From Bradyrhizobium sp. U87765 SZCCT0048 (GTDB lineage: Bacteria > Pseudomonadota > Alphaproteobacteria > Rhizobiales > Xanthobacteraceae), in assembly GCF_018131225.1 (NCBI RefSeq), contig NZ_JAFCMM010000002.1:558001-622000 (forward strand): 64,000 nucleotides of DNA, written 5' to 3'. The notes beneath the pieces were generated by a model, which did no database searches, was not told the origin of the DNA, and saw only the letters and a program-made list of their open reading frames with translations. Within the stretch, counting starts at the first letter, position 1. Every line of letters begins with the position of its first letter. Below are positions 1-64,000 of this stretch, in pieces. A program made the translations under genes and the position numbers.

Positions 1-7
1 CGCCATC

Positions 8-643
8 GTGTTCTCCGCCTGGTCGCTGATGCCAGCGCCACTCACCGCCGCGAGCCCGGACCTCGCCCGCCTCGTCATGATCATGATCGCAACATTGCTG
101 GTCGCCATCATCGTCGGCCTGCTGCGCATTCGCTTCATCGCGGCGATGGCCCGCGAGCGCGAGCGGCGCGCCGCGGTCGAACGATTGTCGGGAGCGCTCG
201 ACCAGATGGAAGTCGGCGTCGTCCTGCTCGATGCCGATACCCGCGCGCAATTCATCAATCGCGCCTATCGCCAGATGTTTCGCCTCAGCGACGAGCAGGC
301 CGCAAGCCGCCCGCCGTTCGTCGCGCTGATGTACCACGGCCGCGACATCCACGCCTACGAGATCCCCGAGGACGAGGTCGGCGCCTACATCTCGGCACGG
401 ATCGCAGAGGTCCGCAGCGGCGATCCGACGCCCGTCGATCTGCGGCTCAGCAGCGGCCAGGTGCTGCGTTTCCGCTGCGCCGTCCTGCCGGATGGCGGGC
501 GCATGCTGACCTATATCCCGATCACGGACCTGATCCGGCGCTCCGACAATCCCGCCGACCGCGACCGTCTGATCGCCCGCCGTACTGGCGATGGCGACTG
601 GCTTCGCGGCCACGCCGGCGGCATGCTGGGCGCCGCCGAATAG
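8..643 (+). CDS. Membrane-anchored PAS-domain protein (possibly 5' truncated)
   Basis: One hydrophobic segment (about residues 22-42) is followed by a short charged, coiled-coil-like stretch rich in RER and by a single PAS domain (about 60-175; core phrases MEVGVVLLDAD and FINRAYRQMF). The frame then ends with no kinase, GGDEF or other output domain. Known PAS folds bind small ligands or mediate signalling contacts; which applies here is unknown. A GTG at base 8 could start it, but the frame stays open to the window edge, so the real start may lie outside. The PAS segment resembles those in large alphaproteobacterial sensor proteins, so it may be a stand-alone sensor or the end of a longer protein. 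PAS is seen clearly; the role is open. Confidence 0.6.
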   Translation: MFSAWSLMPAPLTAASPDLARLVMIMIATLLVAIIVGLLRIRFIAAMARERERRAAVERLSGALDQMEVGVVLLDADTRAQFINRAYRQMFRLSDEQAASRPPFVALMYHGRDIHAYEIPEDEVGAYISARIAEVRSGDPTPVDLRLSSGQVLRFRCAVLPDGGRMLTYIPITDLIRRSDNPADRDRLIARRTGDGDWLRGHAGGMLGAAE

Positions 644-1144
644 ACCGGCACGCGCTGTGGACAAGTGGATGCCCTGCGGCAGCAACCGTTCCCCGCCGGC
701 CGTCGCCCCGCCGCGGCTACCCCCTTGAACCCGTGCATCAATCGCGCGCCGGGCCGGCCGGCGGGACGGCCTTCGTTCCGCCAACCACGTCATAAATGCA
801 CAACAAAACCGCACTAGCCTTTCGATCGTGCGCTGATCGACCCCCCGTCGCTGATCAAGCGTGCCGGGCGCGTTGCCGTGGTTTGCAATCTGGCATGCGC
901 CCTTTCTCAGAGACGAGCATTTGATACGGCAACCCCAGTCTCCATCTTGCCGGACAATGCTATCGGGCGGTCCTCGCCAGTCGCCGCGTCTGGCCGGGAC
1001 CGCCCATTTTTCAGGTCCGGCTCATGAGGTGGCCACCCGACCAGCGCGCCGGCGAACTCGAACTTTTTTGTCAGGAACCATCGCGTTCACGCCTCCGACC
1101 CGGTATCACTCCGCCCAACAATCCAACCGGCCCGCTCAATCCCG
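644..1144. other. 501-base gap without a convincing gene
   Basis: Two short frames cross this stretch, but their protein sequences are Arg/Pro-rich with no domain and look like GC-driven noise. It should hold the promoter of the acyltransferase gene downstream. I see no tRNA cloverleaf, no strong terminator hairpin and no repeat. Confidence 0.5.
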
Positions 1145-1984
1145 ATGATCCGCCTTCCCCTGATCGTTATCACCCTGCTCGTGCTCACGCTGGTGCTGCT
1201 GCCGTTCCAGCTGATCGGCATCGTGTTCGACAATCGTCTGCAGCGCATCGTGCCGCACCTGTTCCACCGCGCGGTCTGCGCCGTGATCGGCATCCGCATC
1301 CATCAGGTGGGCCACTGCGCCCCTGACCGGCCGATGCTGATCCTGTCCAATCACGTGTCCTGGCTCGACATCATTGTCGTGACCGCGGTGACGCCGGTGG
1401 TGTTTGTCGCCAAGCACGAGGTCGCGCGCTGGCCGCTGTTCGGCTGGCTGGCGAAACTGCAGCGCACGATCTTCATCGAGCGCGAGCGACGGCAGAAGAC
1501 CGGCGCGGTGGCGCGCGAAATGGGCGACCGCCTCACGGGCGGCGATACCGTGGTGCTGTTTGCCGAAGGCACCTCGAGCGACGGCAACCGCATCCTGCCG
1601 TTCCGTTCGGCGCTGATCGGCTCCGTGCACCACGCCCTCGGCAACTCGACCCATCACGCCAGCATCACCGTGCAGCCGCTGTCGCTCGCCTATGTCGGCT
1701 TCGGCGGCGTGCCCGCCGGCCGGGCGCTGCGCAACAAGCTCGCCTGGTACGGCGATGTCGACCTGATCCCGCACATGCTCGACGTGCTGCGCGCCGGCGC
1801 CGTCGACGTCACCGTGAGCTGGGGACCTGCGACGGCCTACGACATGAGTGCCGACCGCAAGCAGATCGCACGTGATGCCGAACGCTCGGTGCGCCAGATG
1901 AACGCGGCGGCGCTGCGTCATCCGACCGGGCGGCCCGCCGCGCCTGCTCCCGAGGTCGCAGAGCCGGTGCCCGGCATCGCCTGA
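1145..1984 (+). CDS. 1-acyl-sn-glycerol-3-phosphate acyltransferase family (PlsC-like)
   Basis: 279 aa. A hydrophobic N-terminal segment (about 3-28) anchors the protein to the inner membrane. The acyltransferase HX4D motif is NHVSWLD (His70, Asp75), and the acceptor-site motif is FAEGTSSDG (about 139-147). These are the two defining blocks of the PlsC/LPLAT family, which moves an acyl group from acyl-ACP or acyl-CoA onto lysophosphatidic acid or a related lysolipid. A relative such as the ornithine-lipid enzyme OlsA has the same motifs, so the exact acceptor is not settled. The tail after residue 260 is Pro/Ala-rich. The gene stands alone; downstream is a Cys-rich small protein after a 118-base gap. 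Confidence 0.85.
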   Translation: MIRLPLIVITLLVLTLVLLPFQLIGIVFDNRLQRIVPHLFHRAVCAVIGIRIHQVGHCAPDRPMLILSNHVSWLDIIVVTAVTPVVFVAKHEVARWPLFGWLAKLQRTIFIERERRQKTGAVAREMGDRLTGGDTVVLFAEGTSSDGNRILPFRSALIGSVHHALGNSTHHASITVQPLSLAYVGFGGVPAGRALRNKLAWYGDVDLIPHMLDVLRAGAVDVTVSWGPATAYDMSADRKQIARDAERSVRQMNAAALRHPTGRPAAPAPEVAEPVPGIA

Positions 1985-2102
1985 CACGCTTGCGCAATGC
2001 AGGCCATTGTCATTCTCTGGTGTCCGGGCTCGCCTCTCCGCGCATCATGGCGCAGGATGAGGGCTCACAAAGAGAGATTCTGAATCGCGAGGTCCCGAAG
2101 CC

Positions 2103-2318
2103 GTGACCGAATCGGCCGTCCAATCGTCGTCAGCCGCGCCGCCCGCACGGCGCCTTGTCTGCGAGCGCTGCGGCACCGCGTTCGGCTGCGAGTTGTCGAC
2201 CGCCTGCTGGTGCCACGCCGAGACTGCCCGCCTGCCGATGCCGAAGACGCCCGGCGGCGACTGCCTGTGCCCGGACTGCCTGCGGGCAGCGGCTGCGGCC
2301 GCAGCGCCGCAATCGTGA
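2103..2318 (+). CDS. Cysteine-rich CWC family small protein
   Basis: 71 aa starting at GTG. Its signature is CERCGTAFGC, then CWC, then CLCPDCL. This is the layout of the cysteine-rich CWC family (paired CxxC-type ligands), which probably binds a metal such as zinc. Function is unknown for the family. The Ala-rich tail is low-complexity. It is convergent with the GST gene downstream, 39 bases away. Family assignment is confident because the spacing of the seven cysteines fits; any role would be guesswork. Confidence 0.75.
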   Translation: MTESAVQSSSAAPPARRLVCERCGTAFGCELSTACWCHAETARLPMPKTPGGDCLCPDCLRAAAAAAAPQS

Positions 2319-2357
2319 GCCGCGCGAGCACAGCACCGCAGACCCCGGACCTGATCG

Positions 2358-3056
2358 CTAGACCTCGTACCCCGGCGACTGGCGCGCGAGGCCGCCAAAC
2401 GCATCGAGCAGTCGCTCGCGCCAGGCGTAGACGGCATCCTCTTCCTTGAGCAGCTTGAACGGGCTGGTCGCCCGCGCCCACTGGAAGCCGCCGAACACGA
2501 TGTAGTCGGCATAGTTCGGCGCTGCACCGCCGATGAACGGCTGCGCCCGCAACATCAGGCGCAGCGGATCGAGCGACTTGCGGAAGACCTCGATGCCCTT
2601 GTCCCGGGTTGCCGCTGTCTCCTCCAGGGTCCGGCCGAGCCGCGCCTCGCGCGTCGTGCGGAAGTAGGCCTGGTCGGCCGCAGGCAGATGGTTTTGGTAG
2701 ATGTCGAAGACAATCAGCGGAAACAGGCCGCCGACGATGACGACATCTCCCCAGCCGTTGATCATGCGCGCCATGGCCCGGCCGCCATCGCCGCCGAACA
2801 GCGACGGACGGTCGGGATAGGTGTCCTCGAGGTAGGTGGCGATGACCCAGGAATCGACGACGGTCTTGTCGCCATCGAGCAGCACCGGCACCTTGTCCGA
2901 GCCATGCGGCGCAATCGCCGCCTTCTCGGTGAAGCGCCAGGGGATCGTCTGAACGTCGAGCCCCTTGTGCGCCAGGGCGAGACGGGTGCGCCAGCAATAC
3001 GGGCTGAACGGACGTGTCGCGTCGCTGCCAACCAGCTCGTAGAGCTTGCGCACCAC
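2358..3056 (-). CDS. Glutathione S-transferase family protein (beta-etherase-like group)
   Basis: 232 aa with a GTG start and an AAGGG ribosome-binding site a few bases upstream. The N-terminal thioredoxin-like GST domain has the FSPYCWRTRLAL motif, where the Ser/Cys region is the usual glutathione-activating site, then KVPVLLDGD with the cis-proline and DSWVIATYLEDTYP, the gamma-glutamyl binding block. The C-terminal half is the helical GST domain. The FSPYCW form is typical of the subgroup that includes bacterial beta-etherases LigE/LigF, but substrate cannot be read from sequence. It starts 4 bases after the end of the upstream GST gene, so the two GSTs form one transcription unit. Confidence 0.85.
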   Translation of the reverse strand: MVRKLYELVGSDATRPFSPYCWRTRLALAHKGLDVQTIPWRFTEKAAIAPHGSDKVPVLLDGDKTVVDSWVIATYLEDTYPDRPSLFGGDGGRAMARMINGWGDVVIVGGLFPLIVFDIYQNHLPAADQAYFRTTREARLGRTLEETAATRDKGIEVFRKSLDPLRLMLRAQPFIGGAAPNYADYIVFGGFQWARATSPFKLLKEEDAVYAWRERLLDAFGGLARQSPGYEV

Positions 3057-3060
3057 GGCG

Positions 3061-3765
3061 TCAGCCCTTCACCACCGAGGCGGTCTGGCCGAACAGGATC
3101 TTTTTCTGCTCGTCGGTGCGGATGCCGCCGCCGTCGGGATTGACCTGCTTGGCGAGCGCATACGCGCGCTCCGTCGCCGGGCGCGCCCGGATCGCCTCGA
3201 ACCAGCGCTTGAGATGCGGAAAGTCCTCGAGCTTCTGGCCCTGGCGCTCGTAGGGCACCACCCATGGATAGCTCGCCATGTCGGCGATCGAGTAGTCGCC
3301 GGCGAGAAATTCGCGGTCGGCGAGACGCTTGTTCAGCACGCCATAGAGACGGTTGGTCTCGTTGACATAGCGGCTGATCGCATAGGGCAGCTTCTCGGGC
3401 GCGTAGATCGCGAAGTGGTGGTTCTGGCCGGCCATCGGGCCGAGGCCCCCCATCTGCCAGAACAGCCACTGCAGGGCATCGTAGCGCGCACGCAGGTCGG
3501 CCGACAGGAACTTGCCCGTCTTCTCGGCGAGGTAGGTCAGGATCGCGCCCGACTCGAAGATCGAGATCGGCTTGCCGCCATCCTTGGGCGCATGGTCGAC
3601 GATCGCCGGCATGCGGTTGTTCGGCGCGATCGCCAGGAACTCGGGCTTGAACTGGTCGCCGGTTCCGATGTTCACCGGGAAGATCTTGTACGGCAGCCCC
3701 GTCTCCTCGAGAAACATCGTGATCTTGTGGCCGTTCGGCGTGGGCCAGTAGTGCAGGTCGATCAT
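3061..3765 (-). CDS. Glutathione S-transferase / YfcG-YghU-like disulfide-bond oxidoreductase
   Basis: 234 aa from the ATG at 3765, chosen because AAGGA sits 7-8 bases before it and the protein then begins MIDLHYWPTPNG as in YfcG-type GSTs; the open frame runs 25 residues further upstream without family similarity. Thr/Asn near residue 9-11 (TPNGHKITMFLEE) are the usual glutathione-contact residues of this Nu-class group. NNRMPAIVDH and FESGAILTYLAEK complete the G-site. Family members act on glutathione disulfides and peroxides. First gene of a two-GST operon, divergent from uvrB. Confidence 0.87.
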   Translation of the reverse strand: MIDLHYWPTPNGHKITMFLEETGLPYKIFPVNIGTGDQFKPEFLAIAPNNRMPAIVDHAPKDGGKPISIFESGAILTYLAEKTGKFLSADLRARYDALQWLFWQMGGLGPMAGQNHHFAIYAPEKLPYAISRYVNETNRLYGVLNKRLADREFLAGDYSIADMASYPWVVPYERQGQKLEDFPHLKRWFEAIRARPATERAYALAKQVNPDGGGIRTDEQKKILFGQTASVVKG

Positions 3766-3997
3766 CGGGGCGGTCCTTGGAGCTCGCGCATGACCCGGAC
3801 CGAGCGGTCCGGCGGCATCCGAAAATAGATGCCATTGCATGCAAGTTCACGCGATCCCCACGGTGAAGTCAATGGCGAGCCACGGCGGCCACGCCGAGGT
3901 GATATGCGCCAACGCATGCCGCCTTCCGTCGCGCAGGCGCGGGCGGAATTGCACGACACACAACGAATTTGTCCGCCGCCATGCCGGCGACCTTCCA

Positions 3998-6913
<2,916 letters not shown>

Positions 6914-7186
6914 CGCCGCTTCCGTTTCACCACCGCAGACGCAGCGTTCGCCGCGTCATGCCCTGAAAGCGGTCGTCGCGGTTGCTGCTGTCATGGCAGC
7001 ATCGCCGTGAACGAACCGGCGCCCACGGTCGCCGTGGCCGACGGCCTCGCACGTGAGGTCCATCGCCACGCAGGCTGGATCACGATGCCGCGCGGAGACA
7101 ACTGGCCCTTCATCTGCCCCCGCGAGTTGCGTTAAGCAGTCTGCGTTCGTTTCATCCGGTCCGTGTTCTCGAGGTTTGCCCTTTCC

Positions 7187-7558
7187 ATGTCTGCGCCCTC
7201 CCCAGCTGTTCTTCCCGAGATCGCCTACGACGATTTTGCCAGGGTCGACCTCCGCCTCGGACGCATCCTCGAGGTGCTGCCGTTTCCCAAAGCCCGCAAT
7301 CCATCCTGGAAGCTGCGCATCGATCTCGGCGACCTCGGCGAGAAGTGGTCGAGCGCACAGATCACCAACTACGCGCCCGAGGACCTCCTCGGCACACAGG
7401 TGATCTGCGTCGCCAACTTCGCGCCGCGCAACATCGCCGGTTTTCTTTCGGAAGTGCTTGTGCTCGGTGTCGCGGACAGCGCAGGCAAGGTGATTCTGCT
7501 GTCGCCACGTGGCACACAAGGTGGGAATTTTCTGCCTAGCGGCGCGAAGATTTATTAA
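7187..7558 (+). CDS. csaA: tRNA-binding domain protein CsaA
   Basis: 123 aa, a single OB-fold tRNA-binding domain like the C-terminal part of some aminoacyl-tRNA synthetases. Key stretches are DFARVDLRLGRI, SSAQITNYAPEDLLGTQV, VANFAPRNIAGFLSEVLVLG and the end PSGAKIY, all typical of CsaA, described as a secretion-linked chaperone and tRNA-binding protein. The length is close to the usual 110 or so. ATG 7187 gives the standard length; a GTG at 7163 would add eight residues. It stands alone, downstream of uvrB. Confidence 0.9.
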   Translation: MSAPSPAVLPEIAYDDFARVDLRLGRILEVLPFPKARNPSWKLRIDLGDLGEKWSSAQITNYAPEDLLGTQVICVANFAPRNIAGFLSEVLVLGVADSAGKVILLSPRGTQGGNFLPSGAKIY

Positions 7559-7750
7559 CCGCGCACGCCGCGTTTCGCTATCTCAAGGCACGATTGAATG
7601 CATTCGGGCGGCGGCATGCGCGACTTCGCCGGCAATGTCGGCACGCCTCTAAGAAATCGGTAACGCTGCACATCCATTTGGCTTGATCAACAGCCGCATG
7701 TTTCACTAGTGCAGGGCACATCCGTCGTTCGAGTATCGCGAGTCTGGTTC

Positions 7751-8206
7751 ATGGACGCATCTTCCGCCCGCCAATGCGTGCTGACCTTTCTCGAAGCCTT
7801 CTATGCCGGGGACGCCGCACGTGTCGCGCAATGCTGCGACGACGGTTTCACCACGCTGACTTATGCGCCGGTGGAGATCTTCCCCCATCTCGGCCTCAAG
7901 CATGGCAAGGAGTGGATTGCGGAATCGATCCGCATCCAGGAGGAGCGGTTCTCCAGCCGCCATCATACGTTGCGCTTCGTCGCGGTCGAAGGCCTGCGGG
8001 TGGCGACGCTGTCCGATGTCAGCCTGGTCAAGCGCAACGACCAGCGCGTGGTCAAACTGACCGTCGGCGAGTTCTTCACTTTGAGTGGCGGCCGCATCCT
8101 GGAACACCGCGCGTTCTTCGACTCGCTCGACCTGCTGCAACAGCTGCTCGGCCGCGATCTCACCGAGGCATTCGCCGCCGGCATCCGCGACGCGATGACC
8201 CGCTAG
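7751..8206 (+). CDS. SnoaL/NTF2-like fold protein
   Basis: 151 aa from the ATG at 7751; residues upstream in the open frame do not resemble the family. The pattern is that of a small alpha+beta cone (NTF2-like/SnoaL-like): a helix with FLEAFYAGDAARVAQCCDDGF, a middle HLGLKHGKEWIAESI, and a C-terminal VGEFFTLSGGRILEHRAFFDSLDLLQQL. Families of this fold include steroid isomerases, epoxide hydrolases and many with no known role, so function is not assigned. A second protein of the same fold lies at 8799-9230 with matching phrases (PIDMFPFLGARRGKEAV against PVEIFPHLGLKHGKEWI), suggesting an old duplication. Confidence 0.75.
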   Translation: MDASSARQCVLTFLEAFYAGDAARVAQCCDDGFTTLTYAPVEIFPHLGLKHGKEWIAESIRIQEERFSSRHHTLRFVAVEGLRVATLSDVSLVKRNDQRVVKLTVGEFFTLSGGRILEHRAFFDSLDLLQQLLGRDLTEAFAAGIRDAMTR

Positions 8207-8289
8207 ACCCGCCCGGCGGCGTTGAACGTTTCCGGGAGCGCTCGCGACCAACGGCGGAACAGCCCCGAATTCGCGAGGCCCGCCCTGCC

Positions 8290-8538
8290 ATGAAACTGAT
8301 CGCCCTCGCCCTGACCGGCCTGATCCTCGGCCTTCTGGTGGGCGCCGCGCTCGGGGCCGGCGCCGGACTGCTGTGGGTCAACCTGGCCCATACCAGCGAT
8401 TTCGAGGGCACAAGCGGCATGCTTGTGTTTCTGACCTTCATGCCGGTCGGCGCGCTGCTCGGCGGGCTGATCGGGGCCGTGGGGCTGGGCGTTGTCGCCG
8501 TGCGGGACGGCCCGCCCGCCGTCCACCGGGATCCCTGA
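8290..8538 (+). CDS. Small two-helix membrane protein of unknown function
   Basis: 82 aa. Two hydrophobic Gly/Ala/Leu-rich stretches (about 3-31 and 44-70) indicate an inner-membrane hairpin. No family is recognised. It lies between two SnoaL-like genes on the same strand, 83 bases after the first. Codon use matches the neighbours, which supports its being real. Confidence 0.55.
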   Translation: MKLIALALTGLILGLLVGAALGAGAGLLWVNLAHTSDFEGTSGMLVFLTFMPVGALLGGLIGAVGLGVVAVRDGPPAVHRDP

Positions 8539-8798
8539 GCGGAACCCGCTGGCCCCCGCCATCGCCCCAAAAGGGCAACTGATCACGTCCTGACCAGACC
8601 CGGGCCATCGCCCGCGATTTGGGCCTGCTGGCATGCCAGGACATTTGTGCAATGCAATAAACGCAATTGTCATTGGGGCGTCCCGCGACTATATCGGCCA
8701 CAACACGTTGGACTGCAGCATCCCTGGGCCCCGCGCCGCGAATGGCGCCCGTGGCCTCTTTGCTGTTTTTTGCACTTCAAATCTCCAAGGCCGGCCGC

Positions 8799-9230
8799 AT
8801 GACAGAGCATAGTCTCTGGCGTTTTTCACGCGCGTTGCACCTTGCCATCAATGACGGCGAGATGGAGCAGCTGGACGCCATTCTGGATGATGAGGTCGAT
8901 TGGGCTATCTACGGACCGATCGACATGTTTCCGTTTCTCGGCGCGCGGCGCGGCAAGGAAGCCGTGCTCGATGTCTGCCGGCAGATCGCCGACAACATCA
9001 GCATTCGCCGCTTCGATCGTGAATCGGTGATGCTGGGCGAGGAACAGGCGTCCTCGCTGGTGCGCTACTCGCTGACGGCTGCGGACTCCAACAAGCCGAT
9101 CAGCGTGCGCGCCGCATACTTCACGCAGTTCAAGCGCGGACGGCTGTCCTGCATGCGCATGGTGCTCGACACCTTCGACCTCGTCGAGCAGGCGCTTGGT
9201 CAGCAGATCCATCTGCCGGCCGCGGTCTGA
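8799..9230 (+). CDS. Second SnoaL/NTF2-like fold protein
   Basis: 143 aa from ATG 8799 (MTEHSLWRFS). The domain layout matches the gene at 7751: an N-terminal helix, then IYGPIDMFPFLGARRGKEAVLDVCRQI and a C-terminal strand ending AAYFTQFKRGRLSCMRMVLDTFDLVEQAL. An N-terminal extension in the open frame has no similarity and is dropped. The presence of Asp and Tyr in the cone is usual but no catalytic set can be picked out. It converges on the scoA-scoB operon, with a strong hairpin between them. Confidence 0.72.
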   Translation: MTEHSLWRFSRALHLAINDGEMEQLDAILDDEVDWAIYGPIDMFPFLGARRGKEAVLDVCRQIADNISIRRFDRESVMLGEEQASSLVRYSLTAADSNKPISVRAAYFTQFKRGRLSCMRMVLDTFDLVEQALGQQIHLPAAV

Positions 9231-9268
9231 CCGCGACTCCGCGACGCGCAAGCTTCCGTTGAAACGCA

Positions 9269-9301
9269 GAACGCCGTCCCGGTGCAGCCGGGACGGCGTT
9301 C
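9269..9301. terminator. Bidirectional hairpin between convergent genes
   Basis: Perfect 14-bp stem, 9269-9282 with 9288-9301, and a 5-base loop. It sits 38 bases after the SnoaL-like stop and 25 bases after the scoB stop, so it can serve both directions. There is no long T run on either side. Confidence 0.75.
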
Positions 9302-9325
9302 GGCGTAGCAGCGCTGTCGGCGCGA

Positions 9326-9976
9326 TCAGGTGTTGGTGAGCGCGACGCGGAAGCCGGCCTCGGTCTTGGCCTTGACCTCGTCGAGCGACACGCCGTCGGC
9401 GAGCTCGATCAGCGTCATGCCATCCTTGCCGTGCTTGTCGATGGTGAACACCGCGAGATCGGTGATCACCATGTCGACGACGCGCTCGCCGGTCAGCGGC
9501 AGCGAGCAGCGCTGCAGCAGCTTGGCGCCGTCCTTGGCGACATGCTCCATCACCACCACCACGCGCTTGACGCCGGCGACGAGATCCATCGCGCCGCCCA
9601 TGCCCTTCACCATCTTGCCGGGGATCATCCAGTTGGCGAGGTCGCCGTTCTCCGCGACCTGCATGGCGCCAAGGATCGACAGGTCGATGTGGCCGCCGCG
9701 CACCATCGCGAACGAGTCCGCGCTGGAGAAGTAGCTGGTGGTCGGCAGCTCGGTGACGGTCTGCTTGCCGGCGTTGATCAGGTCCGGATCCTCTTCGCCC
9801 TCATAGGGGAACGGGCCCATACCGAGCATGCCGTTCTCGCTCTGCAGCTGAACGTCGACGCCTTCGGGAATGTAGTTTGACACCAGCGTCGGAATGCCGA
9901 TGCCGAGGTTGACGTAGAAGCCGTCGCGCAATTCCTTGGCAGCGCGGGCAGCCATCTGTTCACGGGTCCAGGCCAT
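9326..9976 (-). CDS. scoB: 3-oxoacid CoA-transferase subunit B
   Basis: 216 aa. Beta subunit of the enzyme that moves CoA between succinyl-CoA and a 3-oxoacid such as acetoacetate. The active-site glutamate is in [13 protein letters not shown] (Glu47), which forms the covalent glutamyl-CoA intermediate. The N-terminal part [17 protein letters not shown] is the usual class I CoA-transferase entry. It starts 21 bases after scoA, so the two are co-transcribed. Whether the natural acceptor is acetoacetate (ketone-body or PHB use) or 3-oxoadipate (PcaIJ) cannot be told; no pca genes are near, which favours the Sco assignment. Confidence 0.92.
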
Positions 9977-9997
9977 GGGGATTCTCCTCTCGCTGGG

Positions 9998-10705
9998 TCA
10001 GGCTGCCGGGCGCTTGCGCAGGGTGCGCTGCTCGATCCGCTTCAGGGCGGTGCCGACCTCGATGATGCGGTTGACGTAGATGCCGGGCGTGTGGATGTGG
10101 TCGGGATCGATCTCGCCGGCCGGAACCAGGTGCTCGACCTCCGCGACGGTGATGCGCGCCGCGGTCGCCATCATCGGGTTGAAGTTCCGCGCGGTCTTGC
10201 GGAACACGAGATTGCCGGCAGTGTCGCCCTTCCAGGCGTGCACGATCGCGAGGTCCGCGAACAGGCCGGTCTCGAGAATGTACTTCTCGCCGTTGAACTC
10301 CTTCACTTCCTTGCCTTCGGCGATCAGCGTGCCGACACCGGTCTTGGTATAGAAGCCGGGGATGCCCGCGCCGCCGGCGCGGATGCGCTCGGCCAGCGTG
10401 CCCTGCGGATTGAACTCGAGTTCGAGTTCACCGGCGAGGTACTGCTGGGCGAACAGCTTGTTCTCGCCGACATAGGACGAGATCATCTTCTTGATCTGGC
10501 GGGTCTCCAGCAGCCGGCTGAGACCGATGCCGTCGACGCCGGCATTGTTGGAGACGACCGTCAGGCCCTTCACTCCGGACTCGCGCAGCGCGTCCGACAG
10601 GGTCTCGGCGATGCCGCACAGACCAAAACCGCCGGACATGACCATCATGCCGTCCTTGAGGATGCCGTCGAGCGCGGATTTCGCGTCCGGATAGACCTTG
10701 TTCAT
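9998..10705 (-). CDS. scoA: 3-oxoacid CoA-transferase subunit A
   Basis: 235 aa alpha subunit. Conserved stretches are [16 protein letters not shown] (glycine-rich loop), [54 protein letters not shown] and [17 protein letters not shown], all diagnostic of the SCOT alpha subunit. It is the first gene of the pair. The 260-base region to the divergent AsmA-like gene should contain both promoters. Length equals the usual 230-240 residues. Confidence 0.93.
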
Positions 10706-10965
10706 CGCTGTCCAACCTGATCGAAGAGGGAGGGAAGTGCGGAGACTATTAGGCGAAATCGTCGAGACCCGTCAATCTTGGGGGCCGCGCCCCGCCCGCG
10801 CGGCGGGAGCAGGCGGCGCGGCGCCTGCGCACAGGCCGCGGGCGGCGTCCCGCGCCCGGCCGGGGCGGCCGATGGCCTTGAAAGCGTCAAGAAAAACCAT
10901 CAAGTTGCAACCGAACATGGCAGGACCGACGGTCCGCCCGCCAGCAACCTGATCCGGATTACAGT

Positions 10966-12948
10966 TTGACGATAGCCCAGGGAATTAAGCGCCTCGGGAC
11001 GCCGATCGCGGCGTTCCTCGGTGTCGTCGTGATCGGGCTGGCGGCGGTCTCCTGGCTGACCGATCGCGCCGCGGTGTTGCGCGCGGTCGAAAACCAGCTC
11101 CGCGCCGCCACCGGCCTCGACCTCGTGGTCGGCGGCGAAGCCACCGTGTCGCTGTTTCCCGGCAGCTATGTCATCCTGCGCAATGTCGGCCTGCGCGGTA
11201 ACGGTGGCGAGCCGCCGCTCAGCGTCGGCAGCCTGACCGCCAACCTGCGCCTCGTACCGCTGCTGATGCGCCGCTTCGAGATCGCCGACGTCACGCTCGA
11301 CCAGCCGCGCATCGTCGTGATGCGCAGCGACGATGGTCGCAGCAACTGGACGCCGATCATCGAAACGCTGACGCGCACCATCAAGCCCGGCGTCGACAGC
11401 CCGGTGTCGTTCTCCGAGATCCGCGTCAAGGACGGCTTCCTGGTCTATCGCGACGACGGCAGACAGGTGCGGGAGACGGTCAGCGGCGCCGACATGTCTT
11501 TCGCCTGGCCATCGATCTCGCGCTCGTTCGCCGCGACTGGCCAGTTCGACTGGCGCGGCGAGCGGATCGACGGCAGCGTCAGCATCAACGATTTCATCGC
11601 CGCCCTGTCCGGAGAGCGCTCCGGCCTCAAGGCGCGCATCGCGGGTCGGCTGCTGAAGTTCGCATTCGACGGCGCCGTCGCCGATCGCGCCAGCCTGATG
11701 ATGGAGGGCACGCTCACCGCGGATTCCTCATCGCTGCGCGAGGCGCTGCACTGGATCGGTCACGACGTTCCCGGCGACAGCGGCTTCGGCCGCTTCGCGC
11801 TGAAGGCCCGCGCCAATCTCGTCGGCCCCTCCGTCGCGCTGACCAACGTCAACATGGAGATCGACGGCAACGTCACCGAGGGCGTGCTGACTTACAGCAA
11901 CGACACCCGCCAGACGCTGCAGGCGACGCTGGCCTCCGAAACTCTCGACATCTCACCCTATGTCAGCACCATGCGCCTGCTCGCCAGCGGCGCGCGCGAC
12001 TGGAACAGGCAGACGTTCGACCTGCGCAGCCTCGCCTCGACCGATCTCGACGTCCGCCTGTCGGCCGCCAAGGTGGTGGCGGGAAGCCTGCGCTTCGGCC
12101 GCACCGCGATCGGCGCCAACCTGCGCAACGGCACTCTGGCGCTCAGCGTTGGCGAGGCCCAGGTGTTCGGCGGCGTGCTGCGCGGCTCGTTCGGCCTCAG
12201 CCGCGCCGACGCCAACGCGAGCATCAAATCGCAATTCCAGTTCATGGATGTGGATCTCGAGGCGTTCGCCGGCGAGGTGTTCGGCAACCGCAAGCTCGCC
12301 GGGCGCGGCAACCTCAACGTCGCCCTCGAAGCCGCGGGATCGAGCGCCTACGAGCTGACCCAGTCGCTCGACGGCACGGTCGCCCTGACCGGCCACGATG
12401 GCGCGCTGATCGGCTTCAACGTCGAACAGCTGCTGCGCCGCCTGGAACGCCGGCCGCTGTCGGGCGCCGGCGAATTCCGCAGCGGCCGCACGCCGTTCTC
12501 GCTGCTCAACGTCACGCTGAAGTTCGACAATGGCATCGCCACCCTCGAAGACACCCGCATCGAGGGCCCCTCGGCGCGGCTGACGCTGAGCGGCACCGCG
12601 AGCGTGCCGGCCCGCGAATACGACCTCAAGGGCGTCGCGAGCCTGGTGTCGGCGCCCAACACGCCGCCGGCCTTCGAACTGCCCTTCGTGGTGCAGGGCC
12701 CGTGGGACGATCCCCTGATCTTCCCGGATTCCGATGCGCTGATCCGCCGCTCCCCGGCCTCGGCCCCGCTGCTCAACGCAGTGCGCGACAGCCGCACCCG
12801 CGATGCGGTGCGCTCGGTGATCGACCGCTTCAAGGGCGGCCCGAAGCCTGCCCCGGAAGCGGCCGCAGTGCCGCCGGACAGCCCGTCGCCGGCTGCCGCC
12901 GAAACACCGGCCAAGGATCCGGCCGCGCCGACGACCCACGCCAACTGA
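10966..12948 (+). CDS. AsmA-family inner-membrane protein
   Basis: 660 aa. The N-terminal transmembrane helix (about 12-32) is followed by the AsmA opening (LRAATGLDLVVGGEATVSLFPGSYVILRNVGL), and a C-terminal AsmA domain with ALTGHDGALIGFNVEQLLRRLERRPLSGAGEF and repeated amphipathic beta strands. AsmA-like proteins form periplasmic bridges linked to outer-membrane lipid homeostasis. The tail after 620 is Pro/Ala-rich. The start used is TTG at 10966; no better start codon lies before the membrane helix within a few residues, so the exact start is uncertain. It stands divergent from scoA. Confidence 0.85.
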   Translation: MTIAQGIKRLGTPIAAFLGVVVIGLAAVSWLTDRAAVLRAVENQLRAATGLDLVVGGEATVSLFPGSYVILRNVGLRGNGGEPPLSVGSLTANLRLVPLLMRRFEIADVTLDQPRIVVMRSDDGRSNWTPIIETLTRTIKPGVDSPVSFSEIRVKDGFLVYRDDGRQVRETVSGADMSFAWPSISRSFAATGQFDWRGERIDGSVSINDFIAALSGERSGLKARIAGRLLKFAFDGAVADRASLMMEGTLTADSSSLREALHWIGHDVPGDSGFGRFALKARANLVGPSVALTNVNMEIDGNVTEGVLTYSNDTRQTLQATLASETLDISPYVSTMRLLASGARDWNRQTFDLRSLASTDLDVRLSAAKVVAGSLRFGRTAIGANLRNGTLALSVGEAQVFGGVLRGSFGLSRADANASIKSQFQFMDVDLEAFAGEVFGNRKLAGRGNLNVALEAAGSSAYELTQSLDGTVALTGHDGALIGFNVEQLLRRLERRPLSGAGEFRSGRTPFSLLNVTLKFDNGIATLEDTRIEGPSARLTLSGTASVPAREYDLKGVASLVSAPNTPPAFELPFVVQGPWDDPLIFPDSDALIRRSPASAPLLNAVRDSRTRDAVRSVIDRFKGGPKPAPEAAAVPPDSPSPAAAETPAKDPAAPTTHAN

Positions 12949-13090
12949 GCTGGACGGCCACGCTCCCCTGGACGCCATTCCCGGGTGGTCACCGCTGGGG
13001 ACCAGCCTTTGCTTTCTCCCGCCCCTCTTTCGCCATATTTTATCGCAAAACAATAAAAACATAATGCGAAAGATTAAAGGAGCTGGGACC

Positions 13091-13660
13091 ATGGACCGGA
13101 TCGGCCTGATTCCACCGGTCGAGACCGAGGCGACCGCCCGGCTGCGGCGGATCGGCCATGTGGTCGCGATCGGCGCGCTGGTCTGTGCTGTGGTCATCGT
13201 CGTCAGCGCGCCAGTGATCTGGACCAACGATCATCTCATCCATCGCTGGGTGGCATGGCCAAGCCCGCTCGGCATGCGCCCCATCACAATCACCTTCGAC
13301 ACGCGGATGGTCGGCATGCTGCTCGGGCTCGCCGCGTCGCTGCCGGTGCTCTACGCGCTCGTCCAGCTGTCGCGGCTGTTCGCCGCCTTCGCCAGCGGCC
13401 ATGTCTTCGAGGACGACAATGCGGTGCGCATCCGCCACATCGGCATCGCGCTGATCGTCAGGGCGGTGATCGCGCCGCCGGTGCAGATCCTGACCACGCT
13501 CAACCTGACCATCAACAATCCGCCGGATGCGCGAACGATTGGCTTCGAGATCGAGGCCTGGCACCTGATGACCGTGCTGGGCGGCCTCGCATTGATCGCC
13601 TTCGCCAGCGTCATGCGCGATGCTGCCCGCATTTCCCAGGAAAACCGCGAAATCGTGTGA
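13091..13660 (+). CDS. DUF2975 integral membrane protein
   Basis: 189 aa from ATG 13091, set by an AAAGGAG ribosome-binding site about 8 bases before. Four hydrophobic segments (near residues 25-48, 75-95, 115-140 and 160-180 from this start) agree with the DUF2975 family. The phrase FASGHVFEDDNAVRIRHIGIALI is typical. The gene immediately downstream (6 bases) is a small XRE-type regulator, the standard partner of this family. Function of the family is unknown; the pair probably senses or responds to a membrane state. The upstream region is AT-rich for this genome (about 13035-13070), a likely promoter. Confidence 0.85.
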   Translation: MDRIGLIPPVETEATARLRRIGHVVAIGALVCAVVIVVSAPVIWTNDHLIHRWVAWPSPLGMRPITITFDTRMVGMLLGLAASLPVLYALVQLSRLFAAFASGHVFEDDNAVRIRHIGIALIVRAVIAPPVQILTTLNLTINNPPDARTIGFEIEAWHLMTVLGGLALIAFASVMRDAARISQENREIV

Positions 13661-13666
13661 GGGCCC

Positions 13667-13927
13667 ATGCCGATCATCGTCAACCTCGACGTCATGCTGG
13701 CCCGGCGCAAGATGCGCTCGCGCGAGCTGGCCGCTCGCATCCACCTGACGGAGGCCAACGTGTCGCTGCTGAAGTCCGGCAAGGTGCGCGGCATCCGCTT
13801 CGATACGCTGGAGCGCATCTGCCAGGTGCTCAACTGCCAGCCCGGCGACATTCTTTCCTACGCGCCCGACGAGGACAGCTCGGACCATCCGATGGACATG
13901 CCACAGGCCGCCCGCAAATCGGCCTGA
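13667..13927 (+). CDS. XRE/Cro-C1 helix-turn-helix regulator (YozG-like)
   Basis: 86 aa. One Cro/C1 helix-turn-helix: LDVMLARRKMRSRELAARIHLTEANVSLLKSGKVRGIRFDTLERICQVLNCQPGDILSY. The length and the end CQPGDIL are as in YozG-type regulators that pair with DUF2975 proteins. It begins 6 bases after the DUF2975 stop, so it is co-transcribed and probably regulates that operon. Target DNA is unknown. Confidence 0.9.
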   Translation: MPIIVNLDVMLARRKMRSRELAARIHLTEANVSLLKSGKVRGIRFDTLERICQVLNCQPGDILSYAPDEDSSDHPMDMPQAARKSA

Positions 13928-14063
13928 TCTGACGCTCGATCCCCTGCACTGACGCCATCCCCGCGATGGCCCGTGAACGCCGGCTCGCCGGCGAACGACG
14001 ACGCTTGCCCGCACGCCGGCCACGGCCGGACGCCTCACCGCTTCAACCCGCCGAGACACCGCC

Positions 14064-14714
14064 GTGCCCCATCACCACCGACTGTCAGCCGCCCTTCTCC
14101 TCGCCTCGCTGAGCGCCACCACAGCCGCGCAGGCGCAAACGCCAGACAGCACGTGGCTGTCGCCGGTATCACTGAGCTCGATCCCCGCCTTCAACTGGCG
14201 TGGCGGCTATGTCGGCGTGCACGGCGGCTACGCCCGCAGCGGCGCCGACAGCCTCGCGCCGGCCCAGGGCGGCTTCCTCGCCGGCATCCAGGGCGGTTAC
14301 AATGTCCAGGTCACCGGCAGCACCCTGCAGTCGGTGTTCGGCGTCGAACTCGAAGGCAGCTATCTGTGGCGGCAGGCGTCGCGCCCGGAGAATCCGGCCG
14401 GCACCATCGCGCCGCACTGGCTCGGCGCGGCCAAGGTGCGCACCGGCTTCGTGCTCGGCCGCTTCCTGCCGTACGCCACCGCCGGCCTCGCGCTGGTGCA
14501 CAGCGAGGAGCCTGTCGCCGACGGCCGCGGCTGGCAGATCGGCTATCTCTACGGTGGCGGCCTCGAATACGCCGTGACCGATACGGTCTCGGTCAAGGCC
14601 GAGTACAACTACCTGCAGCTCGGCCGCACGCCCAGCGACAACCGCCTCGAATTCATGTCGAGCCGGCCGCTGACCGCCCAGACTTTCAAGGCCGGCGCCA
14701 ACATCCGTTTCTAG
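14064..14714 (+). CDS. Outer-membrane beta-barrel protein (Omp25/RopB-like)
   Basis: 216 aa with a GTG start. A signal peptide (about 1-24, ending AAQAQ) is followed by the start NWRGGYVGVHGGYARSG and further strands GFLAGIQGGYNVQV, FGVELEGSYLWR, YLYGGGLEYAVTDTVSVKAEYNYLQLG, ending with a terminal aromatic ANIRF as barrel proteins do. This is the small eight-strand surface-antigen fold common in Hyphomicrobiales. It probably serves structural or surface roles. It is convergent with potI, with only 19 bases between stops. Confidence 0.85.
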   Translation: MPHHHRLSAALLLASLSATTAAQAQTPDSTWLSPVSLSSIPAFNWRGGYVGVHGGYARSGADSLAPAQGGFLAGIQGGYNVQVTGSTLQSVFGVELEGSYLWRQASRPENPAGTIAPHWLGAAKVRTGFVLGRFLPYATAGLALVHSEEPVADGRGWQIGYLYGGGLEYAVTDTVSVKAEYNYLQLGRTPSDNRLEFMSSRPLTAQTFKAGANIRF

Positions 14715-14733
14715 CCAGCTTGCTGTTGCCCCA

Positions 14734-15549
14734 TCACAGCGGCGCCGCACTCTCGCCGTCGCGGCTCGACAGCTTGGAGGCGAGCGAGGCGGCGACGATG
14801 ACCACCGCGACCGCCGCGACCACCAGCGTGCAGATGGCGTTGATCTCCGGCTTCACGCCAAGCCGCACCTCGGAATAGATCCGGATCGGCAGGGTCGCCG
14901 AGCCCGGACCGGTGGTGAAGCTCGCGATCACGAGATCGTCGAGCGACAGCGTGAACGCCAGCAGCCACCCGGCGATCACCGCCGGCAGGATCAGCGGCAG
15001 CGTCACCGCGACGAAGGCGTGCGCCGGGCCGCAGCCGAGATCCATCGCCGCTTCCTCGAGACTGCGGTCGATGCCGCGCAGGCGCGACTGCACAACCACC
15101 GCGACGAAGCACATCGTCAGGGTGGTGTGGGCGATGGTCACCGTCCAGAAGCCGCGCTCCGCCGCGGTCGCCACGAACAGCAGCAGCAGCGACAGCCCGG
15201 TGATGACTTCCGGCATCACCAGCGGCGCATACAGCATGCCGGAGAACAGCGTGCGACCGCGGAAATTCTCGCCGCGCGACAGCGCGATCGACGCCAGCGT
15301 GCCCAGCACGGTCGCCGCGGTGGCCGCAGTCACCGCGACGCGCACGCTCATCCACGCCGCATCGAGCATCGCGCGGTCCTGGAAGAATTCCGCGTACCAT
15401 TTCAGCGACCAGCCGCCCCACACCGTCACGAGGCGCGAGGCGTTGAACGAGTAGATCATCAGGATGAGGATCGGCAGGTAGAGGAACGCCAGGCCGAGCG
15501 CCAGCGATACGGCGTTGAAGGTGGAAAAGCGGCGGGTGTGCGTGGCCAT
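14734..15549 (-). CDS. potI: Spermidine/putrescine-type ABC transporter permease (PotI-like)
   Basis: 271 aa from ATG 15549. Six membrane segments and the permease EAA loop EEAAMDLGCGPAHAFVAVTLPLILPAV, which docks on the ATPase. Phrases SFNASRLVTVWGGWSLKWYAEFF and LDDLVIASFTTGPGSATLPIRIYSEVRLGVKPEINA are typical of PotI/PotC. It overlaps the potH stop by one base (TGATG), so translation is coupled. Last gene of potG-potH-potI. Confidence 0.88.
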   Translation of the reverse strand: MATHTRRFSTFNAVSLALGLAFLYLPILILMIYSFNASRLVTVWGGWSLKWYAEFFQDRAMLDAAWMSVRVAVTAATAATVLGTLASIALSRGENFRGRTLFSGMLYAPLVMPEVITGLSLLLLFVATAAERGFWTVTIAHTTLTMCFVAVVVQSRLRGIDRSLEEAAMDLGCGPAHAFVAVTLPLILPAVIAGWLLAFTLSLDDLVIASFTTGPGSATLPIRIYSEVRLGVKPEINAICTLVVAAVAVVIVAASLASKLSSRDGESAAPL

Positions 15550-16463
15550 CAGCGCGCTCCGTCGAGCTGGCGGCGCTGCAGCTTCTCGTAGACCAGCAGC
15601 GGCACGAGCAGGAGCAGCAGCAGGACGACGGCAATGGCGGACGCCACCGGCCAGTCCTTGTTGGTGAAGAATTCGAGCCACAGCGTCTGGCCGATCATCA
15701 TGCGGTCAGAACCCGCGAGCAGGTCCGGAATGACGAACTCGCCGACGATCGGGATGAAGCACAGCAGCACGCCGGCACCGATGCCGGGCAGCGACAGCGG
15801 GACCGTCACCAGCCAGAACGCCTTCAGCCGCGAGCAGCCGAGATCGGCGGCGGCTTCCAGCAGCGTAACGTCGAGCTTCGCCAGCGTGGCATAGAGCGGC
15901 AGGATCATGAACGGGAAGTACGAGTAGACGATGCCGAGATACATCGCGCTGTCCGTCGACAGCCAGACCAGCGGCTGCGCGATGATGTGCAACCTCAACA
16001 GCACGGTGTTCAGCAGGCCGTCATGCTGCAGCACGTTGATCCATGCGTAGATGCGGATCAGGAACGAGGTCCAGAACGGCACGATGACCAGCGTCATCGC
16101 CAGTGGCTGCCAGCGCACCGGCAGCCGCGCCATGGCATAGGCCATGGGATAGCCGATGACGAGCAGCAGCGCCGTCGACGCCAGCGCCACCGTCAGGCTG
16201 CGCAGGTAGGACAGCATGTAGAGGTCGTCGGATGTCAGCAGCGCGAAGTTCGCGACGTCGAGCTGCGCCAGCGCCATCTTGAACGCCTGCCAGCCCTGGT
16301 CGAGCGGAAACAGCGGCACATAGGGCGGCTGCGCGATCGCCGTCTGCGACAGGCTGATCTTGAGCACGAACGCGAACGGCACCAGGAAGAACAGCACCAT
16401 CCACAGATAGGGCAGGATCGCGGCGAACCGCGCCGGCCGGGTGAAGACGCGACGGCTGCTCAT
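15549..16463 (-). CDS. potH: Spermidine/putrescine-type ABC transporter permease (PotH-like)
   Basis: 304 aa from ATG 16463; the longer frame upstream is Arg-rich noise overlapping potG. Six transmembrane segments, the EAA loop LEAAADLGCSRLKAFWLVTVPLSLPGI, and the PotH/PotB stretch PIVGEFVIPDLLAGSDRMMIGQTLWLEFFTNKDWPVASAIAVVLL. It makes the inner-membrane channel together with PotI. It begins 4 bases after the potG stop and overlaps potI by one base. Confidence 0.9.
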   Translation of the reverse strand: MSSRRVFTRPARFAAILPYLWMVLFFLVPFAFVLKISLSQTAIAQPPYVPLFPLDQGWQAFKMALAQLDVANFALLTSDDLYMLSYLRSLTVALASTALLLVIGYPMAYAMARLPVRWQPLAMTLVIVPFWTSFLIRIYAWINVLQHDGLLNTVLLRLHIIAQPLVWLSTDSAMYLGIVYSYFPFMILPLYATLAKLDVTLLEAAADLGCSRLKAFWLVTVPLSLPGIGAGVLLCFIPIVGEFVIPDLLAGSDRMMIGQTLWLEFFTNKDWPVASAIAVVLLLLLLVPLLVYEKLQRRQLDGAR

Positions 16464-16467
16464 CGGC

Positions 16468-17592
16468 TTACGCCTCCAGCACGACGCAACTGTCCGGCGC
16501 AAAGCTCGCCGCGACGCGCTGGCCCGCCGCGAGACCCTCGTCCGCCCGGCGCGAGGCATTGGGCGCCGACACCCGCAGCACACAGCCGCCATCGAGCCGG
16601 ACGCGGCACACCGACGCGGCGCCGAGATAGCTGACGTCGAGGACCTCGCCGGTCAGGCGGTTGCGGCAGGCCCCGGCCGGCGCATCGGCGGGTTCAAGCC
16701 GGATCTTCTCCGGCCGGATCGCGATGCAGACCTCGTTCGCGACGCGGTCCGGCGCCGCGACCGCAGCGACGATCGGACCGGCGTCGCGGCCGGCGACGGT
16801 GATCTCGCCGGCGGCGCGCGCCGTGACGGTGGCCTCGATCATATTGATGTCGCCGACGAAGCCGGCGATCCAGCGCGAGTTCGGCGCCTCGTAAAGATCA
16901 CGCGGCGTTGCCACCTGGACGAGCCGGCCACGGTCCATCACCCCGATGCGGTCGGCGACGGTCATCGCCTCCTCCTGGTCGTGAGTGACGATGACGAAGG
17001 TGGTGCCGAGGCGCCGCTGCACGTCGAGCAGTTCGGCCTGGGTGCTCTCGCGCAGCTTCTTGTCGAGCGCCGCCAGGGGCTCGTCGAGCAGCAGGATGCG
17101 CGGCCGCCGCGCCAGCGCCCGGGCGAGCGCGACGCGCTGGCGCTGGCCGCCGGAGAGCTGGTCGGGTTTGCGGGCGGCGAGCTCTTCGAGCCGAACCAGT
17201 GCCAGCATCTCCGCGACACGCTCGGCGATCTGCGGCTTGGGCATGCCGGCACGGCGCAGGCCGAAAGCAATGTTGTCAGACACCGTCAGATGCGGGAACA
17301 GGGCATAGCTCTGGAACATCATGTTGACCGGCCGCCGATACGGCGGCACCGGCGCGATGTCCGTGCCATCGAGCAGGATCCGGCCCTCATCGGGCGCCTC
17401 GAAGCCCGCGAGCATGCGCAGCAGCGTGGTCTTGCCGCAGCCGCTCGGCCCGAGCAGGGCGAAAAACTCGCCGGCCTGGATATCCAGCGACAGGCCGTCC
17501 ACCGCGGTGAAGCTGCCGAACCGCTTGACCACCGCAGCGACACGGAGAAGCGGCTGCGGCCCCGGCGCGGCGGCTTGCCGACGATCAGTCAT
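16468..17592 (-). CDS. potG: Spermidine/putrescine-type ABC transporter ATP-binding protein (PotG-like)
   Basis: 374 aa. Walker A GPSGCGKTT, Q-loop FQSYALFPHLTV, signature LSGGQRQRVALARAL, Walker B RILLLDEPLAALD, H-loop VTHDQEEAM, then a C-terminal TOBE domain after about residue 285. This order is standard for MalK/PotA-type ATPases that power uptake. ATG 17592 was chosen because the protein then starts MTDRRQ before the ABC domain. First gene of potG-potH-potI. The usual periplasmic binding-protein gene potF is not beside it: the next gene upstream is a GGDEF-EAL protein 206 bases away. Substrate (polyamine or another cation) is therefore inferred only. Confidence 0.9.
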   Translation of the reverse strand: MTDRRQAAAPGPQPLLRVAAVVKRFGSFTAVDGLSLDIQAGEFFALLGPSGCGKTTLLRMLAGFEAPDEGRILLDGTDIAPVPPYRRPVNMMFQSYALFPHLTVSDNIAFGLRRAGMPKPQIAERVAEMLALVRLEELAARKPDQLSGGQRQRVALARALARRPRILLLDEPLAALDKKLRESTQAELLDVQRRLGTTFVIVTHDQEEAMTVADRIGVMDRGRLVQVATPRDLYEAPNSRWIAGFVGDINMIEATVTARAAGEITVAGRDAGPIVAAVAAPDRVANEVCIAIRPEKIRLEPADAPAGACRNRLTGEVLDVSYLGAASVCRVRLDGGCVLRVSAPNASRRADEGLAAGQRVAASFAPDSCVVLEA

Positions 17593-17798
17593 GACCCATT
17601 GCCCCCTCGACCACTGGACCAGCACCCGCCGGCGCACCGCGCCCCCGCCGTTTCACCAAGATGCCGAACCTCCTTCAACCTTGATGACGAAAACCCGCCA
17701 CGGCAATCGGCCGGACGGGCTGCGAGGTCAAGGGGATTTTGGTCGCGGATGGATCTTGAGGCCGATGGCTCCGGTCCACGGGCTGGCGGCTGGCAGCC

Positions 17799-20471
17799 TC
17801 AGCCGGTCTTGCGGGCCTCGGCCTCGTGCCAGGGGGCGCCGACCACGGCGGCATACTGCGCGATCGGCGCCGGACGGCCGAGCAGATAGCCCTGCACCTG
17901 GTCGCAGTTCTCCTGGGCGAGGAAGGTGAGTTGCTCCTGGGTCTCGACGCCCTCGGCAACGATGGAGATGTCGAGGCCGTGGCCGAGCCCGATCATGGCG
18001 CGGATGATCGCTGCCGACTGGGCGTTGCGGCCGAGATTGAGCACGAAAGTGCGGTCGATCTTGATCTTGTCGAACGGGAACGCCTGCAGGTAGGTGAGCG
18101 ACGAATAGCCGCTGCCGAAGTCGTCCATGGCGATCCGCACGCCGAGCGCCTTGAGTCGGCGCAGCAGCGACAGGCCGCGGTCGAAGTCGTCGATCAGCAC
18201 CCCCTCGGTGATCTCCAGCTCCAGCCGGCCCGGTTGCAGCCCTGTTTCCAGCAGGATCGAATGCACGAGGCCGACGAGATCGCCGTGCTTGAACTGGGCG
18301 GGCGAGAGGTTGACGGCCACCTGCATCGGCTTCTCCCAGGAGGCCGCCTCGCGGCAGGCCTCGCGCAGGATCCACTCGCCGAGTTCGACGATCAGGCCGC
18401 TCTCCTCGGCCAGCGGGATGAAATCGCCGGGCGGAACGAAGCCCCGCGTCGGATGAATCCAGCGCGCCAGTGCCTCGAAGCCGACGAATTCCGGATCGAT
18501 CACACCATGACCGGTGAAGGCCTGCGGCTGATAGTACAGCGACAACTGGCCGTTGCGGACGGCGGCCGCGAGCTCCTGCAGCAGCACGCGGCGATCGCGG
18601 ATCTGCTGGTCGGTCTCCGCCTCGAACACGATAACCGAGCCGCGCCCCTTGGCCTTGGCGCGGAACAGCGCAAGGCTGGCATTGGCGAGCAGCGACGCCG
18701 CATCCGTGCCGTTGCGCGGGAAGATCGAGACGCCGATGGTGAGCCCGGTGCGCATCGACTTGCCGTCGATGATGAACTCGTCGCCCATGACGTCCATCAA
18801 CTGCTCGGCCAGTGCGAGCCCTGCCCGGGGCTGCGGCCCGTCGATGATCAGTCCAAACTCGTCGCCACTGAGGCGCGCCACAACGCCGCCGCGCGCGGCT
18901 TCCTGGATCCGCCGCGACACCCCGACCAGTAACTGGTCGCCGGTCGCATGGCCGAACACGTCGTTGATTTCCTTCAGCCGGTCCATGTCGACCGACAGCA
19001 CCGCGAATTCCTCGTTGGAGCCGCTGCAGGCATCGATCATCTGCGTCAGTGCCTGGATGAAGGCGGCGCGGTTCGGCAGGTCCGTCAGGGGATCGTGATA
19101 GGCCATGTGGGCCATGCGCGACTCGGTCTGCCGACGGTCGGTGATGTCCTCGTTGGTCTTGATCAGATATTCCGGTTCGCCGGCATCGTCGAGCACCGTG
19201 ACGCGCCGCGTCAGGAACAGCCGCAGGCCGTTGCGGGTCTGGATCGGCTGCTCCTCGACGGTTGCGCCTTTCTTGCGGATCGCGATGTTGTCGCGCTCGA
19301 CGATCAGCCGCGCCGCCGAACCGTAGATTTCCTCCACCGTCGAGCCGATCACCGCCTCGCGTTCGCGGTGGAAGATCTTCTCGGCGCTGCGGTTGACGAA
19401 CAGGTACTGGCCATCGCTGACCCGCTTGACGTCGAGCGCCAGCGGGATGTTGTCGATGATCATCTCCAGGAATTTCTTGGTGTTTTCCAGTTCGCTGGAG
19501 AGATTGCGGCGTTCGGTGACGTCTTCGAAAAGCGCAATCAGGAATTCCGGCTCATTGCTGTCGTTGCGGGCGACGACGCGGTTGCTGTCGAGCACCCGCA
19601 TCTGACCATCGCGCTCGACCGAGAATTCCGAACGCAGATGGCCGGTCGGCGACTCGATCGCAGCGCGATCGAGCTCGTTGACGCTGATCGAGGCCTTGAG
19701 GGTGAAGATCTCGTCGGCGAGCTTGCCGATGACCTGCTCGCGCGGCAACTGCGAGAAATGCTCGAAGGCGCGGTTGGCGAGGATGTAGCGGCCGTCCTCG
19801 ATGCTTTTCGCGGCGACGCAGACCGGGATGTTGTCGATCACCGATTCCAGGAAACGCTTGGTGGTGGCGAGCTGGCGCGACAGGTTGCGCTGCTCGGTAA
19901 CGTCCTCGTGGGTCGAGATGGTGCCGCCGTTGCGCAAGCCGCGATGCTTGACCACGATCGCGCGGCCATCGGGCAGATCCGTGACATACCCGGCCTCGCT
20001 CGCCGCGGCGCGGAGAAATTCGTCGACGTCGCTGCCGCTCCCCGACACGCGCTTGCGCATCTCGAACAGCTCGTGGCCGGACATGCCGAGCCGCAGTTCG
20101 GACCGCGCCAGGCCATAGAGCCTGAGATAGCTGTCGTTGCAGAACATCAGGCGGTTCCTGGCATCGACCATGACGATGCCAAGGCTCATGTTGTTGAGCG
20201 CCGAATGGACGAAAGCGGTGTTGCGGCGATTGCTGCGCTTGGCGCGTTCCAGCGCCGAAACGATCCAGACGATAATGGCGGCAAGACAGGCGAAGATCGC
20301 AAAGCCGGTGAGCAGGATGAGCCAGATCATGTTCGGATCGGCAGCAGCTTCGGTCGGCAGGCCGTCGGTCGCGCGCGCACGCGCCGACGACAGGTCCGTC
20401 GCGAGCAGACATGCCGCCGCGGTTGCGAGACCGATCGCCTTGCCGCCCCCCCCACTTTGCATGCCGTTCAC
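17799..20471 (-). CDS. PAS-PAS-PAS-GGDEF-EAL cyclic-di-GMP signalling protein
   Basis: 890 aa. A short signal-like region and a membrane helix (about 47-70) precede three PAS domains (roughly 80-190, 200-320, 325-450). The GGDEF domain follows (about 460-615), then EAL (about 630-870). The cyclase motif reads LSGDEFG, so the first Gly is Ser; some SGDEF proteins still make c-di-GMP. The EAL half is complete: FEALARW, NLSPAQF, ELEITEG, DDFGSGYSSL, FDKIKIDRTF and AEGVET. Phosphodiesterase activity is thus likely, cyclase activity possible. The start is GTG 20471 or ATG 20462. A run of eight G just after that ATG on the coding strand is a possible slippage site. Confidence 0.93.
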   Translation of the reverse strand: MNGMQSGGGGKAIGLATAAACLLATDLSSARARATDGLPTEAAADPNMIWLILLTGFAIFACLAAIIVWIVSALERAKRSNRRNTAFVHSALNNMSLGIVMVDARNRLMFCNDSYLRLYGLARSELRLGMSGHELFEMRKRVSGSGSDVDEFLRAAASEAGYVTDLPDGRAIVVKHRGLRNGGTISTHEDVTEQRNLSRQLATTKRFLESVIDNIPVCVAAKSIEDGRYILANRAFEHFSQLPREQVIGKLADEIFTLKASISVNELDRAAIESPTGHLRSEFSVERDGQMRVLDSNRVVARNDSNEPEFLIALFEDVTERRNLSSELENTKKFLEMIIDNIPLALDVKRVSDGQYLFVNRSAEKIFHREREAVIGSTVEEIYGSAARLIVERDNIAIRKKGATVEEQPIQTRNGLRLFLTRRVTVLDDAGEPEYLIKTNEDITDRRQTESRMAHMAYHDPLTDLPNRAAFIQALTQMIDACSGSNEEFAVLSVDMDRLKEINDVFGHATGDQLLVGVSRRIQEAARGGVVARLSGDEFGLIIDGPQPRAGLALAEQLMDVMGDEFIIDGKSMRTGLTIGVSIFPRNGTDAASLLANASLALFRAKAKGRGSVIVFEAETDQQIRDRRVLLQELAAAVRNGQLSLYYQPQAFTGHGVIDPEFVGFEALARWIHPTRGFVPPGDFIPLAEESGLIVELGEWILREACREAASWEKPMQVAVNLSPAQFKHGDLVGLVHSILLETGLQPGRLELEITEGVLIDDFDRGLSLLRRLKALGVRIAMDDFGSGYSSLTYLQAFPFDKIKIDRTFVLNLGRNAQSAAIIRAMIGLGHGLDISIVAEGVETQEQLTFLAQENCDQVQGYLLGRPAPIAQYAAVVGAPWHEAEARKTG

Positions 20472-20737
20472 CAGCTACTCGCGCTTTTCGAGCAGGAGTG
20501 TCCGTTTGCACCGGTATGAATCGGGTAAACGCGTACCCGATATGCCCGCTAACTTGACTCGAACGCGGGCAAATGCCCTCTCATGATTAATGCGGTGATA
20601 AGACGGGGCGGCGCCGCGCGGCGCCATGGTTAATGAAGCCTGAAGCCACGCACAGCCCGGCACGAACCAGCATGCGGGATGCGACACGGCGAAAGGCGCG
20701 CGATCCCACTAAATGGGATGGGATGGGGAACGAGCGA

Positions 20738-21835
20738 ATGGACAGGGTTGATTGCATCGTTGTCGGTGCCGGCGTCGTCGGCCTCGCCGTCGCGCGCCGC
20801 CTCGCGCTGGCCGGCCGCGACGTCATCATCGTCGAGGCCGCCGACGACATCGGCACGGGAACGTCGTCGCGCAACAGCGAAGTGATCCATGCCGGCATCT
20901 ACTATGCTGCCGGCAGCCTGATGGCGCGGCTGTGCGTCGCCGGCAAGCGCGCGCTGTATGCTTATTGCGAAGATCATGGCGTTCCGCACCGGCGCTGCGG
21001 CAAGCTCATTGTCGCGACCTCGGCCGACGACAACGACAAGCTCGGCGCGATCCGCGCCCGCGCCGCGGCGAACGGCGTCGACGATCTTGCGCTGCTCGAT
21101 ACCGCGGCCGCGCAGGCGCTGGAGCCGGCGCTGAACTGCACGGCGGCGCTGCTGTCGCCGTCCACCGGCATCATCGACAGCCATGCCTACATGCTGGCGC
21201 TGCGCGGCGACGCCGAAGCCGACGGCGCGATGATCGCGTTCAACGCACCGCTGCAACGCGCAGAGGTCACCGCGGACGGCCTCACCGTCGAGATCGGCGG
21301 CGAGGCGCCGATGACGCTCGCATGCCGCCTGCTGGTCAATGCCGCCGGCCTCGGCGCGCCGGCCGTTGCACACGCCATCGACGGCATGCCGCGCGCGCAC
21401 ATTCCCACGGGCTATCTCGCCAAGGGCAACTATGTCAGTTGCAACACGCGCGCCCCGTTCTCCCGGCTCATCTATCCGGTGCCCGAGCCCGGCGGCCTTG
21501 GCGTGCATCTCACGCTCGACATGGGAGGCCAGGCCAAGTTCGGCCCGGACGTTGAATGGGTCAGCAGCCTTGACTATGAGGTCGACCCTGCCCGCGTTGC
21601 GCGGTTCTATCCCGCGATCCGGCGCTATTGGCCATCGCTGCCCGATGGCGCGCTGTCGCCGGGCTATGCCGGCATCCGCCCCAAGATCGTGCCGCCGGAC
21701 ATCGCCGTGCAGGATTTCGTCATCCAGGGACCGCGGGATCACGGCGTCGGCGGACTGATCAATCTGTTCGGCATCGAGTCGCCGGGCCTCACGGCATCGC
21801 TGGCGATCGCCGACCATGTCGCGGAGCTCGCCTGA
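20738..21835 (+). CDS. FAD-dependent oxidoreductase, L-2-hydroxyglutarate oxidase (LhgO)-like
   Basis: 365 aa from ATG 20738, which places the FAD-binding GxGxxG ([18 protein letters not shown]) at the N-terminus; the open frame starts earlier but with no similarity. The DAO-family layout is clear: [17 protein letters not shown] beside the flavin, a long substrate-domain insert, and the C-terminal GYAGIRPKI and [23 protein letters not shown]. The [10 protein letters not shown] stretch is the mark of L-2-hydroxyglutarate oxidase/dehydrogenase-like proteins, which feed electrons from 2-hydroxyglutarate to the respiratory chain. The exact substrate is not provable here. Monocistronic; a tandem repeat and a strong hairpin follow. 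Confidence 0.85.
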
Positions 21836-21872
21836 CCACGTCGCATCCCCGCCGACCTCAGGCATCGCGAAG

Positions 21873-21955
21873 GCTTGAAACCCAGGCTTCGAAATACAGG
21901 CCTTGAAACACAGCCCTCGAAATAAAGCGCTCGAAATAAAGCGCTCGAAACACAG
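21873..21955 (+). repeat. Six degenerate tandem copies of a 14-nt unit
   Basis: Units start at 21873 (13 nt), 21886, 21900, 21914, 21928 and 21942. The last three are nearly identical: CCCTCGAAATAAAG, CGCTCGAAATAAAG and CGCTCGAAACACAG. They lie 38 bases after the FAD oxidoreductase stop and just before a long hairpin. The unit is not a multiple of three, so it is not a coding repeat. Function is unknown. Confidence 0.85.
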
Positions 21956-21996
21956 GCTTTGCGCCTGCGCCGGATCTGCACCCCGGACCCAAAGAT

Positions 21997-22039
21997 ACGA
22001 AAGCCTGCTTCAGGCGTATCGCCCGAAGCAGGCTTTCGT
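21997..22039. terminator. Long perfect hairpin downstream of the FAD oxidoreductase
   Basis: The 15-bp arms 21997-22011 and 22025-22039 pair perfectly. Inside, 22013-22016 pair with 22020-22023 around a TAT loop, making an almost continuous 19-bp stem. There is no T tail, so it could be a Rho-independent-like stop, an mRNA 3' stabiliser or a repeat-family element. Confidence 0.6.
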
Positions 22040-22222
22040 GGATTCCCACCTGTCGTCCATCATGGTGACGTCGTCATCACATCCGCCGTCTCTGCACCGG
22101 CCTGTCGCAACGCCTGGCTGAGGATTGTCCAGTCCTCTGAGGTCCGTCGTTTTTGTCTCAGCCTGTCGACGGCATGCGCGTCATGGATTGATCGGTGATG
22201 GATGAGAGGACGCGTGCTGTTC

Positions 22223-22408
22223 CTAATGGAGCGTGTCGCTCGAGGCTTGCCTCAGACGCTCGATCTCGTCCTTGACCATCAGTTTACGGCGCTTCAGTTC
22301 GACGATCCACAGATTGTCCGTGGACAGATGCCTCATGGCATCGTGCAATTCGCTTTCCAGAACCCTGTGTTTGCGTTCCAGTTCAACGAGATGCGCCTCA
22401 ATCGCCAT
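22223..22408 (-). CDS. YdcH/DUF465 small coiled-coil protein
   Basis: 61 aa. The pattern HLVELERKHRVLESELHDAMRH followed by LKRRKLMVKDEIERLRQ is the YdcH (DUF465) family, made of two helices that form a short coiled coil. The conserved LKRRKL centre is the family hallmark. Role unknown. Its divergent neighbour at 22754 is a second member of the same family. Confidence 0.85.
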   Translation of the reverse strand: MAIEAHLVELERKHRVLESELHDAMRHLSTDNLWIVELKRRKLMVKDEIERLRQASSDTLH

Positions 22409-22753
22409 AAGAAGTCTCCTCTATCAGATGGACCTCAGCTCTGGACCTGGACGATTGATAGTACATGAGCCGATACGGCTGTCGACAGGAACGTGTTACA
22501 GCTCCTCAAAATGTCATTGCATAAGGCAAACGATCCAATTTGATTCGCGCTGGCGTGAGTCGCGTTCACGATCGGCAACCGGCGCGCGATATCTCGCTCG
22601 CGCAGCATGCGACAACACGGCCATTCTCCACAGCTCTGGTTACCGTCGCGCGCAGCACTTGATCCCGCCGCTGGCAGGGATCATCATTTTCTGCAATGAG
22701 ATTGTGGAACCCGTGCCGGATCCCGGCGCTCCATGATCCGACTGCTGCGCATG
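22409..22753. other. 345-base gap between two divergent YdcH-like genes
   Basis: This is the shared upstream region of two divergent DUF465 genes and is less GC-rich than its surroundings. I see no extra gene, tRNA or strong hairpin. Both promoters are presumably here. Confidence 0.4.
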
Positions 22754-22960
22754 ATGACCGAACAGGACAATCAGGAATTCGCTCTGGAACTGGCCCGGCT
22801 GCAGCAGGAACATCGTGACCTCGACGCCGCCATCGAGGCGCTGCAGCACTCCCCGGCCCCCGACCAGCTCCGCCTGCAGCGGTTGAAGAAGCGCAAGCTG
22901 CAGTTGCGCGACCGTATCTCTTTCATCGAAGACCAGATCACGCCCGACATCATCGCCTGA
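22754..22960 (+). CDS. YdcH/DUF465 small coiled-coil protein (second copy)
   Basis: 68 aa from ATG 22754 (ATG 22751 or 22733 are alternatives; none has a clear ribosome-binding site). It reads EFALELARLQQEHRDLDAAIEALQH then LRLQRLKKRKLQLRDRISFIEDQITPDIIA, the DUF465 layout with the LKKRKL centre and the terminal IIA typical of alphaproteobacterial members. It converges on the GGDEF gene, 24 bases away. Role unknown. Confidence 0.85.
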   Translation: MTEQDNQEFALELARLQQEHRDLDAAIEALQHSPAPDQLRLQRLKKRKLQLRDRISFIEDQITPDIIA

Positions 22961-22984
22961 CGGCCGGGTGGCGACGCTACGGTT

Positions 22985-23914
22985 TCAGGAGCGCGCGAGG
23001 CGGCGCGCCGCCTTGCGCGCGTACATCGCGAGATCGGCGCGCTCGAGGGCGCCCTGCGCGTCATCGGCCGCGGTCAGCACCGCAATGCCGCTCGAGGCAC
23101 CTGCCGTCATCGGCTGCCCGCGGAACACGAACGACAGCGCGTCGACCGCATCCTCCAGCGCAGCCGCCTTGGCCAGGGCGTCGGCCTCCGTCAGATTCCA
23201 CAACAGCACCGCGAACTCGTCGCCGCCGAGACGGCCGACCACGTCCGAGGCGCGCACATGGCGCAGCACGGCATTGACGACGGCCTTCAGCACCGCATCC
23301 CCCGCAGCATGGCCGAAGGTGTCGTTGATCGGCTTGAGGCGATCGACATCCAGCACGACCAGCACGCCGCTTGCCCGGTAGCGCTTGATGTAGGCGATCG
23401 CACGCGTCAGCTCGCGCTCGAACCCGCGCCGGTTGAAGACGTCGAGCAGGCCGTCGGTGTCGGCGAAGGCCTCGAGTTCCGCGATCCGCTCCCGGGCCTC
23501 GGCGAGCTCTGCGGTCAGGGCGCGGATGCGCGCCGCAAGGCGGGCGTGATCGCGAGGTGACGCCCCGCCCCGCGTGGCGAGGGGCCGCGGCGTGACGCCC
23601 TTGGACCGTGGGACCTTCGGACCAGCGGCAACAAGCCGCGCCGCTTTTGGGCCTGCCGCCTCGATCTTGGTCCTGGTCCCGTCCCGCTTGGCTGCCCCGG
23701 GTTTGGCGCCCCTGGACTTCACTGCTGACGACTTGGAGATTAACGACTTGGCGACTAACGACTTGGCGACTGACGACTTGGCGACGCCCGGCTTGGCGGC
23801 TTTCGCCTTAACAGCCTCCACCAGGACGAGGCGCGGCACAGCCACCCCGGCCCGGGCCGGCCGGCGTGGTCGCGCGATGTTCTCGGAGGGGCGCGGTGGG
23901 CGCAAACGAGGCAT
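22985..23914 (-). CDS. Soluble GGDEF diguanylate cyclase with basic repeat N-terminus
   Basis: 309 aa from ATG 23914. The C-terminal domain (about 145-305) holds DTDGLLDVFNRRGFERELTRA, VLDVDRLKPINDTFGHAAGDAVL and the intact motif RLGGDEFAVLL, so it should make c-di-GMP. It lacks an RxxD inhibition site directly upstream (LRHVRASDVVG reads RASD, which does match RxxD five residues before GGDEF, so product inhibition is possible). The N-terminal 120 residues are Lys/Ala/Arg-rich with tandem VAKSL-type pentapeptides and no membrane helix. A coiled coil (LAARIRALTAELAEARERIAELEAF, about 118-142) joins the two parts and may drive dimerisation. Confidence 0.9.
   Translation of the reverse strand: MPRLRPPRPSENIARPRRPARAGVAVPRLVLVEAVKAKAAKPGVAKSSVAKSLVAKSLISKSSAVKSRGAKPGAAKRDGTRTKIEAAGPKAARLVAAGPKVPRSKGVTPRPLATRGGASPRDHARLAARIRALTAELAEARERIAELEAFADTDGLLDVFNRRGFERELTRAIAYIKRYRASGVLVVLDVDRLKPINDTFGHAAGDAVLKAVVNAVLRHVRASDVVGRLGGDEFAVLLWNLTEADALAKAAALEDAVDALSFVFRGQPMTAGASSGIAVLTAADDAQGALERADLAMYARKAARRLARS
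23715..23804 (-). repeat. 15-nt in-frame repeat in the GGDEF gene
   Basis: Six consecutive 15-nt units start at 23715, 23730, 23745, 23760, 23775 and 23790. The central ones differ at one to three bases (GACTTGGCGACTAAC, then GACTTGGCGACTGAC). On the coding strand they give Lys/Ser-containing pentapeptides such as VAKSL. Confidence 0.9.
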
Positions 23915-24249
23915 GGTCAGGGTCGGGCGATCATGGACAGGGAACCAGAACCGGGCCCGCAAGTTCCTACCATCCGCCCCGGCGAGCGGGAGGCGCAGGC
24001 CCCAATGCACAAATTCCCGATGGTCCGATTCGCAACGACAGGATAGTCCATTCCTACGGTACCGCCAGCCTGGCCCCGGCCATGCCGATGGGCGAGACAG
24101 CCGCCTGCCGCGGCGTCACGCCACTGCCAAATCCTTGACGTGGCGCGGGTTCCAGGCCCACCCTGCCATTCCAACACACGGGCAGACAGGCTAGACGTCC
24201 GCCTGCTACGCTAAGTTTTGATTCCGGATTTTCAGCGAAGACCATCTGA
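23915..24249. other. 335-base gap before purE
   Basis: It lies between divergent genes and should hold the purE promoter. A frame continues upstream from the GGDEF start but without similarity. No riboswitch-like conserved block or terminator is evident by eye. Confidence 0.4.
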
Positions 24250-24738
24250 ATGACAGCCAAAGTCGCCATCATCATGGGAAGCCAGTCCGACTGGGAGACC
24301 ATGCGCCATGCGGCGGAAACCCTGACCGGTCTCGGTGTCGCCCATGAGGCCCGCATCGTGTCCGCCCACCGGACGCCGGACCGCCTCTATGCCTTCGCAA
24401 AGGGGGCCAAGGCTGCTGGTTTCCAGGTGGTCATCGCTGGCGCCGGCGGAGCCGCGCACCTGCCGGGCATGGCGGCCTCGCTGACCGAGCTGCCGGTGTT
24501 CGGCGTGCCGGTGGAATCGAAGGCGCTGTCGGGCGTGGATTCGCTCTACTCCATCGTGCAGATGCCGGCCGGCATTCCGGTCGGAACCCTGGCGATCGGC
24601 AAGGCCGGCGCCATCAATGCTGCCCTGCTGGCCGCCAGCGTGCTGGCGCTGACCGACGCCGGTCTCGCCAGCCGGCTGGCCGCCTGGCGCAAGCGCCAGA
24701 CCGATGCGGTGGCCGAGCGCCCGGAGGGCTCCGCGTGA
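24250..24738 (+). CDS. purE: 5-(carboxyamino)imidazole ribonucleotide mutase
   Basis: 162 aa. Converts N5-CAIR to CAIR in purine synthesis, working with PurK. The nucleotide-binding start [14 protein letters not shown], the catalytic-histidine stretch [13 protein letters not shown] and [13 protein letters not shown] are the class I PurE signatures, and [36 protein letters not shown] closes the fold. Full length. It overlaps purK by four bases (GTGA), a standard purEK operon. Confidence 0.97.
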
Positions 24739-25859
24739 CGTCCACCCGGCAGGCCCGGCTGAAACCCGGCGACACCATCGGCATTCTCGGCGGCGGCCAG
24801 CTCGGCCGGATGCTGGCGCTGGCAGCCGCCCGCCTCGGGCTGCGGGCCCAGGTGTTCTCTCCCGATCCGGATTCGCCGGCGTTCGACGTGGTGCAGAATG
24901 CAACCTGCGCCGAATATGCCGACGTCGAGGCGCTGGAACTGTTCGCCACCGACGTCGACGTCATCACCTATGAATTCGAGAATGTGCCGGCCGCGACCGC
25001 GATGATCCTCGCCGCGCGACGCCCGGTGCTGCCGGACACCAGGGTGCTGGAAACCACCCAGGATCGCCTCGCCGAAAAAACCTTCGTCGGCGGCCTCGGC
25101 ATTGCCACGGCGCGCCATGCCGACGTGGCGTCGGCGGACGACCTCAAGGCCGCGCTCGGCAAGATCGGCACGCCCGCGGTGCTCAAGACTCGCCGTTTCG
25201 GCTACGACGGCAAGGGCCAGACCATCATCCGTGACGGCGACGACGTCGAGGCCGCATGGGCTGATCTCGGCACCAAGTCGGCGATTCTCGAAGCCTTCGT
25301 GCCGTTCGAGAAGGAAATCTCGGTCATTGCCGCGCGCGGCGCCGATGGCCGCGTGGTGTGCTTCGACGTTACCGAGAACGAGCACAGCGACCACATCCTG
25401 AAATTCTCCCATGCTCCGGCGCGCATCCCCGCGGCGCTGGCGGAGGAAGCCCGCGGCATCGCCACGCGGATTGCCGAGGCCCTGAACTATGTCGGCGTCC
25501 TTGCGGTCGAGCTGTTCGTGCTGCCGGCGGCAGGCCCGGGCACATCCCCCAGCCTCCTCGTCAACGAGATCGCTCCCCGGGTACACAATTCCGGCCACTG
25601 GACGCTGGACGGCGCCTCGGTGTCGCAGTTCGAACAGCATATCCGGGCCATTGCCGGCTGGCCGCTGGCCCAGCCCGTCCGCCATGGCGACGTCACCATG
25701 ACCAACCTGATCGGCGACGAGATCGGCGACTACGAGAAGTGGCTCACGGTTCCCGGGGCGACGGTGCATCTCTACGGCAAGGGCGCCGCACGTCCGGGCC
25801 GGAAAATGGGCCATATTACCGAGGTGAAACCCGCGATATCCGGCCCTTCCGGCGCCTGA
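24735..25859 (+). CDS. purK: 5-(carboxyamino)imidazole ribonucleotide synthase
   Basis: 374 aa, GTG start overlapping the purE stop. ATP-grasp enzyme that carboxylates AIR to N5-CAIR with ATP and bicarbonate. The start [17 protein letters not shown] is the PurK N-terminal dinucleotide-like fold. ATP-grasp blocks are [33 protein letters not shown] and [14 protein letters not shown] (metal-binding residues), with the C-terminal lid MTNLIGDE. Full length. Confidence 0.97.
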
Positions 25860-26031
25860 CCGCAGCCCCCGGAAAAACGCTGGAGCCATGCGTAAAAGTG
25901 GCCCCGGCAGGTGGACATTCGCGGTTCGATCTGTTATTTCCGCGCCCTTGATACGGATGACGTGGCCTTTGCCGGTCCTTCGCAATCTTCCGAATTCACA
26001 TTTTGACTACACCACATACAAAGGATGCTGC

Positions 26032-26325
26032 GTGCAGGTTCTTGTCCGCGATAACAACGTCGACCAGGCTCTCAAGGCGCTGAAGAAGAAGATGCAGCGC
26101 GAAGGCATTTTCCGCGAGATGAAGCTCCGCGGTCATTACGAGAAGCCGTCCGAAAAGAAGGCCCGCGAAAAGGCGGAAGCCGTTCGCCGCGCCCGCAAGC
26201 TCGCGCGCAAGAAGCTGCAGCGCGAAGGCCTGCTCCCGATGAAGCCGAAGCCCGCTTTCGGCGCTCCCGGCGCTGACCGTGGCGCTCGCGGCGGCGCTGG
26301 CGCTGCTCCGCGCGGACCGCGCTGA
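26032..26325 (+). CDS. rpsU: 30S ribosomal protein bS21
   Basis: 97 aa from GTG 26032, chosen for the AAAGGA site 7 bases before and because family members start [14 protein letters not shown]. Then [47 protein letters not shown], the standard basic helices. The C-terminal 30 residues are Pro/Gly/Ala/Arg-rich, an extension common in alphaproteobacteria. bS21 sits near the anti-Shine-Dalgarno helix on the small subunit. The gene stands alone with its own terminator. Confidence 0.95.
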
Positions 26326-26353
26326 TCATCGGAACGACGTTCTGAAGAACCGT

Positions 26354-26383
26354 AACGCGGGTCCCTCCGGGCCCGCGTTTTTC
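26354..26383 (+). terminator. Rho-independent terminator of rpsU
   Basis: The GC stem 26355-26361 pairs with 26372-26378 and extends inward by about three further pairs, one of them G-T. A TTTTT run follows at 26378-26382. It lies 29 bases after the rpsU stop. Confidence 0.88.
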
Positions 26384-26410
26384 GTTGCCTGAGCAACGAG
26401 TTCCCCCGGA

Positions 26411-27214
26411 CTACGGCATCTCCGCGAGGAACCGGCGCACCACATCGAGCGCGCCAAGCTGATCGAGATTGACGTGGGTTCCGCCGGCGAACGCCACGAA
26501 CTGCTTCGGCTCGGGCGCCAGGGCATACAGCCACTGCCCCAGCGCAAACGGCACCACTTCATCCCGTTCGCCATGCATGATCAACAGCGGTGCCTTGAGC
26601 GCGGGCATGCGCTGGTCGGACGCGAAGCGGTCGCGCATCAGCCAGCGCACGGGCAGCCACGGAAACCGGCCCGCCGCGACCTCGACGATCGAGGTATAGG
26701 GTGCTTCGAGGATCAGGCGGCCGACGGGCCGGGTCGTTGCCAGCGCCACCGCCACGCCGCTGCCGAGGGAATAGCCCCAGGGCACCAGACGCTCGGGCGC
26801 ATACTTCGCCGTCGCGAAGGCGTAGGCCGCGTCCGCATCCCTCAGCAGGCCATCCTCGGTCGGTGAGCCGCTCGATCCGCCATAGCCACGAAACGATACC
26901 GCCAGCAGTCCGGTACCGTCGGCGACGATGGCGCGGAAGCGCGCGACGCGCCAGGCCAGAACCTCGCCATTGCCATGGAAGAAGAGGACGACCGGCTTGC
27001 CGGGCTTCGGGGGCACATGCCAGGCGACGATGCGCTCGCCGTCCGTGGTCGCGAGCTCGACCTCGGTCGCGGCCGGAAAACCGGCCGCCGCCGGCGCCAC
27101 GCGGATGGTCTGAGGGACGGGATACAGCAACGCACGCTGAAACACGAAGAGCGTCGCCACCACGGCGAGATAGCCGAGCGCGATGATGGCGGCGATCCAG
27201 CGCAGCGGCGTCAT
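26411..27214 (-). CDS. Alpha/beta hydrolase (BEM46/ABHD13-like), membrane-anchored
   Basis: 267 aa from ATG 27214. An N-terminal membrane helix (about 6-27) is followed by the hydrolase core: LFFHGNGEVLAW (oxyanion-hole HGN), the nucleophile elbow PWGYSLGSGVAVALA, the acid in MHGERDEVVPF and the histidine in GGTHVNL. This set, with the membrane helix and LYPVPQ stretch, fits the bacterial BEM46-like hydrolases of unknown substrate. The catalytic triad is complete. The gene stands alone between rpsU and an unknown membrane protein on the same strand. Confidence 0.85.
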   Translation of the reverse strand: MTPLRWIAAIIALGYLAVVATLFVFQRALLYPVPQTIRVAPAAAGFPAATEVELATTDGERIVAWHVPPKPGKPVVLFFHGNGEVLAWRVARFRAIVADGTGLLAVSFRGYGGSSGSPTEDGLLRDADAAYAFATAKYAPERLVPWGYSLGSGVAVALATTRPVGRLILEAPYTSIVEVAAGRFPWLPVRWLMRDRFASDQRMPALKAPLLIMHGERDEVVPFALGQWLYALAPEPKQFVAFAGGTHVNLDQLGALDVVRRFLAEMP

Positions 27215-27309
27215 GGCGCTTGCGGGCTCACGGACGGGGAAAAAATGGAGCGCAACACGGCCTGCGCCGCGCGACCGGGAGCACGATAGCTCCTTGAGTC
27301 GTTGCACTT

Positions 27310-28260
27310 CTACTGCGGCACCACCGCGTTGATCACCGAGCGGGCTGCCGAGAACACATCGTCAGCCACCGTCGGCCGCGGCGGCGTCGCTGCGGCCTGC
27401 AGGTCAAGCGGACGGGCCCCCGGAATATCGGCGGGCGGAATCGGCCGGTTGGCGTCGGCCGCGGCGTGCGTTGGCGCCACCGAAGGCTGCGGCCGGCCGG
27501 GCAGCGTCTCGATCGCCGGAGCGACCACGTTCACCGGCGGCGGCAGCGGCTGCACGAGCGGACGCGGTGCGACCGGCGGCACTGTAGCCACGACGCTTGG
27601 ATGCGCCGGCTCCCGCGGCATCACGGTGGCGGGTTCGGCCGTCTTGCCGAGATCCTTTGCGGCCTCCCGCGGCGGCTCCTTCACCGCTTCGGCGGCGCGC
27701 GGCGGCTCCGATGTCCGCAGACGCTCGATCGCGGCACGGGCCAGTTCGTTGGCGTCGCGGTCGCGGCGCTCCTCGGCGGTCGCCGGCGGCGTCAACGCCG
27801 CCGTCTCGGTCGCGGGCGCGCTGGCCGGCGCAGCCGGCGTTGCCGCCGGCGTGCTGCGGGCCACCGCCTTCTCGCGTGGCGGCTGGCGCCTCAGGTCGAT
27901 GATCCGGATGGCGTCTGCCGGCTTCTCACCTTTGGCGGTGTCGGCGGATTTGACGTCGATGGATTTGGTTTCGGCGGCCTTCGCGGTGACGGCTTCGCCC
28001 CTGGCGTCCTTCGTCACGTCCTTGCCGGTCGCGTCCTTGCTCGTCACGTCCTTGTTTGTCACGTCCTTGGGCGTGACGTTCTTGGGCGTGACGTCGATCG
28101 CACCATGATCGTTGCCGGCCGGGCTCGCCTTGGCATAGGACGCCTTGGTGTCCGACTGCGCTTTCGGAACGATGTAATAGTTAACGATATACGCACCCAC
28201 CACCGTCGCGACGATGGATGGAAAAATCTGCAGGAAGAACTGCGAGACGTATTTGAGCAT
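27310..28260 (-). CDS. Unknown single-helix membrane protein with lysine pentapeptide repeats
   Basis: 316 aa from ATG 28260 (MLKYVSQFF). One membrane helix (about 8-30, IFPSIVATVVGAYIVNYYIVP), then an Ala/Pro/Lys-rich region that is probably periplasmic and disordered. Near residues 55-85 a five-residue unit of the type D-V-T-x-K recurs. The rest is Pro- and Ala-rich with no recognised fold and ends AARSVINAVVPQ. I do not recognise a family. The frame continues 89 residues upstream of this Met without similarity. It might act as a TonB/TolA-like spacer, but that is only a shape analogy. Confidence 0.6.
   Translation of the reverse strand: MLKYVSQFFLQIFPSIVATVVGAYIVNYYIVPKAQSDTKASYAKASPAGNDHGAIDVTPKNVTPKDVTNKDVTSKDATGKDVTKDARGEAVTAKAAETKSIDVKSADTAKGEKPADAIRIIDLRRQPPREKAVARSTPAATPAAPASAPATETAALTPPATAEERRDRDANELARAAIERLRTSEPPRAAEAVKEPPREAAKDLGKTAEPATVMPREPAHPSVVATVPPVAPRPLVQPLPPPVNVVAPAIETLPGRPQPSVAPTHAAADANRPIPPADIPGARPLDLQAAATPPRPTVADDVFSAARSVINAVVPQ
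28013..28087 (-). repeat. 15-nt in-frame repeat in the unknown membrane protein gene
   Basis: Five units start at 28013, 28028, 28043, 28058 and 28073, of the form GTCACGTCCTTGNNN on the plus strand. On the coding strand they give xKDVT-type pentapeptides. Confidence 0.9.
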
Positions 28261-28582
28261 GACGACGGCGCGACCCCACGGCCTTAGATCCCCGCGTGTG
28301 TGATGCTGGAACTTTTGGGCCGATTGAGGGATCAACTGCGACAGTTCAAAGGCAAGTCTGACAAACGCGCGACCACTCTCCGCGCAGCGCGATGGCAGGA
28401 TCGACACGGCCCCGCCGGACGACCACTTTCGACCGCCTCCGCGCGACCGGCTGCGTCCAGGAAGGATCCGAGGCGGGCTCGAAGTCCGGCCCAAGCCCAC
28501 CTCAAACCGCCCCTCAATCCAGACCAAGACCAGACCAAGGCCGGATCAAGTCCGGACCGTTGCCCGACCCCTGGCGGCAGGG
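28261..28582. other. 322-base gap with short direct repeats
   Basis: No gene is supported. Around 28515-28560 the 10-mer CCAGACCAAG occurs twice close together and CCGGATCAAGTCCGG is a near-palindrome. This is the upstream region of the unknown membrane protein and lies downstream of chaA. Confidence 0.4.
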
Positions 28583-29677
28583 CTATGGCGAGAAGATCTT
28601 GAACAGGTAGATCGCGAACACCACGAGGTGCACGAAGCCGAACAGCACATTGGTGCGCGGCGTGCTGAAGGTCAGCATGCTGACGGCGATGGTCAGCAGG
28701 AGCACCACCATATCCTGCTGGCTGAGGCCGAGCACCAGCGTCTTGCCCATGGTCACGGCGACCACCGCGACCGCCGGGATGGTGAGACCGATGGTCGCCA
28801 GCGACGAGCCCAGGGCGAGATTGATGCTCTTTTGCAGGTCGTTCTTGCGGGCCGCCGAGATCGCGGCGACGCCCTCCGGCATCAGGATGAGGAGCGCGAC
28901 GACGACACCGGCGAAGGCCGGCGGCGCGCCCATCATCTCGGTGGCGGCGTCGACCACCAGCGAGAATTTCTTGGCCAGCAGCACTACGGCCAGCAACGCG
29001 ACGACCAGCAGCGCGAAATTGATCGTCAGCTTCTTGCCGAGCGGAATACCGCTGTCGGGCGAGTCGTCGGTCTCGACGATGAAGTAGTCGCGGTGCAGCA
29101 CCGTCTGGGTGTAGAGGAACACGGCGTACAGCGCGATCGTCACCAGGCTGACGAAGGTCAGCTGGCCGACGGTATAGACCGGCCCGGGCGCCGCAGTGGT
29201 GAAGTTCGGCATCACCAGCGTCATGGTCGCCAGCACGACCAGCACGCTGAGATAGATGCTGGACCCCGTCATCTGGAAGTTCTGCTCGCGGTAGCGCAGG
29301 CCGCCGGCGAGGATGCAGACGCCGACCAGGGCGTTGCAGACGATCATGACGACGGCGAACACGGTGTCGCGCGCCAGCGTCGGCACCTCCTTTTCGCCGA
29401 GCATGATGGTGGCGATCAGCGCGACCTCGATGATGGTCACCGACATCGTCAGCACCAGCGTCCCGAACGGCTCGCCGATCTCGTGGGCGATGACCTCGGC
29501 GTGGTGAACCGCGGCGAACACGGTGCCGAACAGGATGGTCAGCAGCAGCGCCGCGAACACGAGGCCCGGCAAGGTCCGGGAAAAGTCGACGCCGAGAATG
29601 GTGGCACCGGTGAAAAACAGGACGGCCAGCAGCGGAAACAGCCACGACGATCGTGGCATCGGGCCATGGAGATTCAT
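28583..29677 (-). CDS. chaA: Calcium/proton antiporter ChaA family
   Basis: 364 aa from ATG 29677 (ATG 29659 also possible). About eleven hydrophobic segments and two matching acidic repeats characteristic of the Ca2+/cation antiporter family: HEIGEPFGTLVLTMSVTIIEVALI in the first half and MPEGVAAISAARKNDLQKSINLALGSSLATIGLTIPA in the second. ChaA exports Ca2+, and in some species Na+ or K+, in exchange for protons across the inner membrane. Length agrees with the E. coli protein (366). Single gene. Confidence 0.9.
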   Translation of the reverse strand: MNLHGPMPRSSWLFPLLAVLFFTGATILGVDFSRTLPGLVFAALLLTILFGTVFAAVHHAEVIAHEIGEPFGTLVLTMSVTIIEVALIATIMLGEKEVPTLARDTVFAVVMIVCNALVGVCILAGGLRYREQNFQMTGSSIYLSVLVVLATMTLVMPNFTTAAPGPVYTVGQLTFVSLVTIALYAVFLYTQTVLHRDYFIVETDDSPDSGIPLGKKLTINFALLVVALLAVVLLAKKFSLVVDAATEMMGAPPAFAGVVVALLILMPEGVAAISAARKNDLQKSINLALGSSLATIGLTIPAVAVVAVTMGKTLVLGLSQQDMVVLLLTIAVSMLTFSTPRTNVLFGFVHLVVFAIYLFKIFSP

Positions 29678-29778
29678 GACGGCTGGCGCCCCACTTCCGA
29701 AATTCGCGATGGCGGCAGGATGCGCCGATACCCGGGCATGGCGCAAGAGGCCGCGCGCGGCTGGCCGGAACCAGACCC

Positions 29779-30618
29779 TCAGGACGTGCAGCTGAAATCC
29801 GGCGGCCGCTTCTCGACGAAGGCCCGCACCGCCTCGCGATGTGCCATCGTACCGGCGGCCGCGACCATGTTGTCCGCCTCATGATCGAGCGACGACAGGA
29901 AGTCCGCGGTCAGGGCATGGTCGAGATTGTCCTTGATGCCGGCGAAGGCCTCCGTGGGTCCGGCGGCGAGGCGCGCGGCCCAGGCCAGGGCCGCGGCCTG
30001 CAGTTCGGCATCGGGCACCACGCGGTTGATCAGGCCCAGCGCCTCGCCGCGGCGCGCGTCGATACGCTCGCCGAAGAACATCAGTTCGCGGGCCCGCGCC
30101 GGGCCGGCGAGGCGGGTCAGCAACCAGGAGATGCCGTAGTCGCCGGTCAGCGCGATGCGGGCGTAGCCCGTGGCGAGGAAGGCGCTCTCGGCCGCGATCC
30201 GCAGGTCGCAGGCGAGCGCGATGGCGAGGCCAGCGCCAGCCGCCGCGCCCGGCAGCGCCGCGATGGTCGGCTTGCGCACGCCCACCAGCGCCCCGGTCAG
30301 GGTGCGCTGGCGCTCGCGCAGCCGCGCCACCTTGTCGGCCTGGGACAGCTCCGCGCCCGAGGCGCGATCGCCCATGCCCTTGACGTCGCCGCCGGCACAG
30401 AACGCGGTCCCGGTGCCGGTGAGCAACAGCGCGCCAACGGCGGGATCGTCGCCCATCCGGCGGATCATCCGCCGCAGCGCCGGAGTCAGCTGGTCCGACA
30501 GCGCGTTGCGGGCGTCAGGACGGTTGAAGGTGATAATGGCGACGCGGTCACGCAGCGAGCACAGCAGCTCGGGCGTTCCGGTGTCGATCTCTTGGCCGAT
30601 CGTCGGGGATGCGGTCAT
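29779..30618 (-). CDS. Enoyl-CoA hydratase/isomerase (crotonase) family protein
   Basis: 279 aa. Crotonase fold with the oxyanion-hole loops GTAFCAGGDVKGM and PGAAAGAGLAIALACDLRIAAESA. The position of the first catalytic glutamate of hydratases is replaced in GAGLAIA, while an acidic residue is kept in the second block (ALTGDYGISWLLTRL). That layout is seen in isomerase-type members (PaaG-like) and in others of unknown substrate. It probably acts on an acyl-CoA in fatty-acid or aromatic breakdown. A perfect hairpin separates it from pntB. Confidence 0.85.
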   Translation of the reverse strand: MTASPTIGQEIDTGTPELLCSLRDRVAIITFNRPDARNALSDQLTPALRRMIRRMGDDPAVGALLLTGTGTAFCAGGDVKGMGDRASGAELSQADKVARLRERQRTLTGALVGVRKPTIAALPGAAAGAGLAIALACDLRIAAESAFLATGYARIALTGDYGISWLLTRLAGPARARELMFFGERIDARRGEALGLINRVVPDAELQAAALAWAARLAAGPTEAFAGIKDNLDHALTADFLSSLDHEADNMVAAAGTMAHREAVRAFVEKRPPDFSCTS

Positions 30619-30651
30619 GGCGGCCTCGGGCTGGGGACGGCCGCACTATAG

Positions 30652-30682
30652 ACCAGTCAGTGCCGTTTTGGCACTGACTGGT
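30652..30682. terminator. Perfect hairpin downstream of pntB
   Basis: 13-bp perfect arms, 30652-30664 and 30670-30682, with a 5-base loop. It is located between the pntB stop and the crotonase start and would stop the pnt operon transcript (minus strand). Confidence 0.75.
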
Positions 30683-30697
30683 GGACGCTCGACGGCG

Positions 30698-32098
30698 TCA
30701 CATCGCCTTGACGATGCTCTCGGTGACCTTCTTGGCGTCGCCCAGCAGCATCATGGTATTGTCGCGATAAAACAGCGGGTTATCGATGCCCGCGTAACCC
30801 GACGCCAGCGACCGCTTGATGAACATCACGGTGCCGGCCTTCCAGACCTGCAGCACAGGCATGCCGTAGATTGGTGAGGTCGGGTCTTCTTCGGCCGCCG
30901 GGTTTGTGACGTCGTTGGCGCCGATGACGAAGGCAATGTCGGCCTGGGCGAACTCGGAGTTGATGTCCTCGAGCTCGAACACCTCATCGTAGGGCACATT
31001 GGCTTCCGCCAGCAGCACGTTCATGTGCCCGGGCATGCGGCCCGCCACCGGATGGATGGCGTACTTCACCTCGACGCCTTCCTTCTTCAGGATGTCGCCC
31101 ATCTCGCGCAGCGCGTGCTGCGCCTGGGCGACCGCCATGCCGTAGCCCGGCACGATGATCACCTTCTGGGCGTTCTTCATGATGAAGGCCGCGTCATCCG
31201 CCGATCCCAGCTTGACCGGCTTGGCTTCACCGCCGCCTCCGCCGCCGGCCGCCGCGGTCTCGCCGCCGAAGCCGCCGAGGATGACCGAGAAGAACGAGCG
31301 GTTCATCGCGTGGCACATGATGTAGGACAGGATCGCGCCGGACGAGCCGACAAGCGCGCCGGTGATGATCAGCGCCGAGTTGCCGAGCGTGAAGCCGATG
31401 CCCGCGGCCGCCCAGCCCGAGTACGAGTTCAGCATCGAGATCACGACCGGCATGTCGGCGCCGCCGATCGGGATGATCAGCAGCGCGCCGAGCACCAGCG
31501 CGATGATGGTGATCAGCCAGAAGTCGACCTGACTCTGGGACGTGACGAGGCCATAGATGAAGAAGATCAGCGCCAGCCCGAGCACGATGTTGATGATGTG
31601 CCGCGCCGGCAGGATGATCGGCTTGCCGCTCATGCGGCCCGACAGCTTGAGGAACGCGATCACCGAACCGGTGAAGGTCAGCGCGCCGATGGCGACGCCG
31701 AGCGACATCTCGACGAGGCTGGAGCCATGGATGTTGCCGCGGCTGCCGATGTCGAAGGCGCCGGGCGCGTAGAACGCCGCCGCCGCGACCAGCACCGCCG
31801 CCATGCCGACCAGCGAGTGAAAGGCGGCGACCAGTTCCGGCATCGAGGTCATCGGCACGCGGCGGGCGATCACCGCGCCGATGCCGCCGCCGATGGCGAT
31901 GCCGAGGATCACCAGCAGCCAGGCGATGCCACCGGACGGCGGATGCGCCGCAAGCGTGGTGCCGATGGCGATCGCCATGCCGGCCATGCCGAGGAAGTTG
32001 CCCTGCCGGCTCGACGCCGGGCTCGACAGCCCGCGCAGCGACAGGATGAAGAGCGCGCCGGCCAGAAGATACAGCAGCGCGGAAAGATTGGCGTTCAT
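30698..32098 (-). CDS. pntB: NAD(P) transhydrogenase subunit beta
   Basis: 466 aa. Carries the second membrane domain (about nine helices through residue 265) and the NADP(H)-binding domain III: KVIIVPGYGMAVAQAQHALREMGDIL, HPVAGRMPGHMNVLLAEA, and FVIGANDVTNPAAEEDPTSPIYGMPVL. Together with PntA1 and PntA2 it drives hydride transfer from NADH to NADP+ with proton entry. A Gly-rich linker (EAAAGGGGGG type, near residue 280) precedes domain III. Last gene of the pnt operon. Confidence 0.96.
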   Translation of the reverse strand: MNANLSALLYLLAGALFILSLRGLSSPASSRQGNFLGMAGMAIAIGTTLAAHPPSGGIAWLLVILGIAIGGGIGAVIARRVPMTSMPELVAAFHSLVGMAAVLVAAAAFYAPGAFDIGSRGNIHGSSLVEMSLGVAIGALTFTGSVIAFLKLSGRMSGKPIILPARHIINIVLGLALIFFIYGLVTSQSQVDFWLITIIALVLGALLIIPIGGADMPVVISMLNSYSGWAAAGIGFTLGNSALIITGALVGSSGAILSYIMCHAMNRSFFSVILGGFGGETAAAGGGGGGEAKPVKLGSADDAAFIMKNAQKVIIVPGYGMAVAQAQHALREMGDILKKEGVEVKYAIHPVAGRMPGHMNVLLAEANVPYDEVFELEDINSEFAQADIAFVIGANDVTNPAAEEDPTSPIYGMPVLQVWKAGTVMFIKRSLASGYAGIDNPLFYRDNTMMLLGDAKKVTESIVKAM

Positions 32099-32120
32099 TT
32101 CAATGCCCCCCAGATCGCGC

Positions 32121-32444
32121 TTACTTCTGCTTCTTCTTGTACATCGCCAGCATGCGCTGGGTGACGAGGAAGCCGCCGAAGATGTTCACCGATGCGAAGA
32201 TCAGCGCGACGAAGCCGAAGCCCCGCGCCCACAGCGAAGCCTCGCCGTCGCCGACCAGCGCGACACCGACCGCGAGCAGCGCGCCGACCACGATCACCGA
32301 GGAGATCGCGTTGGTCACCGACATCAGCGGCGTGTGCAGCGCGGGAGTCACCGACCACACCACGAAGTAGCCGACGAACACGGCAAGGACGAAAATCGAC
32401 AGCCGAAACACGAACGGATCGACGGCCTGCACGACATGTTCCAT
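32121..32444 (-). CDS. pntA2: NAD(P) transhydrogenase subunit alpha, membrane part
   Basis: 107 aa from ATG 32444, with AAGGAG nicely spaced upstream. Three to four membrane helices ([61 protein letters not shown]) match the membrane portion that is fused to the C-terminus of PntA in E. coli. Separate small genes of this type are usual in alphaproteobacteria such as Rhodospirillum. The ending [11 protein letters not shown] is typical. Sits 11 bases after pntA1 and 22 before pntB. Confidence 0.93.
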
Positions 32445-32455
32445 GGCGGCTCTCC

Positions 32456-33586
32456 TTATGCGCTCTTCGGCTGGAAGTTCGGGTGGATGACCGCACCGTC
32501 CCTGGTCAGCGCGGTGGCCTTGACCAGGTCGTCGTCCCACTTCACCGCGAGCGCCTTGGTCGACTTGTCGACCAGCGTCTCGATGAAGGCGAACAGATTC
32601 TTGGCATAGAGCGCGGAAGCCGAAGCGGCGACGCGGCCGGCAAGGTTCGGGAAGCCGACGATCTTGATGCCGTCGAGGTCGACGACCTCGCCCGACTTCA
32701 CGCCCTCGACATTGCCGCCGCGCTCGACAGCGAGATCGACCAGCACGGAGCCCGGCTTCATCGACTTCACCATGTCGCTGGAAACGAGGCGCGGCGCCGG
32801 CCGGCCCGGGATCAGCGCCGTGGTGATGACGATGTCCTGCTTCTTGATATGCTCGGCGGTCAGCGCGGCCTGCTTTGCCTGATACTCCCTGGACATTTCC
32901 TTGGCATAGCCGCCGGCGGTCTCGGCCTGCTTGAACTCGTCGTCCTCGACCGCGATGAACTTGGCCCCGAGGGACTCGACCTGCTCCTTCACCGCCGGGC
33001 GCACGTCCGTCGCGGTGACGATCGCGCCGAGGCGGCGGGCCGTGGCGATCGCCTGCAGGCCGGCAACGCCGACGCCCATCACGAATACCTTGGCGGCGGG
33101 CACGGTGCCGGCCGCAGTCATCATCATCGGGAAGGCACGGCCGAACGCGTCCGCCGCCTCGATCACGGCGCGGTAGCCGGCGAGATTGGCCTGCGACGAC
33201 AGTACGTCCATCACCTGCGCGCGGGTGATGCGGGGCATCAGCTCCATCGCGAACGCGGCAACGCCGGCATCCGCCATGCTCTTGAGCGCGGCATCGTTGC
33301 CGTAGGGGTCCATGATCGCGATGACCAGCGCGCCGCGCTTGTAGGCGGCGAGTTCGCTCGCCTCCGGCCGCTTCACCTTGATGACGATGTCGGCGTCCTT
33401 GACCGCATCTGCGGCGACGGTTGCGCCCGCTGCCTGGTACTCGGCGTCCGGCACGCCGGACTTGACGCCCGCGCCCGGCTCGACCGCGACCTCGGCGCCC
33501 AGCGCCTTGAATTTCTTCACGGTCTCGGGCACCGCCGCGACACGCGGTTCGGCCGCATCGATTTCTTTGGCAATGGCAATTTTCAT
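32456..33586 (-). CDS. pntA1: NAD(P) transhydrogenase subunit alpha, NAD-binding part
   Basis: 376 aa from ATG 33586 (GGGGGGAAAC before it). Domain I with the alanine-dehydrogenase/PntA fold: [20 protein letters not shown], a Rossmann motif [24 protein letters not shown], and [33 protein letters not shown]. It binds NAD(H) and docks on the membrane subunits. The long frame 32121-33617 is the wrong reading frame for this stretch; only its end is real (pntA2). Confidence 0.95.
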
Positions 33587-33658
33587 GTTTCCCCCCTGCG
33601 GCCGAGCGGTCGCACACAATTCAGCCGCCGGCGACGAGCGCCGGCGGGACAGACGTGA

Positions 33659-33811
33659 TCAGAGAAGGAAGATCGCCATCAGCACGACGAGCAGGATGAC
33701 CGCGGTGGTGCCCCAGGTCACGAACTTCAGGAAGCCCTCGTAGGTGGCCTCGTGCGCGGGATAGTCGTTCCCGTCCGCGGTGGTGTAGGCAACTTCACTA
33801 TGGTTGGCCAT
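33659..33811 (-). CDS. aa3-type cytochrome c oxidase subunit IV
   Basis: 50 aa, read by eye on the minus strand: begins MANHSEVAYTTADGNDYPAH, continues EATYEGFLKFVTWGT and has one membrane helix TTAVILLVVLMAIFLL at the end. That is the bacterial aa3 oxidase subunit IV family, a single-helix subunit that packs beside subunits I and III. A ribosome-binding site GGAGGGG lies upstream. It is the first gene of the pnt cluster (72 bases before pntA1), a linkage seen in related alphaproteobacteria. The other cox genes are not in this window. Confidence 0.88.
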   Translation of the reverse strand: MANHSEVAYTTADGNDYPAHEATYEGFLKFVTWGTTAVILLVVLMAIFLL

Positions 33812-33991
33812 CGGTCCCCTCCAGCATCTTAAAAAAGGTATCGGGAATTAGCCCAATTGTGCATCAAGGGCAATGTCCGACGCTACCTTATCTGCCTGAT
33901 TAAACGGCCCTAAACGCCCGATTAAAGAGCGCGCAAGCACGGCTTGCAATGCGATTCGGCCAAGTTTTTCACGATGTGGGATTTGGGAGGC

Positions 33992-34017
33992 GGGCGCAAT
34001 CGACGACGACTGCGCCC
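33992..34017 (-). terminator. Weak hairpin downstream of pepF
   Basis: 7-bp arms 33992-33998 and 34011-34017 with a 12-base loop, 21 bases after the pepF stop (minus strand). No T tail, so weak. Confidence 0.3.
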
Positions 34018-34037
34018 AGCGCCCGGATCGTCCGCCG

Positions 34038-35945
34038 TCAGCCCATCGCCTCGAGTTCGGAAATCATGCCCTCGATCACCGACAGGCCGCCGTCCCAGAA
34101 CGTCGGGTCCTTGGCATCGAGACCGAACGGCTTCAGCAATTCCGAATAATGCCGCGTGCCGCCCGCCGCGAGCATCGCGAGGTAACGCTCGGCGAAGCCT
34201 TCGGCCGCGCGCTCATAGACCGCATAGAGCGAGTTCACGAGGCAGTCGCCGAACGCATAGGCGTAGACGTAGAACGGCGAATGGATGAAGTGCGGGATGT
34301 ACATCCAATAGGTTTCGTACCCCGGCTTGATCTCGATCGCCGGTCCGAGACTCTCGCCCTGGACCGACAGCCACAGCTCACCGAGGCGCTGGGCGGTGAG
34401 CTCGCCGTTGCGGCGCTCGGTGTGCACCGCCCGCTCGAAGGTGTAAAACGCGATCTGCCGCACCACCGTGTTGATCATGTCCTCGACCTTGCCGGCGAGC
34501 AGCGCCTGGCGCTGCTTGCCCGCCTTGGTCGACGCCAGCAGGCGCTTGAAGGTCAGCATCTCGCCGAACACGCTCGCGGTCTCGGCGAGCGTCAGCGGCG
34601 TCGGCGCCATCAGCGCGCCGTTCTTCGCCGCCAGCACCTGGTGCACGCCATGGCCGAGTTCGTGTGCCAGCACCATGACGTCGCGCGGCTTGCCCTGGTA
34701 GTTGAGCAGCACGTAAGGGTGCGCCGACGGCGTCGTGGGATGGGAGAACGCGCCCGGCGCCTTGCCTGGCCGCACCGGCGCGTCGATCCAGCGCTCGTCG
34801 AAAAAGCGCGAGGCGATGTCGGCCATCTGCGGCGAGAACGCGCCGTAGGCGCCGAGCACCATCTTCCGCGCTTCGGGCCAGGCGATGGTGCCGGTGGCCG
34901 CGAACGGCAGCGGCGCATTGCGATCCCAGAACGGCAGCTGCTTCTTGCCGAACCAGCGCGCCTTCAGCGCATAGTAGCGATGCGAGATCCGCGGATAGGC
35001 CGCACGCACCGACGCCACCAGCGCATCCACCACCTCGCGTTCGACACGGTTGGAGAGATGGCGGGAATCGGCAATGTCGCCGAAGCCGCGCCAGCGATCG
35101 GAGATTTCCTTGTCCTTGGCGAGCGTATTGGTGATCAGTGCGAAGGTGCGCTCGTTCGCCTTGAAGGTCTTGGCCAGCGCCTGCGCCGCGGCCTTGCGCT
35201 TGTCCGGCGCGCGGTCCTGCATCAGGCTCAGGGTCGGCTCGATGGCAAGGTCCTTGCCGGCGATCCTGAAGCGCAGCCCGGCGATGGTCTGGTCGAACAG
35301 CCTGTTCCAGGCGGCATAGCCGCTGACCGACTTCTCGTGGAACAGCTGCTCGACGCGGTCCTCGAGCTGATAGGGCTTGTCCTTGCGGATATCCTCGAGC
35401 CACGGCCGGTAATGGCCGAGCTCCGGCGTCTCCATCGCCTGCTCCAGCAGCGCATCGTCGATGCGGTTGAGCTCGAGCGTGAAGAACAGCAGGTGCACCG
35501 AGGCCGCCGTGATGCGCTCGGAGACGTCGCCATAGAACTTGGAAATCGCCGGATCGACGGTGTCGCCGGCATGGACGAGGCCTGCGAAAGACACCAGGCG
35601 TCCGGCGAGATCGTCGATCGCCTCGAAGCTGCGTACGGCCTCCGCGAGCCAGACGCCGCCATTGGCCGCTGCAACGCCCTCGGCGAGCTTGCCCTTGTAG
35701 GCGGTCTCGAACCCGATGCAATCGGCCTCGAGCTTGTCGAGGTCGCGCGCGATCTCCGGCGCGTCGATCGAGGGATAGAGGTCCGCCAGGTTCCACTCCG
35801 GCAAACGGCCTTGCGCGCTCTTTGCCGCGGCCTTGCGGGCCGGCTTGACGGCGGCCTTCGGGGCGGTCTTGACGGCTTTCGCAGACTTTGCGGCGGGCTT
35901 GGCTGTGGGCTTGGCGGCGCGGCGGGTCGCAGGTTTCGCGGGCAT
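34038..35945 (-). CDS. pepF: M3 family oligoendopeptidase F
   Basis: 635 aa from ATG 35945. The zinc-metalloprotease motif HELGH is in MVLAHELGHGVHQVLA, with the third ligand glutamate expected in LTLAETASVFGEML downstream. Other M3B stretches are GAFSHPTTPSAHPYVLLNY (substrate site) and IPHFIHSPFYVYAYAFGDCLVNSLY. It cleaves cytosolic peptides of roughly 7-17 residues. The first 45 residues (before RLPEWNLADLYPSID) are Lys/Ala/Pro-rich, basic, and not part of the usual PepF N-terminus. Single gene. Confidence 0.93.
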   Translation of the reverse strand: MPAKPATRRAAKPTAKPAAKSAKAVKTAPKAAVKPARKAAAKSAQGRLPEWNLADLYPSIDAPEIARDLDKLEADCIGFETAYKGKLAEGVAAANGGVWLAEAVRSFEAIDDLAGRLVSFAGLVHAGDTVDPAISKFYGDVSERITAASVHLLFFTLELNRIDDALLEQAMETPELGHYRPWLEDIRKDKPYQLEDRVEQLFHEKSVSGYAAWNRLFDQTIAGLRFRIAGKDLAIEPTLSLMQDRAPDKRKAAAQALAKTFKANERTFALITNTLAKDKEISDRWRGFGDIADSRHLSNRVEREVVDALVASVRAAYPRISHRYYALKARWFGKKQLPFWDRNAPLPFAATGTIAWPEARKMVLGAYGAFSPQMADIASRFFDERWIDAPVRPGKAPGAFSHPTTPSAHPYVLLNYQGKPRDVMVLAHELGHGVHQVLAAKNGALMAPTPLTLAETASVFGEMLTFKRLLASTKAGKQRQALLAGKVEDMINTVVRQIAFYTFERAVHTERRNGELTAQRLGELWLSVQGESLGPAIEIKPGYETYWMYIPHFIHSPFYVYAYAFGDCLVNSLYAVYERAAEGFAERYLAMLAAGGTRHYSELLKPFGLDAKDPTFWDGGLSVIEGMISELEAMG

Positions 35946-36104
35946 GAAGGGGTGGACCTCGGAAGCAGAGACGAACGAACGGATGCCACGCGAGCCGGCC
36001 GGCGCACGCCTGCATCCACCCACAGCATATGTGCCCCGGACGGATTCGATCAACCATCGATCCCATGACGTTCCGATGACCGGGCCGTCATGTCGCGCCC
36101 TGCA

Positions 36105-36890
36105 TCAGGGCACCGCGACAGGGAACGCGAGCGTGGCGTTGTAGAGATCGCTGTCGGCAAGTTGCCGCAGTCTGGCCGGCTTCACCTCGTGGTCGATCGC
36201 GAGCAGGTGCGGGCCGGCCTTGACCAGCGGGATCGCGACGATGCCCGTGACGTCGCTGCGGAATTTCGGAATGTCGTTCTCGGCCATCGCGGTGACGCCA
36301 TCGCCGCGCTCGACCAGAACGCCGGCGAGCGGCCGGCCACGGAACAGCACCTTGACGCGCAGCATCTGCCCGGGTGCCGCCGCCGCCGGATCAGACAGCG
36401 GCACCAGCTCGAGCTCGTGGCCGAGCACTTTGCTCCACGGCGCATCGCGGCCGGTGATCGCCTTGGCGAACTTCACCGACCACATGCCCTTGCGCGCGTC
36501 CGGATACATCAGCTTGCTGCTGTTGCGGTAGCTGCCGTCGGCGGTCTGCACCCAGAAGCCGTTGTCGTAGCGCGCCGCCAGCAGTTCGGCCCCGCCGGTA
36601 TCCGGCGCAGTGAGCACGAAGGTGTCGTCGACGACCGCGGGCGCCAGCTTGCCGATCAGCGAGGTCTTGCCGTCACGCGTGATCGCCTCGATCTCCAGCA
36701 CCTTGTCGGCCAGCGGCGGCGGCCGGTCGCCGGGATGGCCGTAATTGACCACGACACGCGCGCCGGCGCCGTCCCCGGTGCGGGACAGCCAGAGGTCATG
36801 GGCCTCGGCGGCCGGCGCCGCGACGATGCAGGCGGCAATGGCGGCGAGCGACAGGAAACGCACCGTCGTCTTCATGTCATGCGTGTTCAT
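36105..36890 (-). CDS. DUF4198 exported protein, probable nickel-uptake accessory (NikK-like)
   Basis: 261 aa from ATG 36890, which overlaps the TonB-receptor stop by ATGA; ATG 36875 (MKTTVRF) would give a shorter signal peptide. The signal peptide ends AAEAHDLWLSR, so the mature protein starts with an N-terminal histidine near the cleavage site, a known metal-binding style of this family. DUF4198 proteins are found with nickel and cobalt transporters. Together with the NikR operator upstream, a nickel-related periplasmic role is likely, although no ECF transporter is present in this window. Confidence 0.82.
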   Translation of the reverse strand: MNTHDMKTTVRFLSLAAIAACIVAAPAAEAHDLWLSRTGDGAGARVVVNYGHPGDRPPPLADKVLEIEAITRDGKTSLIGKLAPAVVDDTFVLTAPDTGGAELLAARYDNGFWVQTADGSYRNSSKLMYPDARKGMWSVKFAKAITGRDAPWSKVLGHELELVPLSDPAAAAPGQMLRVKVLFRGRPLAGVLVERGDGVTAMAENDIPKFRSDVTGIVAIPLVKAGPHLLAIDHEVKPARLRQLADSDLYNATLAFPVAVP

Positions 36891-39130
36891 TTCACGACCA
36901 TTTTGGTTGTGGGGAGCGCCATGGCCGCAGGGACAGGCAGGCGATAGCTCAGGCCCGCGAGCAGCGTGAGCCGCGCCTGAGGGCTGGTGACGATATCGGC
37001 GGACGACGCCGTGACCGGATCACCGAGATTGATCGCGATCTCGCTGGTGCGGTCGCCCGGATACCATGTCGCCTGGGTGAACGCGGTCCAGCCCTCGGGC
37101 CAGCCATAGGCCAGCCGCCCGGTCACCCGCGAGTACGGCGAGGTCGTGAGCTGGCCATCCTGGGTCAGCTTCTTGCGGCCGACAAAGGTGACGTAGGCCG
37201 AGCCGAACAGGCGCTGCGCATTCCACGTCGCGACGTCGAAATCGACGCCGACATTGGCGACATAGTCAGGCACGTTGGGGACATAGAACGACGGCGCGCT
37301 GTCGAGCAGCCGCGCGGTGACCTCGCCATAGTTCGCGAACAGCGCGAGGCTGCGGTCGGGGGCCTTCACCAGCAGCAGGCGGGCGTCGAGATCGAAGCCG
37401 TCGCGGCGGGCATGGCCGAGAAACGACACCGGCAACCCCGGCGCCTGCTGGAATGATTCATTCTCCGAGAACGTGCTCCACGCGTCGACCTGGAACGAGA
37501 AACGATCGAAGCGCAGCTGCGCACCGACCTCCTTGCTCTCGATCTTGAACGGCTTGATCCCGGGATTGCCGATCACTTCCAGGGCGGCGTCGATGCTGCG
37601 GAAGCCCTGCCCGTAATTGGCGTAGAGTTCGAGCCACGACAGCGGCGTGATCGACACGCCGGCCTTGGGGCTCAGCACGCCCGGCGACAGCGTCTGCGAA
37701 TTCGCCGGCGTCAGATTGTCCTTGAGGTCATAGACAAACCGGTCGTAGCGGCCGCCGCCGGTGAGCTTCAGCCATTCGAGCGGTTTGACCTGCAGCTGGG
37801 CGAAGCCGGCGAGACTGGTCTGGTCGATGCCGAGGTTCGCCGTCGGATTGACCAGCGCGCGGGCGACCGTGCTGCCCTGGAAGGCGTCGATGCTGTCGGT
37901 GCGCCAGCTGCCACCGACGAGAAGCTGCACCGGCAATACATCGCCGACGGCGCCGGTCCACACCTTGCGAACCGTACCGCCCGCGGTGACGCGATCGTCC
38001 TGCTGCCAGCGCTGGCCGCCGCCGAAATCGGCGTAGCGGTTCGACAGGCTGTGGTTGACATAGAGCACGCCGGACAGCTCCTGGTCGGGCGCGCCGGCGC
38101 TGTAGTTGGCGACGAGGTTTTCATAGTATCGGTTGCCGCCGTCAGTGGCGTTGACGGCGGTGCGCGGCGACAGTGTCCCAGCGAGCACCGCATCGCGGCT
38201 GATGTAACCGGGGGCGCCGAAGGTGCTGCCGTAGGCCTGCAGGTTCACCGACAGCTGGCCGTCGGTGCCGACGCGGGTCGTCACCGTATTGAAGGCGTTG
38301 TAGCGGTCGACGCCGCTGTTATCGCGGCTGCCGTCGGTGTGGTAGCCCTCCCAGGCGATGTAGGGATCGACCGCCTTGCCCTGGCTGCTGTAGGTGATCA
38401 GCCCCCGCCCGGTGCCGAACGAGCCGCCGGAGGCCGTCACGCTCGCGACCGGCTCGGAGCGTTTGGTGACGATATTGACGGAGCCACCGAGACTGGAATC
38501 GCCGTACTCGACCGAGAACGGCCCGCGGATGATGTCGACGCGCTGGATGGCCTCGGGAATGAGGATGTTGAGGTCGGCATAGTTCGGTGTGTGCAGCGAC
38601 GACACCTGGTTGATCGGCACACCATCGATGAAATAGGCGATATCGCGGCCATGCTCGGCCTCGGTGTAGCCGCGCATGGCAATGCCGTAGCCGAGCGCGC
38701 CCTGACCGAAATTGGAGATGTTGACGCCGGGCAGCGACCTGAAGAGATCGCCGTAGGTGGCGATCGGGCTGCGGCTGACCCAGGCCGCGTCGAGCGTAGT
38801 GCTCGCCGCCGGCAGCGCCGATACCGCCGTCGACAGGTCGTTGCGGCGCGGCCCCTGCGCGGCGCCGGGCCCGCCCGTCGTGACGGCGGCCGGCACGAGA
38901 CGCGGCGGCTGGACCGCGCGAGGCGCGGTCGCCTGACGCTGCGCGGCGGCGCGTCGGTCGGCGGAGCGGCGCTTTGCCACCACTGTCGGCGCCGTCACGG
39001 TGACCGGCGCGAGCTGTCGCGCCTCGTTCTGCGGCACCGTCGTCTGCGCCGACGCCGGCGGCACGGCCATCGCGGCGCCGATCAGAAATCCCGAAACGGC
39101 CGCTGTCGTCCGGCCTCCACGCACTGTCAT
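36887..39130 (-). CDS. TonB-dependent outer-membrane receptor, probably for nickel
   Basis: 747 aa from ATG 39130, giving a signal peptide that ends PPASAQ; the frame extends 48 residues further upstream but across the NikR operator region. After a Pro/Ala/Arg-rich stretch containing LAPVTVTAP (TonB-box-like) there is the plug domain: YGDLFRSLPGVNISNFGQGALGYGIAMRGY, IAYFIDGVPINQVSS, IQRVDIIRGPFSVEYGDSSLGGSVNIVTKRS. The barrel runs to the end and finishes RLTLLAGLSYRLPVP. Such receptors take up scarce metal chelates at the expense of TonB energy. The exact NikR operator in front of it points to nickel. Confidence 0.93.
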   Translation of the reverse strand: MTVRGGRTTAAVSGFLIGAAMAVPPASAQTTVPQNEARQLAPVTVTAPTVVAKRRSADRRAAAQRQATAPRAVQPPRLVPAAVTTGGPGAAQGPRRNDLSTAVSALPAASTTLDAAWVSRSPIATYGDLFRSLPGVNISNFGQGALGYGIAMRGYTEAEHGRDIAYFIDGVPINQVSSLHTPNYADLNILIPEAIQRVDIIRGPFSVEYGDSSLGGSVNIVTKRSEPVASVTASGGSFGTGRGLITYSSQGKAVDPYIAWEGYHTDGSRDNSGVDRYNAFNTVTTRVGTDGQLSVNLQAYGSTFGAPGYISRDAVLAGTLSPRTAVNATDGGNRYYENLVANYSAGAPDQELSGVLYVNHSLSNRYADFGGGQRWQQDDRVTAGGTVRKVWTGAVGDVLPVQLLVGGSWRTDSIDAFQGSTVARALVNPTANLGIDQTSLAGFAQLQVKPLEWLKLTGGGRYDRFVYDLKDNLTPANSQTLSPGVLSPKAGVSITPLSWLELYANYGQGFRSIDAALEVIGNPGIKPFKIESKEVGAQLRFDRFSFQVDAWSTFSENESFQQAPGLPVSFLGHARRDGFDLDARLLLVKAPDRSLALFANYGEVTARLLDSAPSFYVPNVPDYVANVGVDFDVATWNAQRLFGSAYVTFVGRKKLTQDGQLTTSPYSRVTGRLAYGWPEGWTAFTQATWYPGDRTSEIAINLGDPVTASSADIVTSPQARLTLLAGLSYRLPVPAAMALPTTKMVVK

Positions 39131-39278
39131 GCCCGCACAGGGCCGCGCAGATATGCCTCCCGCGGGAGAAACACCTCCTGCAAGCCCCACCCCTCTCTGG
39201 AACGGACCGCGTTTTCGTCGCACAGTCGCGACCGCGCCCCGCTCGAATGACTCCGGCGCAGCGACGTTACCCACCCCG

Positions 39279-39306
39279 GTATGACGTTACAAGAAAAACG
39301 TCATAC
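39279..39306. promoter_or_regulatory. NikR operator, GTATGA-N16-TCATAC
   Basis: An exact match to the E. coli NikR consensus: GTATGA at 39279-39284, 16 bases, TCATAC at 39301-39306. The two halves extend to an 8-bp palindrome (GTATGACG and CGTCATAC). It lies in the divergent region, 24 bases before nikR and about 150 before the TonB receptor, so it could control both. This sets the two divergent genes in a nickel regulon. Confidence 0.9.
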
Positions 39307-39330
39307 CCATTCCCCGATCGTGGATCCCCG

Positions 39331-39786
39331 ATGCAACGCACGACCATCACTCTCGATGACGACCTGCTGAGCGAAATCGACGCGCTGGTGCAATCGCGCG
39401 GCTACCAGAACCGCTCCGAAGCGATCCGCGACCTCGCGCGCGCCGGCCTGCAGCAGGCGCGCCAGGACAGCAGCGAGGGCGACTGCGTCGCGGCGCTGGT
39501 CTACGTCTACGACCACGCCGCGCGCGACCTGTCGCGCAAGCTGGTGCAGAACTTCCACGGCCACCACGACATGGCGCTGGCCACCATGCACGTGCACATC
39601 GACCATGACAGCTGCCTGGAGATCGCGGCACTGCGCGGCACGAGCGCCGAGGTGCAGCATTTCGCCGAACACGTCATCGCCGAGCGCGGCGTCCGCTACG
39701 GCCGCGTCGTGATGATCCCGACCGGCGAGAGCCAGCCCGCCAGGCCGGCGAAGACGAAGAAACGACCGCCGCACCACCATGGCTGA
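39331..39786 (+). CDS. nikR: Nickel-responsive regulator NikR
   Basis: 151 aa from ATG 39331. N-terminal ribbon-helix-helix (MQRTTITLDDDLLSEIDAL...RSEAIRDLARAGL) binds the operator. The ACT-like C-terminal domain keeps all four high-affinity nickel ligands at the same numbers as E. coli: His76, His87, His89 (in MHVHIDHDSC) and Cys95. With nickel bound NikR usually represses uptake genes. The C-terminal tail is rich in His (HHHG), plausibly extra metal binding. Divergent from the TonB receptor; the only NikR box I see is in front of it. Confidence 0.96.
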   Translation: MQRTTITLDDDLLSEIDALVQSRGYQNRSEAIRDLARAGLQQARQDSSEGDCVAALVYVYDHAARDLSRKLVQNFHGHHDMALATMHVHIDHDSCLEIAALRGTSAEVQHFAEHVIAERGVRYGRVVMIPTGESQPARPAKTKKRPPHHHG

Positions 39787-39884
39787 ATGACTGAACTGTT
39801 GATATCGGACCGCGCGGTCGCCGCCTTAACAGCACGTTAACGTTCTGCGCAGACATTGCCCCAATTCGGGACAGGAGTTGAGTG

Positions 39885-41420
39885 ATGTCGACGCGTATCC
39901 TTATCGCTGACGACGACGCCGTACAGCGTCGTCTGATCGAGAACATGGTGCAGCGATTCGGGTACGAGGCGGTGGTGGTGGACAGCGGCGACGCCGCGCT
40001 CGCCACGCTGATTTCGCCGGATGCCCCGACCATCGACGCGGTGGTGCTCGACCTCGTAATGCCCGGCCTCGACGGCATGGGCGTGCTGTCGAAGATGCGC
40101 GAGGCCGGCATCGCGACGCCGGTGATCGTGCAGACCGCCCATGGCGGCATCGACAATGTCGTCTCGGCGATGCGCGCCGGCGCCCAGGACTTCGTCGTCA
40201 AGCCCGTCGGGGCCGAGCGCCTGCAGGTGTCTCTGCGCAACGCGCTGACCACCAGCGCCCTGAAAGGCGAGCTGCAGCGCATCCGCCACAGCCGCGAGGG
40301 CCGCCTCACCTTCCGCGACATCGTCACCCGCAGCGAGGCGATGGACAAAGTGCTGCGGATGGCCCGCAAGGCCGCCGGCTCCGGCATCCCGGTGCTGATC
40401 GAGGGCGAATCCGGCGTCGGCAAGGAGTTGATCGCCCGCGCCATCCATGGCTCGAGCGAGCGCAGCAGCAAGCCGTTCGTCGCCGTCAACTGCGGCGCCA
40501 TCCCCGACAATCTCGTCGAGTCGATCCTGTTCGGTCACGAGAAGGGCGCGTTCACCGGCGCCACCGAAAAGCACGCCGGCAAGTTTGTCGAAGCCTCCGG
40601 AGGCACGCTGTTCCTCGACGAGGTCAGCGAGTTGCCGCTGTCGGCGCAGGTCAAGCTGCTGCGTGCGTTGCAGGAGGGCGAGGTCGAGGCCGTCGGCGGC
40701 CGCCGGCCGGTCAAGGTCGACGTCCGCATCATCTCCGCCACCAACCGCCAGTTGCTCGACCGCGTGAAGGCGGGCTACTTTCGCGAGGACCTGTTCTACC
40801 GTCTTCACGTCCTGCCGCTGACCGTGCCGCCGCTGCGCAACCGGCGCGAGGACATTCCGCATCTGCTGCGGCACTTCCTGGCGCGGTTCTGCGCCGAGGA
40901 GAACCGCCACATCACCAGCGTCGACGGCAACGCGATTGCGCTGCTGGCCCAGGCGGACTGGCCCGGCAACGTCCGCCAGCTCGAGAACACCGTGTACCGC
41001 GCGGTGGTGATGAGCGAGGGCGATCAGCTCGGCATCGCGGACTTCCCGCAGGTCGCGAGCCAGAGCGGCATGATCGGCGGCCTCGACGGCATGGCCGAAC
41101 CACCGGTGCATCTCGCGCCGCCGGTCGCGCCACTGCAGATCCCGTCCGCCTCACCGCCCGTGATCGCAGCCGCTGACGTGCCGATCGCCCCGCCGCTGCC
41201 CGTCGCCGGCACGCTGTCGATGCTCGCCCACGATGGCGAGGTGCGCCCGCTTGAGGACATGGAGGCGGAGATCATCCGCTTCGCGATCTCCTATTATCGC
41301 GGGCAGATGTCCGAGGTGGCGCGGCGGCTCAAGATCGGCCGCTCGACCCTCTATCGCAAGCTCGACGACGCGGTCGCCGAGCCGGCCGCGGGTTCCGCGA
41401 GCGCATCCGACCGCGACTGA
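39885..41420 (+). CDS. Sigma-54-dependent response regulator (NtrC-type)
   Basis: 511 aa from ATG 39885, set by AGGAG seven bases before. Receiver domain with acidic pocket ADDD (9-11) and phospho-acceptor Asp56 in VVLDLVMPG. Then an AAA+ domain: Walker A GESGVGKE, the GAFTGA loop that contacts sigma-54, Walker B GGTLFLDEVSEL, and WPGNVRQLENTV. A Pro/Ala-rich linker leads to a C-terminal Fis-type helix-turn-helix (MSEVARRLKIGRSTLYRKLDD). No histidine kinase is beside it, so the input is unknown. Its likely downstream neighbours are cell-wall genes, but I see no -24/-12 promoter before them. Confidence 0.93.
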   Translation: MSTRILIADDDAVQRRLIENMVQRFGYEAVVVDSGDAALATLISPDAPTIDAVVLDLVMPGLDGMGVLSKMREAGIATPVIVQTAHGGIDNVVSAMRAGAQDFVVKPVGAERLQVSLRNALTTSALKGELQRIRHSREGRLTFRDIVTRSEAMDKVLRMARKAAGSGIPVLIEGESGVGKELIARAIHGSSERSSKPFVAVNCGAIPDNLVESILFGHEKGAFTGATEKHAGKFVEASGGTLFLDEVSELPLSAQVKLLRALQEGEVEAVGGRRPVKVDVRIISATNRQLLDRVKAGYFREDLFYRLHVLPLTVPPLRNRREDIPHLLRHFLARFCAEENRHITSVDGNAIALLAQADWPGNVRQLENTVYRAVVMSEGDQLGIADFPQVASQSGMIGGLDGMAEPPVHLAPPVAPLQIPSASPPVIAAADVPIAPPLPVAGTLSMLAHDGEVRPLEDMEAEIIRFAISYYRGQMSEVARRLKIGRSTLYRKLDDAVAEPAAGSASASDRD

Positions 41421-41732
41421 GCCGCGTTCCCGACGCCCCCGTGGAACAGCCTTCGCGTGCACTGCACATTGAACCGTGGCGGCACGGCGACACACCAAGG
41501 AAAAGCGCGTCGCCGCGCGTGCAAAGCGTTGCAACACGGGGGCATCTGCAGTCAGTTTCGCGTGAGTTCATCCACAGGCGCTGGTCGCCTGTGTCGGCCA
41601 CGTGTATGTCTGCACTGCGTCGATGTGCGACAGGCCGCGATGAAACCGGCGCTTTTGCAGCAGGTTGTCGGATCGAATCAGATCATAAAGGGCAGGCCGC
41701 CCGTCGGAACCGGGCCTGCAAGGGGTACAAGA
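41421..41732. other. 312-base gap with two hairpins before the L,D-transpeptidase gene
   Basis: Hairpin A: 41573-41580 with 41586-41593 (8 bp, 5-base loop). Hairpin B: 41692-41698 with 41713-41719 (7 bp), ending right at the AGGGG ribosome-binding site (41720-41724), so it could affect translation of the downstream gene. No gene is supported here. Confidence 0.45.
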
Positions 41733-43958
41733 ATGCATGACGCTTCGAAAGGCCGCACCGCTTACGACCGCATGATCATGGCGGTGGCAGCGAGCTTCCT
41801 GATGGTCTCCTCGACCGCGGTGCTGGCGCAGGCGCCGGCCAAAAGCGCCCAGGACCTCGCGATCGACGCCGCCGTGCCGATGCCCGACCCCGCCAACGTT
41901 CCGCCGCCCACCGCCGCTGACATCCCCGCCGCGACCGATGCCCGGGCCGCCGACGTGAAGGCCGAAGCCGTCAAGGACGCAGTCAATCCGGCCGAGACTG
42001 CGACCTCGACCGGCAGCGCCAAACCCGCCGACACCGCGACTGCGCCGGCCGAGAAGCCCAGGGACGCCACCGCGAGCATTCCCGAAAAGGCGCCGGAGAC
42101 CGCTGCGGCGCCGGCCGCGCCTGCAACCGCAGCCGCTCCGGCCCAGGACACTGTCAACAAGGACACTGTCAACAAGGACGCCGTCAACAAGGACGCCGTC
42201 AACAAGGACTCGGCGACCAAGGATGCCGCGCCTGCGCCGGTGCAGGCCGCCTCCAGCGTGCCTGCCGCCGACCAGGCGGTCGCCGACAAGTTGCGCGATC
42301 TCGTCACCACCCGTGGCGCCAAGCTGTTCGATCGCAAGAACGAGCGCGCCGCCGTGGAAGCCTTCTACAAGGGCCGCGACTACGCGCCGATTCTGACCGA
42401 GGGCGGCGCGGCCAACGCCCGCGCCAAGGCCACGATCGCCCGCCTCAAGGACGCGGCGAGCGACGGCCTCGATCCCGCCGACTATCCGACGCCGGACTTC
42501 GCCGCCGCCACCACGCCGGATGCCCAGGCCGAGGCTGAACTCAAGCTGATCGCGAGCGCGCTCGACTATGCCCGTCAGGCGCAGAGCGGCCGCATGCACT
42601 GGTCGCGCGTCAGCGCCGACATCCAGTATCCCGAACACCCGACCGACCCGGCCCAGGTGATCGCCAGCCTCGCCTCTGCCAAGGACGTCGCCGCCGCACT
42701 CGACAGCTACAATCCCAGGCACAAGGGCTACCTCGCGCTCAAGGCGAAGCTTGCCGAGCTGCGCACCCGCGCCGAGGCGCCGTCGACGCCGATCGGCGAC
42801 GGCGAAGCGCTGAAGTTCACCCCGGCGCGCAAAAAGCAGGCGGCCGTGGTGATGGAAGATCCGCGCGTGCCACAGGTGCGCGCCCGCCTCGGCATCACCG
42901 AGAACGCCGACGACACCCATTACGACCAGAACGTCGCGACCGCGGTCCGCAAATTCCAGGCGAACAACGACCTGAAGGCCACCGGCGTGCTCGACGCGCA
43001 GACCATTCGCGCGCTCAACAGCCCGAAGAAGGATCGCCAGATCGACATCGTGCGCGTCAACATGGAGCGCTGGCGCTGGCTGCCGCGCGACCTCGGCGCG
43101 CCCGCCGTCGGCGATGCCTATGTGATCCTCAACATTCCGGACTACACGCTCAAGGTGATGCAGCACGGCCAGCAGGTGTGGACGACCCGTGTCGTCACCG
43201 GCAAGCCGGGGACCCACGCCACGCCGCTGCTGACGGAGACGATGAAGTACATCACCGTCAATCCGACCTGGAACGTGCCGCCGTCGATCATCTACAACGA
43301 GTACCTGCCGGCGCTGCAGCAGGACCCGCAGGCGCTCGAGCGCATCGGGCTCAAGCTCGAGCGCAGCCGCGACGGCAGCGTCCATGTCTGGCAGCCGCCG
43401 GGTGAGCGCAACGCGCTGGGACGCATCCGCTTCAACTTCCCGAACAAGTTCCTCGTCTACCAGCACGACACGCCGGACAAGCATCTGTTCGCCAGGGACG
43501 AGCGTGCCTTCAGCCACGGCTGCATGCGGGTGCAGAACCCCGACCAGTACGCCGCGACGCTGCTCAACATCACCATGCCGAACGAGCACTACACGCCGGA
43601 GCGCATCCGCAGCATGTACGGCTCGAACGAAGTCGACCTCAAATTCCCGACACCGATCCCGGTGAACATCACCTATCAGACCGCATTCGTGGACGACGCC
43701 GGCAAGCTGGAATTCCGCAAGGACATCTACGGCCGCGACGCCCAGATGCTGGCCATCCTGCGCAGCAGCGAAGGCAAGGATCTCGAGCAGGTCGTCGCCC
43801 ATGCCCAGCCGAACTACAGCCGCCCCAAGGGCGACATTCCCCAGGGCGTGGCCATGAACAATGTGGGCGGCGGCGCCAGCAGCGGCTTCAATTTCTTCGA
43901 GCGGCTGTTCGGCGGCCCGCCTACTCCGCCCGCCCCGGTGCGGCGCTACACCCGCTGA
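41733..43958 (+). CDS. L,D-transpeptidase, YcbB/LdtD-like
   Basis: 741 aa from ATG 41733 with an AGGGG site before it. A signal peptide (ends AVLAQ) is followed by a 170-residue Ala/Pro-rich, probably disordered segment with NKD pentapeptide repeats. Next come a YcbB-type scaffold region, a peptidoglycan-binding repeat (ATAVRKFQANNDLKATGVLDAQTIRALN) and the YkuD catalytic domain, with FSHGCMRVQNP; the catalytic Cys is residue 597. It joins meso-DAP residues of two stem peptides (3-3 cross-links) in the periplasm. Like E. coli ycbB-ycbK it is followed by a DUF882 gene. Confidence 0.9.
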   Translation: MHDASKGRTAYDRMIMAVAASFLMVSSTAVLAQAPAKSAQDLAIDAAVPMPDPANVPPPTAADIPAATDARAADVKAEAVKDAVNPAETATSTGSAKPADTATAPAEKPRDATASIPEKAPETAAAPAAPATAAAPAQDTVNKDTVNKDAVNKDAVNKDSATKDAAPAPVQAASSVPAADQAVADKLRDLVTTRGAKLFDRKNERAAVEAFYKGRDYAPILTEGGAANARAKATIARLKDAASDGLDPADYPTPDFAAATTPDAQAEAELKLIASALDYARQAQSGRMHWSRVSADIQYPEHPTDPAQVIASLASAKDVAAALDSYNPRHKGYLALKAKLAELRTRAEAPSTPIGDGEALKFTPARKKQAAVVMEDPRVPQVRARLGITENADDTHYDQNVATAVRKFQANNDLKATGVLDAQTIRALNSPKKDRQIDIVRVNMERWRWLPRDLGAPAVGDAYVILNIPDYTLKVMQHGQQVWTTRVVTGKPGTHATPLLTETMKYITVNPTWNVPPSIIYNEYLPALQQDPQALERIGLKLERSRDGSVHVWQPPGERNALGRIRFNFPNKFLVYQHDTPDKHLFARDERAFSHGCMRVQNPDQYAATLLNITMPNEHYTPERIRSMYGSNEVDLKFPTPIPVNITYQTAFVDDAGKLEFRKDIYGRDAQMLAILRSSEGKDLEQVVAHAQPNYSRPKGDIPQGVAMNNVGGGASSGFNFFERLFGGPPTPPAPVRRYTR
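42147..42221 (+). repeat. 15-nt in-frame repeat in the L,D-transpeptidase gene
   Basis: Five units start at 42147, 42162, 42177, 42192 and 42207. Units 1 and 2 are identical, as are units 3 and 4, and the two kinds differ at two bases. They encode DTVNK or DAVNK pentapeptides, then DSATK. Confidence 0.92.
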
Positions 43959-43990
43959 CATCGTCGGCCGGACAAAATTCAAACGAAATT

Positions 43991-44020
43991 ACAAGGGCTT
44001 CGCGCGAGCGGAGCCCTTGT
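43991..44020 (+). terminator. Hairpin downstream of the L,D-transpeptidase gene
   Basis: 9-bp outer arms 43991-43999 and 44012-44020, then an inner stem (one G-T pair and three G-C pairs) closed by a GCGA tetraloop of the GNRA type. A TCGTT stretch follows. It lies 32 bases after the stop. Confidence 0.7.
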
Positions 44021-44199
44021 TCGTTAACCACGCCCGAAACGGGGTGGTACCCTGCGGCGCTTTTTTGCCATACTCCGGCGGTTAGCTCTTCACAGCCGGT
44101 TGATCGGGGGGCCGTCAAAGCTCGATTAACCGATCGCGATTAAGACTGCATTCACCATCCCCGCCGCATGGGGTGGCGCGGATGGGTTCGATTGACATC

Positions 44200-44247
44200 G
44201 AGCCGTCTGAGAATTGAGCCGTCTGGGAATTGGGTCGTCTTGAGGGG
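44200..44247 (+). repeat. 16-nt tandem repeat in the leader of the DUF882 gene
   Basis: Units 44200-44215 and 44216-44231 differ at one base (GAGCCGTCTGAGAATT and GAGCCGTCTGGGAATT). A third, more degenerate unit runs 44232-44247 and ends in a GAGGGG, 11 bases before the GTG start. Confidence 0.75.
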
Positions 44248-44258
44248 ATCGTTTTAAC

Positions 44259-45899
44259 GTGCTGAGCCGTTTCGCACGCAGCTCAAGCCTGGTGTCGATT
44301 CCGCGCGCCGGTGTCCGCCTTGGAGTGGCGGCACTGCTGCTGCTCGGAGGCGCACGCAGCGTGCACGACGCCACCGCGTCCGGCGACACCCGCACCCTCT
44401 CCTTCCATCACACCCATTCCGGCGAAAACCTCACCGTTACCTTCAAGCGCAACGGCCGCTACGACGAGGCCGCGCTGAAGCAGATCAACCACTTCCTGCG
44501 TGACTGGCGCTCCCAGGACTCGACCGTGATGGATCGCCATCTGTTCGACATCCTATGGGAGGTCTACCGCGACGTCGACGGCAAGCAGCCAATCCAGATC
44601 ATTTCCGCCTATCGCTCACCCGGCACCAACGCCATGCTGCGCCGTCGCTCGGCGCATTCGGGCGTCGCGCGTTTCAGCCAGCACATGCTCGGCCACGCGA
44701 TGGATTTCTATATTCCCGGCGTGCCGCTGGAGCAGATCCGTTTCGCCGGCCTGCGGCTGCAGCGCGGCGGTGTCGGCTTCTATCCGACCTCGGGCTCGCC
44801 ATTCGTGCATCTCGACACCGGCAATGTCCGCCACTGGCCGCGCATGACCCGCGAGCAACTGGTGCGCGTGTTCCCGAACGGCCGCACTGTGCATGTGCCG
44901 ACCGATGGCAACCCGCTGCCCGGCTATCAGCTGGCGCTCGCCGAGGTCCAGCGCCGCAAGACCGATGGCGGCAGCGATGCAGCCTCCGGCAAGCCAAGCC
45001 TGCTGGCGGCGCTGTTCCGCGGCAAGTCGCAGACCGAAGACGACGACGAAGGCGCCCCCGCGGCCGCCGCCCCCGCCGAAGATCCGGCGAAGGCAACGCC
45101 GGTGGCCCTCGCCGCCTCGCTCGACGCCGGCAAGCCTGCCGGCCCGATCCCGCTGCCGCGGGCCAAGCCGGTCATCCCGGTGACCTACCAGGTGGCGTCG
45201 GCCGAGACCCAGTCCGTGCCGCTGCCGGCGCCGAAGCCGGCTGCCAGCCGGATCGCCCAGGCCGAGCCCGCCGCGCCGGGCGCCGCCGAGCCGAAACCGC
45301 AGACCCCCGCCGACATCATCAACGCCCGCGGCTTCTGGGGCGACGACGCCATCAAGCCGAAACAGGCGACGCCCGAGCAGGTCGCGCGCCTCGCCGCCCG
45401 CAACGCCTTCGCCGCGGCCGATCCGCAGCACACCGCGAGCGTCCCCAGAGACAGCCAGGCGCTGGCCTATGCGCCGCCATCGTCACCGCTCGACCGCAGC
45501 CGCATCGTCGCCGCCAGCGCGCCGATGCCGCGCGCGCCCCGGCCATCGACGACGCCGCGCAGCGCCGAAGTCAACACCGTGGTCACCAAGGGCCAGCTCG
45601 ACCGGCCGTCCGCTATCACCACCACCCTGCGGCTGTCGCCGGCGACCAACGGCAACAGCGTGTGGATGCGAGCGATGATCCTGGCGCCGAGCGCCAGCAC
45701 CACCGCGATGCTCGCCAGTTCGCTGAGCGACCCGGACATGACCACGATGCGGCACCTGTTCATCAAGCCGGCGACGACCGTGGCGATGGGCTTCTCCAAC
45801 GATCCGCAACTCGGCCTGACCTGCGAGCGCTTTTCGGGCTCGGCCTATGCGAGCCTCGCGACCACCTCGTTCACCGTGCGCACCGCCTCGCTGCGCTGA
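44259..45899 (+). CDS. Exported DUF882 (M15-type, YcbK/MepK-like) murein hydrolase
   Basis: 546 aa, GTG start after GAGGGG. Signal anchor about 18-32, then the M15-type domain: YDEAALKQINHFLRDWRSQ, IQIISAYRSPGTNAML, HSGVARFSQHMLGHAMDFYIP and FVHLDTGNVRHWPRM, giving the His...Asp...His zinc set of this family. E. coli YcbK (MepK) cuts 3-3 cross-links made by L,D-transpeptidases and lies next to ycbB, just as here. The rest (about 230-546) is an Ala/Pro-rich linker followed by a C-terminal segment of about 100 residues that I cannot assign, ending SLATTSFTVRTASLR. E. coli MepK is only about 180 aa. Confidence 0.87.
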   Translation: MLSRFARSSSLVSIPRAGVRLGVAALLLLGGARSVHDATASGDTRTLSFHHTHSGENLTVTFKRNGRYDEAALKQINHFLRDWRSQDSTVMDRHLFDILWEVYRDVDGKQPIQIISAYRSPGTNAMLRRRSAHSGVARFSQHMLGHAMDFYIPGVPLEQIRFAGLRLQRGGVGFYPTSGSPFVHLDTGNVRHWPRMTREQLVRVFPNGRTVHVPTDGNPLPGYQLALAEVQRRKTDGGSDAASGKPSLLAALFRGKSQTEDDDEGAPAAAAPAEDPAKATPVALAASLDAGKPAGPIPLPRAKPVIPVTYQVASAETQSVPLPAPKPAASRIAQAEPAAPGAAEPKPQTPADIINARGFWGDDAIKPKQATPEQVARLAARNAFAAADPQHTASVPRDSQALAYAPPSSPLDRSRIVAASAPMPRAPRPSTTPRSAEVNTVVTKGQLDRPSAITTTLRLSPATNGNSVWMRAMILAPSASTTAMLASSLSDPDMTTMRHLFIKPATTVAMGFSNDPQLGLTCERFSGSAYASLATTSFTVRTASLR

Positions 45900-46007
45900 C
45901 CTGCGGCAGCGCCGGCCGGTCCTTGCGCCATCGCCGGTGGGTGTCTCCGGCCCGCGTCGTCCCGGTTCATATCGTTCCCGATCTGTCGTCCCCGCCCCAA
46001 TGCAACA

Positions 46008-46034
46008 ACCCGGCGCGCCTTGCGGCGGCCGGGT
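46008..46034. terminator. Hairpin between convergent DUF882 and gapR genes
   Basis: 7-bp perfect arms 46008-46014 and 46028-46034 with a 13-base GC-rich loop. On the minus strand it is followed by TTGTTG, consistent with a gapR terminator. Confidence 0.5.
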
Positions 46035-46084
46035 GAATTGCGTGTCGACGAACGGGCGGGTGCGCGCGCCGGACGGCCGCGCCG

Positions 46085-46363
46085 TCACAGCATGCCGAGC
46101 GCCTGCATGTAGGTCTCCAGGATGGTGTCGTGCTCCTGGCGCTCGTTGGCATCCTGCTTGCGCAGGCGGATGATCGTGCGCAGCACCTTGACGTCGTAGC
46201 CGTTGCCCTTGGCTTCGGCATAGACGTCACGGATGTCGTCGGAAATCGTCTTCTTCTCTTCTTCCAGCCGCTCGATACGCTCGACGATGGCCTTGAGCTG
46301 ATCCTTGGCGAAGCGGGTCGCCGGTGCTTCGTTGTCTTCCTTGAGGGCGGCAGAGGTGGCCAT
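46085..46363 (-). CDS. gapR: Nucleoid-associated protein GapR (DUF2312)
   Basis: 92 aa. [76 protein letters not shown] is the full DUF2312 fold, called GapR in Caulobacter, where it coats overtwisted, AT-rich DNA ahead of moving polymerases and replication forks. The long coiled coil and the basic [11 protein letters not shown] helix are the DNA-clamp parts. Single gene, convergent with the DUF882 gene. Confidence 0.94.
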
Positions 46364-46749
46364 CGCAATACTCCCGAATGATACCTGACCGGAATGTCAG
46401 CACTCCCCGGACCCGGAGCATGCTCCCGGCCGCCTGAGATCACCTTGTCCCGTGGACGTCGTCTGAAGGCTCCGCCCGCATTCGCCGGACACGGCGGCGG
46501 CAGAGCATCGGAAAGGACACTCAAGAGATGGGGGCCCGCCGTCAAGGCGTGCGGTCGCTCATCCACAATGACCCCACAGGAAGTTGTCCACCGGACCACT
46601 GGCAGGTGTTGGGAACATCGCATCATGGAACCGGCCGGGCCGCCCCCTGGCTGTGAACCTGCCCGCTCCGCCGCCAGACACAGCTAGTGTCCCGCCTAGC
46701 CGGCCTGTCCAGGGCCGTGGCGGCGTCCGACCCTCGCCGAGGTGGCGCC
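46364..46749. other. 386-base gap between gapR and the caspase-like gene
   Basis: Divergent promoter region. Short frames here do not look like proteins. I see no tRNA, hairpin of note or repeat. Confidence 0.4.
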
Positions 46750-48192
46750 ATGCTTCGTTCCGCCCGTCCGTTCCGCTCCGCCCTGATCGCCGCCGTCGCC
46801 ATGCTCGGCGCCCCGTTCCTCGCCCCCTCCGGCGCCCTCGCGGAAAGCCGCGTCGCCCTGGTGATCGGCCAGTCGGCCTATCGCTCCGTAACCGAGCTGC
46901 CCAATCCCGCCAACGATGCGAAAATGATGGCGCAGATGCTCGGCGACGCCGGGTTCGACGTCATCAGCGCCACCGACCTGTCGCAGACCGACATGCGTGC
47001 CGCCGTGAGCAGGTTTGCCGCCAGGATCGCGGACACCGGACCCGACACCATCGCGCTGATGTTCTATGCCGGCCACGGCCTGCAGATCGACGGTGAGAAC
47101 TTCCTCGTGCCTGTCGACGTCGATCCCAGGCGCGAGGCCGATATCCCGCTGCAAGCGGTAAGGCTCAACGACGTGCTGAACACGCTGTCGTCGGTGCCGA
47201 GCAGGATGCGCATCCTGCTGCTCGACGCCTGCCGCAACAATCCCTTCCCCGACCTTGCCCGGACCGCTGGCCACGGCTTTGCCATGCTCGACGCCAAGGC
47301 CAACGCCACGGGCACGTTCATCTCGTACTCGACATCGCCGGGCGCCGAGGCCGAGGACGGCCGCGGCATCAACAGCCCCTACACCACCGCGCTGCTGAAG
47401 GCGGCGCGCGAACCCGGCCTCACCATCGAGGAGACGTTCAAGCGTGTGCGCGTCGCGGTCAATCAGGACACCAGCGGTCGCCAGACGCCGTGGGACAGTT
47501 CGTCGCTGACCGATGCCTTCCGCTTCTTCCCGACCAAGGACCAGAGCAACACGCGGCCGCAGACCACCCCGACGCGATCCGCCGATGAATGGAAGAAGCA
47601 GCTCAAGGACAAGCCGCCCCAGGCTGCCTACGACCTCGTGATCGCCGACGACAGCGTCGAGGCCTATGAAGCCTTCGTCGCCCTCTACGCGCAGCCGCCG
47701 TTCGCCGCACAGGTGCGGGGCCTGCTCGACCGCCGGCGCGAGATGATCGCCTGGCAGACGGCAAACTTCACCAATTCCCGCGCCGCTTTCGAGGCCTTCC
47801 TGAAGCTCTATCCCGACAGCGACCTCGCGGCGACCGCACGCAAGCTGATCGAACGGCTGCGTAACCGACCGCTGACCGCGCCGATCAACGTCGCTGCGCT
47901 CGGGCCGACCTGCCCGTGCGGCCAGCCAGGCCCGCCGACCAAACAGAAGGCCGATGACGATCGCCCGGCCAAGCGCAGCATGAAGCGCGCCAAGCGCGAC
48001 GACGACGACACACCGCCGCGCCGCCGTCGCCGGCCGCCGCCCGACGAGGAGGTCGTCTATGAGGCGCCGCCCCGCCCCGTCTATGTGCCTCCGATCGTCG
48101 GCGGCATCGGGATCGGCATCGGCCGCTTCGGCGGCGGCGGCGTCATGCGTGGTGGCGGCGGCACCTATGGTGGTCGCGGCCAGCGCTACTAA
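46750..48192 (+). CDS. Exported caspase-like (C14) peptidase
   Basis: 480 aa from ATG 46750; a signal peptide ends APSGALAE. The caspase p20 domain follows directly: RVALVIGQSAYRSVTELPNPANDAKMMAQMLGDAGF, the catalytic His109 in MFYAGHGLQI and Cys161 in LLLDACRNNPF, then FISYSTSPGAEAEDG, the p10-like region. Both catalytic residues are present. A helical middle (about 280-390) with a repeated feature (PDSDLAATARKLIERL) follows, then Lys/Arg/Pro-rich sequence and a Gly-rich tail GGVMRGGGGTYGGRG. These bacterial proteases often prefer Arg or Lys; the target is unknown. First of three exported-protein genes in a row. Confidence 0.88.
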   Translation: MLRSARPFRSALIAAVAMLGAPFLAPSGALAESRVALVIGQSAYRSVTELPNPANDAKMMAQMLGDAGFDVISATDLSQTDMRAAVSRFAARIADTGPDTIALMFYAGHGLQIDGENFLVPVDVDPRREADIPLQAVRLNDVLNTLSSVPSRMRILLLDACRNNPFPDLARTAGHGFAMLDAKANATGTFISYSTSPGAEAEDGRGINSPYTTALLKAAREPGLTIEETFKRVRVAVNQDTSGRQTPWDSSSLTDAFRFFPTKDQSNTRPQTTPTRSADEWKKQLKDKPPQAAYDLVIADDSVEAYEAFVALYAQPPFAAQVRGLLDRRREMIAWQTANFTNSRAAFEAFLKLYPDSDLAATARKLIERLRNRPLTAPINVAALGPTCPCGQPGPPTKQKADDDRPAKRSMKRAKRDDDDTPPRRRRRPPPDEEVVYEAPPRPVYVPPIVGGIGIGIGRFGGGGVMRGGGGTYGGRGQRY

Positions 48193-48266
48193 CGTGTTTT
48201 CGAGCGAAGCATGCCCCGGCGCGCGATCTTAAGGGATCCGCCGCCGTGGTGTAGACTGGCCGTGCG

Positions 48267-49058
48267 ATGGCTCGGGACCCGCGCCGCATGATCGTCCGCC
48301 TCCGCCTCCGGATCGGCCTGCTGCTGCTGCTGCTGCTGCTGCCGGCGATGCCGGCGCGCGCCGCGGTCGACCGGATCGATGTCCCGCCCTTGCCCACGAC
48401 GCCAGCGCAGCCGCCATCCGCCACCGAGCAGCCCCCGCCTCCCGTAGCGCCGCCGGCCGAAACGCCGGCGCAAACCACGGTCACCGCGCCGGCGGACGAA
48501 CCGCGCAAGGCGCCGGCCCCGGGGACGACCACCGTTCCCACCTTCGATGCCAAGGCGATCGCCGCCGATCCGGCGATCAAACAGCTCAGCGACCGCATCG
48601 CCGCCAATCCCCGGGATCATGCGGCATGGTATCGGCGCGGCCAGCTTTATGCCGTGCAGGGCGCCTATCATCTCGCGATCAAGGACTTCAACGAGGCGCT
48701 ACGCCTCAACCCGAAGGATCCCGAGGCCTACAACAACCGCTGCTGGACACGCACAGTGATGGGCGATCTCGGCGCCGCGGCCGGGGATTGCGAGGAAGCG
48801 CTGCGGCTGCGGCCGGGCTTCGTCGACGCGCTCGACAGCCGCGGCCTGCTCAACCTCAAGAGCGGACGGATCCGCGAGGCGGTCACCGACTTCAACGCCG
48901 CGCTCGCCGTCAATCCACGCCTCGCCTCCTCGCTCTACGGGCGCGGCCTCGCCCGCCTGCGCAGCGGTGCGGCGGCCGACGGCGAGCGGGACATCGCCGG
49001 CGCGCGGGCGATCGATCCCGGTGTCGTCGCCGCGTTCGCGAGCTACGGCCTGCGCTGA
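48267..49058 (+). CDS. Exported TPR-repeat protein
   Basis: 263 aa, or 256 from ATG 48288, which gives a shorter signal peptide. The leader has a leucine run (IGLLLLLLLLPAMPARA). After a Pro/Ala-rich linker there are four TPR units from about residue 110: HAAWYRRGQLYAVQGAYHLAIKDFNEALRLNP, DPEAYNNRCWTRTVMGDLGAAAGDCEEALRLRP, VDALDSRGLLNLKSGRIREAVTDFNAALAVNP, SSLYGRGLARLRSGAAADGERDIAGARAIDP. TPRs bind proteins, so this may hold a partner in the periplasm. It starts 74 bases after the caspase-like gene. Confidence 0.85.
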   Translation: MARDPRRMIVRLRLRIGLLLLLLLLPAMPARAAVDRIDVPPLPTTPAQPPSATEQPPPPVAPPAETPAQTTVTAPADEPRKAPAPGTTTVPTFDAKAIAADPAIKQLSDRIAANPRDHAAWYRRGQLYAVQGAYHLAIKDFNEALRLNPKDPEAYNNRCWTRTVMGDLGAAAGDCEEALRLRPGFVDALDSRGLLNLKSGRIREAVTDFNAALAVNPRLASSLYGRGLARLRSGAAADGERDIAGARAIDPGVVAAFASYGLR

Positions 49059-49172
49059 GCGCTCCGCCACCGGCTTGAACCCGCCACCGCCGGACTCACA
49101 CCAACAACACGGGAGCCGCGGATGCCGGCAGGCGTCCGGGCCAGCCCGGACGGACAGCATCAGGAGGAGACG

Positions 49173-49814
49173 ATGTTGACATCGTTCAGGACCAACACGA
49201 CACGCACCGCATGTGGCGTCGCCCTCGCCGTCGCATGCGCCATCGCGCCGGCCCGTGCACAGGACGCGATCGGCACCGACCAGATCCTCAATGCCCTGAC
49301 ATCGAAGCCGCGGGTGACGCGCAGCATGGCGGCGCCGCGTCCCGATCCGGCGGCGACGGCTGCCCAGGACCGGTTCGTCGCCGGCCTGCGCAACCGGCCG
49401 ACACGTTCACTGTCGCTGAGCGAACGCGACGAGATCGCGACCATTGCGCGCGACCGGCCCAACATCGATCTGGAAATCACCTTCGAGTACAATTCCGCCG
49501 ACATCAGCGCCAAGGCGCTGCCCCAGGTGGAAGCTCTCGGCAAGGCCCTCGCCACACCGACCTTGAAGGGCTCGACCTTCGTCGTCGCCGGCTACACCGA
49601 CGCCACCGGCGGCGACACCTACAATCAGGAACTCAGCGAACGCCGCGCGGATGCGATCAAGGCCATGCTGGTCGAGAAGTACGGCGTCACTGCCGCCGAT
49701 CTCGTCACCGTCGGCTATGGCAAGACGCGGCTGAAGAACCCGGACAATCCGACCGACCCGGCCAACCGCCGCGTGCAGGTCGTGACCATGACCGACAAGG
49801 CCGCCGCGCAGTAA
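49173..49814 (+). CDS. OmpA-domain exported protein
   Basis: 213 aa from ATG 49173, with AGGAGGA close before it. A signal peptide ends APARAQ. The C-terminal OmpA/MotB domain (about 100-210) has ITFEYNSADISAKALPQVEALGKAL, VAGYTDATGGDTYNQELSERRADAIKAML, VGYGKTRLKNPDNPTDPANRRVQV, which bind meso-DAP of peptidoglycan through the Asp and Arg in these stretches. No lipobox or barrel is visible. Third of a run of exported proteins; 114 bases after the TPR gene. Confidence 0.9.
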   Translation: MLTSFRTNTTRTACGVALAVACAIAPARAQDAIGTDQILNALTSKPRVTRSMAAPRPDPAATAAQDRFVAGLRNRPTRSLSLSERDEIATIARDRPNIDLEITFEYNSADISAKALPQVEALGKALATPTLKGSTFVVAGYTDATGGDTYNQELSERRADAIKAMLVEKYGVTAADLVTVGYGKTRLKNPDNPTDPANRRVQVVTMTDKAAAQ

Positions 49815-49831
49815 TCGTGATCACAGCTGGC

Positions 49832-49849
49832 GCGTGCCACGCGGCACGC
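49832..49849. terminator. Short hairpin between convergent OmpA-domain and DUF1244 genes
   Basis: 7-bp arms 49832-49838 and 49843-49849 with a 4-base loop, in the 53 bases between two convergent stop codons. No T tail. Confidence 0.5.
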
Positions 49850-49867
49850 AGGGCATGACGCCGGCGC

Positions 49868-50200
49868 TCAGTGGCCAGGATGACTCTTCTTCATCGCCGC
49901 GAGCTGCTCCGGCGTCGCCGCGCCCTGGTGCTTTTCCTTCCAGACGTCATAGGGCATGCCGTAGACCGCCTCGCGGCTCGCATCCCTGGTGAGCGCGACG
50001 CCGCGCGCGTCGGCCGCGTCCTTCAGCCAGTTCGACAGGCAGTTGCGGCAGAACCCGGCGAGATTCATCAACGCGATGTTCTGGACGTCGGTTCGCTCGC
50101 GCAGGTGCGCGACCAGCCGACGGAAGGCGGCCGCCTCCAGCTCTGTTCTGGTTTTGTCGTCGAGCGTGGCGGTCTGGTCGGGTGCATTCTGTTCGGACAT
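49868..50200 (-). CDS. DUF1244 family protein
   Basis: 110 aa from ATG 50200. The family core is TELEAAAFRRLVAHLRERTDVQNIALMNLAGFCRNCLSNWLKDAA followed by EAVYGMPYDVWKEKHQ, with the two conserved cysteines in FCRNCL. Structure known from related proteins is a small helical dimer; role unknown. It is next to and divergent from a DUF1036 gene and pyk, a neighbourhood that recurs in Hyphomicrobiales. Confidence 0.88.
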   Translation of the reverse strand: MSEQNAPDQTATLDDKTRTELEAAAFRRLVAHLRERTDVQNIALMNLAGFCRNCLSNWLKDAADARGVALTRDASREAVYGMPYDVWKEKHQGAATPEQLAAMKKSHPGH

Positions 50201-50403
50201 GGCCTGATCCCGGATTATGATCTGCGTCAGCCACAGAAATAGGAAATTGTCACAGATTTTGCCATATCGCGGGCCGAATCGGGGCCGAGCGCTTGCGCAG
50301 CCTGCCTTCGAGGGCATCCCCTGACCCGAGAATTGATCGTGATCGCCGTTGACAGGGTATGCCAGTTACGCGAAATCAACAATCGATTGATAAATCTGAC
50401 GAA

Positions 50404-51000
50404 ATGACCGCACCCGATCGTTCGCAGCCGCACACCGTTCGCCCGCGCGCCCAGCATCTGCTGGCGATGCTGACGGCTGTGGTGGCGCTGGCCGCGCTGT
50501 GCGGCTTCAGCACGCCCGCCGCCGCCGACTTCCGTCTGTGCAACAACACCGCAAGCCGCGTCGGCATCGCGCTCGGATACAAGGATGCCGAGGGCTGGAC
50601 CACGGAAGGCTGGTGGAACATCTCCGCCCGCAGCTGCGAGACGCTGCTCCGTGGCACGCTTGTCGCACGATACTATTACATCTACGCGGTCGACTACGAT
50701 CGTGGCGGCGAATGGTCCGGACAGGCGTACATGTGCTCACGCGACAAGGAGTTCACCATCAAGGGCACCGAGGATTGTCTGGCGCGCGGCTACGACCGCA
50801 CCGGCTTCTTCGAGGTCGATACCGGTGACCAGCGCGCATGGACCGTGCAGCTGACCGAATCCGCCGAACAGCAGAAGCCGGCGCCGGGTCTGCCCGGCCT
50901 GCCCAACTCTCCCCCATCAGGCGGAGCGCCCCAGCTCGGCGCACCGCCCGCGACGCCGGGAATCCCCCCGGCCGCGGCACCAGGACAGAAACCGCAATGA
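50404..51000 (+). CDS. DUF1036 exported protein
   Basis: 198 aa from ATG 50404; the frame is open from ATG 50359 and either could be used. A signal sequence (ends TPAAA) precedes DFRLCNNTASRVGIALGYKDAEGWTTEGWWNISARSCETLLRGTLVARYYYIYAVDYDRGGEWSG, the DUF1036 fold with conserved Cys and Trp. The C-terminus is Pro/Gly-rich. It overlaps the pyk start by ATGA, so both are co-translated. Function unknown. Confidence 0.87.
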   Translation: MTAPDRSQPHTVRPRAQHLLAMLTAVVALAALCGFSTPAAADFRLCNNTASRVGIALGYKDAEGWTTEGWWNISARSCETLLRGTLVARYYYIYAVDYDRGGEWSGQAYMCSRDKEFTIKGTEDCLARGYDRTGFFEVDTGDQRAWTVQLTESAEQQKPAPGLPGLPNSPPSGGAPQLGAPPATPGIPPAAAPGQKPQ

Positions 51001-52433
51001 GACGCCTGCGGCGCATCAAGATTCTCGCCACCCTCGGCCCGGCCTCCTCCGACAGCGCGACGCTGCGCAAGCTGTTCGAGGCAGGCGCCGACGTGTTCCG
51101 CATCAACATGAGCCACACCTCGCACGACAAGATGCGGGAGCTCGTCGCAACCATTCGCAACGTCGAGACCAGCTACGGCCGGCCGATCGGCATTCTCGTC
51201 GACTTGCAAGGGCCGAAGCTGCGGCTCGGCCAGTTCGCCGAGGGCTCCGCCCAGCTCAACAACGGCGAGACCTTCGTCCTCGATTCCAATCCCGCGCTCG
51301 GCGACAAGACCCGCGTGATGCTGCCGCATCCGGAGATTCTCGCGGCGCTGCGCCCCGGCCACGCGCTGCTGCTCGACGACGGCAAGGTGCGCCTGATCGC
51401 CGAGGACACCACGCCCGAGCGCGCCATCACCCGTGTCGTGATCGGTGGCAAGATGTCGGACCGCAAGGGCGTCAGCCTGCCGGACACCGACCTGCCGGTG
51501 TCGGCGATGACCTCCAAGGACCGCGCCGACCTCGAGGCCGCGGCGGAAGCCGGCGTCGACTGGATCGCGCTGTCATTCGTGCAGCGCCCCGACGACGTCG
51601 TCGAGGCCAAGAAGCTGACGCGCGGCCGTGCCGCGGTGATGTCCAAGATCGAGAAGCCGCAGGCGATCGACCGCCTGCCGGAGATCGTCGAGGTGTCGGA
51701 CGCGCTGATGGTGGCGCGCGGCGATCTCGGCGTCGAATTGCCGGCCGAGCGCGTGCCCGGCCTGCAGAAGCAGATCACGCGGCTGGCGCGCCGCGCCGGC
51801 AAGCCGGTGGTGATCGCCACCCAGATGCTGGAATCGATGATCCAGTCGCCCGTGCCGACACGCGCCGAAGTGTCGGACGTCGCCACCGCGGTGTTCGAGG
51901 GCGCGGACGCCATCATGCTGTCGGCCGAGTCGGCCGCGGGCAAGTATCCGGTCGAGGCGGTCGCGACCATGAATCGCATCGGCGAGGAAGTGGAGCGCGA
52001 TCCGACCTATCGCTCGGTGATCAGCGCCCAGCGCCCCGATCCCGAAGCCACCGTGGGCGACGCCATCGCCGACGCCGCGCGCCAGATCGCCGAAACGCTC
52101 GACCTGTCAGCCCTGATCTGCTGGACGAGCTCCGGCTCGACCGCGCTGCGCGTCGCCCGCGAGCGGCCGAAGCCGCCGGTGGTCGCGATCACGCCGAACC
52201 TGATCACCGGCCGCAAGCTGTCGCTGGTGTGGGGCGTGCACTGCGTGATCGCCGAGGACGCCCACGACCAGGACGACATGGTGGAACGCGCCGGCCGCAT
52301 CGCTTTCCGCGACGGCTTCGCCAACTCCGGCCAGCGCGTCATCATCGTCGCCGGCGTTCCGCTCGGCCGCCCCGGCACCACCAACATGGTGCGCATCGCA
52401 TCGGTCGGCCCGAACGGCGACGCCAACGTGTGA
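50997..52433 (+). CDS. pyk: Pyruvate kinase
   Basis: 478 aa. Makes pyruvate and ATP from phosphoenolpyruvate and ADP. The start RRIKILATLGPASSD, the NMSHTSHDKM block, DLQGPKLRLG, the active-site stretch AAVMSKIEKPQAIDRLPEIVEVSDALMVARGDLGVELP (with the catalytic Lys and Mg-binding Glu/Asp), TQMLESMIQSPVPTRAEVSDVATAVFEGADAIMLSAESA, and the C-terminal allosteric domain are all in place. ATG 50997 overlaps the DUF1036 stop. Confidence 0.97.
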   Translation: MRRLRRIKILATLGPASSDSATLRKLFEAGADVFRINMSHTSHDKMRELVATIRNVETSYGRPIGILVDLQGPKLRLGQFAEGSAQLNNGETFVLDSNPALGDKTRVMLPHPEILAALRPGHALLLDDGKVRLIAEDTTPERAITRVVIGGKMSDRKGVSLPDTDLPVSAMTSKDRADLEAAAEAGVDWIALSFVQRPDDVVEAKKLTRGRAAVMSKIEKPQAIDRLPEIVEVSDALMVARGDLGVELPAERVPGLQKQITRLARRAGKPVVIATQMLESMIQSPVPTRAEVSDVATAVFEGADAIMLSAESAAGKYPVEAVATMNRIGEEVERDPTYRSVISAQRPDPEATVGDAIADAARQIAETLDLSALICWTSSGSTALRVARERPKPPVVAITPNLITGRKLSLVWGVHCVIAEDAHDQDDMVERAGRIAFRDGFANSGQRVIIVAGVPLGRPGTTNMVRIASVGPNGDANV

Positions 52434-52464
52434 CGGGCCGCGTCCGCGGCAATAGCGACCATTG

Positions 52465-52499
52465 AAAAGCCGCGGCGCCTGCGCACCGCGGCTTTTTTT
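52465..52499 (+). terminator. Rho-independent terminator of pyk
   Basis: 11-bp arms 52465-52475 and 52486-52496, 10-base loop, and a T run to 52499. It is 31 bases after the pyk stop and faces osmC, whose stop follows at 52522. Confidence 0.93.
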
Positions 52500-52521
52500 G
52501 TTGCGCGTGGCAGTGTGGCGG

Positions 52522-52947
52522 TCAGCTCACCAGCGCGGCGTCGAGCGAGATCTCGGCCTTGAGCAGCTTCGACACCGGGCAGCCGGCCTTGGCCTTGGCG
52601 GCGAGCTCCTGGAAGGTCTTGTCATCGGCGCCCGGAATCTTCGCGCGCAGCGTCAGGTGCACGGCGGTGATGGCGAAGCCATCGGCGACCTTGTCGAGCG
52701 TCACTTCCGCCGTGGTCTCCATGTTCTCCGCGGTGAGCTTGGCTTCGCCAAGGATCAATGACAGCGCCATGGTGAAGCAGCCGGCATGGGCCGCGCCGAT
52801 CAATTCCTCGGGATTGGTGCCCGGCTTGCCTTCGAAACGGCTGGCGAAACCATAGGGATAGGCATTGAGCGCGCCGCTCTTGGTCGAGATCGCGCCCTTG
52901 CCGTCCTTGATGCCGCCGCTCCAGACGGCCGATCCTTGCGTCTTCAT
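52522..52947 (-). CDS. osmC: OsmC family peroxiredoxin
   Basis: 141 aa from ATG 52947 (AAGGGAG upstream). Two catalytic cysteines: Cys in GAAHAGCFTMALS and Cys in KAKAGCPVSKLL, spaced as in OsmC. They reduce organic hydroperoxides. The start GSAVWSGGIKDGKGAISTKSGALNAYPYGFASRF is the OsmC (rather than Ohr) form, and the length fits E. coli OsmC (143). Single gene, convergent with pyk. Confidence 0.9.
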   Translation of the reverse strand: MKTQGSAVWSGGIKDGKGAISTKSGALNAYPYGFASRFEGKPGTNPEELIGAAHAGCFTMALSLILGEAKLTAENMETTAEVTLDKVADGFAITAVHLTLRAKIPGADDKTFQELAAKAKAGCPVSKLLKAEISLDAALVS

Positions 52948-53078
52948 GTCCAACTCCCTTGCTGCGGCCCGCCGTGAACCGGCGTCCGTCATCCAGTTAT
53001 CGTCGATGGATATGTCAACTCGATGCCGGCCATCGTGTCCGGCCGGGCGGCCCATCCTGCGCGTCCGCGAGGACGACC

Positions 53079-54053
53079 TCAAGGCTCCGCAAACTGGCGT
53101 TGCGGCGTCAGTGCATCGACCATCGCGTCGATCGCCGCAATCACGGTGTCGGTCGCCGCGTTCTGGACCATGTGGCCGACGCCGGGCAGCTCCACGAGCC
53201 GGGCATGCGGAACCGCCGCGACGAAGGCGCGGGCGTGCACGTCGATCGGCACGATGGTGTCGGCATCGCCGGCGATCACCGTGGCCGGCACGGCGATGTC
53301 GCCATAACGGCCGACCTGCGCGAGCACGCCGGCCTTGAGGGTGACGCGGTCATGGGCGTTGGCGAGGAATTCCAGCGGGCGCAGCAACAGCGCCAGCGCA
53401 GCGTCGCGCACGTAGTGAGACGGCATCGCCTGGGGCACGAACGCCGAACGCGCACCCGGCGCAAGCACCGCCACCCCCGCAGGCAGGGCGAGCGTGCGCG
53501 CGAACAGCGGGCCGATCAACGGCGTCGCCGCCAGCGCGTCGTGCCAGGCGACGCCGCTGCCGCGCCAGGGATGAGTGACCGGAGCGAGCATCACAAGACC
53601 CGCGACACACGCCGGATGATTGAGCGCCATCGCCGGCCCGAGCGTGCCGGCAAGCGAATGCACCACGAAAATCGCGCTGGAGATGCCGAGCTTCTCCAGC
53701 CCCTCGTTGATCATCGCCGCCTGGATCGCCGGCAGCGAGTCGTCGGCGCGCGCGCGGATGCTGAAGCCATGGCCGGGACGATCGACCAGGATGACGCGGT
53801 GGCGCCGCGCCAGCGGCGTACCCAGCGGCAGACGCATGGATTCGAGATTGGAGCTCGCACCATGCACCAGCACCAGCGGCGGCCCGGCCGCATCGCGCGG
53901 GCCAAGCTCCACCACATGCAGCCGTCCGCCGGCGACGTCGACGAGACGCCCGGCCGGACGATAGATGCGCTCGATCACGCGCACGCCGACCCAGGTGATC
54001 AGCGCAAGGACCAGCAGCGCGATCACAACCCACAGCACGATCATGGCAATCAT
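53079..54053 (-). CDS. Membrane-anchored alpha/beta hydrolase
   Basis: 324 aa. Membrane helix (about 3-26), then a hydrolase core with LVLVHGASSNLESM (oxyanion HG), nucleophile elbow VVHSLAGTLGPA (Ser in HSLAG, where G-x-S-x-G is altered to H-S-L-A-G), acid in IAGDADTIVP and histidine in LPGVGHMVQN. A full triad is present. The elbow with His in place of the first Gly is seen in some lipase-like members. Substrate unknown. It has a similar domain plan to the hydrolase at 26411 but different sequence. Confidence 0.83.
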   Translation of the reverse strand: MIAMIVLWVVIALLVLALITWVGVRVIERIYRPAGRLVDVAGGRLHVVELGPRDAAGPPLVLVHGASSNLESMRLPLGTPLARRHRVILVDRPGHGFSIRARADDSLPAIQAAMINEGLEKLGISSAIFVVHSLAGTLGPAMALNHPACVAGLVMLAPVTHPWRGSGVAWHDALAATPLIGPLFARTLALPAGVAVLAPGARSAFVPQAMPSHYVRDAALALLLRPLEFLANAHDRVTLKAGVLAQVGRYGDIAVPATVIAGDADTIVPIDVHARAFVAAVPHARLVELPGVGHMVQNAATDTVIAAIDAMVDALTPQRQFAEP

Positions 54054-54228
54054 CCGGCGCTTCTCTTCTCAGGTACGAACCAGCGCCGCCATCGTTTCCA
54101 TGCCACGCGGCAGCCGGCAAGACGCGATGAAAAGCGATACGGGAACATTCGGCGCACGGGCTGGTGCGACGGTCCAGACGCTCGCATTCCGTCCCGGCAG
54201 CCCCTTTGCGAATGTCAGATCCATCACA

Positions 54229-54873
54229 CTAGATGTCGCGGCCCTCGACCTTCTCGGACAGGGTCTTGACCATCTCCGGCACCTTCTCGAGACGCGGGTT
54301 GAGCGCCAGCGCCTGGCGGAAGGCATCGAGCGCGCGCTTGTCGTCGCCGTACTCCTCCATGATCATGCCGAGGCCGGCCAGCGCACCGAAATGGCGCGGC
54401 TCCCGCACCAGCACTTCGCGGATGTCGGAGAGCGCGCGAACGTAGTCGTTCTTGAGGTAATAGACGGTGGCGCGCCGGTTCCAGGCCTCGATGTAGTCGG
54501 GCCGCAGCTTGACCACGGAATCGAGCAGCTTGAGCGCAACGTCGAGCTGTTTGGTCTCCATGGCCGCGCCGGCCCGCGCCATCAGCAACGCGGCGGTATC
54601 GCTGGGCGTGGACGACCAGATTGCCCAGATCCGCGCCTCGACATGCTTGGCGCTGGCGTCATCCGGCGCGACCTTCAGGGCGCCGAACAGGAAATCGAGA
54701 TTTTTGGTCTTGTCGCCACCGACCCGCGGCAGCTCCTTGGGAGGCCCGGGGGGCTTGGCTGTGGCCGGCGGCCCGAGCTGCGGCCGCTGCTGGGCGGCGA
54801 CCGGTGCCGCAGCGAACAAGATGGCGACGGCGGTCGCGGCGAGCAGGCGCAATGCCATGGACGGGTTTGCCAT
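54229..54873 (-). CDS. Exported TPR protein
   Basis: 214 aa. Signal peptide ends APVAAQ, then a Pro-rich linker and three TPR-like repeats: ARAGAAMETKQLDVALKLLDSVVKLRPDYIEA, WNRRATVYYLKNDYVRALSDIREVLVREPRH, FGALAGLGMIMEEYGDDKRALDAFRQALALNPRLEK. It resembles other periplasmic TPR proteins in this group. Partner and role unknown. The gene stands alone, 175 bases from the hydrolase. Confidence 0.85.
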   Translation of the reverse strand: MANPSMALRLLAATAVAILFAAAPVAAQQRPQLGPPATAKPPGPPKELPRVGGDKTKNLDFLFGALKVAPDDASAKHVEARIWAIWSSTPSDTAALLMARAGAAMETKQLDVALKLLDSVVKLRPDYIEAWNRRATVYYLKNDYVRALSDIREVLVREPRHFGALAGLGMIMEEYGDDKRALDAFRQALALNPRLEKVPEMVKTLSEKVEGRDI

Positions 54874-55002
54874 GGGCGAAGTCTAGACGTGCTTTATCGC
54901 ACTGCAAAGCGCCGCAGCGTCAAACGGACGTGATATGGACAATCCAGAGCCCCGGCAGGCGCCGGAGCTTGCATGATCCGGCCGAGGCCAGGATCAGCCC
55001 TA

Positions 55003-55128
55003 TCAGCCCTGGCGGGCCTTGAAACGGCGCTGGACCTTGTTGATCACGTAAACCCGGCCCTTGCGACGGACCAGACGGTTGGCGCGATGGCGGCCACGCA
55101 GCGACTTCAGCGAATTACGGACCTTCAT
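55003..55128 (-). CDS. rpmJ: 50S ribosomal protein bL36
   Basis: 41 aa, read by eye on the minus strand: begins [20 protein letters not shown] and continues [21 protein letters not shown]. This is the zinc-free (C-minus) form of bL36, lacking the four zinc cysteines, as usual in alphaproteobacteria. It sits on the large subunit near the GTPase centre. An AGG stretch lies upstream of the start. It stands alone. Confidence 0.95.
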
Positions 55129-55488
55129 GGGACTAACCTGCTCGTTGAAAGGCCGCGTATGAGGCCGAAAAACAAGGAAAAATTCGGGGATGCCCCGCCG
55201 GCAGCCGGGCTGCGCGAGACGGCCGGGTTCTAGCCATGCGACAGTGGAATGTCAATGCGACTGCACGTGATTTGTCCGCTTTTGTGGTGCGCCGCCTCCG
55301 TGCGCCAGCCCCGCTGCTTTATTACAACCACCTGAAATCGTAACAAAATTCCGTGCGGCGAACCGTCCACAGCGGCGTGAAGGTGCGCCAGCGGGATCGT
55401 GCAAGATCCCTTCCGCTGCGCCTGAATTCGTTATAGCGTATAATCAATTTCAGATTGGCCTTATCCTCCTGCTGCCCGGGTGCCTGCC
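55129..55488. other. 360-base gap between rpmJ and the amidohydrolase gene
   Basis: Divergent promoter region, with A/T-rich stretches around 55320-55350. A perfect -10 hexamer TATAAT is at 55439-55444, 45 bases before the amidohydrolase start; no good -35 is at the right spacing. No gene is supported. Confidence 0.4.
55439..55444 (+). promoter_or_regulatory. Candidate -10 element of the amidohydrolase gene
   Basis: TATAAT, an exact hexamer and rare in this GC-rich sequence. The -35 region (about 55416-55421) is poor. Weak evidence. Confidence 0.3.
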
Positions 55489-56358
55489 ATGCTCAATCTC
55501 GACGACGTCATCGCCATCGACATCCATACCCATGCGGAGGAGCCCTGCGGCACCCATGGCGACGACGGCTATGACGACTTCCAGGCCGCCATGGCCGAAT
55601 ACTTCAAATCGCCGCACAAGCATCCGCCGACGGTGCCGGAGACCGCCGCCTACTACCGCGCCAAGAAGATCGCCGCCGTGATCTTCCCGGTCGACGCCGA
55701 GCGCGAAACCGGCTTCCGTCGCTACAACAACTACGAGATGGCGGAACTGGCGGCGCAGAATTCCGACGTCCTGATCCCGTTCGCCAGCATCGACCCGGCC
55801 AAGGGCAAGCTCGGCGCCCGCGAGGCGCGCAAGCTGATCGCCGACTACGGCATCAAGGGCTTCAAGTTCCACCCGACGATGCAGGGCTTCTATCCCAACG
55901 ACCGCATGGCCTACCCGCTGTACGAGGCGATCGCCGAAGCCGGCTCCATCGCCCTGTTCCACACCGGCCAGACCGGCGTCGGCTCGGGCATGCCCGGGGG
56001 CAACGGAATGCGGCTCAAGTATTCCAACCCGATGTACATCGACGATGTCGCGGTCGACTTCCCCGACATGAAGATCATCCTCGCGCACCCCTCCTTCCCC
56101 TGGCAGGAAGAGGCGCTGTCGGTCGCGACCCACAAGCCCAACGTCTACATCGACCTGTCGGGCTGGTCGCCGAAGTACTTCCCGCCGATCCTGGTGCGCT
56201 ACGTCAACACCATCCTGCAGGACAAGATGCTGTTCGGCTCCGACTGGCCGGTGATCACGCCGGACCGCTGGATGGCGGATTTCGCCAAGCTCGACATCCG
56301 CGACGAAGTGCGGCCGAAGGTGCTCAAGGCCAACGCCCGCAAGCTGCTGAACATGTGA
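55489..56358 (+). CDS. Amidohydrolase-2 family protein (CouO-like)
   Basis: 289 aa from ATG 55489, or 292 from GTG 55480. Metal-binding TIM barrel of the amidohydrolase-2 group: IDIHTHAEE near the start (His-x-His), KGFKFHPTMQGFYPND, IALFHTGQTGVGSGMPGG, IILAHPSFPWQEEALSVAT and FGSDWPVITPDRW (Asp). The whole set resembles the Rhodopseudomonas 4-hydroxyphenyl-beta-ketoacyl-CoA hydrolase CouO of p-coumarate breakdown. No other cou genes are nearby, so the substrate is left open. Convergent with the ABC binding-protein gene. Confidence 0.82.
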   Translation: MLNLDDVIAIDIHTHAEEPCGTHGDDGYDDFQAAMAEYFKSPHKHPPTVPETAAYYRAKKIAAVIFPVDAERETGFRRYNNYEMAELAAQNSDVLIPFASIDPAKGKLGAREARKLIADYGIKGFKFHPTMQGFYPNDRMAYPLYEAIAEAGSIALFHTGQTGVGSGMPGGNGMRLKYSNPMYIDDVAVDFPDMKIILAHPSFPWQEEALSVATHKPNVYIDLSGWSPKYFPPILVRYVNTILQDKMLFGSDWPVITPDRWMADFAKLDIRDEVRPKVLKANARKLLNM

Positions 56359-56415
56359 TGCCACAGGCGCGCGCCGCGCTCCGCAGGAACTTGTCTGAAA
56401 ACTTAACTGAAAATG

Positions 56416-56445
56416 CATCAGGCGCGGAGCTCTCCGCGCCTGATG
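56416..56445. terminator. Bidirectional hairpin between convergent genes
   Basis: Perfect 14-bp arms 56416-56429 and 56432-56445 with a very tight loop. GCGTTTTG follows on the plus strand. It lies 57 bases after the amidohydrolase stop and 25 after the binding-protein stop (minus strand). Confidence 0.85.
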
Positions 56446-56470
56446 GCGTTTTGAATGGCCTTTCGCCGAT

Positions 56471-58024
56471 TTATTTGCTGCGCGCGATATTCCAGTAGAC
56501 GGGGATGCCGGCGGCGAGCAGCCCGGTCAGGTTCTTGCGATAGCCGCGCACCAGATAGAACTGGCCGACCGGCACATAGGGCACCGTCTCCAGCGCGCGC
56601 AGCTGGATGGCGCGGGCATTGGCCTTGCGCCCTTCGAGATCGGGAATCATCGTGAACTCGGCGCGCAGCTTCTCGATGGTCTCGTCGCACGGCCAGCCGA
56701 ACCACGCCTTGTCGCAGTTCGAACGCAGCGCAAGATGGCCGACCGGCTCGGACATGTCCGGCGCCGCCGGGCCCGACATGAACGCCGACCAGCCGCCCTG
56801 CCCGACCGGATTCCTGCTGGCGCGGCGCGTCGACAGCGTCGGCCAGTCCATCGCCTGGTAGTCGACGTTGAGCCCGATGTCGCGCATCGCCTGCGCCACC
56901 ACCAGGGTCTGCGGATGCAGCGCGGTCTCAGTGGCGTCGAGCAGCACGATCGGCGCGCCGTCGTAGCCGCTCTCCTTGACCAGTTGCTTCGCGCGCGCCG
57001 TGTCGGGCTTCGGCCAGCCGGCATCAGTGTAATACGGCGAGTCGCACATGTAGAACGACGGGCAGCTGGTGTAGAGCGAGGCGTCGTCGACATAGGCACG
57101 CAGCGCCTGCTCCTGGTCGACGAGATGCAGCACCGCCTGGCGCAGCCTGGCGTTGTTGAACGGCGGCACCGCCTGGTTCAGCCGCATGACGCCCTGCAGC
57201 GCAGACAGCCTGGCGATGCCGACCTTGTCGTTGCCCTTGAGCAGCGACATCATATCAGGCGGGATTTCCTCGAAGATGTCGATCTCGCCGGCCTGCAGCG
57301 CATTCAGTGCGGTCTGGGCGTCGGGAATGATCACCCACTCGACACGGTCGACCCCAGCAACCTTGCCGCCGGACAGACCGTTCGGCGCCTCGTGGCGCGG
57401 CGCGTAGGTCGGCGCCTTGACGTAGACCACCTTCGATCCTGGCGACCACTCGTCACGCTTCATCATGAAGGGACCGGAGCCCACCGGATCCTTCACCGCC
57501 TCGTTGGTCGGCGTCTTCGCGATGCGCTCGGGCATGATGAACGGCACCATCGAGCTCGGCTTGCCGAGCGCCTCGAGCACGAGGCCCCAGCGGTCTTTCA
57601 GCACCAGACGCACCGTGCGGGCGTCGACGGCGTCGAGCGATGCGGTATGGGCGGTGAGCTGCTGGCCGAGCCCGTCGAGCTGGCCCCAGCGCTTGAGCGA
57701 GGCGACGACATCGGCCGCGGTCACCGCCGCGCCGTCGTGAAACTTGAGATCGTCGCGCAGCACGAACGTCCAGGTCAGGCCGTCGTCCGACGTGGTGAAG
57801 CTCTGCACCATCTGCGGCTTGATCGCGCCCTTGTCGTCCTGCGCGAACAGCGTGTCGTAGACCATGTAGCCGTGGTTACGGACCATGTAGTCCGACGTCA
57901 CCATCGGATCGATGGTCTTGAGGTCGCCGAAGGGGCGCACCTTCAGCGTCGTCTGCGCCGATGCGGCGCTCGCCGCGACGACGGCCAGCGCCGCCGCCAT
58001 GATCGCCTTGACAGATCTGTTCAT
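56471..58024 (-). CDS. ABC transporter substrate-binding protein, family 5 (peptide/nickel type)
   Basis: 517 aa from ATG 58024. Signal peptide ends AASAASAQ. The family-5 start is TLKVRPFGDLKTIDPMVTSDYMVRNHGYMVYDTLFAQDDKGAIKPQMVQSFTTSDDGLTWTFVLRDDLKFHDGAAVTAADVV, then DPVGSGPFMMK and FNNARLRQAVLHLVDQEQAL, as in DppA/OppA-like proteins. It captures the substrate in the periplasm for the four downstream-encoded parts. It is the last gene of the operon, 27 bases from the second ATPase, an unusual position for a binding protein. Confidence 0.92.
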   Translation of the reverse strand: MNRSVKAIMAAALAVVAASAASAQTTLKVRPFGDLKTIDPMVTSDYMVRNHGYMVYDTLFAQDDKGAIKPQMVQSFTTSDDGLTWTFVLRDDLKFHDGAAVTAADVVASLKRWGQLDGLGQQLTAHTASLDAVDARTVRLVLKDRWGLVLEALGKPSSMVPFIMPERIAKTPTNEAVKDPVGSGPFMMKRDEWSPGSKVVYVKAPTYAPRHEAPNGLSGGKVAGVDRVEWVIIPDAQTALNALQAGEIDIFEEIPPDMMSLLKGNDKVGIARLSALQGVMRLNQAVPPFNNARLRQAVLHLVDQEQALRAYVDDASLYTSCPSFYMCDSPYYTDAGWPKPDTARAKQLVKESGYDGAPIVLLDATETALHPQTLVVAQAMRDIGLNVDYQAMDWPTLSTRRASRNPVGQGGWSAFMSGPAAPDMSEPVGHLALRSNCDKAWFGWPCDETIEKLRAEFTMIPDLEGRKANARAIQLRALETVPYVPVGQFYLVRGYRKNLTGLLAAGIPVYWNIARSK

Positions 58025-58050
58025 GGTCGTTTCCCCCTGACGCAACATTT

Positions 58051-59049
58051 TCATTGTGATGACGCGAACGCCGGCGCGGCGTCTGCGCGCGGCACATGGT
58101 GGCAGGCGACACGATGACCATCCGCCTTGAGTTCGAGCGGCGGCGCCTGCGCGGCGCACAGCGCGCTCGCCAGCGGGCAGCGCGTGCGGAAGCGGCAGCC
58201 GGACGGCAGCGCACTCGCGCTGGGGATCTCGCCCTGCAGCAGCGCCCGCCGGCCGCGCTGGCTTGGATGCGTCACCGGGACGGAGCCGAGCAGCGCCTGC
58301 GCATAGGGATGTAAAGGGTTGCGAAAGAACGCGTCACGCGGCGCAATCTCGACAATGGTGCCGAGATACATCACCGCGACGGTGGTGCTGATGAACTCGA
58401 CCACGCTGAGATCGTGGCTGATGAAGAGATAGGCCAGCCCGAGATCGCGCTTGAGGTCGGCGAGCAGGTTGAGGATCTGCGCCTGGATCGAGACATCAAG
58501 CGCAGCCACCGGCTCGTCCGCCACCACCACCGCGGGATTGAGGGCGAGCGCCCGCGCGATGCCGAGACGCTGGCGCTGGCCGCCGGAGAACTCGTGCGGA
58601 AAGCGGTCCCACTGATGGCGCGCGAGCCCGACACAGTCGAACAGCGTCTCGATGCGCCCGGCGAGCGCGGCGTCCCGTCCCTCGCCATAGTTGATCAACG
58701 GTTCGGCGACGATCTGGCGCGCGGTCATGCGCGGGTTGAGCGAGGCGAACGGATCCTGAAACACGAGCTGGACATCGCGGCGGGCGCGCCGCAGCGGCTC
58801 GCCGGTGATGCGGGTGACGTCCTGGCCCTTGAGGCGGATCGCACCCGCGGTCGGCTCGGTGAGCCGCAGCACCAGCCGCGCGACCGTCGACTTGCCGCAA
58901 CCGGACTCGCCGACCAGCGCCAGCGTCTCGCCCTGCGCAAGAGTGAAGCTGACGCCGTCGACGGCGCGCACCGCGCCCTCGCCGCCGAACCAGCCGCGGC
59001 GGAACGTGTAGTGCTTGGTCAGCCCCTCGACCTCGAGCACCGCCGTCAT
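58051..59049 (-). CDS. Peptide/nickel-type ABC ATPase (OppF/DppF-like)
   Basis: 332 aa from ATG 59049, which overlaps the stop of the upstream ATPase by ATGA; the long upstream extension of this frame is noise. Walker [11 protein letters not shown]-loop [13 protein letters not shown], signature [15 protein letters not shown], Walker [17 protein letters not shown]-loop ISHDLSVV. The C-terminal stretch [17 protein letters not shown] with conserved cysteines and the ENPLHPYA-like [12 protein letters not shown] are OppF marks. Second ATPase of the importer. Confidence 0.93.
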
Positions 59050-60056
59050 GCCGCGCCTCCGCTCATCGCCGCCGGGGCGGCCTCCGGATGCCAGCACGTC
59101 ACGACATGGGACGGCGCCAGCGATTGCGCGCGCGGCGGCGTCCGGCACTGCTCGGTCGCCGAGGCGCAGCGCGGCCCGAACGCGCAGCCCGCCGGAATGG
59201 CCGATGGCGACGGCACCATGCCCCTGATCTCGGTCAGGCGCTCGACCACTGCGCCGCCGGCGCGCCGCGACAGCCGCGGGATCGAGCGCATCAGGCCGCG
59301 CGTGTAGGGATGGCCGGCATGGTCGAACAGCGACACCACGTCGCTCTGCTCCACCACCTTGCCGGCGTACAGCACGGCGACGCGATCGGCGATCTCGGCG
59401 ACGACGCCGAGGTCGTGGGTGATGAACATCACGGCCGTGCCGATCTCGCCGCGCAGCTCCGCCATCATCTCCAGGATCTGCGCCTGGATGGTGACGTCGA
59501 GGGCGGTGGTCGGCTCGTCGGCGATCAGGAGGCGCGGCCGGCACGCCAGCGCCATCGCGATCATGACGCGCTGGCGCATGCCGCCGGACAGTTGATGGGG
59601 ATAGGCGGCGAACCGCCGCTCGGTATCGGGGATGCGCACCTTGCGGAACAGCGCCAGCGCTCGCTCGCGCGCGGCGGTCGCCGACACGGCCTCGTGGCGG
59701 CGGATGCCTTCGGTGACCTGCTCGCCGATGCGCAACACCGGATTGAGCGAGGTCATCGGCTCCTGGAAGATCATCGCAAGGTCCCGCCCGCGTAGCCCGC
59801 GCAGCGTGACCTCGTCGCAGGCGGCGAGGTCGACATCGCCGAGACGGATGTGGCCGTCATCGATGCGCGCGCCGCGCGGCAACAGCCGCATGATCGCAAG
59901 GGCCGTGAGGCTCTTGCCGCAGCCGGATTCGCCGACGAGGCACAGCGTCTCGCCGGCGGCGACGGTCAGCGACAGGTCGCGCACGATGGGACACCAGCCA
60001 TCCGCCGTCTGCACCGACACCGTGAGGTTCTCGACCGACAACACAGGTTGCGACAT
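59046..60056 (-). CDS. Peptide/nickel-type ABC ATPase (OppD/DppD-like)
   Basis: 336 aa. Walker [11 protein letters not shown]-loop [13 protein letters not shown], signature [35 protein letters not shown]-loop [12 protein letters not shown]-terminal oligopeptide-type segment [14 protein letters not shown]. First ATPase of the operon; it begins 9 bases after the permease stop and overlaps the next gene by four bases. Confidence 0.93.
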
Positions 60057-60065
60057 GCCGCCCTC

Positions 60066-60959
60066 CTAGCGCCGCGCGCGGCGCGACAGCCGCGGATCGA
60101 GGGCATCGCGCAGGCCGTCGCCGAGCACATTGACGGTGAGCACCAGCAGCGCCAGCGCGACACCGGGAAACGCGATCATCCAGGGCGCGCGCTGCAGGTA
60201 CTGCCGCCCCTCCGCCAGCATGTTGCCCCAGCTCGGAATGGTCGGCGGCGTTCCCGCGCCGAGAAACGACAGCACCGATTCCACGATCATCGCGGAGGCG
60301 AACACATAGGTCGCCTGGACGATCACCGGCGCGGCGACATTCGGCAGCACATGCCGCCACAGCAGGCGCGACAGCGGCGTGCCGTTGGTCACCGCGGCTT
60401 CGACGTAGGGCTGCTCGCGGATCACCAGCACCGAGCTGCGCACCACGCGCGCCATGCGCGGGATCTCGGCGATGCTGATGGCGATGACGACATTGCGGAT
60501 GCTGGAGCCGAACAGCGACATCAGCGCGATCGCCAGCAGGATGCCCGGAATCGCCATGATGCCGTCCATCAGGCGCATGACGAGGTTGTCGATGCGGCGC
60601 AGGAAGCCGGCGATCAGGCCGAACAGGAGGCCGACCGCCGTGGTCACCGCCGCGACGAGAATGCCGACCGTCAGCGAGATGCGCGTGCCGTTCAGCGTGC
60701 GCGACAGCGTCGAGCGGCCGAACTGGTCGGTACCGAACAGGTGGTCGAGACCGGGCGTGCGCAGGCGCTGCAGCGGATTGAGCCGCGCCGGGTCGGGCAA
60801 CACCAGCGGCGCAACCAGCGCGATGACGACGAACAGCGCCAGCACGGCGCCGCCGATCGCAATGACCGGATGGGCGGCGAGGAAGGCGGCGGTGCGGCGC
60901 GCGGTGCCATCGCGGCGCGGCACGGCGGCGACATCGGCGACGATCTCTCCGGCCGACAT
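60066..60959 (-). CDS. Peptide/nickel-type ABC permease (DppC-like)
   Basis: 297 aa from ATG 60959. N-terminal cytoplasmic part with one helix, then HLFGTDQFGRSTLSRTLNGTRISLTVGIL, the DppC hallmark, and the EAA loop YVEAAVTNGTPLSRLLWRHVLPNVAAPVIVQATYVFASAMIVESVLSFLGAGTPPTIPSWGNML. Six helices in all. It pairs with the permease encoded just upstream, 4 bases apart, so the two are co-translated. Confidence 0.92.
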   Translation of the reverse strand: MSAGEIVADVAAVPRRDGTARRTAAFLAAHPVIAIGGAVLALFVVIALVAPLVLPDPARLNPLQRLRTPGLDHLFGTDQFGRSTLSRTLNGTRISLTVGILVAAVTTAVGLLFGLIAGFLRRIDNLVMRLMDGIMAIPGILLAIALMSLFGSSIRNVVIAISIAEIPRMARVVRSSVLVIREQPYVEAAVTNGTPLSRLLWRHVLPNVAAPVIVQATYVFASAMIVESVLSFLGAGTPPTIPSWGNMLAEGRQYLQRAPWMIAFPGVALALLVLTVNVLGDGLRDALDPRLSRRARR

Positions 60960-60963
60960 GGCG

Positions 60964-61905
60964 TCAGTACCGCACGCGCGGGTCAAACAGCACGTAGCTG
61001 AGATCGACCAGCAGGTTGATGACGACATAGACCGACGAGAACAGCAGGATCAGCCCCTGTACCACCGGATAATCGCGGCGCTGGATGGCATCGGTGGCGA
61101 GGCGCCCGAGGCCGGGTATATTGAACACCGTCTCGGTCACCACGACGCCACCGAGCAGCGCCGCCATGCCGATGCCGACCACGGTGACGATCGGCACCGC
61201 CGCGTTGCTGAGCGCGTGGCGGATGGTGATGCGCGACGGCGCCAGGCCCTTGGCGTTGGCGGTGCGGATATAGTCTTCCGACAGGACCTCGAGCAGGCTG
61301 GCGCGCGTCACCCGCGCCAGCAGCGAGGCATAGAGCAGCGCCAGCGCGACGCCCGGCAGCACGAGGCTGCGCAGGCAGGCGAGAAAGCCTTCGGCCAGCG
61401 GGACATAGCCCTGGGTCGGGAACCAGCCGAGGCTGAGCGCGAAGACATAGACCAGCAGGAACGCGACGACGAACACCGGCGAGGAGAAACCGAGCACGGC
61501 GAACGCCATGACGATGCGGTCGACGAGACCGCCGGCCCGCACCGCCGCCAGCGTGCCGAGCGGCAACGCGATCACCAGAGCGAACACGATGGCCACCAGC
61601 GCCAGCATCACCGTCGGCTCCAGCCGCTGGGCGATCAGGCGGGTCACCGGGATGTCGGAGAACACCGAGCGGCCGAGGTCGCCATGCAGCAGTTGCCCGC
61701 CCCAGGCCGACAGCTGATCGATCATCGGCCGGTTGAGGCCAAGCTGCTCGCGCACCGCCTCGATCTGCGCCGACGTCGCCTGGTCGCCGGCGATCACGAT
61801 GGCCGGATCACCGGGAGTGATGCGCAGCAGGAAGAACACGAACAGCGCCACGAACACGAAAACGGGCACTGTCGAGACCACGCGGCGCAGCGCATAGCCG
61901 ATCAT
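60964..61905 (-). CDS. Peptide/nickel-type ABC permease (DppB-like)
   Basis: 313 aa from ATG 61905. MIGYALRRVVSTVPVFVFVALFVFFLLRITPGDPA is the DppB opening, followed by LGRSVFSDIPVTRLIAQRLEPTVMLA, the EAA loop YIRTANAKGLAPSRITIRHALSNAAVPIVTVVGIGMAALLGGVVVTETVFNIPGLG and six helices. First gene of the five-gene importer operon, divergent from the lacI-type regulator with a LacI-like palindrome between them. Confidence 0.93.
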   Translation of the reverse strand: MIGYALRRVVSTVPVFVFVALFVFFLLRITPGDPAIVIAGDQATSAQIEAVREQLGLNRPMIDQLSAWGGQLLHGDLGRSVFSDIPVTRLIAQRLEPTVMLALVAIVFALVIALPLGTLAAVRAGGLVDRIVMAFAVLGFSSPVFVVAFLLVYVFALSLGWFPTQGYVPLAEGFLACLRSLVLPGVALALLYASLLARVTRASLLEVLSEDYIRTANAKGLAPSRITIRHALSNAAVPIVTVVGIGMAALLGGVVVTETVFNIPGLGRLATDAIQRRDYPVVQGLILLFSSVYVVINLLVDLSYVLFDPRVRY

Positions 61906-61961
61906 GGCCGCGCCACCGCCCAATCGCCCTGCCCCGCCACGCTGACCTCCCGGCCGTTAAT

Positions 61962-61975
61962 TTGTAACGTTTCAA
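61962..61975. promoter_or_regulatory. Candidate LacI-type operator
   Basis: TTGTAACGTTTCAA, a 14-bp palindrome with two mismatched positions around AACGTT, in the form LacI/GalR-family repressors prefer. It lies 57 bases before the importer operon and 109 before the lacI gene. A weaker relative (TCGTTTCAAA) sits at about 62065-62074, next to the lacI ribosome-binding site. Confidence 0.6.
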
Positions 61976-62083
61976 TCAGCCTCACATAGTTCTTATCGTG
62001 CTTCAAGCACATATTTTTCTTGCAAAGACGTCATTGATGGGAAATCTTGTCGCAGATTATTTTATCGTTTCAAAAGGACCGTG

Positions 62084-63127
62084 ATGGCGACGATCCGCGA
62101 CGTGGCGCGACTGGCAAACGTGTCGGTGACCACCGTGTCGAACGTCATCAACAGCCCGGACAAGGTCAGCCCCGAGCTGCTCGCGCGCGTGCAGGCGGCG
62201 ATCGACAAGCTCGGCTACGCTCCCCATGCAGCCGCCCGCAGCCTGCGCAAGCGCGCCAGCGGGCTGCTCGGCCTGATCGTCGGCGACATCACCAACCCGT
62301 TTTTCTCCGAGCTGTTCGAGGCAGTGGAAGTCGCCGCGGCCGAGCGCGGCTTTTCCGTCATCCTCTGCAACGCGAACGAAAACCCGGAACGGGAAGAGAC
62401 CCATTTGCGCATGCTGCGCACCCAGCGCATCGACGGACTGATCCTCGCACCCAGCGGCGTCGTGTCGATGAACCGCGCGGCGCTGCTGGCGGCCCTCGAA
62501 ATTCCCGTGGTGCTGGTCGACCGCGCCATGGAGGGGCTCGGGTATGATGCCGTGGTGCTGGACAATCACCGCGCGGCCTATGACGCCACCAGCCATGTCA
62601 TCGCCTGCGGCCACCGCCGCATCGCGCTGATCAACGGCTCGCCGACGGTGCGCACCGCCACAGACCGTCTGCAGGGCTATCGCGAGGCGCTGCTCGCCGC
62701 CGGCGTCGCCTTCGACGCGGACCTTGTGCGCGACGCCGGCTTCCGCGAGCAGCCGGCCCATGAAGCGGCGCTAGCACTGTTGCGCCAGCCCGATCGCCCG
62801 ACCGCGATCTTCACCACCAACAATCTCATGACCATCGGCGTGCTGCGCGCCGTCGCCGAACTCGGCCTGAGCTGCCCGGCGGACGTGTCGCTGATCGGCA
62901 TCGACGACCTGCCATGGGCCGAGGCGGTATCGCCGCGCCTCACCATGGTGGCGCAGCCGGTGCGCGCCATGGGCGAGGCCGCGCTCAACCTGCTGGCACG
63001 GCGTCTCGCCGGCAGTCATGCCGGCCCCGGCACCACCGTGGTGATGGAGCCGCGCCTGATCGTGCGCAACTCCTGCGCCGCACCGGCACGCGAATCCAAC
63101 ACCCTGTCCCACAGCAAAGGCCGCTGA
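62084..63127 (+). CDS. LacI-family transcriptional regulator
   Basis: 347 aa from ATG 62084 (AAGGA five bases before; GTG 62081 is possible). Helix-turn-helix and hinge: TIRDVARLANVSVTTVSNVINSPDKVSPELLARVQAAIDKLGYAPHAAARSLR. Ligand domain of the sugar-binding-protein type: LGLIVGDITNPFFSELFEAVEVAAAERGFSVILCNANENPEREETHLRML, and DVSLIGIDDLPWAEAVSPRLTMVAQP. It should sense a small molecule and control the divergent importer and perhaps the amidase. Its stop overlaps the amidase start by one base (TGATG). Confidence 0.93.
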   Translation: MATIRDVARLANVSVTTVSNVINSPDKVSPELLARVQAAIDKLGYAPHAAARSLRKRASGLLGLIVGDITNPFFSELFEAVEVAAAERGFSVILCNANENPEREETHLRMLRTQRIDGLILAPSGVVSMNRAALLAALEIPVVLVDRAMEGLGYDAVVLDNHRAAYDATSHVIACGHRRIALINGSPTVRTATDRLQGYREALLAAGVAFDADLVRDAGFREQPAHEAALALLRQPDRPTAIFTTNNLMTIGVLRAVAELGLSCPADVSLIGIDDLPWAEAVSPRLTMVAQPVRAMGEAALNLLARRLAGSHAGPGTTVVMEPRLIVRNSCAAPARESNTLSHSKGR

Positions 63128-64000
63128 TGTCCCACGATCTCGTCACCCTCGGCGCCGTCGCCGTGCACCGCCTGCTCGCGCGCGGCGAAGTCACCTCCGC
63201 CGAGCTGGTCGAGGCCGCCGCAAAGCGCATCGCCATGGTCGAGCCCGCCGTCAACGCGCTGCCGACGCTGAGCCTGGAGCGCGCTCGTGCCCAGGCGGAG
63301 GCAGCCGACCAGGCGCGGCGCGCCGGCCGCGCGACGCTGCTCGGCGGCCTGCCGATCGTCGTCAAGGACAACAACGACGTCGCCGGTGTGCGCACCACCA
63401 GTGGCACGCCGATTTTCAGGGATCGCGTCGCCGAGGTGTCCGACCGCACCGTCGCCCGCCTCGAAGCCAACGGCGCGATCGTGCTCGGCAAATCCAACCT
63501 CTCCGAGCTCGGCGGCGCCCAGACCACCAACGCGGTCCACGGCGCGACGCGCAATCCCTACGACACGCGCCTGACCTGCGGCGGCTCGTCGGGCGGCGCG
63601 GCGGTGGCGCTCGCCACCGGCGAAGCGTGGCTCGCCCACGGCAACGATCTCGGCGGCAGCCTGCGCATCCCCGCGGCGTTCTGCAACGTCACGGGCCTGC
63701 GCCCGACGCCGGGGCGAGTGCCGCGCAAGCGCCTCGCCAATCCCTTCGACACCATGGCCGTGGAAGGGCCGATGGCGCGCGACGTCGCCGACCTTGCCCT
63801 GATGTTCGACGCCATGGTCGGCTATGACCCCGGCGACCTCCTGACATCGCCGGGCAGCGAACCGCCGTTCCGCGACGCCGCCGCGGCGCCGCTGCGGCCA
63901 GAGCGCCTCGCCGTCTCCGTCGACCTCGGGGCGTTGCCGATCGCCGCCGAGATTCGCGCGGCGATGGCCGGACTGACCGACGTGTTCGCGCGCGCCGGCG
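63127..64000 (+). CDS. Amidase-signature family hydrolase (cut by window end)
   Basis: At least 291 aa, read from ATG 63127 to the window edge without a stop. Amidase signature with the Ser-cisSer-Lys triad: Lys80 in GLPIVVKDNNDVAG, Ser154 in CGGSSGGAAVALATG and Ser178 in NDLGGSLRIPAAF. This group hydrolyses a carboxamide C-N bond in many unlike substrates. The start SHDLVTLGAVAVHRLLARGEVTSAELVEAAAKRI is usual. It is co-translated with the lacI-type gene; it may act on what the divergent ABC importer brings in. Substrate unknown. Confidence 0.9.
   Translation, partial: MSHDLVTLGAVAVHRLLARGEVTSAELVEAAAKRIAMVEPAVNALPTLSLERARAQAEAADQARRAGRATLLGGLPIVVKDNNDVAGVRTTSGTPIFRDRVAEVSDRTVARLEANGAIVLGKSNLSELGGAQTTNAVHGATRNPYDTRLTCGGSSGGAAVALATGEAWLAHGNDLGGSLRIPAAFCNVTGLRPTPGRVPRKRLANPFDTMAVEGPMARDVADLALMFDAMVGYDPGDLLTSPGSEPPFRDAAAAPLRPERLAVSVDLGALPIAAEIRAAMAGLTDVFARAG

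Follow-up and report, generated by a model that had tools for sequence, protein, structure and literature searches.

Introduction

Helicobacter provides established examples of nickel receptors repressed by NikR. The TonB-dependent receptors listed for nickel comprise FecA3, FrpB4, CntO, Bll6948, Daro_3944, Rgel01002199, and NikH (PMC11247825), and in the zinc receptor ZnuD the metal is held by the plug-apical His100 (PMC4557270). On the periplasmic side, the DUF4198 protein of Ideonella sakaiensis uses its N-terminal His and His18 to bind Ni2+ with a Kd of 18 nM; the same 2025 paper describes the DUF4198 family as having TonB receptors and NikR_C regulators for neighbours (PMC12537917). A 2009 survey had left orphan NikK proteins, encoded without NikMQO, unplaced, their neighbourhoods giving no functional clue (PMC2667541).

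Here we analyse a locus in a 64,000-nucleotide stretch of Bradyrhizobium sp. U87765 SZCCT0048 (contig NZ_JAFCMM010000002.1, positions 558,001 to 622,000; hereafter the window). The locus very probably encodes a module, repressed by NikR, that acquires nickel at the outer membrane and in the periplasm. The genes present, the sequence of the operator, the overlapping stop and start codons, the conservation, the fold, and the ligand residues were observed directly; from these we infer repression, transport, substrate, and hand-off. A preliminary description had proposed such a module, with NikR regulation and a nickel-handling DUF4198 protein, and this reading is now backed by conservation, a structure match, and the literature.

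Results

NikR and its predicted operator

The locus contains the following features.

36105-36890, minus strand: predicted DUF4198 (NikK-type) periplasmic nickel-binding protein, 261 aa (PF10670, 91 bits)
36887-36890, minus strand: ATGA overlap of the receptor stop with the DUF4198 start, by direct reading
36887-39130, minus strand: TonB-dependent outer-membrane receptor, 747 aa, plug and beta-barrel (PF07715 and PF00593)
38585-38659, minus strand: plug segment with His160 (EHGRD) and His180 (SSLHTPNY), a proposed nickel contact based on conservation
39279-39306, unstranded: predicted NikR operator, exact GTATGA-N16-TCATAC match, GTATGACGTTACAAGAAAAACGTCATAC
39331-39786, plus strand: nikR, nickel-responsive ribbon-helix-helix repressor, 151 aa (TIGR02793 and PF08753)

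The nikR product scored 200 bits against TIGR02793 (cut-off 175) and combines a ribbon-helix-helix domain with a NikR_C domain carrying the ligands His76, His87, His89, and Cys95. Its alignment with E. coli NikR (1q5v; E = 7e-43) is gap-free across residues 1-131, and R3, T5, T7, H76, H87, H89, and C95 are all retained, confirming the four ligands named in the preliminary description. R3, T5, and T7 are the base contacts of E. coli NikR. The genome encodes a single NikR. Its C-terminal end reads PPHHHG, and a Rhodoplanes NikR (L078 5012-5584, the same locus as L113) bears a long His-rich tail, HRHGHDHGHAH.

The exact operator previously noted between nikR and the divergent TonB receptor gene was borne out, and direct reading showed that its arms are in reality 10 bp long and inverted (GTATGACGTT / AACGTCATAC). 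It is the sole match in the window with fewer than three mismatches to GTATGA-N16-TCATAC, and the 7.76 Mb genome holds no other exact site. Sites with at most two mismatches number 30 genome-wide, not far above the 20 obtained with a control pattern. Among 151 related genomes, the exact motif occurs in 29, versus one for the reversed control pattern. On a matrix of related operators, which has this very site among its members, the operator reached 36.6 bits and the window runner-up 8.0. The segment 39279-39306 is a predicted NikR site, exact in sequence. The single genome site with one mismatch (L002) was rejected; although it lies between genes, it scores just 10.2 bits, and its neighbour genes have no visible nickel link.

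One operator faces both directions, and a search for a sigma-70 consensus promoter near it found none, as might be expected if the operator autoregulated nikR only and the receptor were adjacent by chance. However, operators beside TonB receptors recur across many genera in varied gene orders, including three loci with no nikR nearby (L052, L053, L057), which makes a chance neighbour extremely improbable. The receptor and DUF4198 genes are very probably switched off by NikR when nickel is plentiful.

Coupling of the receptor and DUF4198 genes

With plug and TonB barrel domains and an upstream NikR site, the receptor has the makeup of a NikR-regulated TonB-dependent receptor. A longer product starting from GTG at 39274 is mechanically possible; ATG at 39130 gives a signal-peptide-like start. 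Its orthologues in Hyphomicrobiales, 49-68% identical, are likewise paired with DUF4198.

Scanning a DUF4198 alignment against genome contigs yielded 18 loci in Rhodoplanes, other Hyphomicrobiales, and Methylobacterium/Methylorubrum, four of them apparently on the same contigs as relatives already in the set. A receptor gene lies directly upstream of DUF4198 in 12 of the 18, and the two genes overlap by ATGA in 11 of these 12 and by GTGA in the other. The earlier proposal that the pair is translated together is accordingly upheld at the level of the overlap, and the conserved stop/start arrangement supports translational coupling. Most of these DUF4198 loci have an upstream operator-like site with 0-2 mismatches. 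nikR adjoins the pair in L113, L114, L117, and L124, a urease alpha gene (identified by eye from sequence) occupies the far side of the pair in L130, and HupE lies upstream of the operator in L121. In Methylorubrum L118, L122, and L125, a DUF4198 gene follows an operator-like site and lacks an immediately upstream receptor gene.

The exact operators of relatives, fetched with their flanks, in many cases adjoin nikR, TonB receptors, NiCoT, or HupE; a few lie in surroundings where no nickel gene was recognised. The operator precedes NiCoT and then the receptor in L059 and L060; in L052 and L053 it precedes the receptor and then a weak NicO-like protein. These gene orders support nickel as the substrate. 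Running counter to the main reading, one receptor relative (L077) has an operator and no adjacent DUF4198. A phylum-wide operator search returned, outside the family, mostly sites without recognised nickel genes; the exceptions were an operator beside DUF4198 (L153) and operators beside nikR (L164-L166).

DUF4198 might alternatively buffer or scavenge nickel in the periplasm, protecting the envelope or retaining the metal, instead of delivering it to a permease. Orphan NikK genes, with no NikMQO, are indeed known (PMC2667541), and the receptorless arrangement of L118 and L125 would suit such a role. Nevertheless, the overlap with an uptake receptor gene and the presence of DUF4198 relatives inside ECF nickel importers, as in L055, where NikR, a CbiM family protein, and DUF4198 occur together, both point to uptake; a pure buffer is unlikely.

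The DUF4198 protein

The genome has one DUF4198 protein. Read by eye, its apparent signal peptide ends in AEA and is followed by HDLW, so the mature protein should begin with His. This residue (His31, mature His1) and His52, the equivalent of His18, are invariant across 17 DUF4198 sequences. The PF10670 domain, predicted secretion, a histidine at the predicted mature N-terminus, and the His18 equivalent together place the protein in the DUF4198/NikK family. Its top match among solved structures by sequence is the nickel-bound crystal structure 9gcb (E = 1e-10), and its AlphaFold model (pLDDT 86.8) matches the fold of 9gcb with E = 8.5e-16 and 26% identity in the fold alignment.

Other DUF4198 structures (Zcp) contain Zn, Co, or Cu, and further proteins of the family have links to iron, so family membership alone leaves the metal unfixed, and the nickel assignment also draws on the NikR context. 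NikR might then sense nickel while the receptor-DUF4198 pair moves mainly cobalt, zinc, or iron, a reading to which the Zcp crystals and the response of DUF4198 genes elsewhere to iron limitation or zur mutation lend some weight. Against it, the nearest solved structure binds nickel, the genes nearby in relatives encode NiCoT, HupE, and urease, and the genome has a separate ZnuD-like receptor for zinc. We therefore regard another main metal as very unlikely; the combined evidence supports a nickel-handling, NikK-type protein.

A conserved histidine pair in the receptor plug

Of the 35 receptor sequences aligned, some of which duplicate one locus, 34 carry both His160 and His180. The pair occurs in every NikR-linked receptor examined, spanning two subfamilies that are about 25% identical; the second of these, found beside NikR sites, shares 23-26% identity with the window receptor. 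The lone exception, the receptor at L080 6754-9063, shares 34% identity with the window receptor; it has neither histidine, and no NikR operator was found within the 17 kb of that locus. Among the 14 other receptors of the genome, the pair is absent from all ten whose plugs could be aligned, the remaining four aligning too poorly. PqqU/YncD and CirA likewise have no equivalents of His160/His180 in a profile alignment. The genome's own ZnuD-like receptor (L137, G000:C1:2259938-2260249) matches 4rdr with E = 1e-35 and has its Asp-His in a comparable loop, where the alignment is loose. The predicted structure of the window receptor (mean pLDDT 60.9) was too poor for use.

We propose that His160 and His180 form a nickel contact, since the conserved pair suggests that the receptor touches the metal directly. 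This bears on the form in which nickel arrives. Under the same regulation, the substrate could be a Ni-metallophore instead of free nickel, as for CntO with pseudopaline, with DUF4198 stripping or carrying the chelate; it would be a variant of the main reading, which allows either form of nickel. CntO is among the known nickel receptors, and solved structures name it a metal-pseudopaline receptor. Moreover, coordination at the nickel site of 9gcb is completed by malonate and water, so that a chelate could bind. Conversely, a non-systematic reading of the ORFs at about 30-46 kb revealed no genes for metallophore synthesis, and the two plug histidines favour direct metal contact. A metallophore substrate is less likely than not, yet a sizeable possibility.

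Candidate inner-membrane permeases and the nickel pathway

The statement that DUF4198 stands alone without an inner-membrane transporter holds at the locus, as does the accompanying option of a distant permease; for the genome as a whole it does not, because two candidate inner-membrane nickel permeases are encoded elsewhere. These are NiCoT, on another contig (L009), and HupE/UreJ, which shares its contig with the locus and belongs to a urease cluster about 155 kb away (L011). DUF4198 thus need not act without a permease. Relatives of this NikK-type protein are found in two settings, together with an ECF permease (L055) or as the partner of a TonB receptor. No PF01891 match was found in the genome, which therefore offers no CbiM/NikM, the membrane component of a NikKMLQO ECF importer, and a search for NiFe-hydrogenase showed it to be absent. 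The NicO protein at C1:2857715 appears RcnA-like and was put aside as a probable efflux protein. Within the urease cluster, an Rfam RF02514 (5' ureB sRNA) match of 129.5 bits runs antisense to ureC (L011 8336-8624, plus strand).

The wider search for a permease and for other NikR boxes, suggested in the preliminary description, thus returned NiCoT and HupE/UreJ and no further exact box. The best matrix scores at L009, L010, and L011 were -3.5, -0.8, and 2.2, versus 36.6 for the operator, and no NikR box was found at any of them. A two-mismatch site in L011 was rejected as a NikR box, being located inside a transport ATPase gene, and a cobalamin riboswitch at NiCoT was dismissed with no Rfam match. 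Because neither candidate permease has a nearby box, NikR control seemingly stops at the outer-membrane and periplasmic step, with no visible coordination with the inner membrane. In this genome, the NikR regulon apparently comprises nikR and the receptor-DUF4198 pair alone.

Discussion

Proposed mechanism

When cytoplasmic nickel is sufficient, Ni-NikR would bind the single operator between the divergent units and repress the receptor-DUF4198 genes; at the same operator (39279-39306), nikR itself is probably repressed too. When nickel is scarce, the receptor would be made, and nickel, either unbound or in a small chelate, would cross the outer membrane using TonB energy. The coupled DUF4198 protein, exported with its N-terminal His, may keep Ni2+ in a two-histidine periplasmic site and pass it to a permease encoded elsewhere, most likely HupE/UreJ of the urease cluster or NiCoT. 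Urease would be the main user of the acquired nickel.

More tentatively, and with a little less than even confidence, we suggest that a plug His160/His180 metal site common to NikR-linked TonB receptors marks nickel receptors, that an ECF-type NikK has in this lineage been recruited as the dedicated, co-translated periplasmic acceptor of such a receptor, and that NikR consequently governs the outer-membrane and periplasmic step alone, the permeases lying outside its regulon. The pair is a candidate signature for nickel receptors among TonB receptors lacking a known substrate, and the scheme offers a concrete role for "orphan" NikK proteins.

Comparison with known systems

The locus is a well-preserved case of a largely described kind of nickel uptake system, uptake itself being deduced here. 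It is less new than the preliminary description assumed, a 2025 paper having already described both the DUF4198/TonB/NikR neighbourhood and a DUF4198 protein that binds nickel (PMC12537917). The present analysis adds two small points, the NikR control apparently confined to the outer-membrane and periplasmic step and the plug histidine pair.

The closest described protein, the Ideonella sakaiensis DUF4198 (9gcb, PMC12537917), shares the fold, the N-terminal His, the His18 equivalent, and the TonB receptor and NikR_C neighbours of its family. It is 26% identical in the fold alignment; here, by contrast, the NikR operator is pinpointed, and the DUF4198 and receptor genes overlap. As in H. pylori FrpB4/FecA3, Bll6948, and others (PMC11247825), a TonB receptor appears under NikR with a presumed role in nickel uptake, whereas pairing with DUF4198 sets the window receptor apart. 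Its subfamily is about 25% identical to the other NikR-site receptors of relatives.

The module resembles the NikKMLQO ECF-type importer in its DUF4198 component, NikK, the name that the PDB gives to 9gcb. Unlike that importer, it belongs to a genome without NikM/CbiM and has an outer-membrane receptor beside NikK instead. With E. coli nikR-nikABCDE it shares the NikR residues and the operator half-sites; the target there is an ABC importer, and here it is an outer-membrane/periplasmic pair. Finally, the logic of a metal receptor with a plug-apical histidine recalls ZnuD (His100, PMC4557270), but ZnuD is zinc-specific, and the window receptor belongs to a different TonB receptor subfamily with its own plug signature, HGRD...HTPNY.
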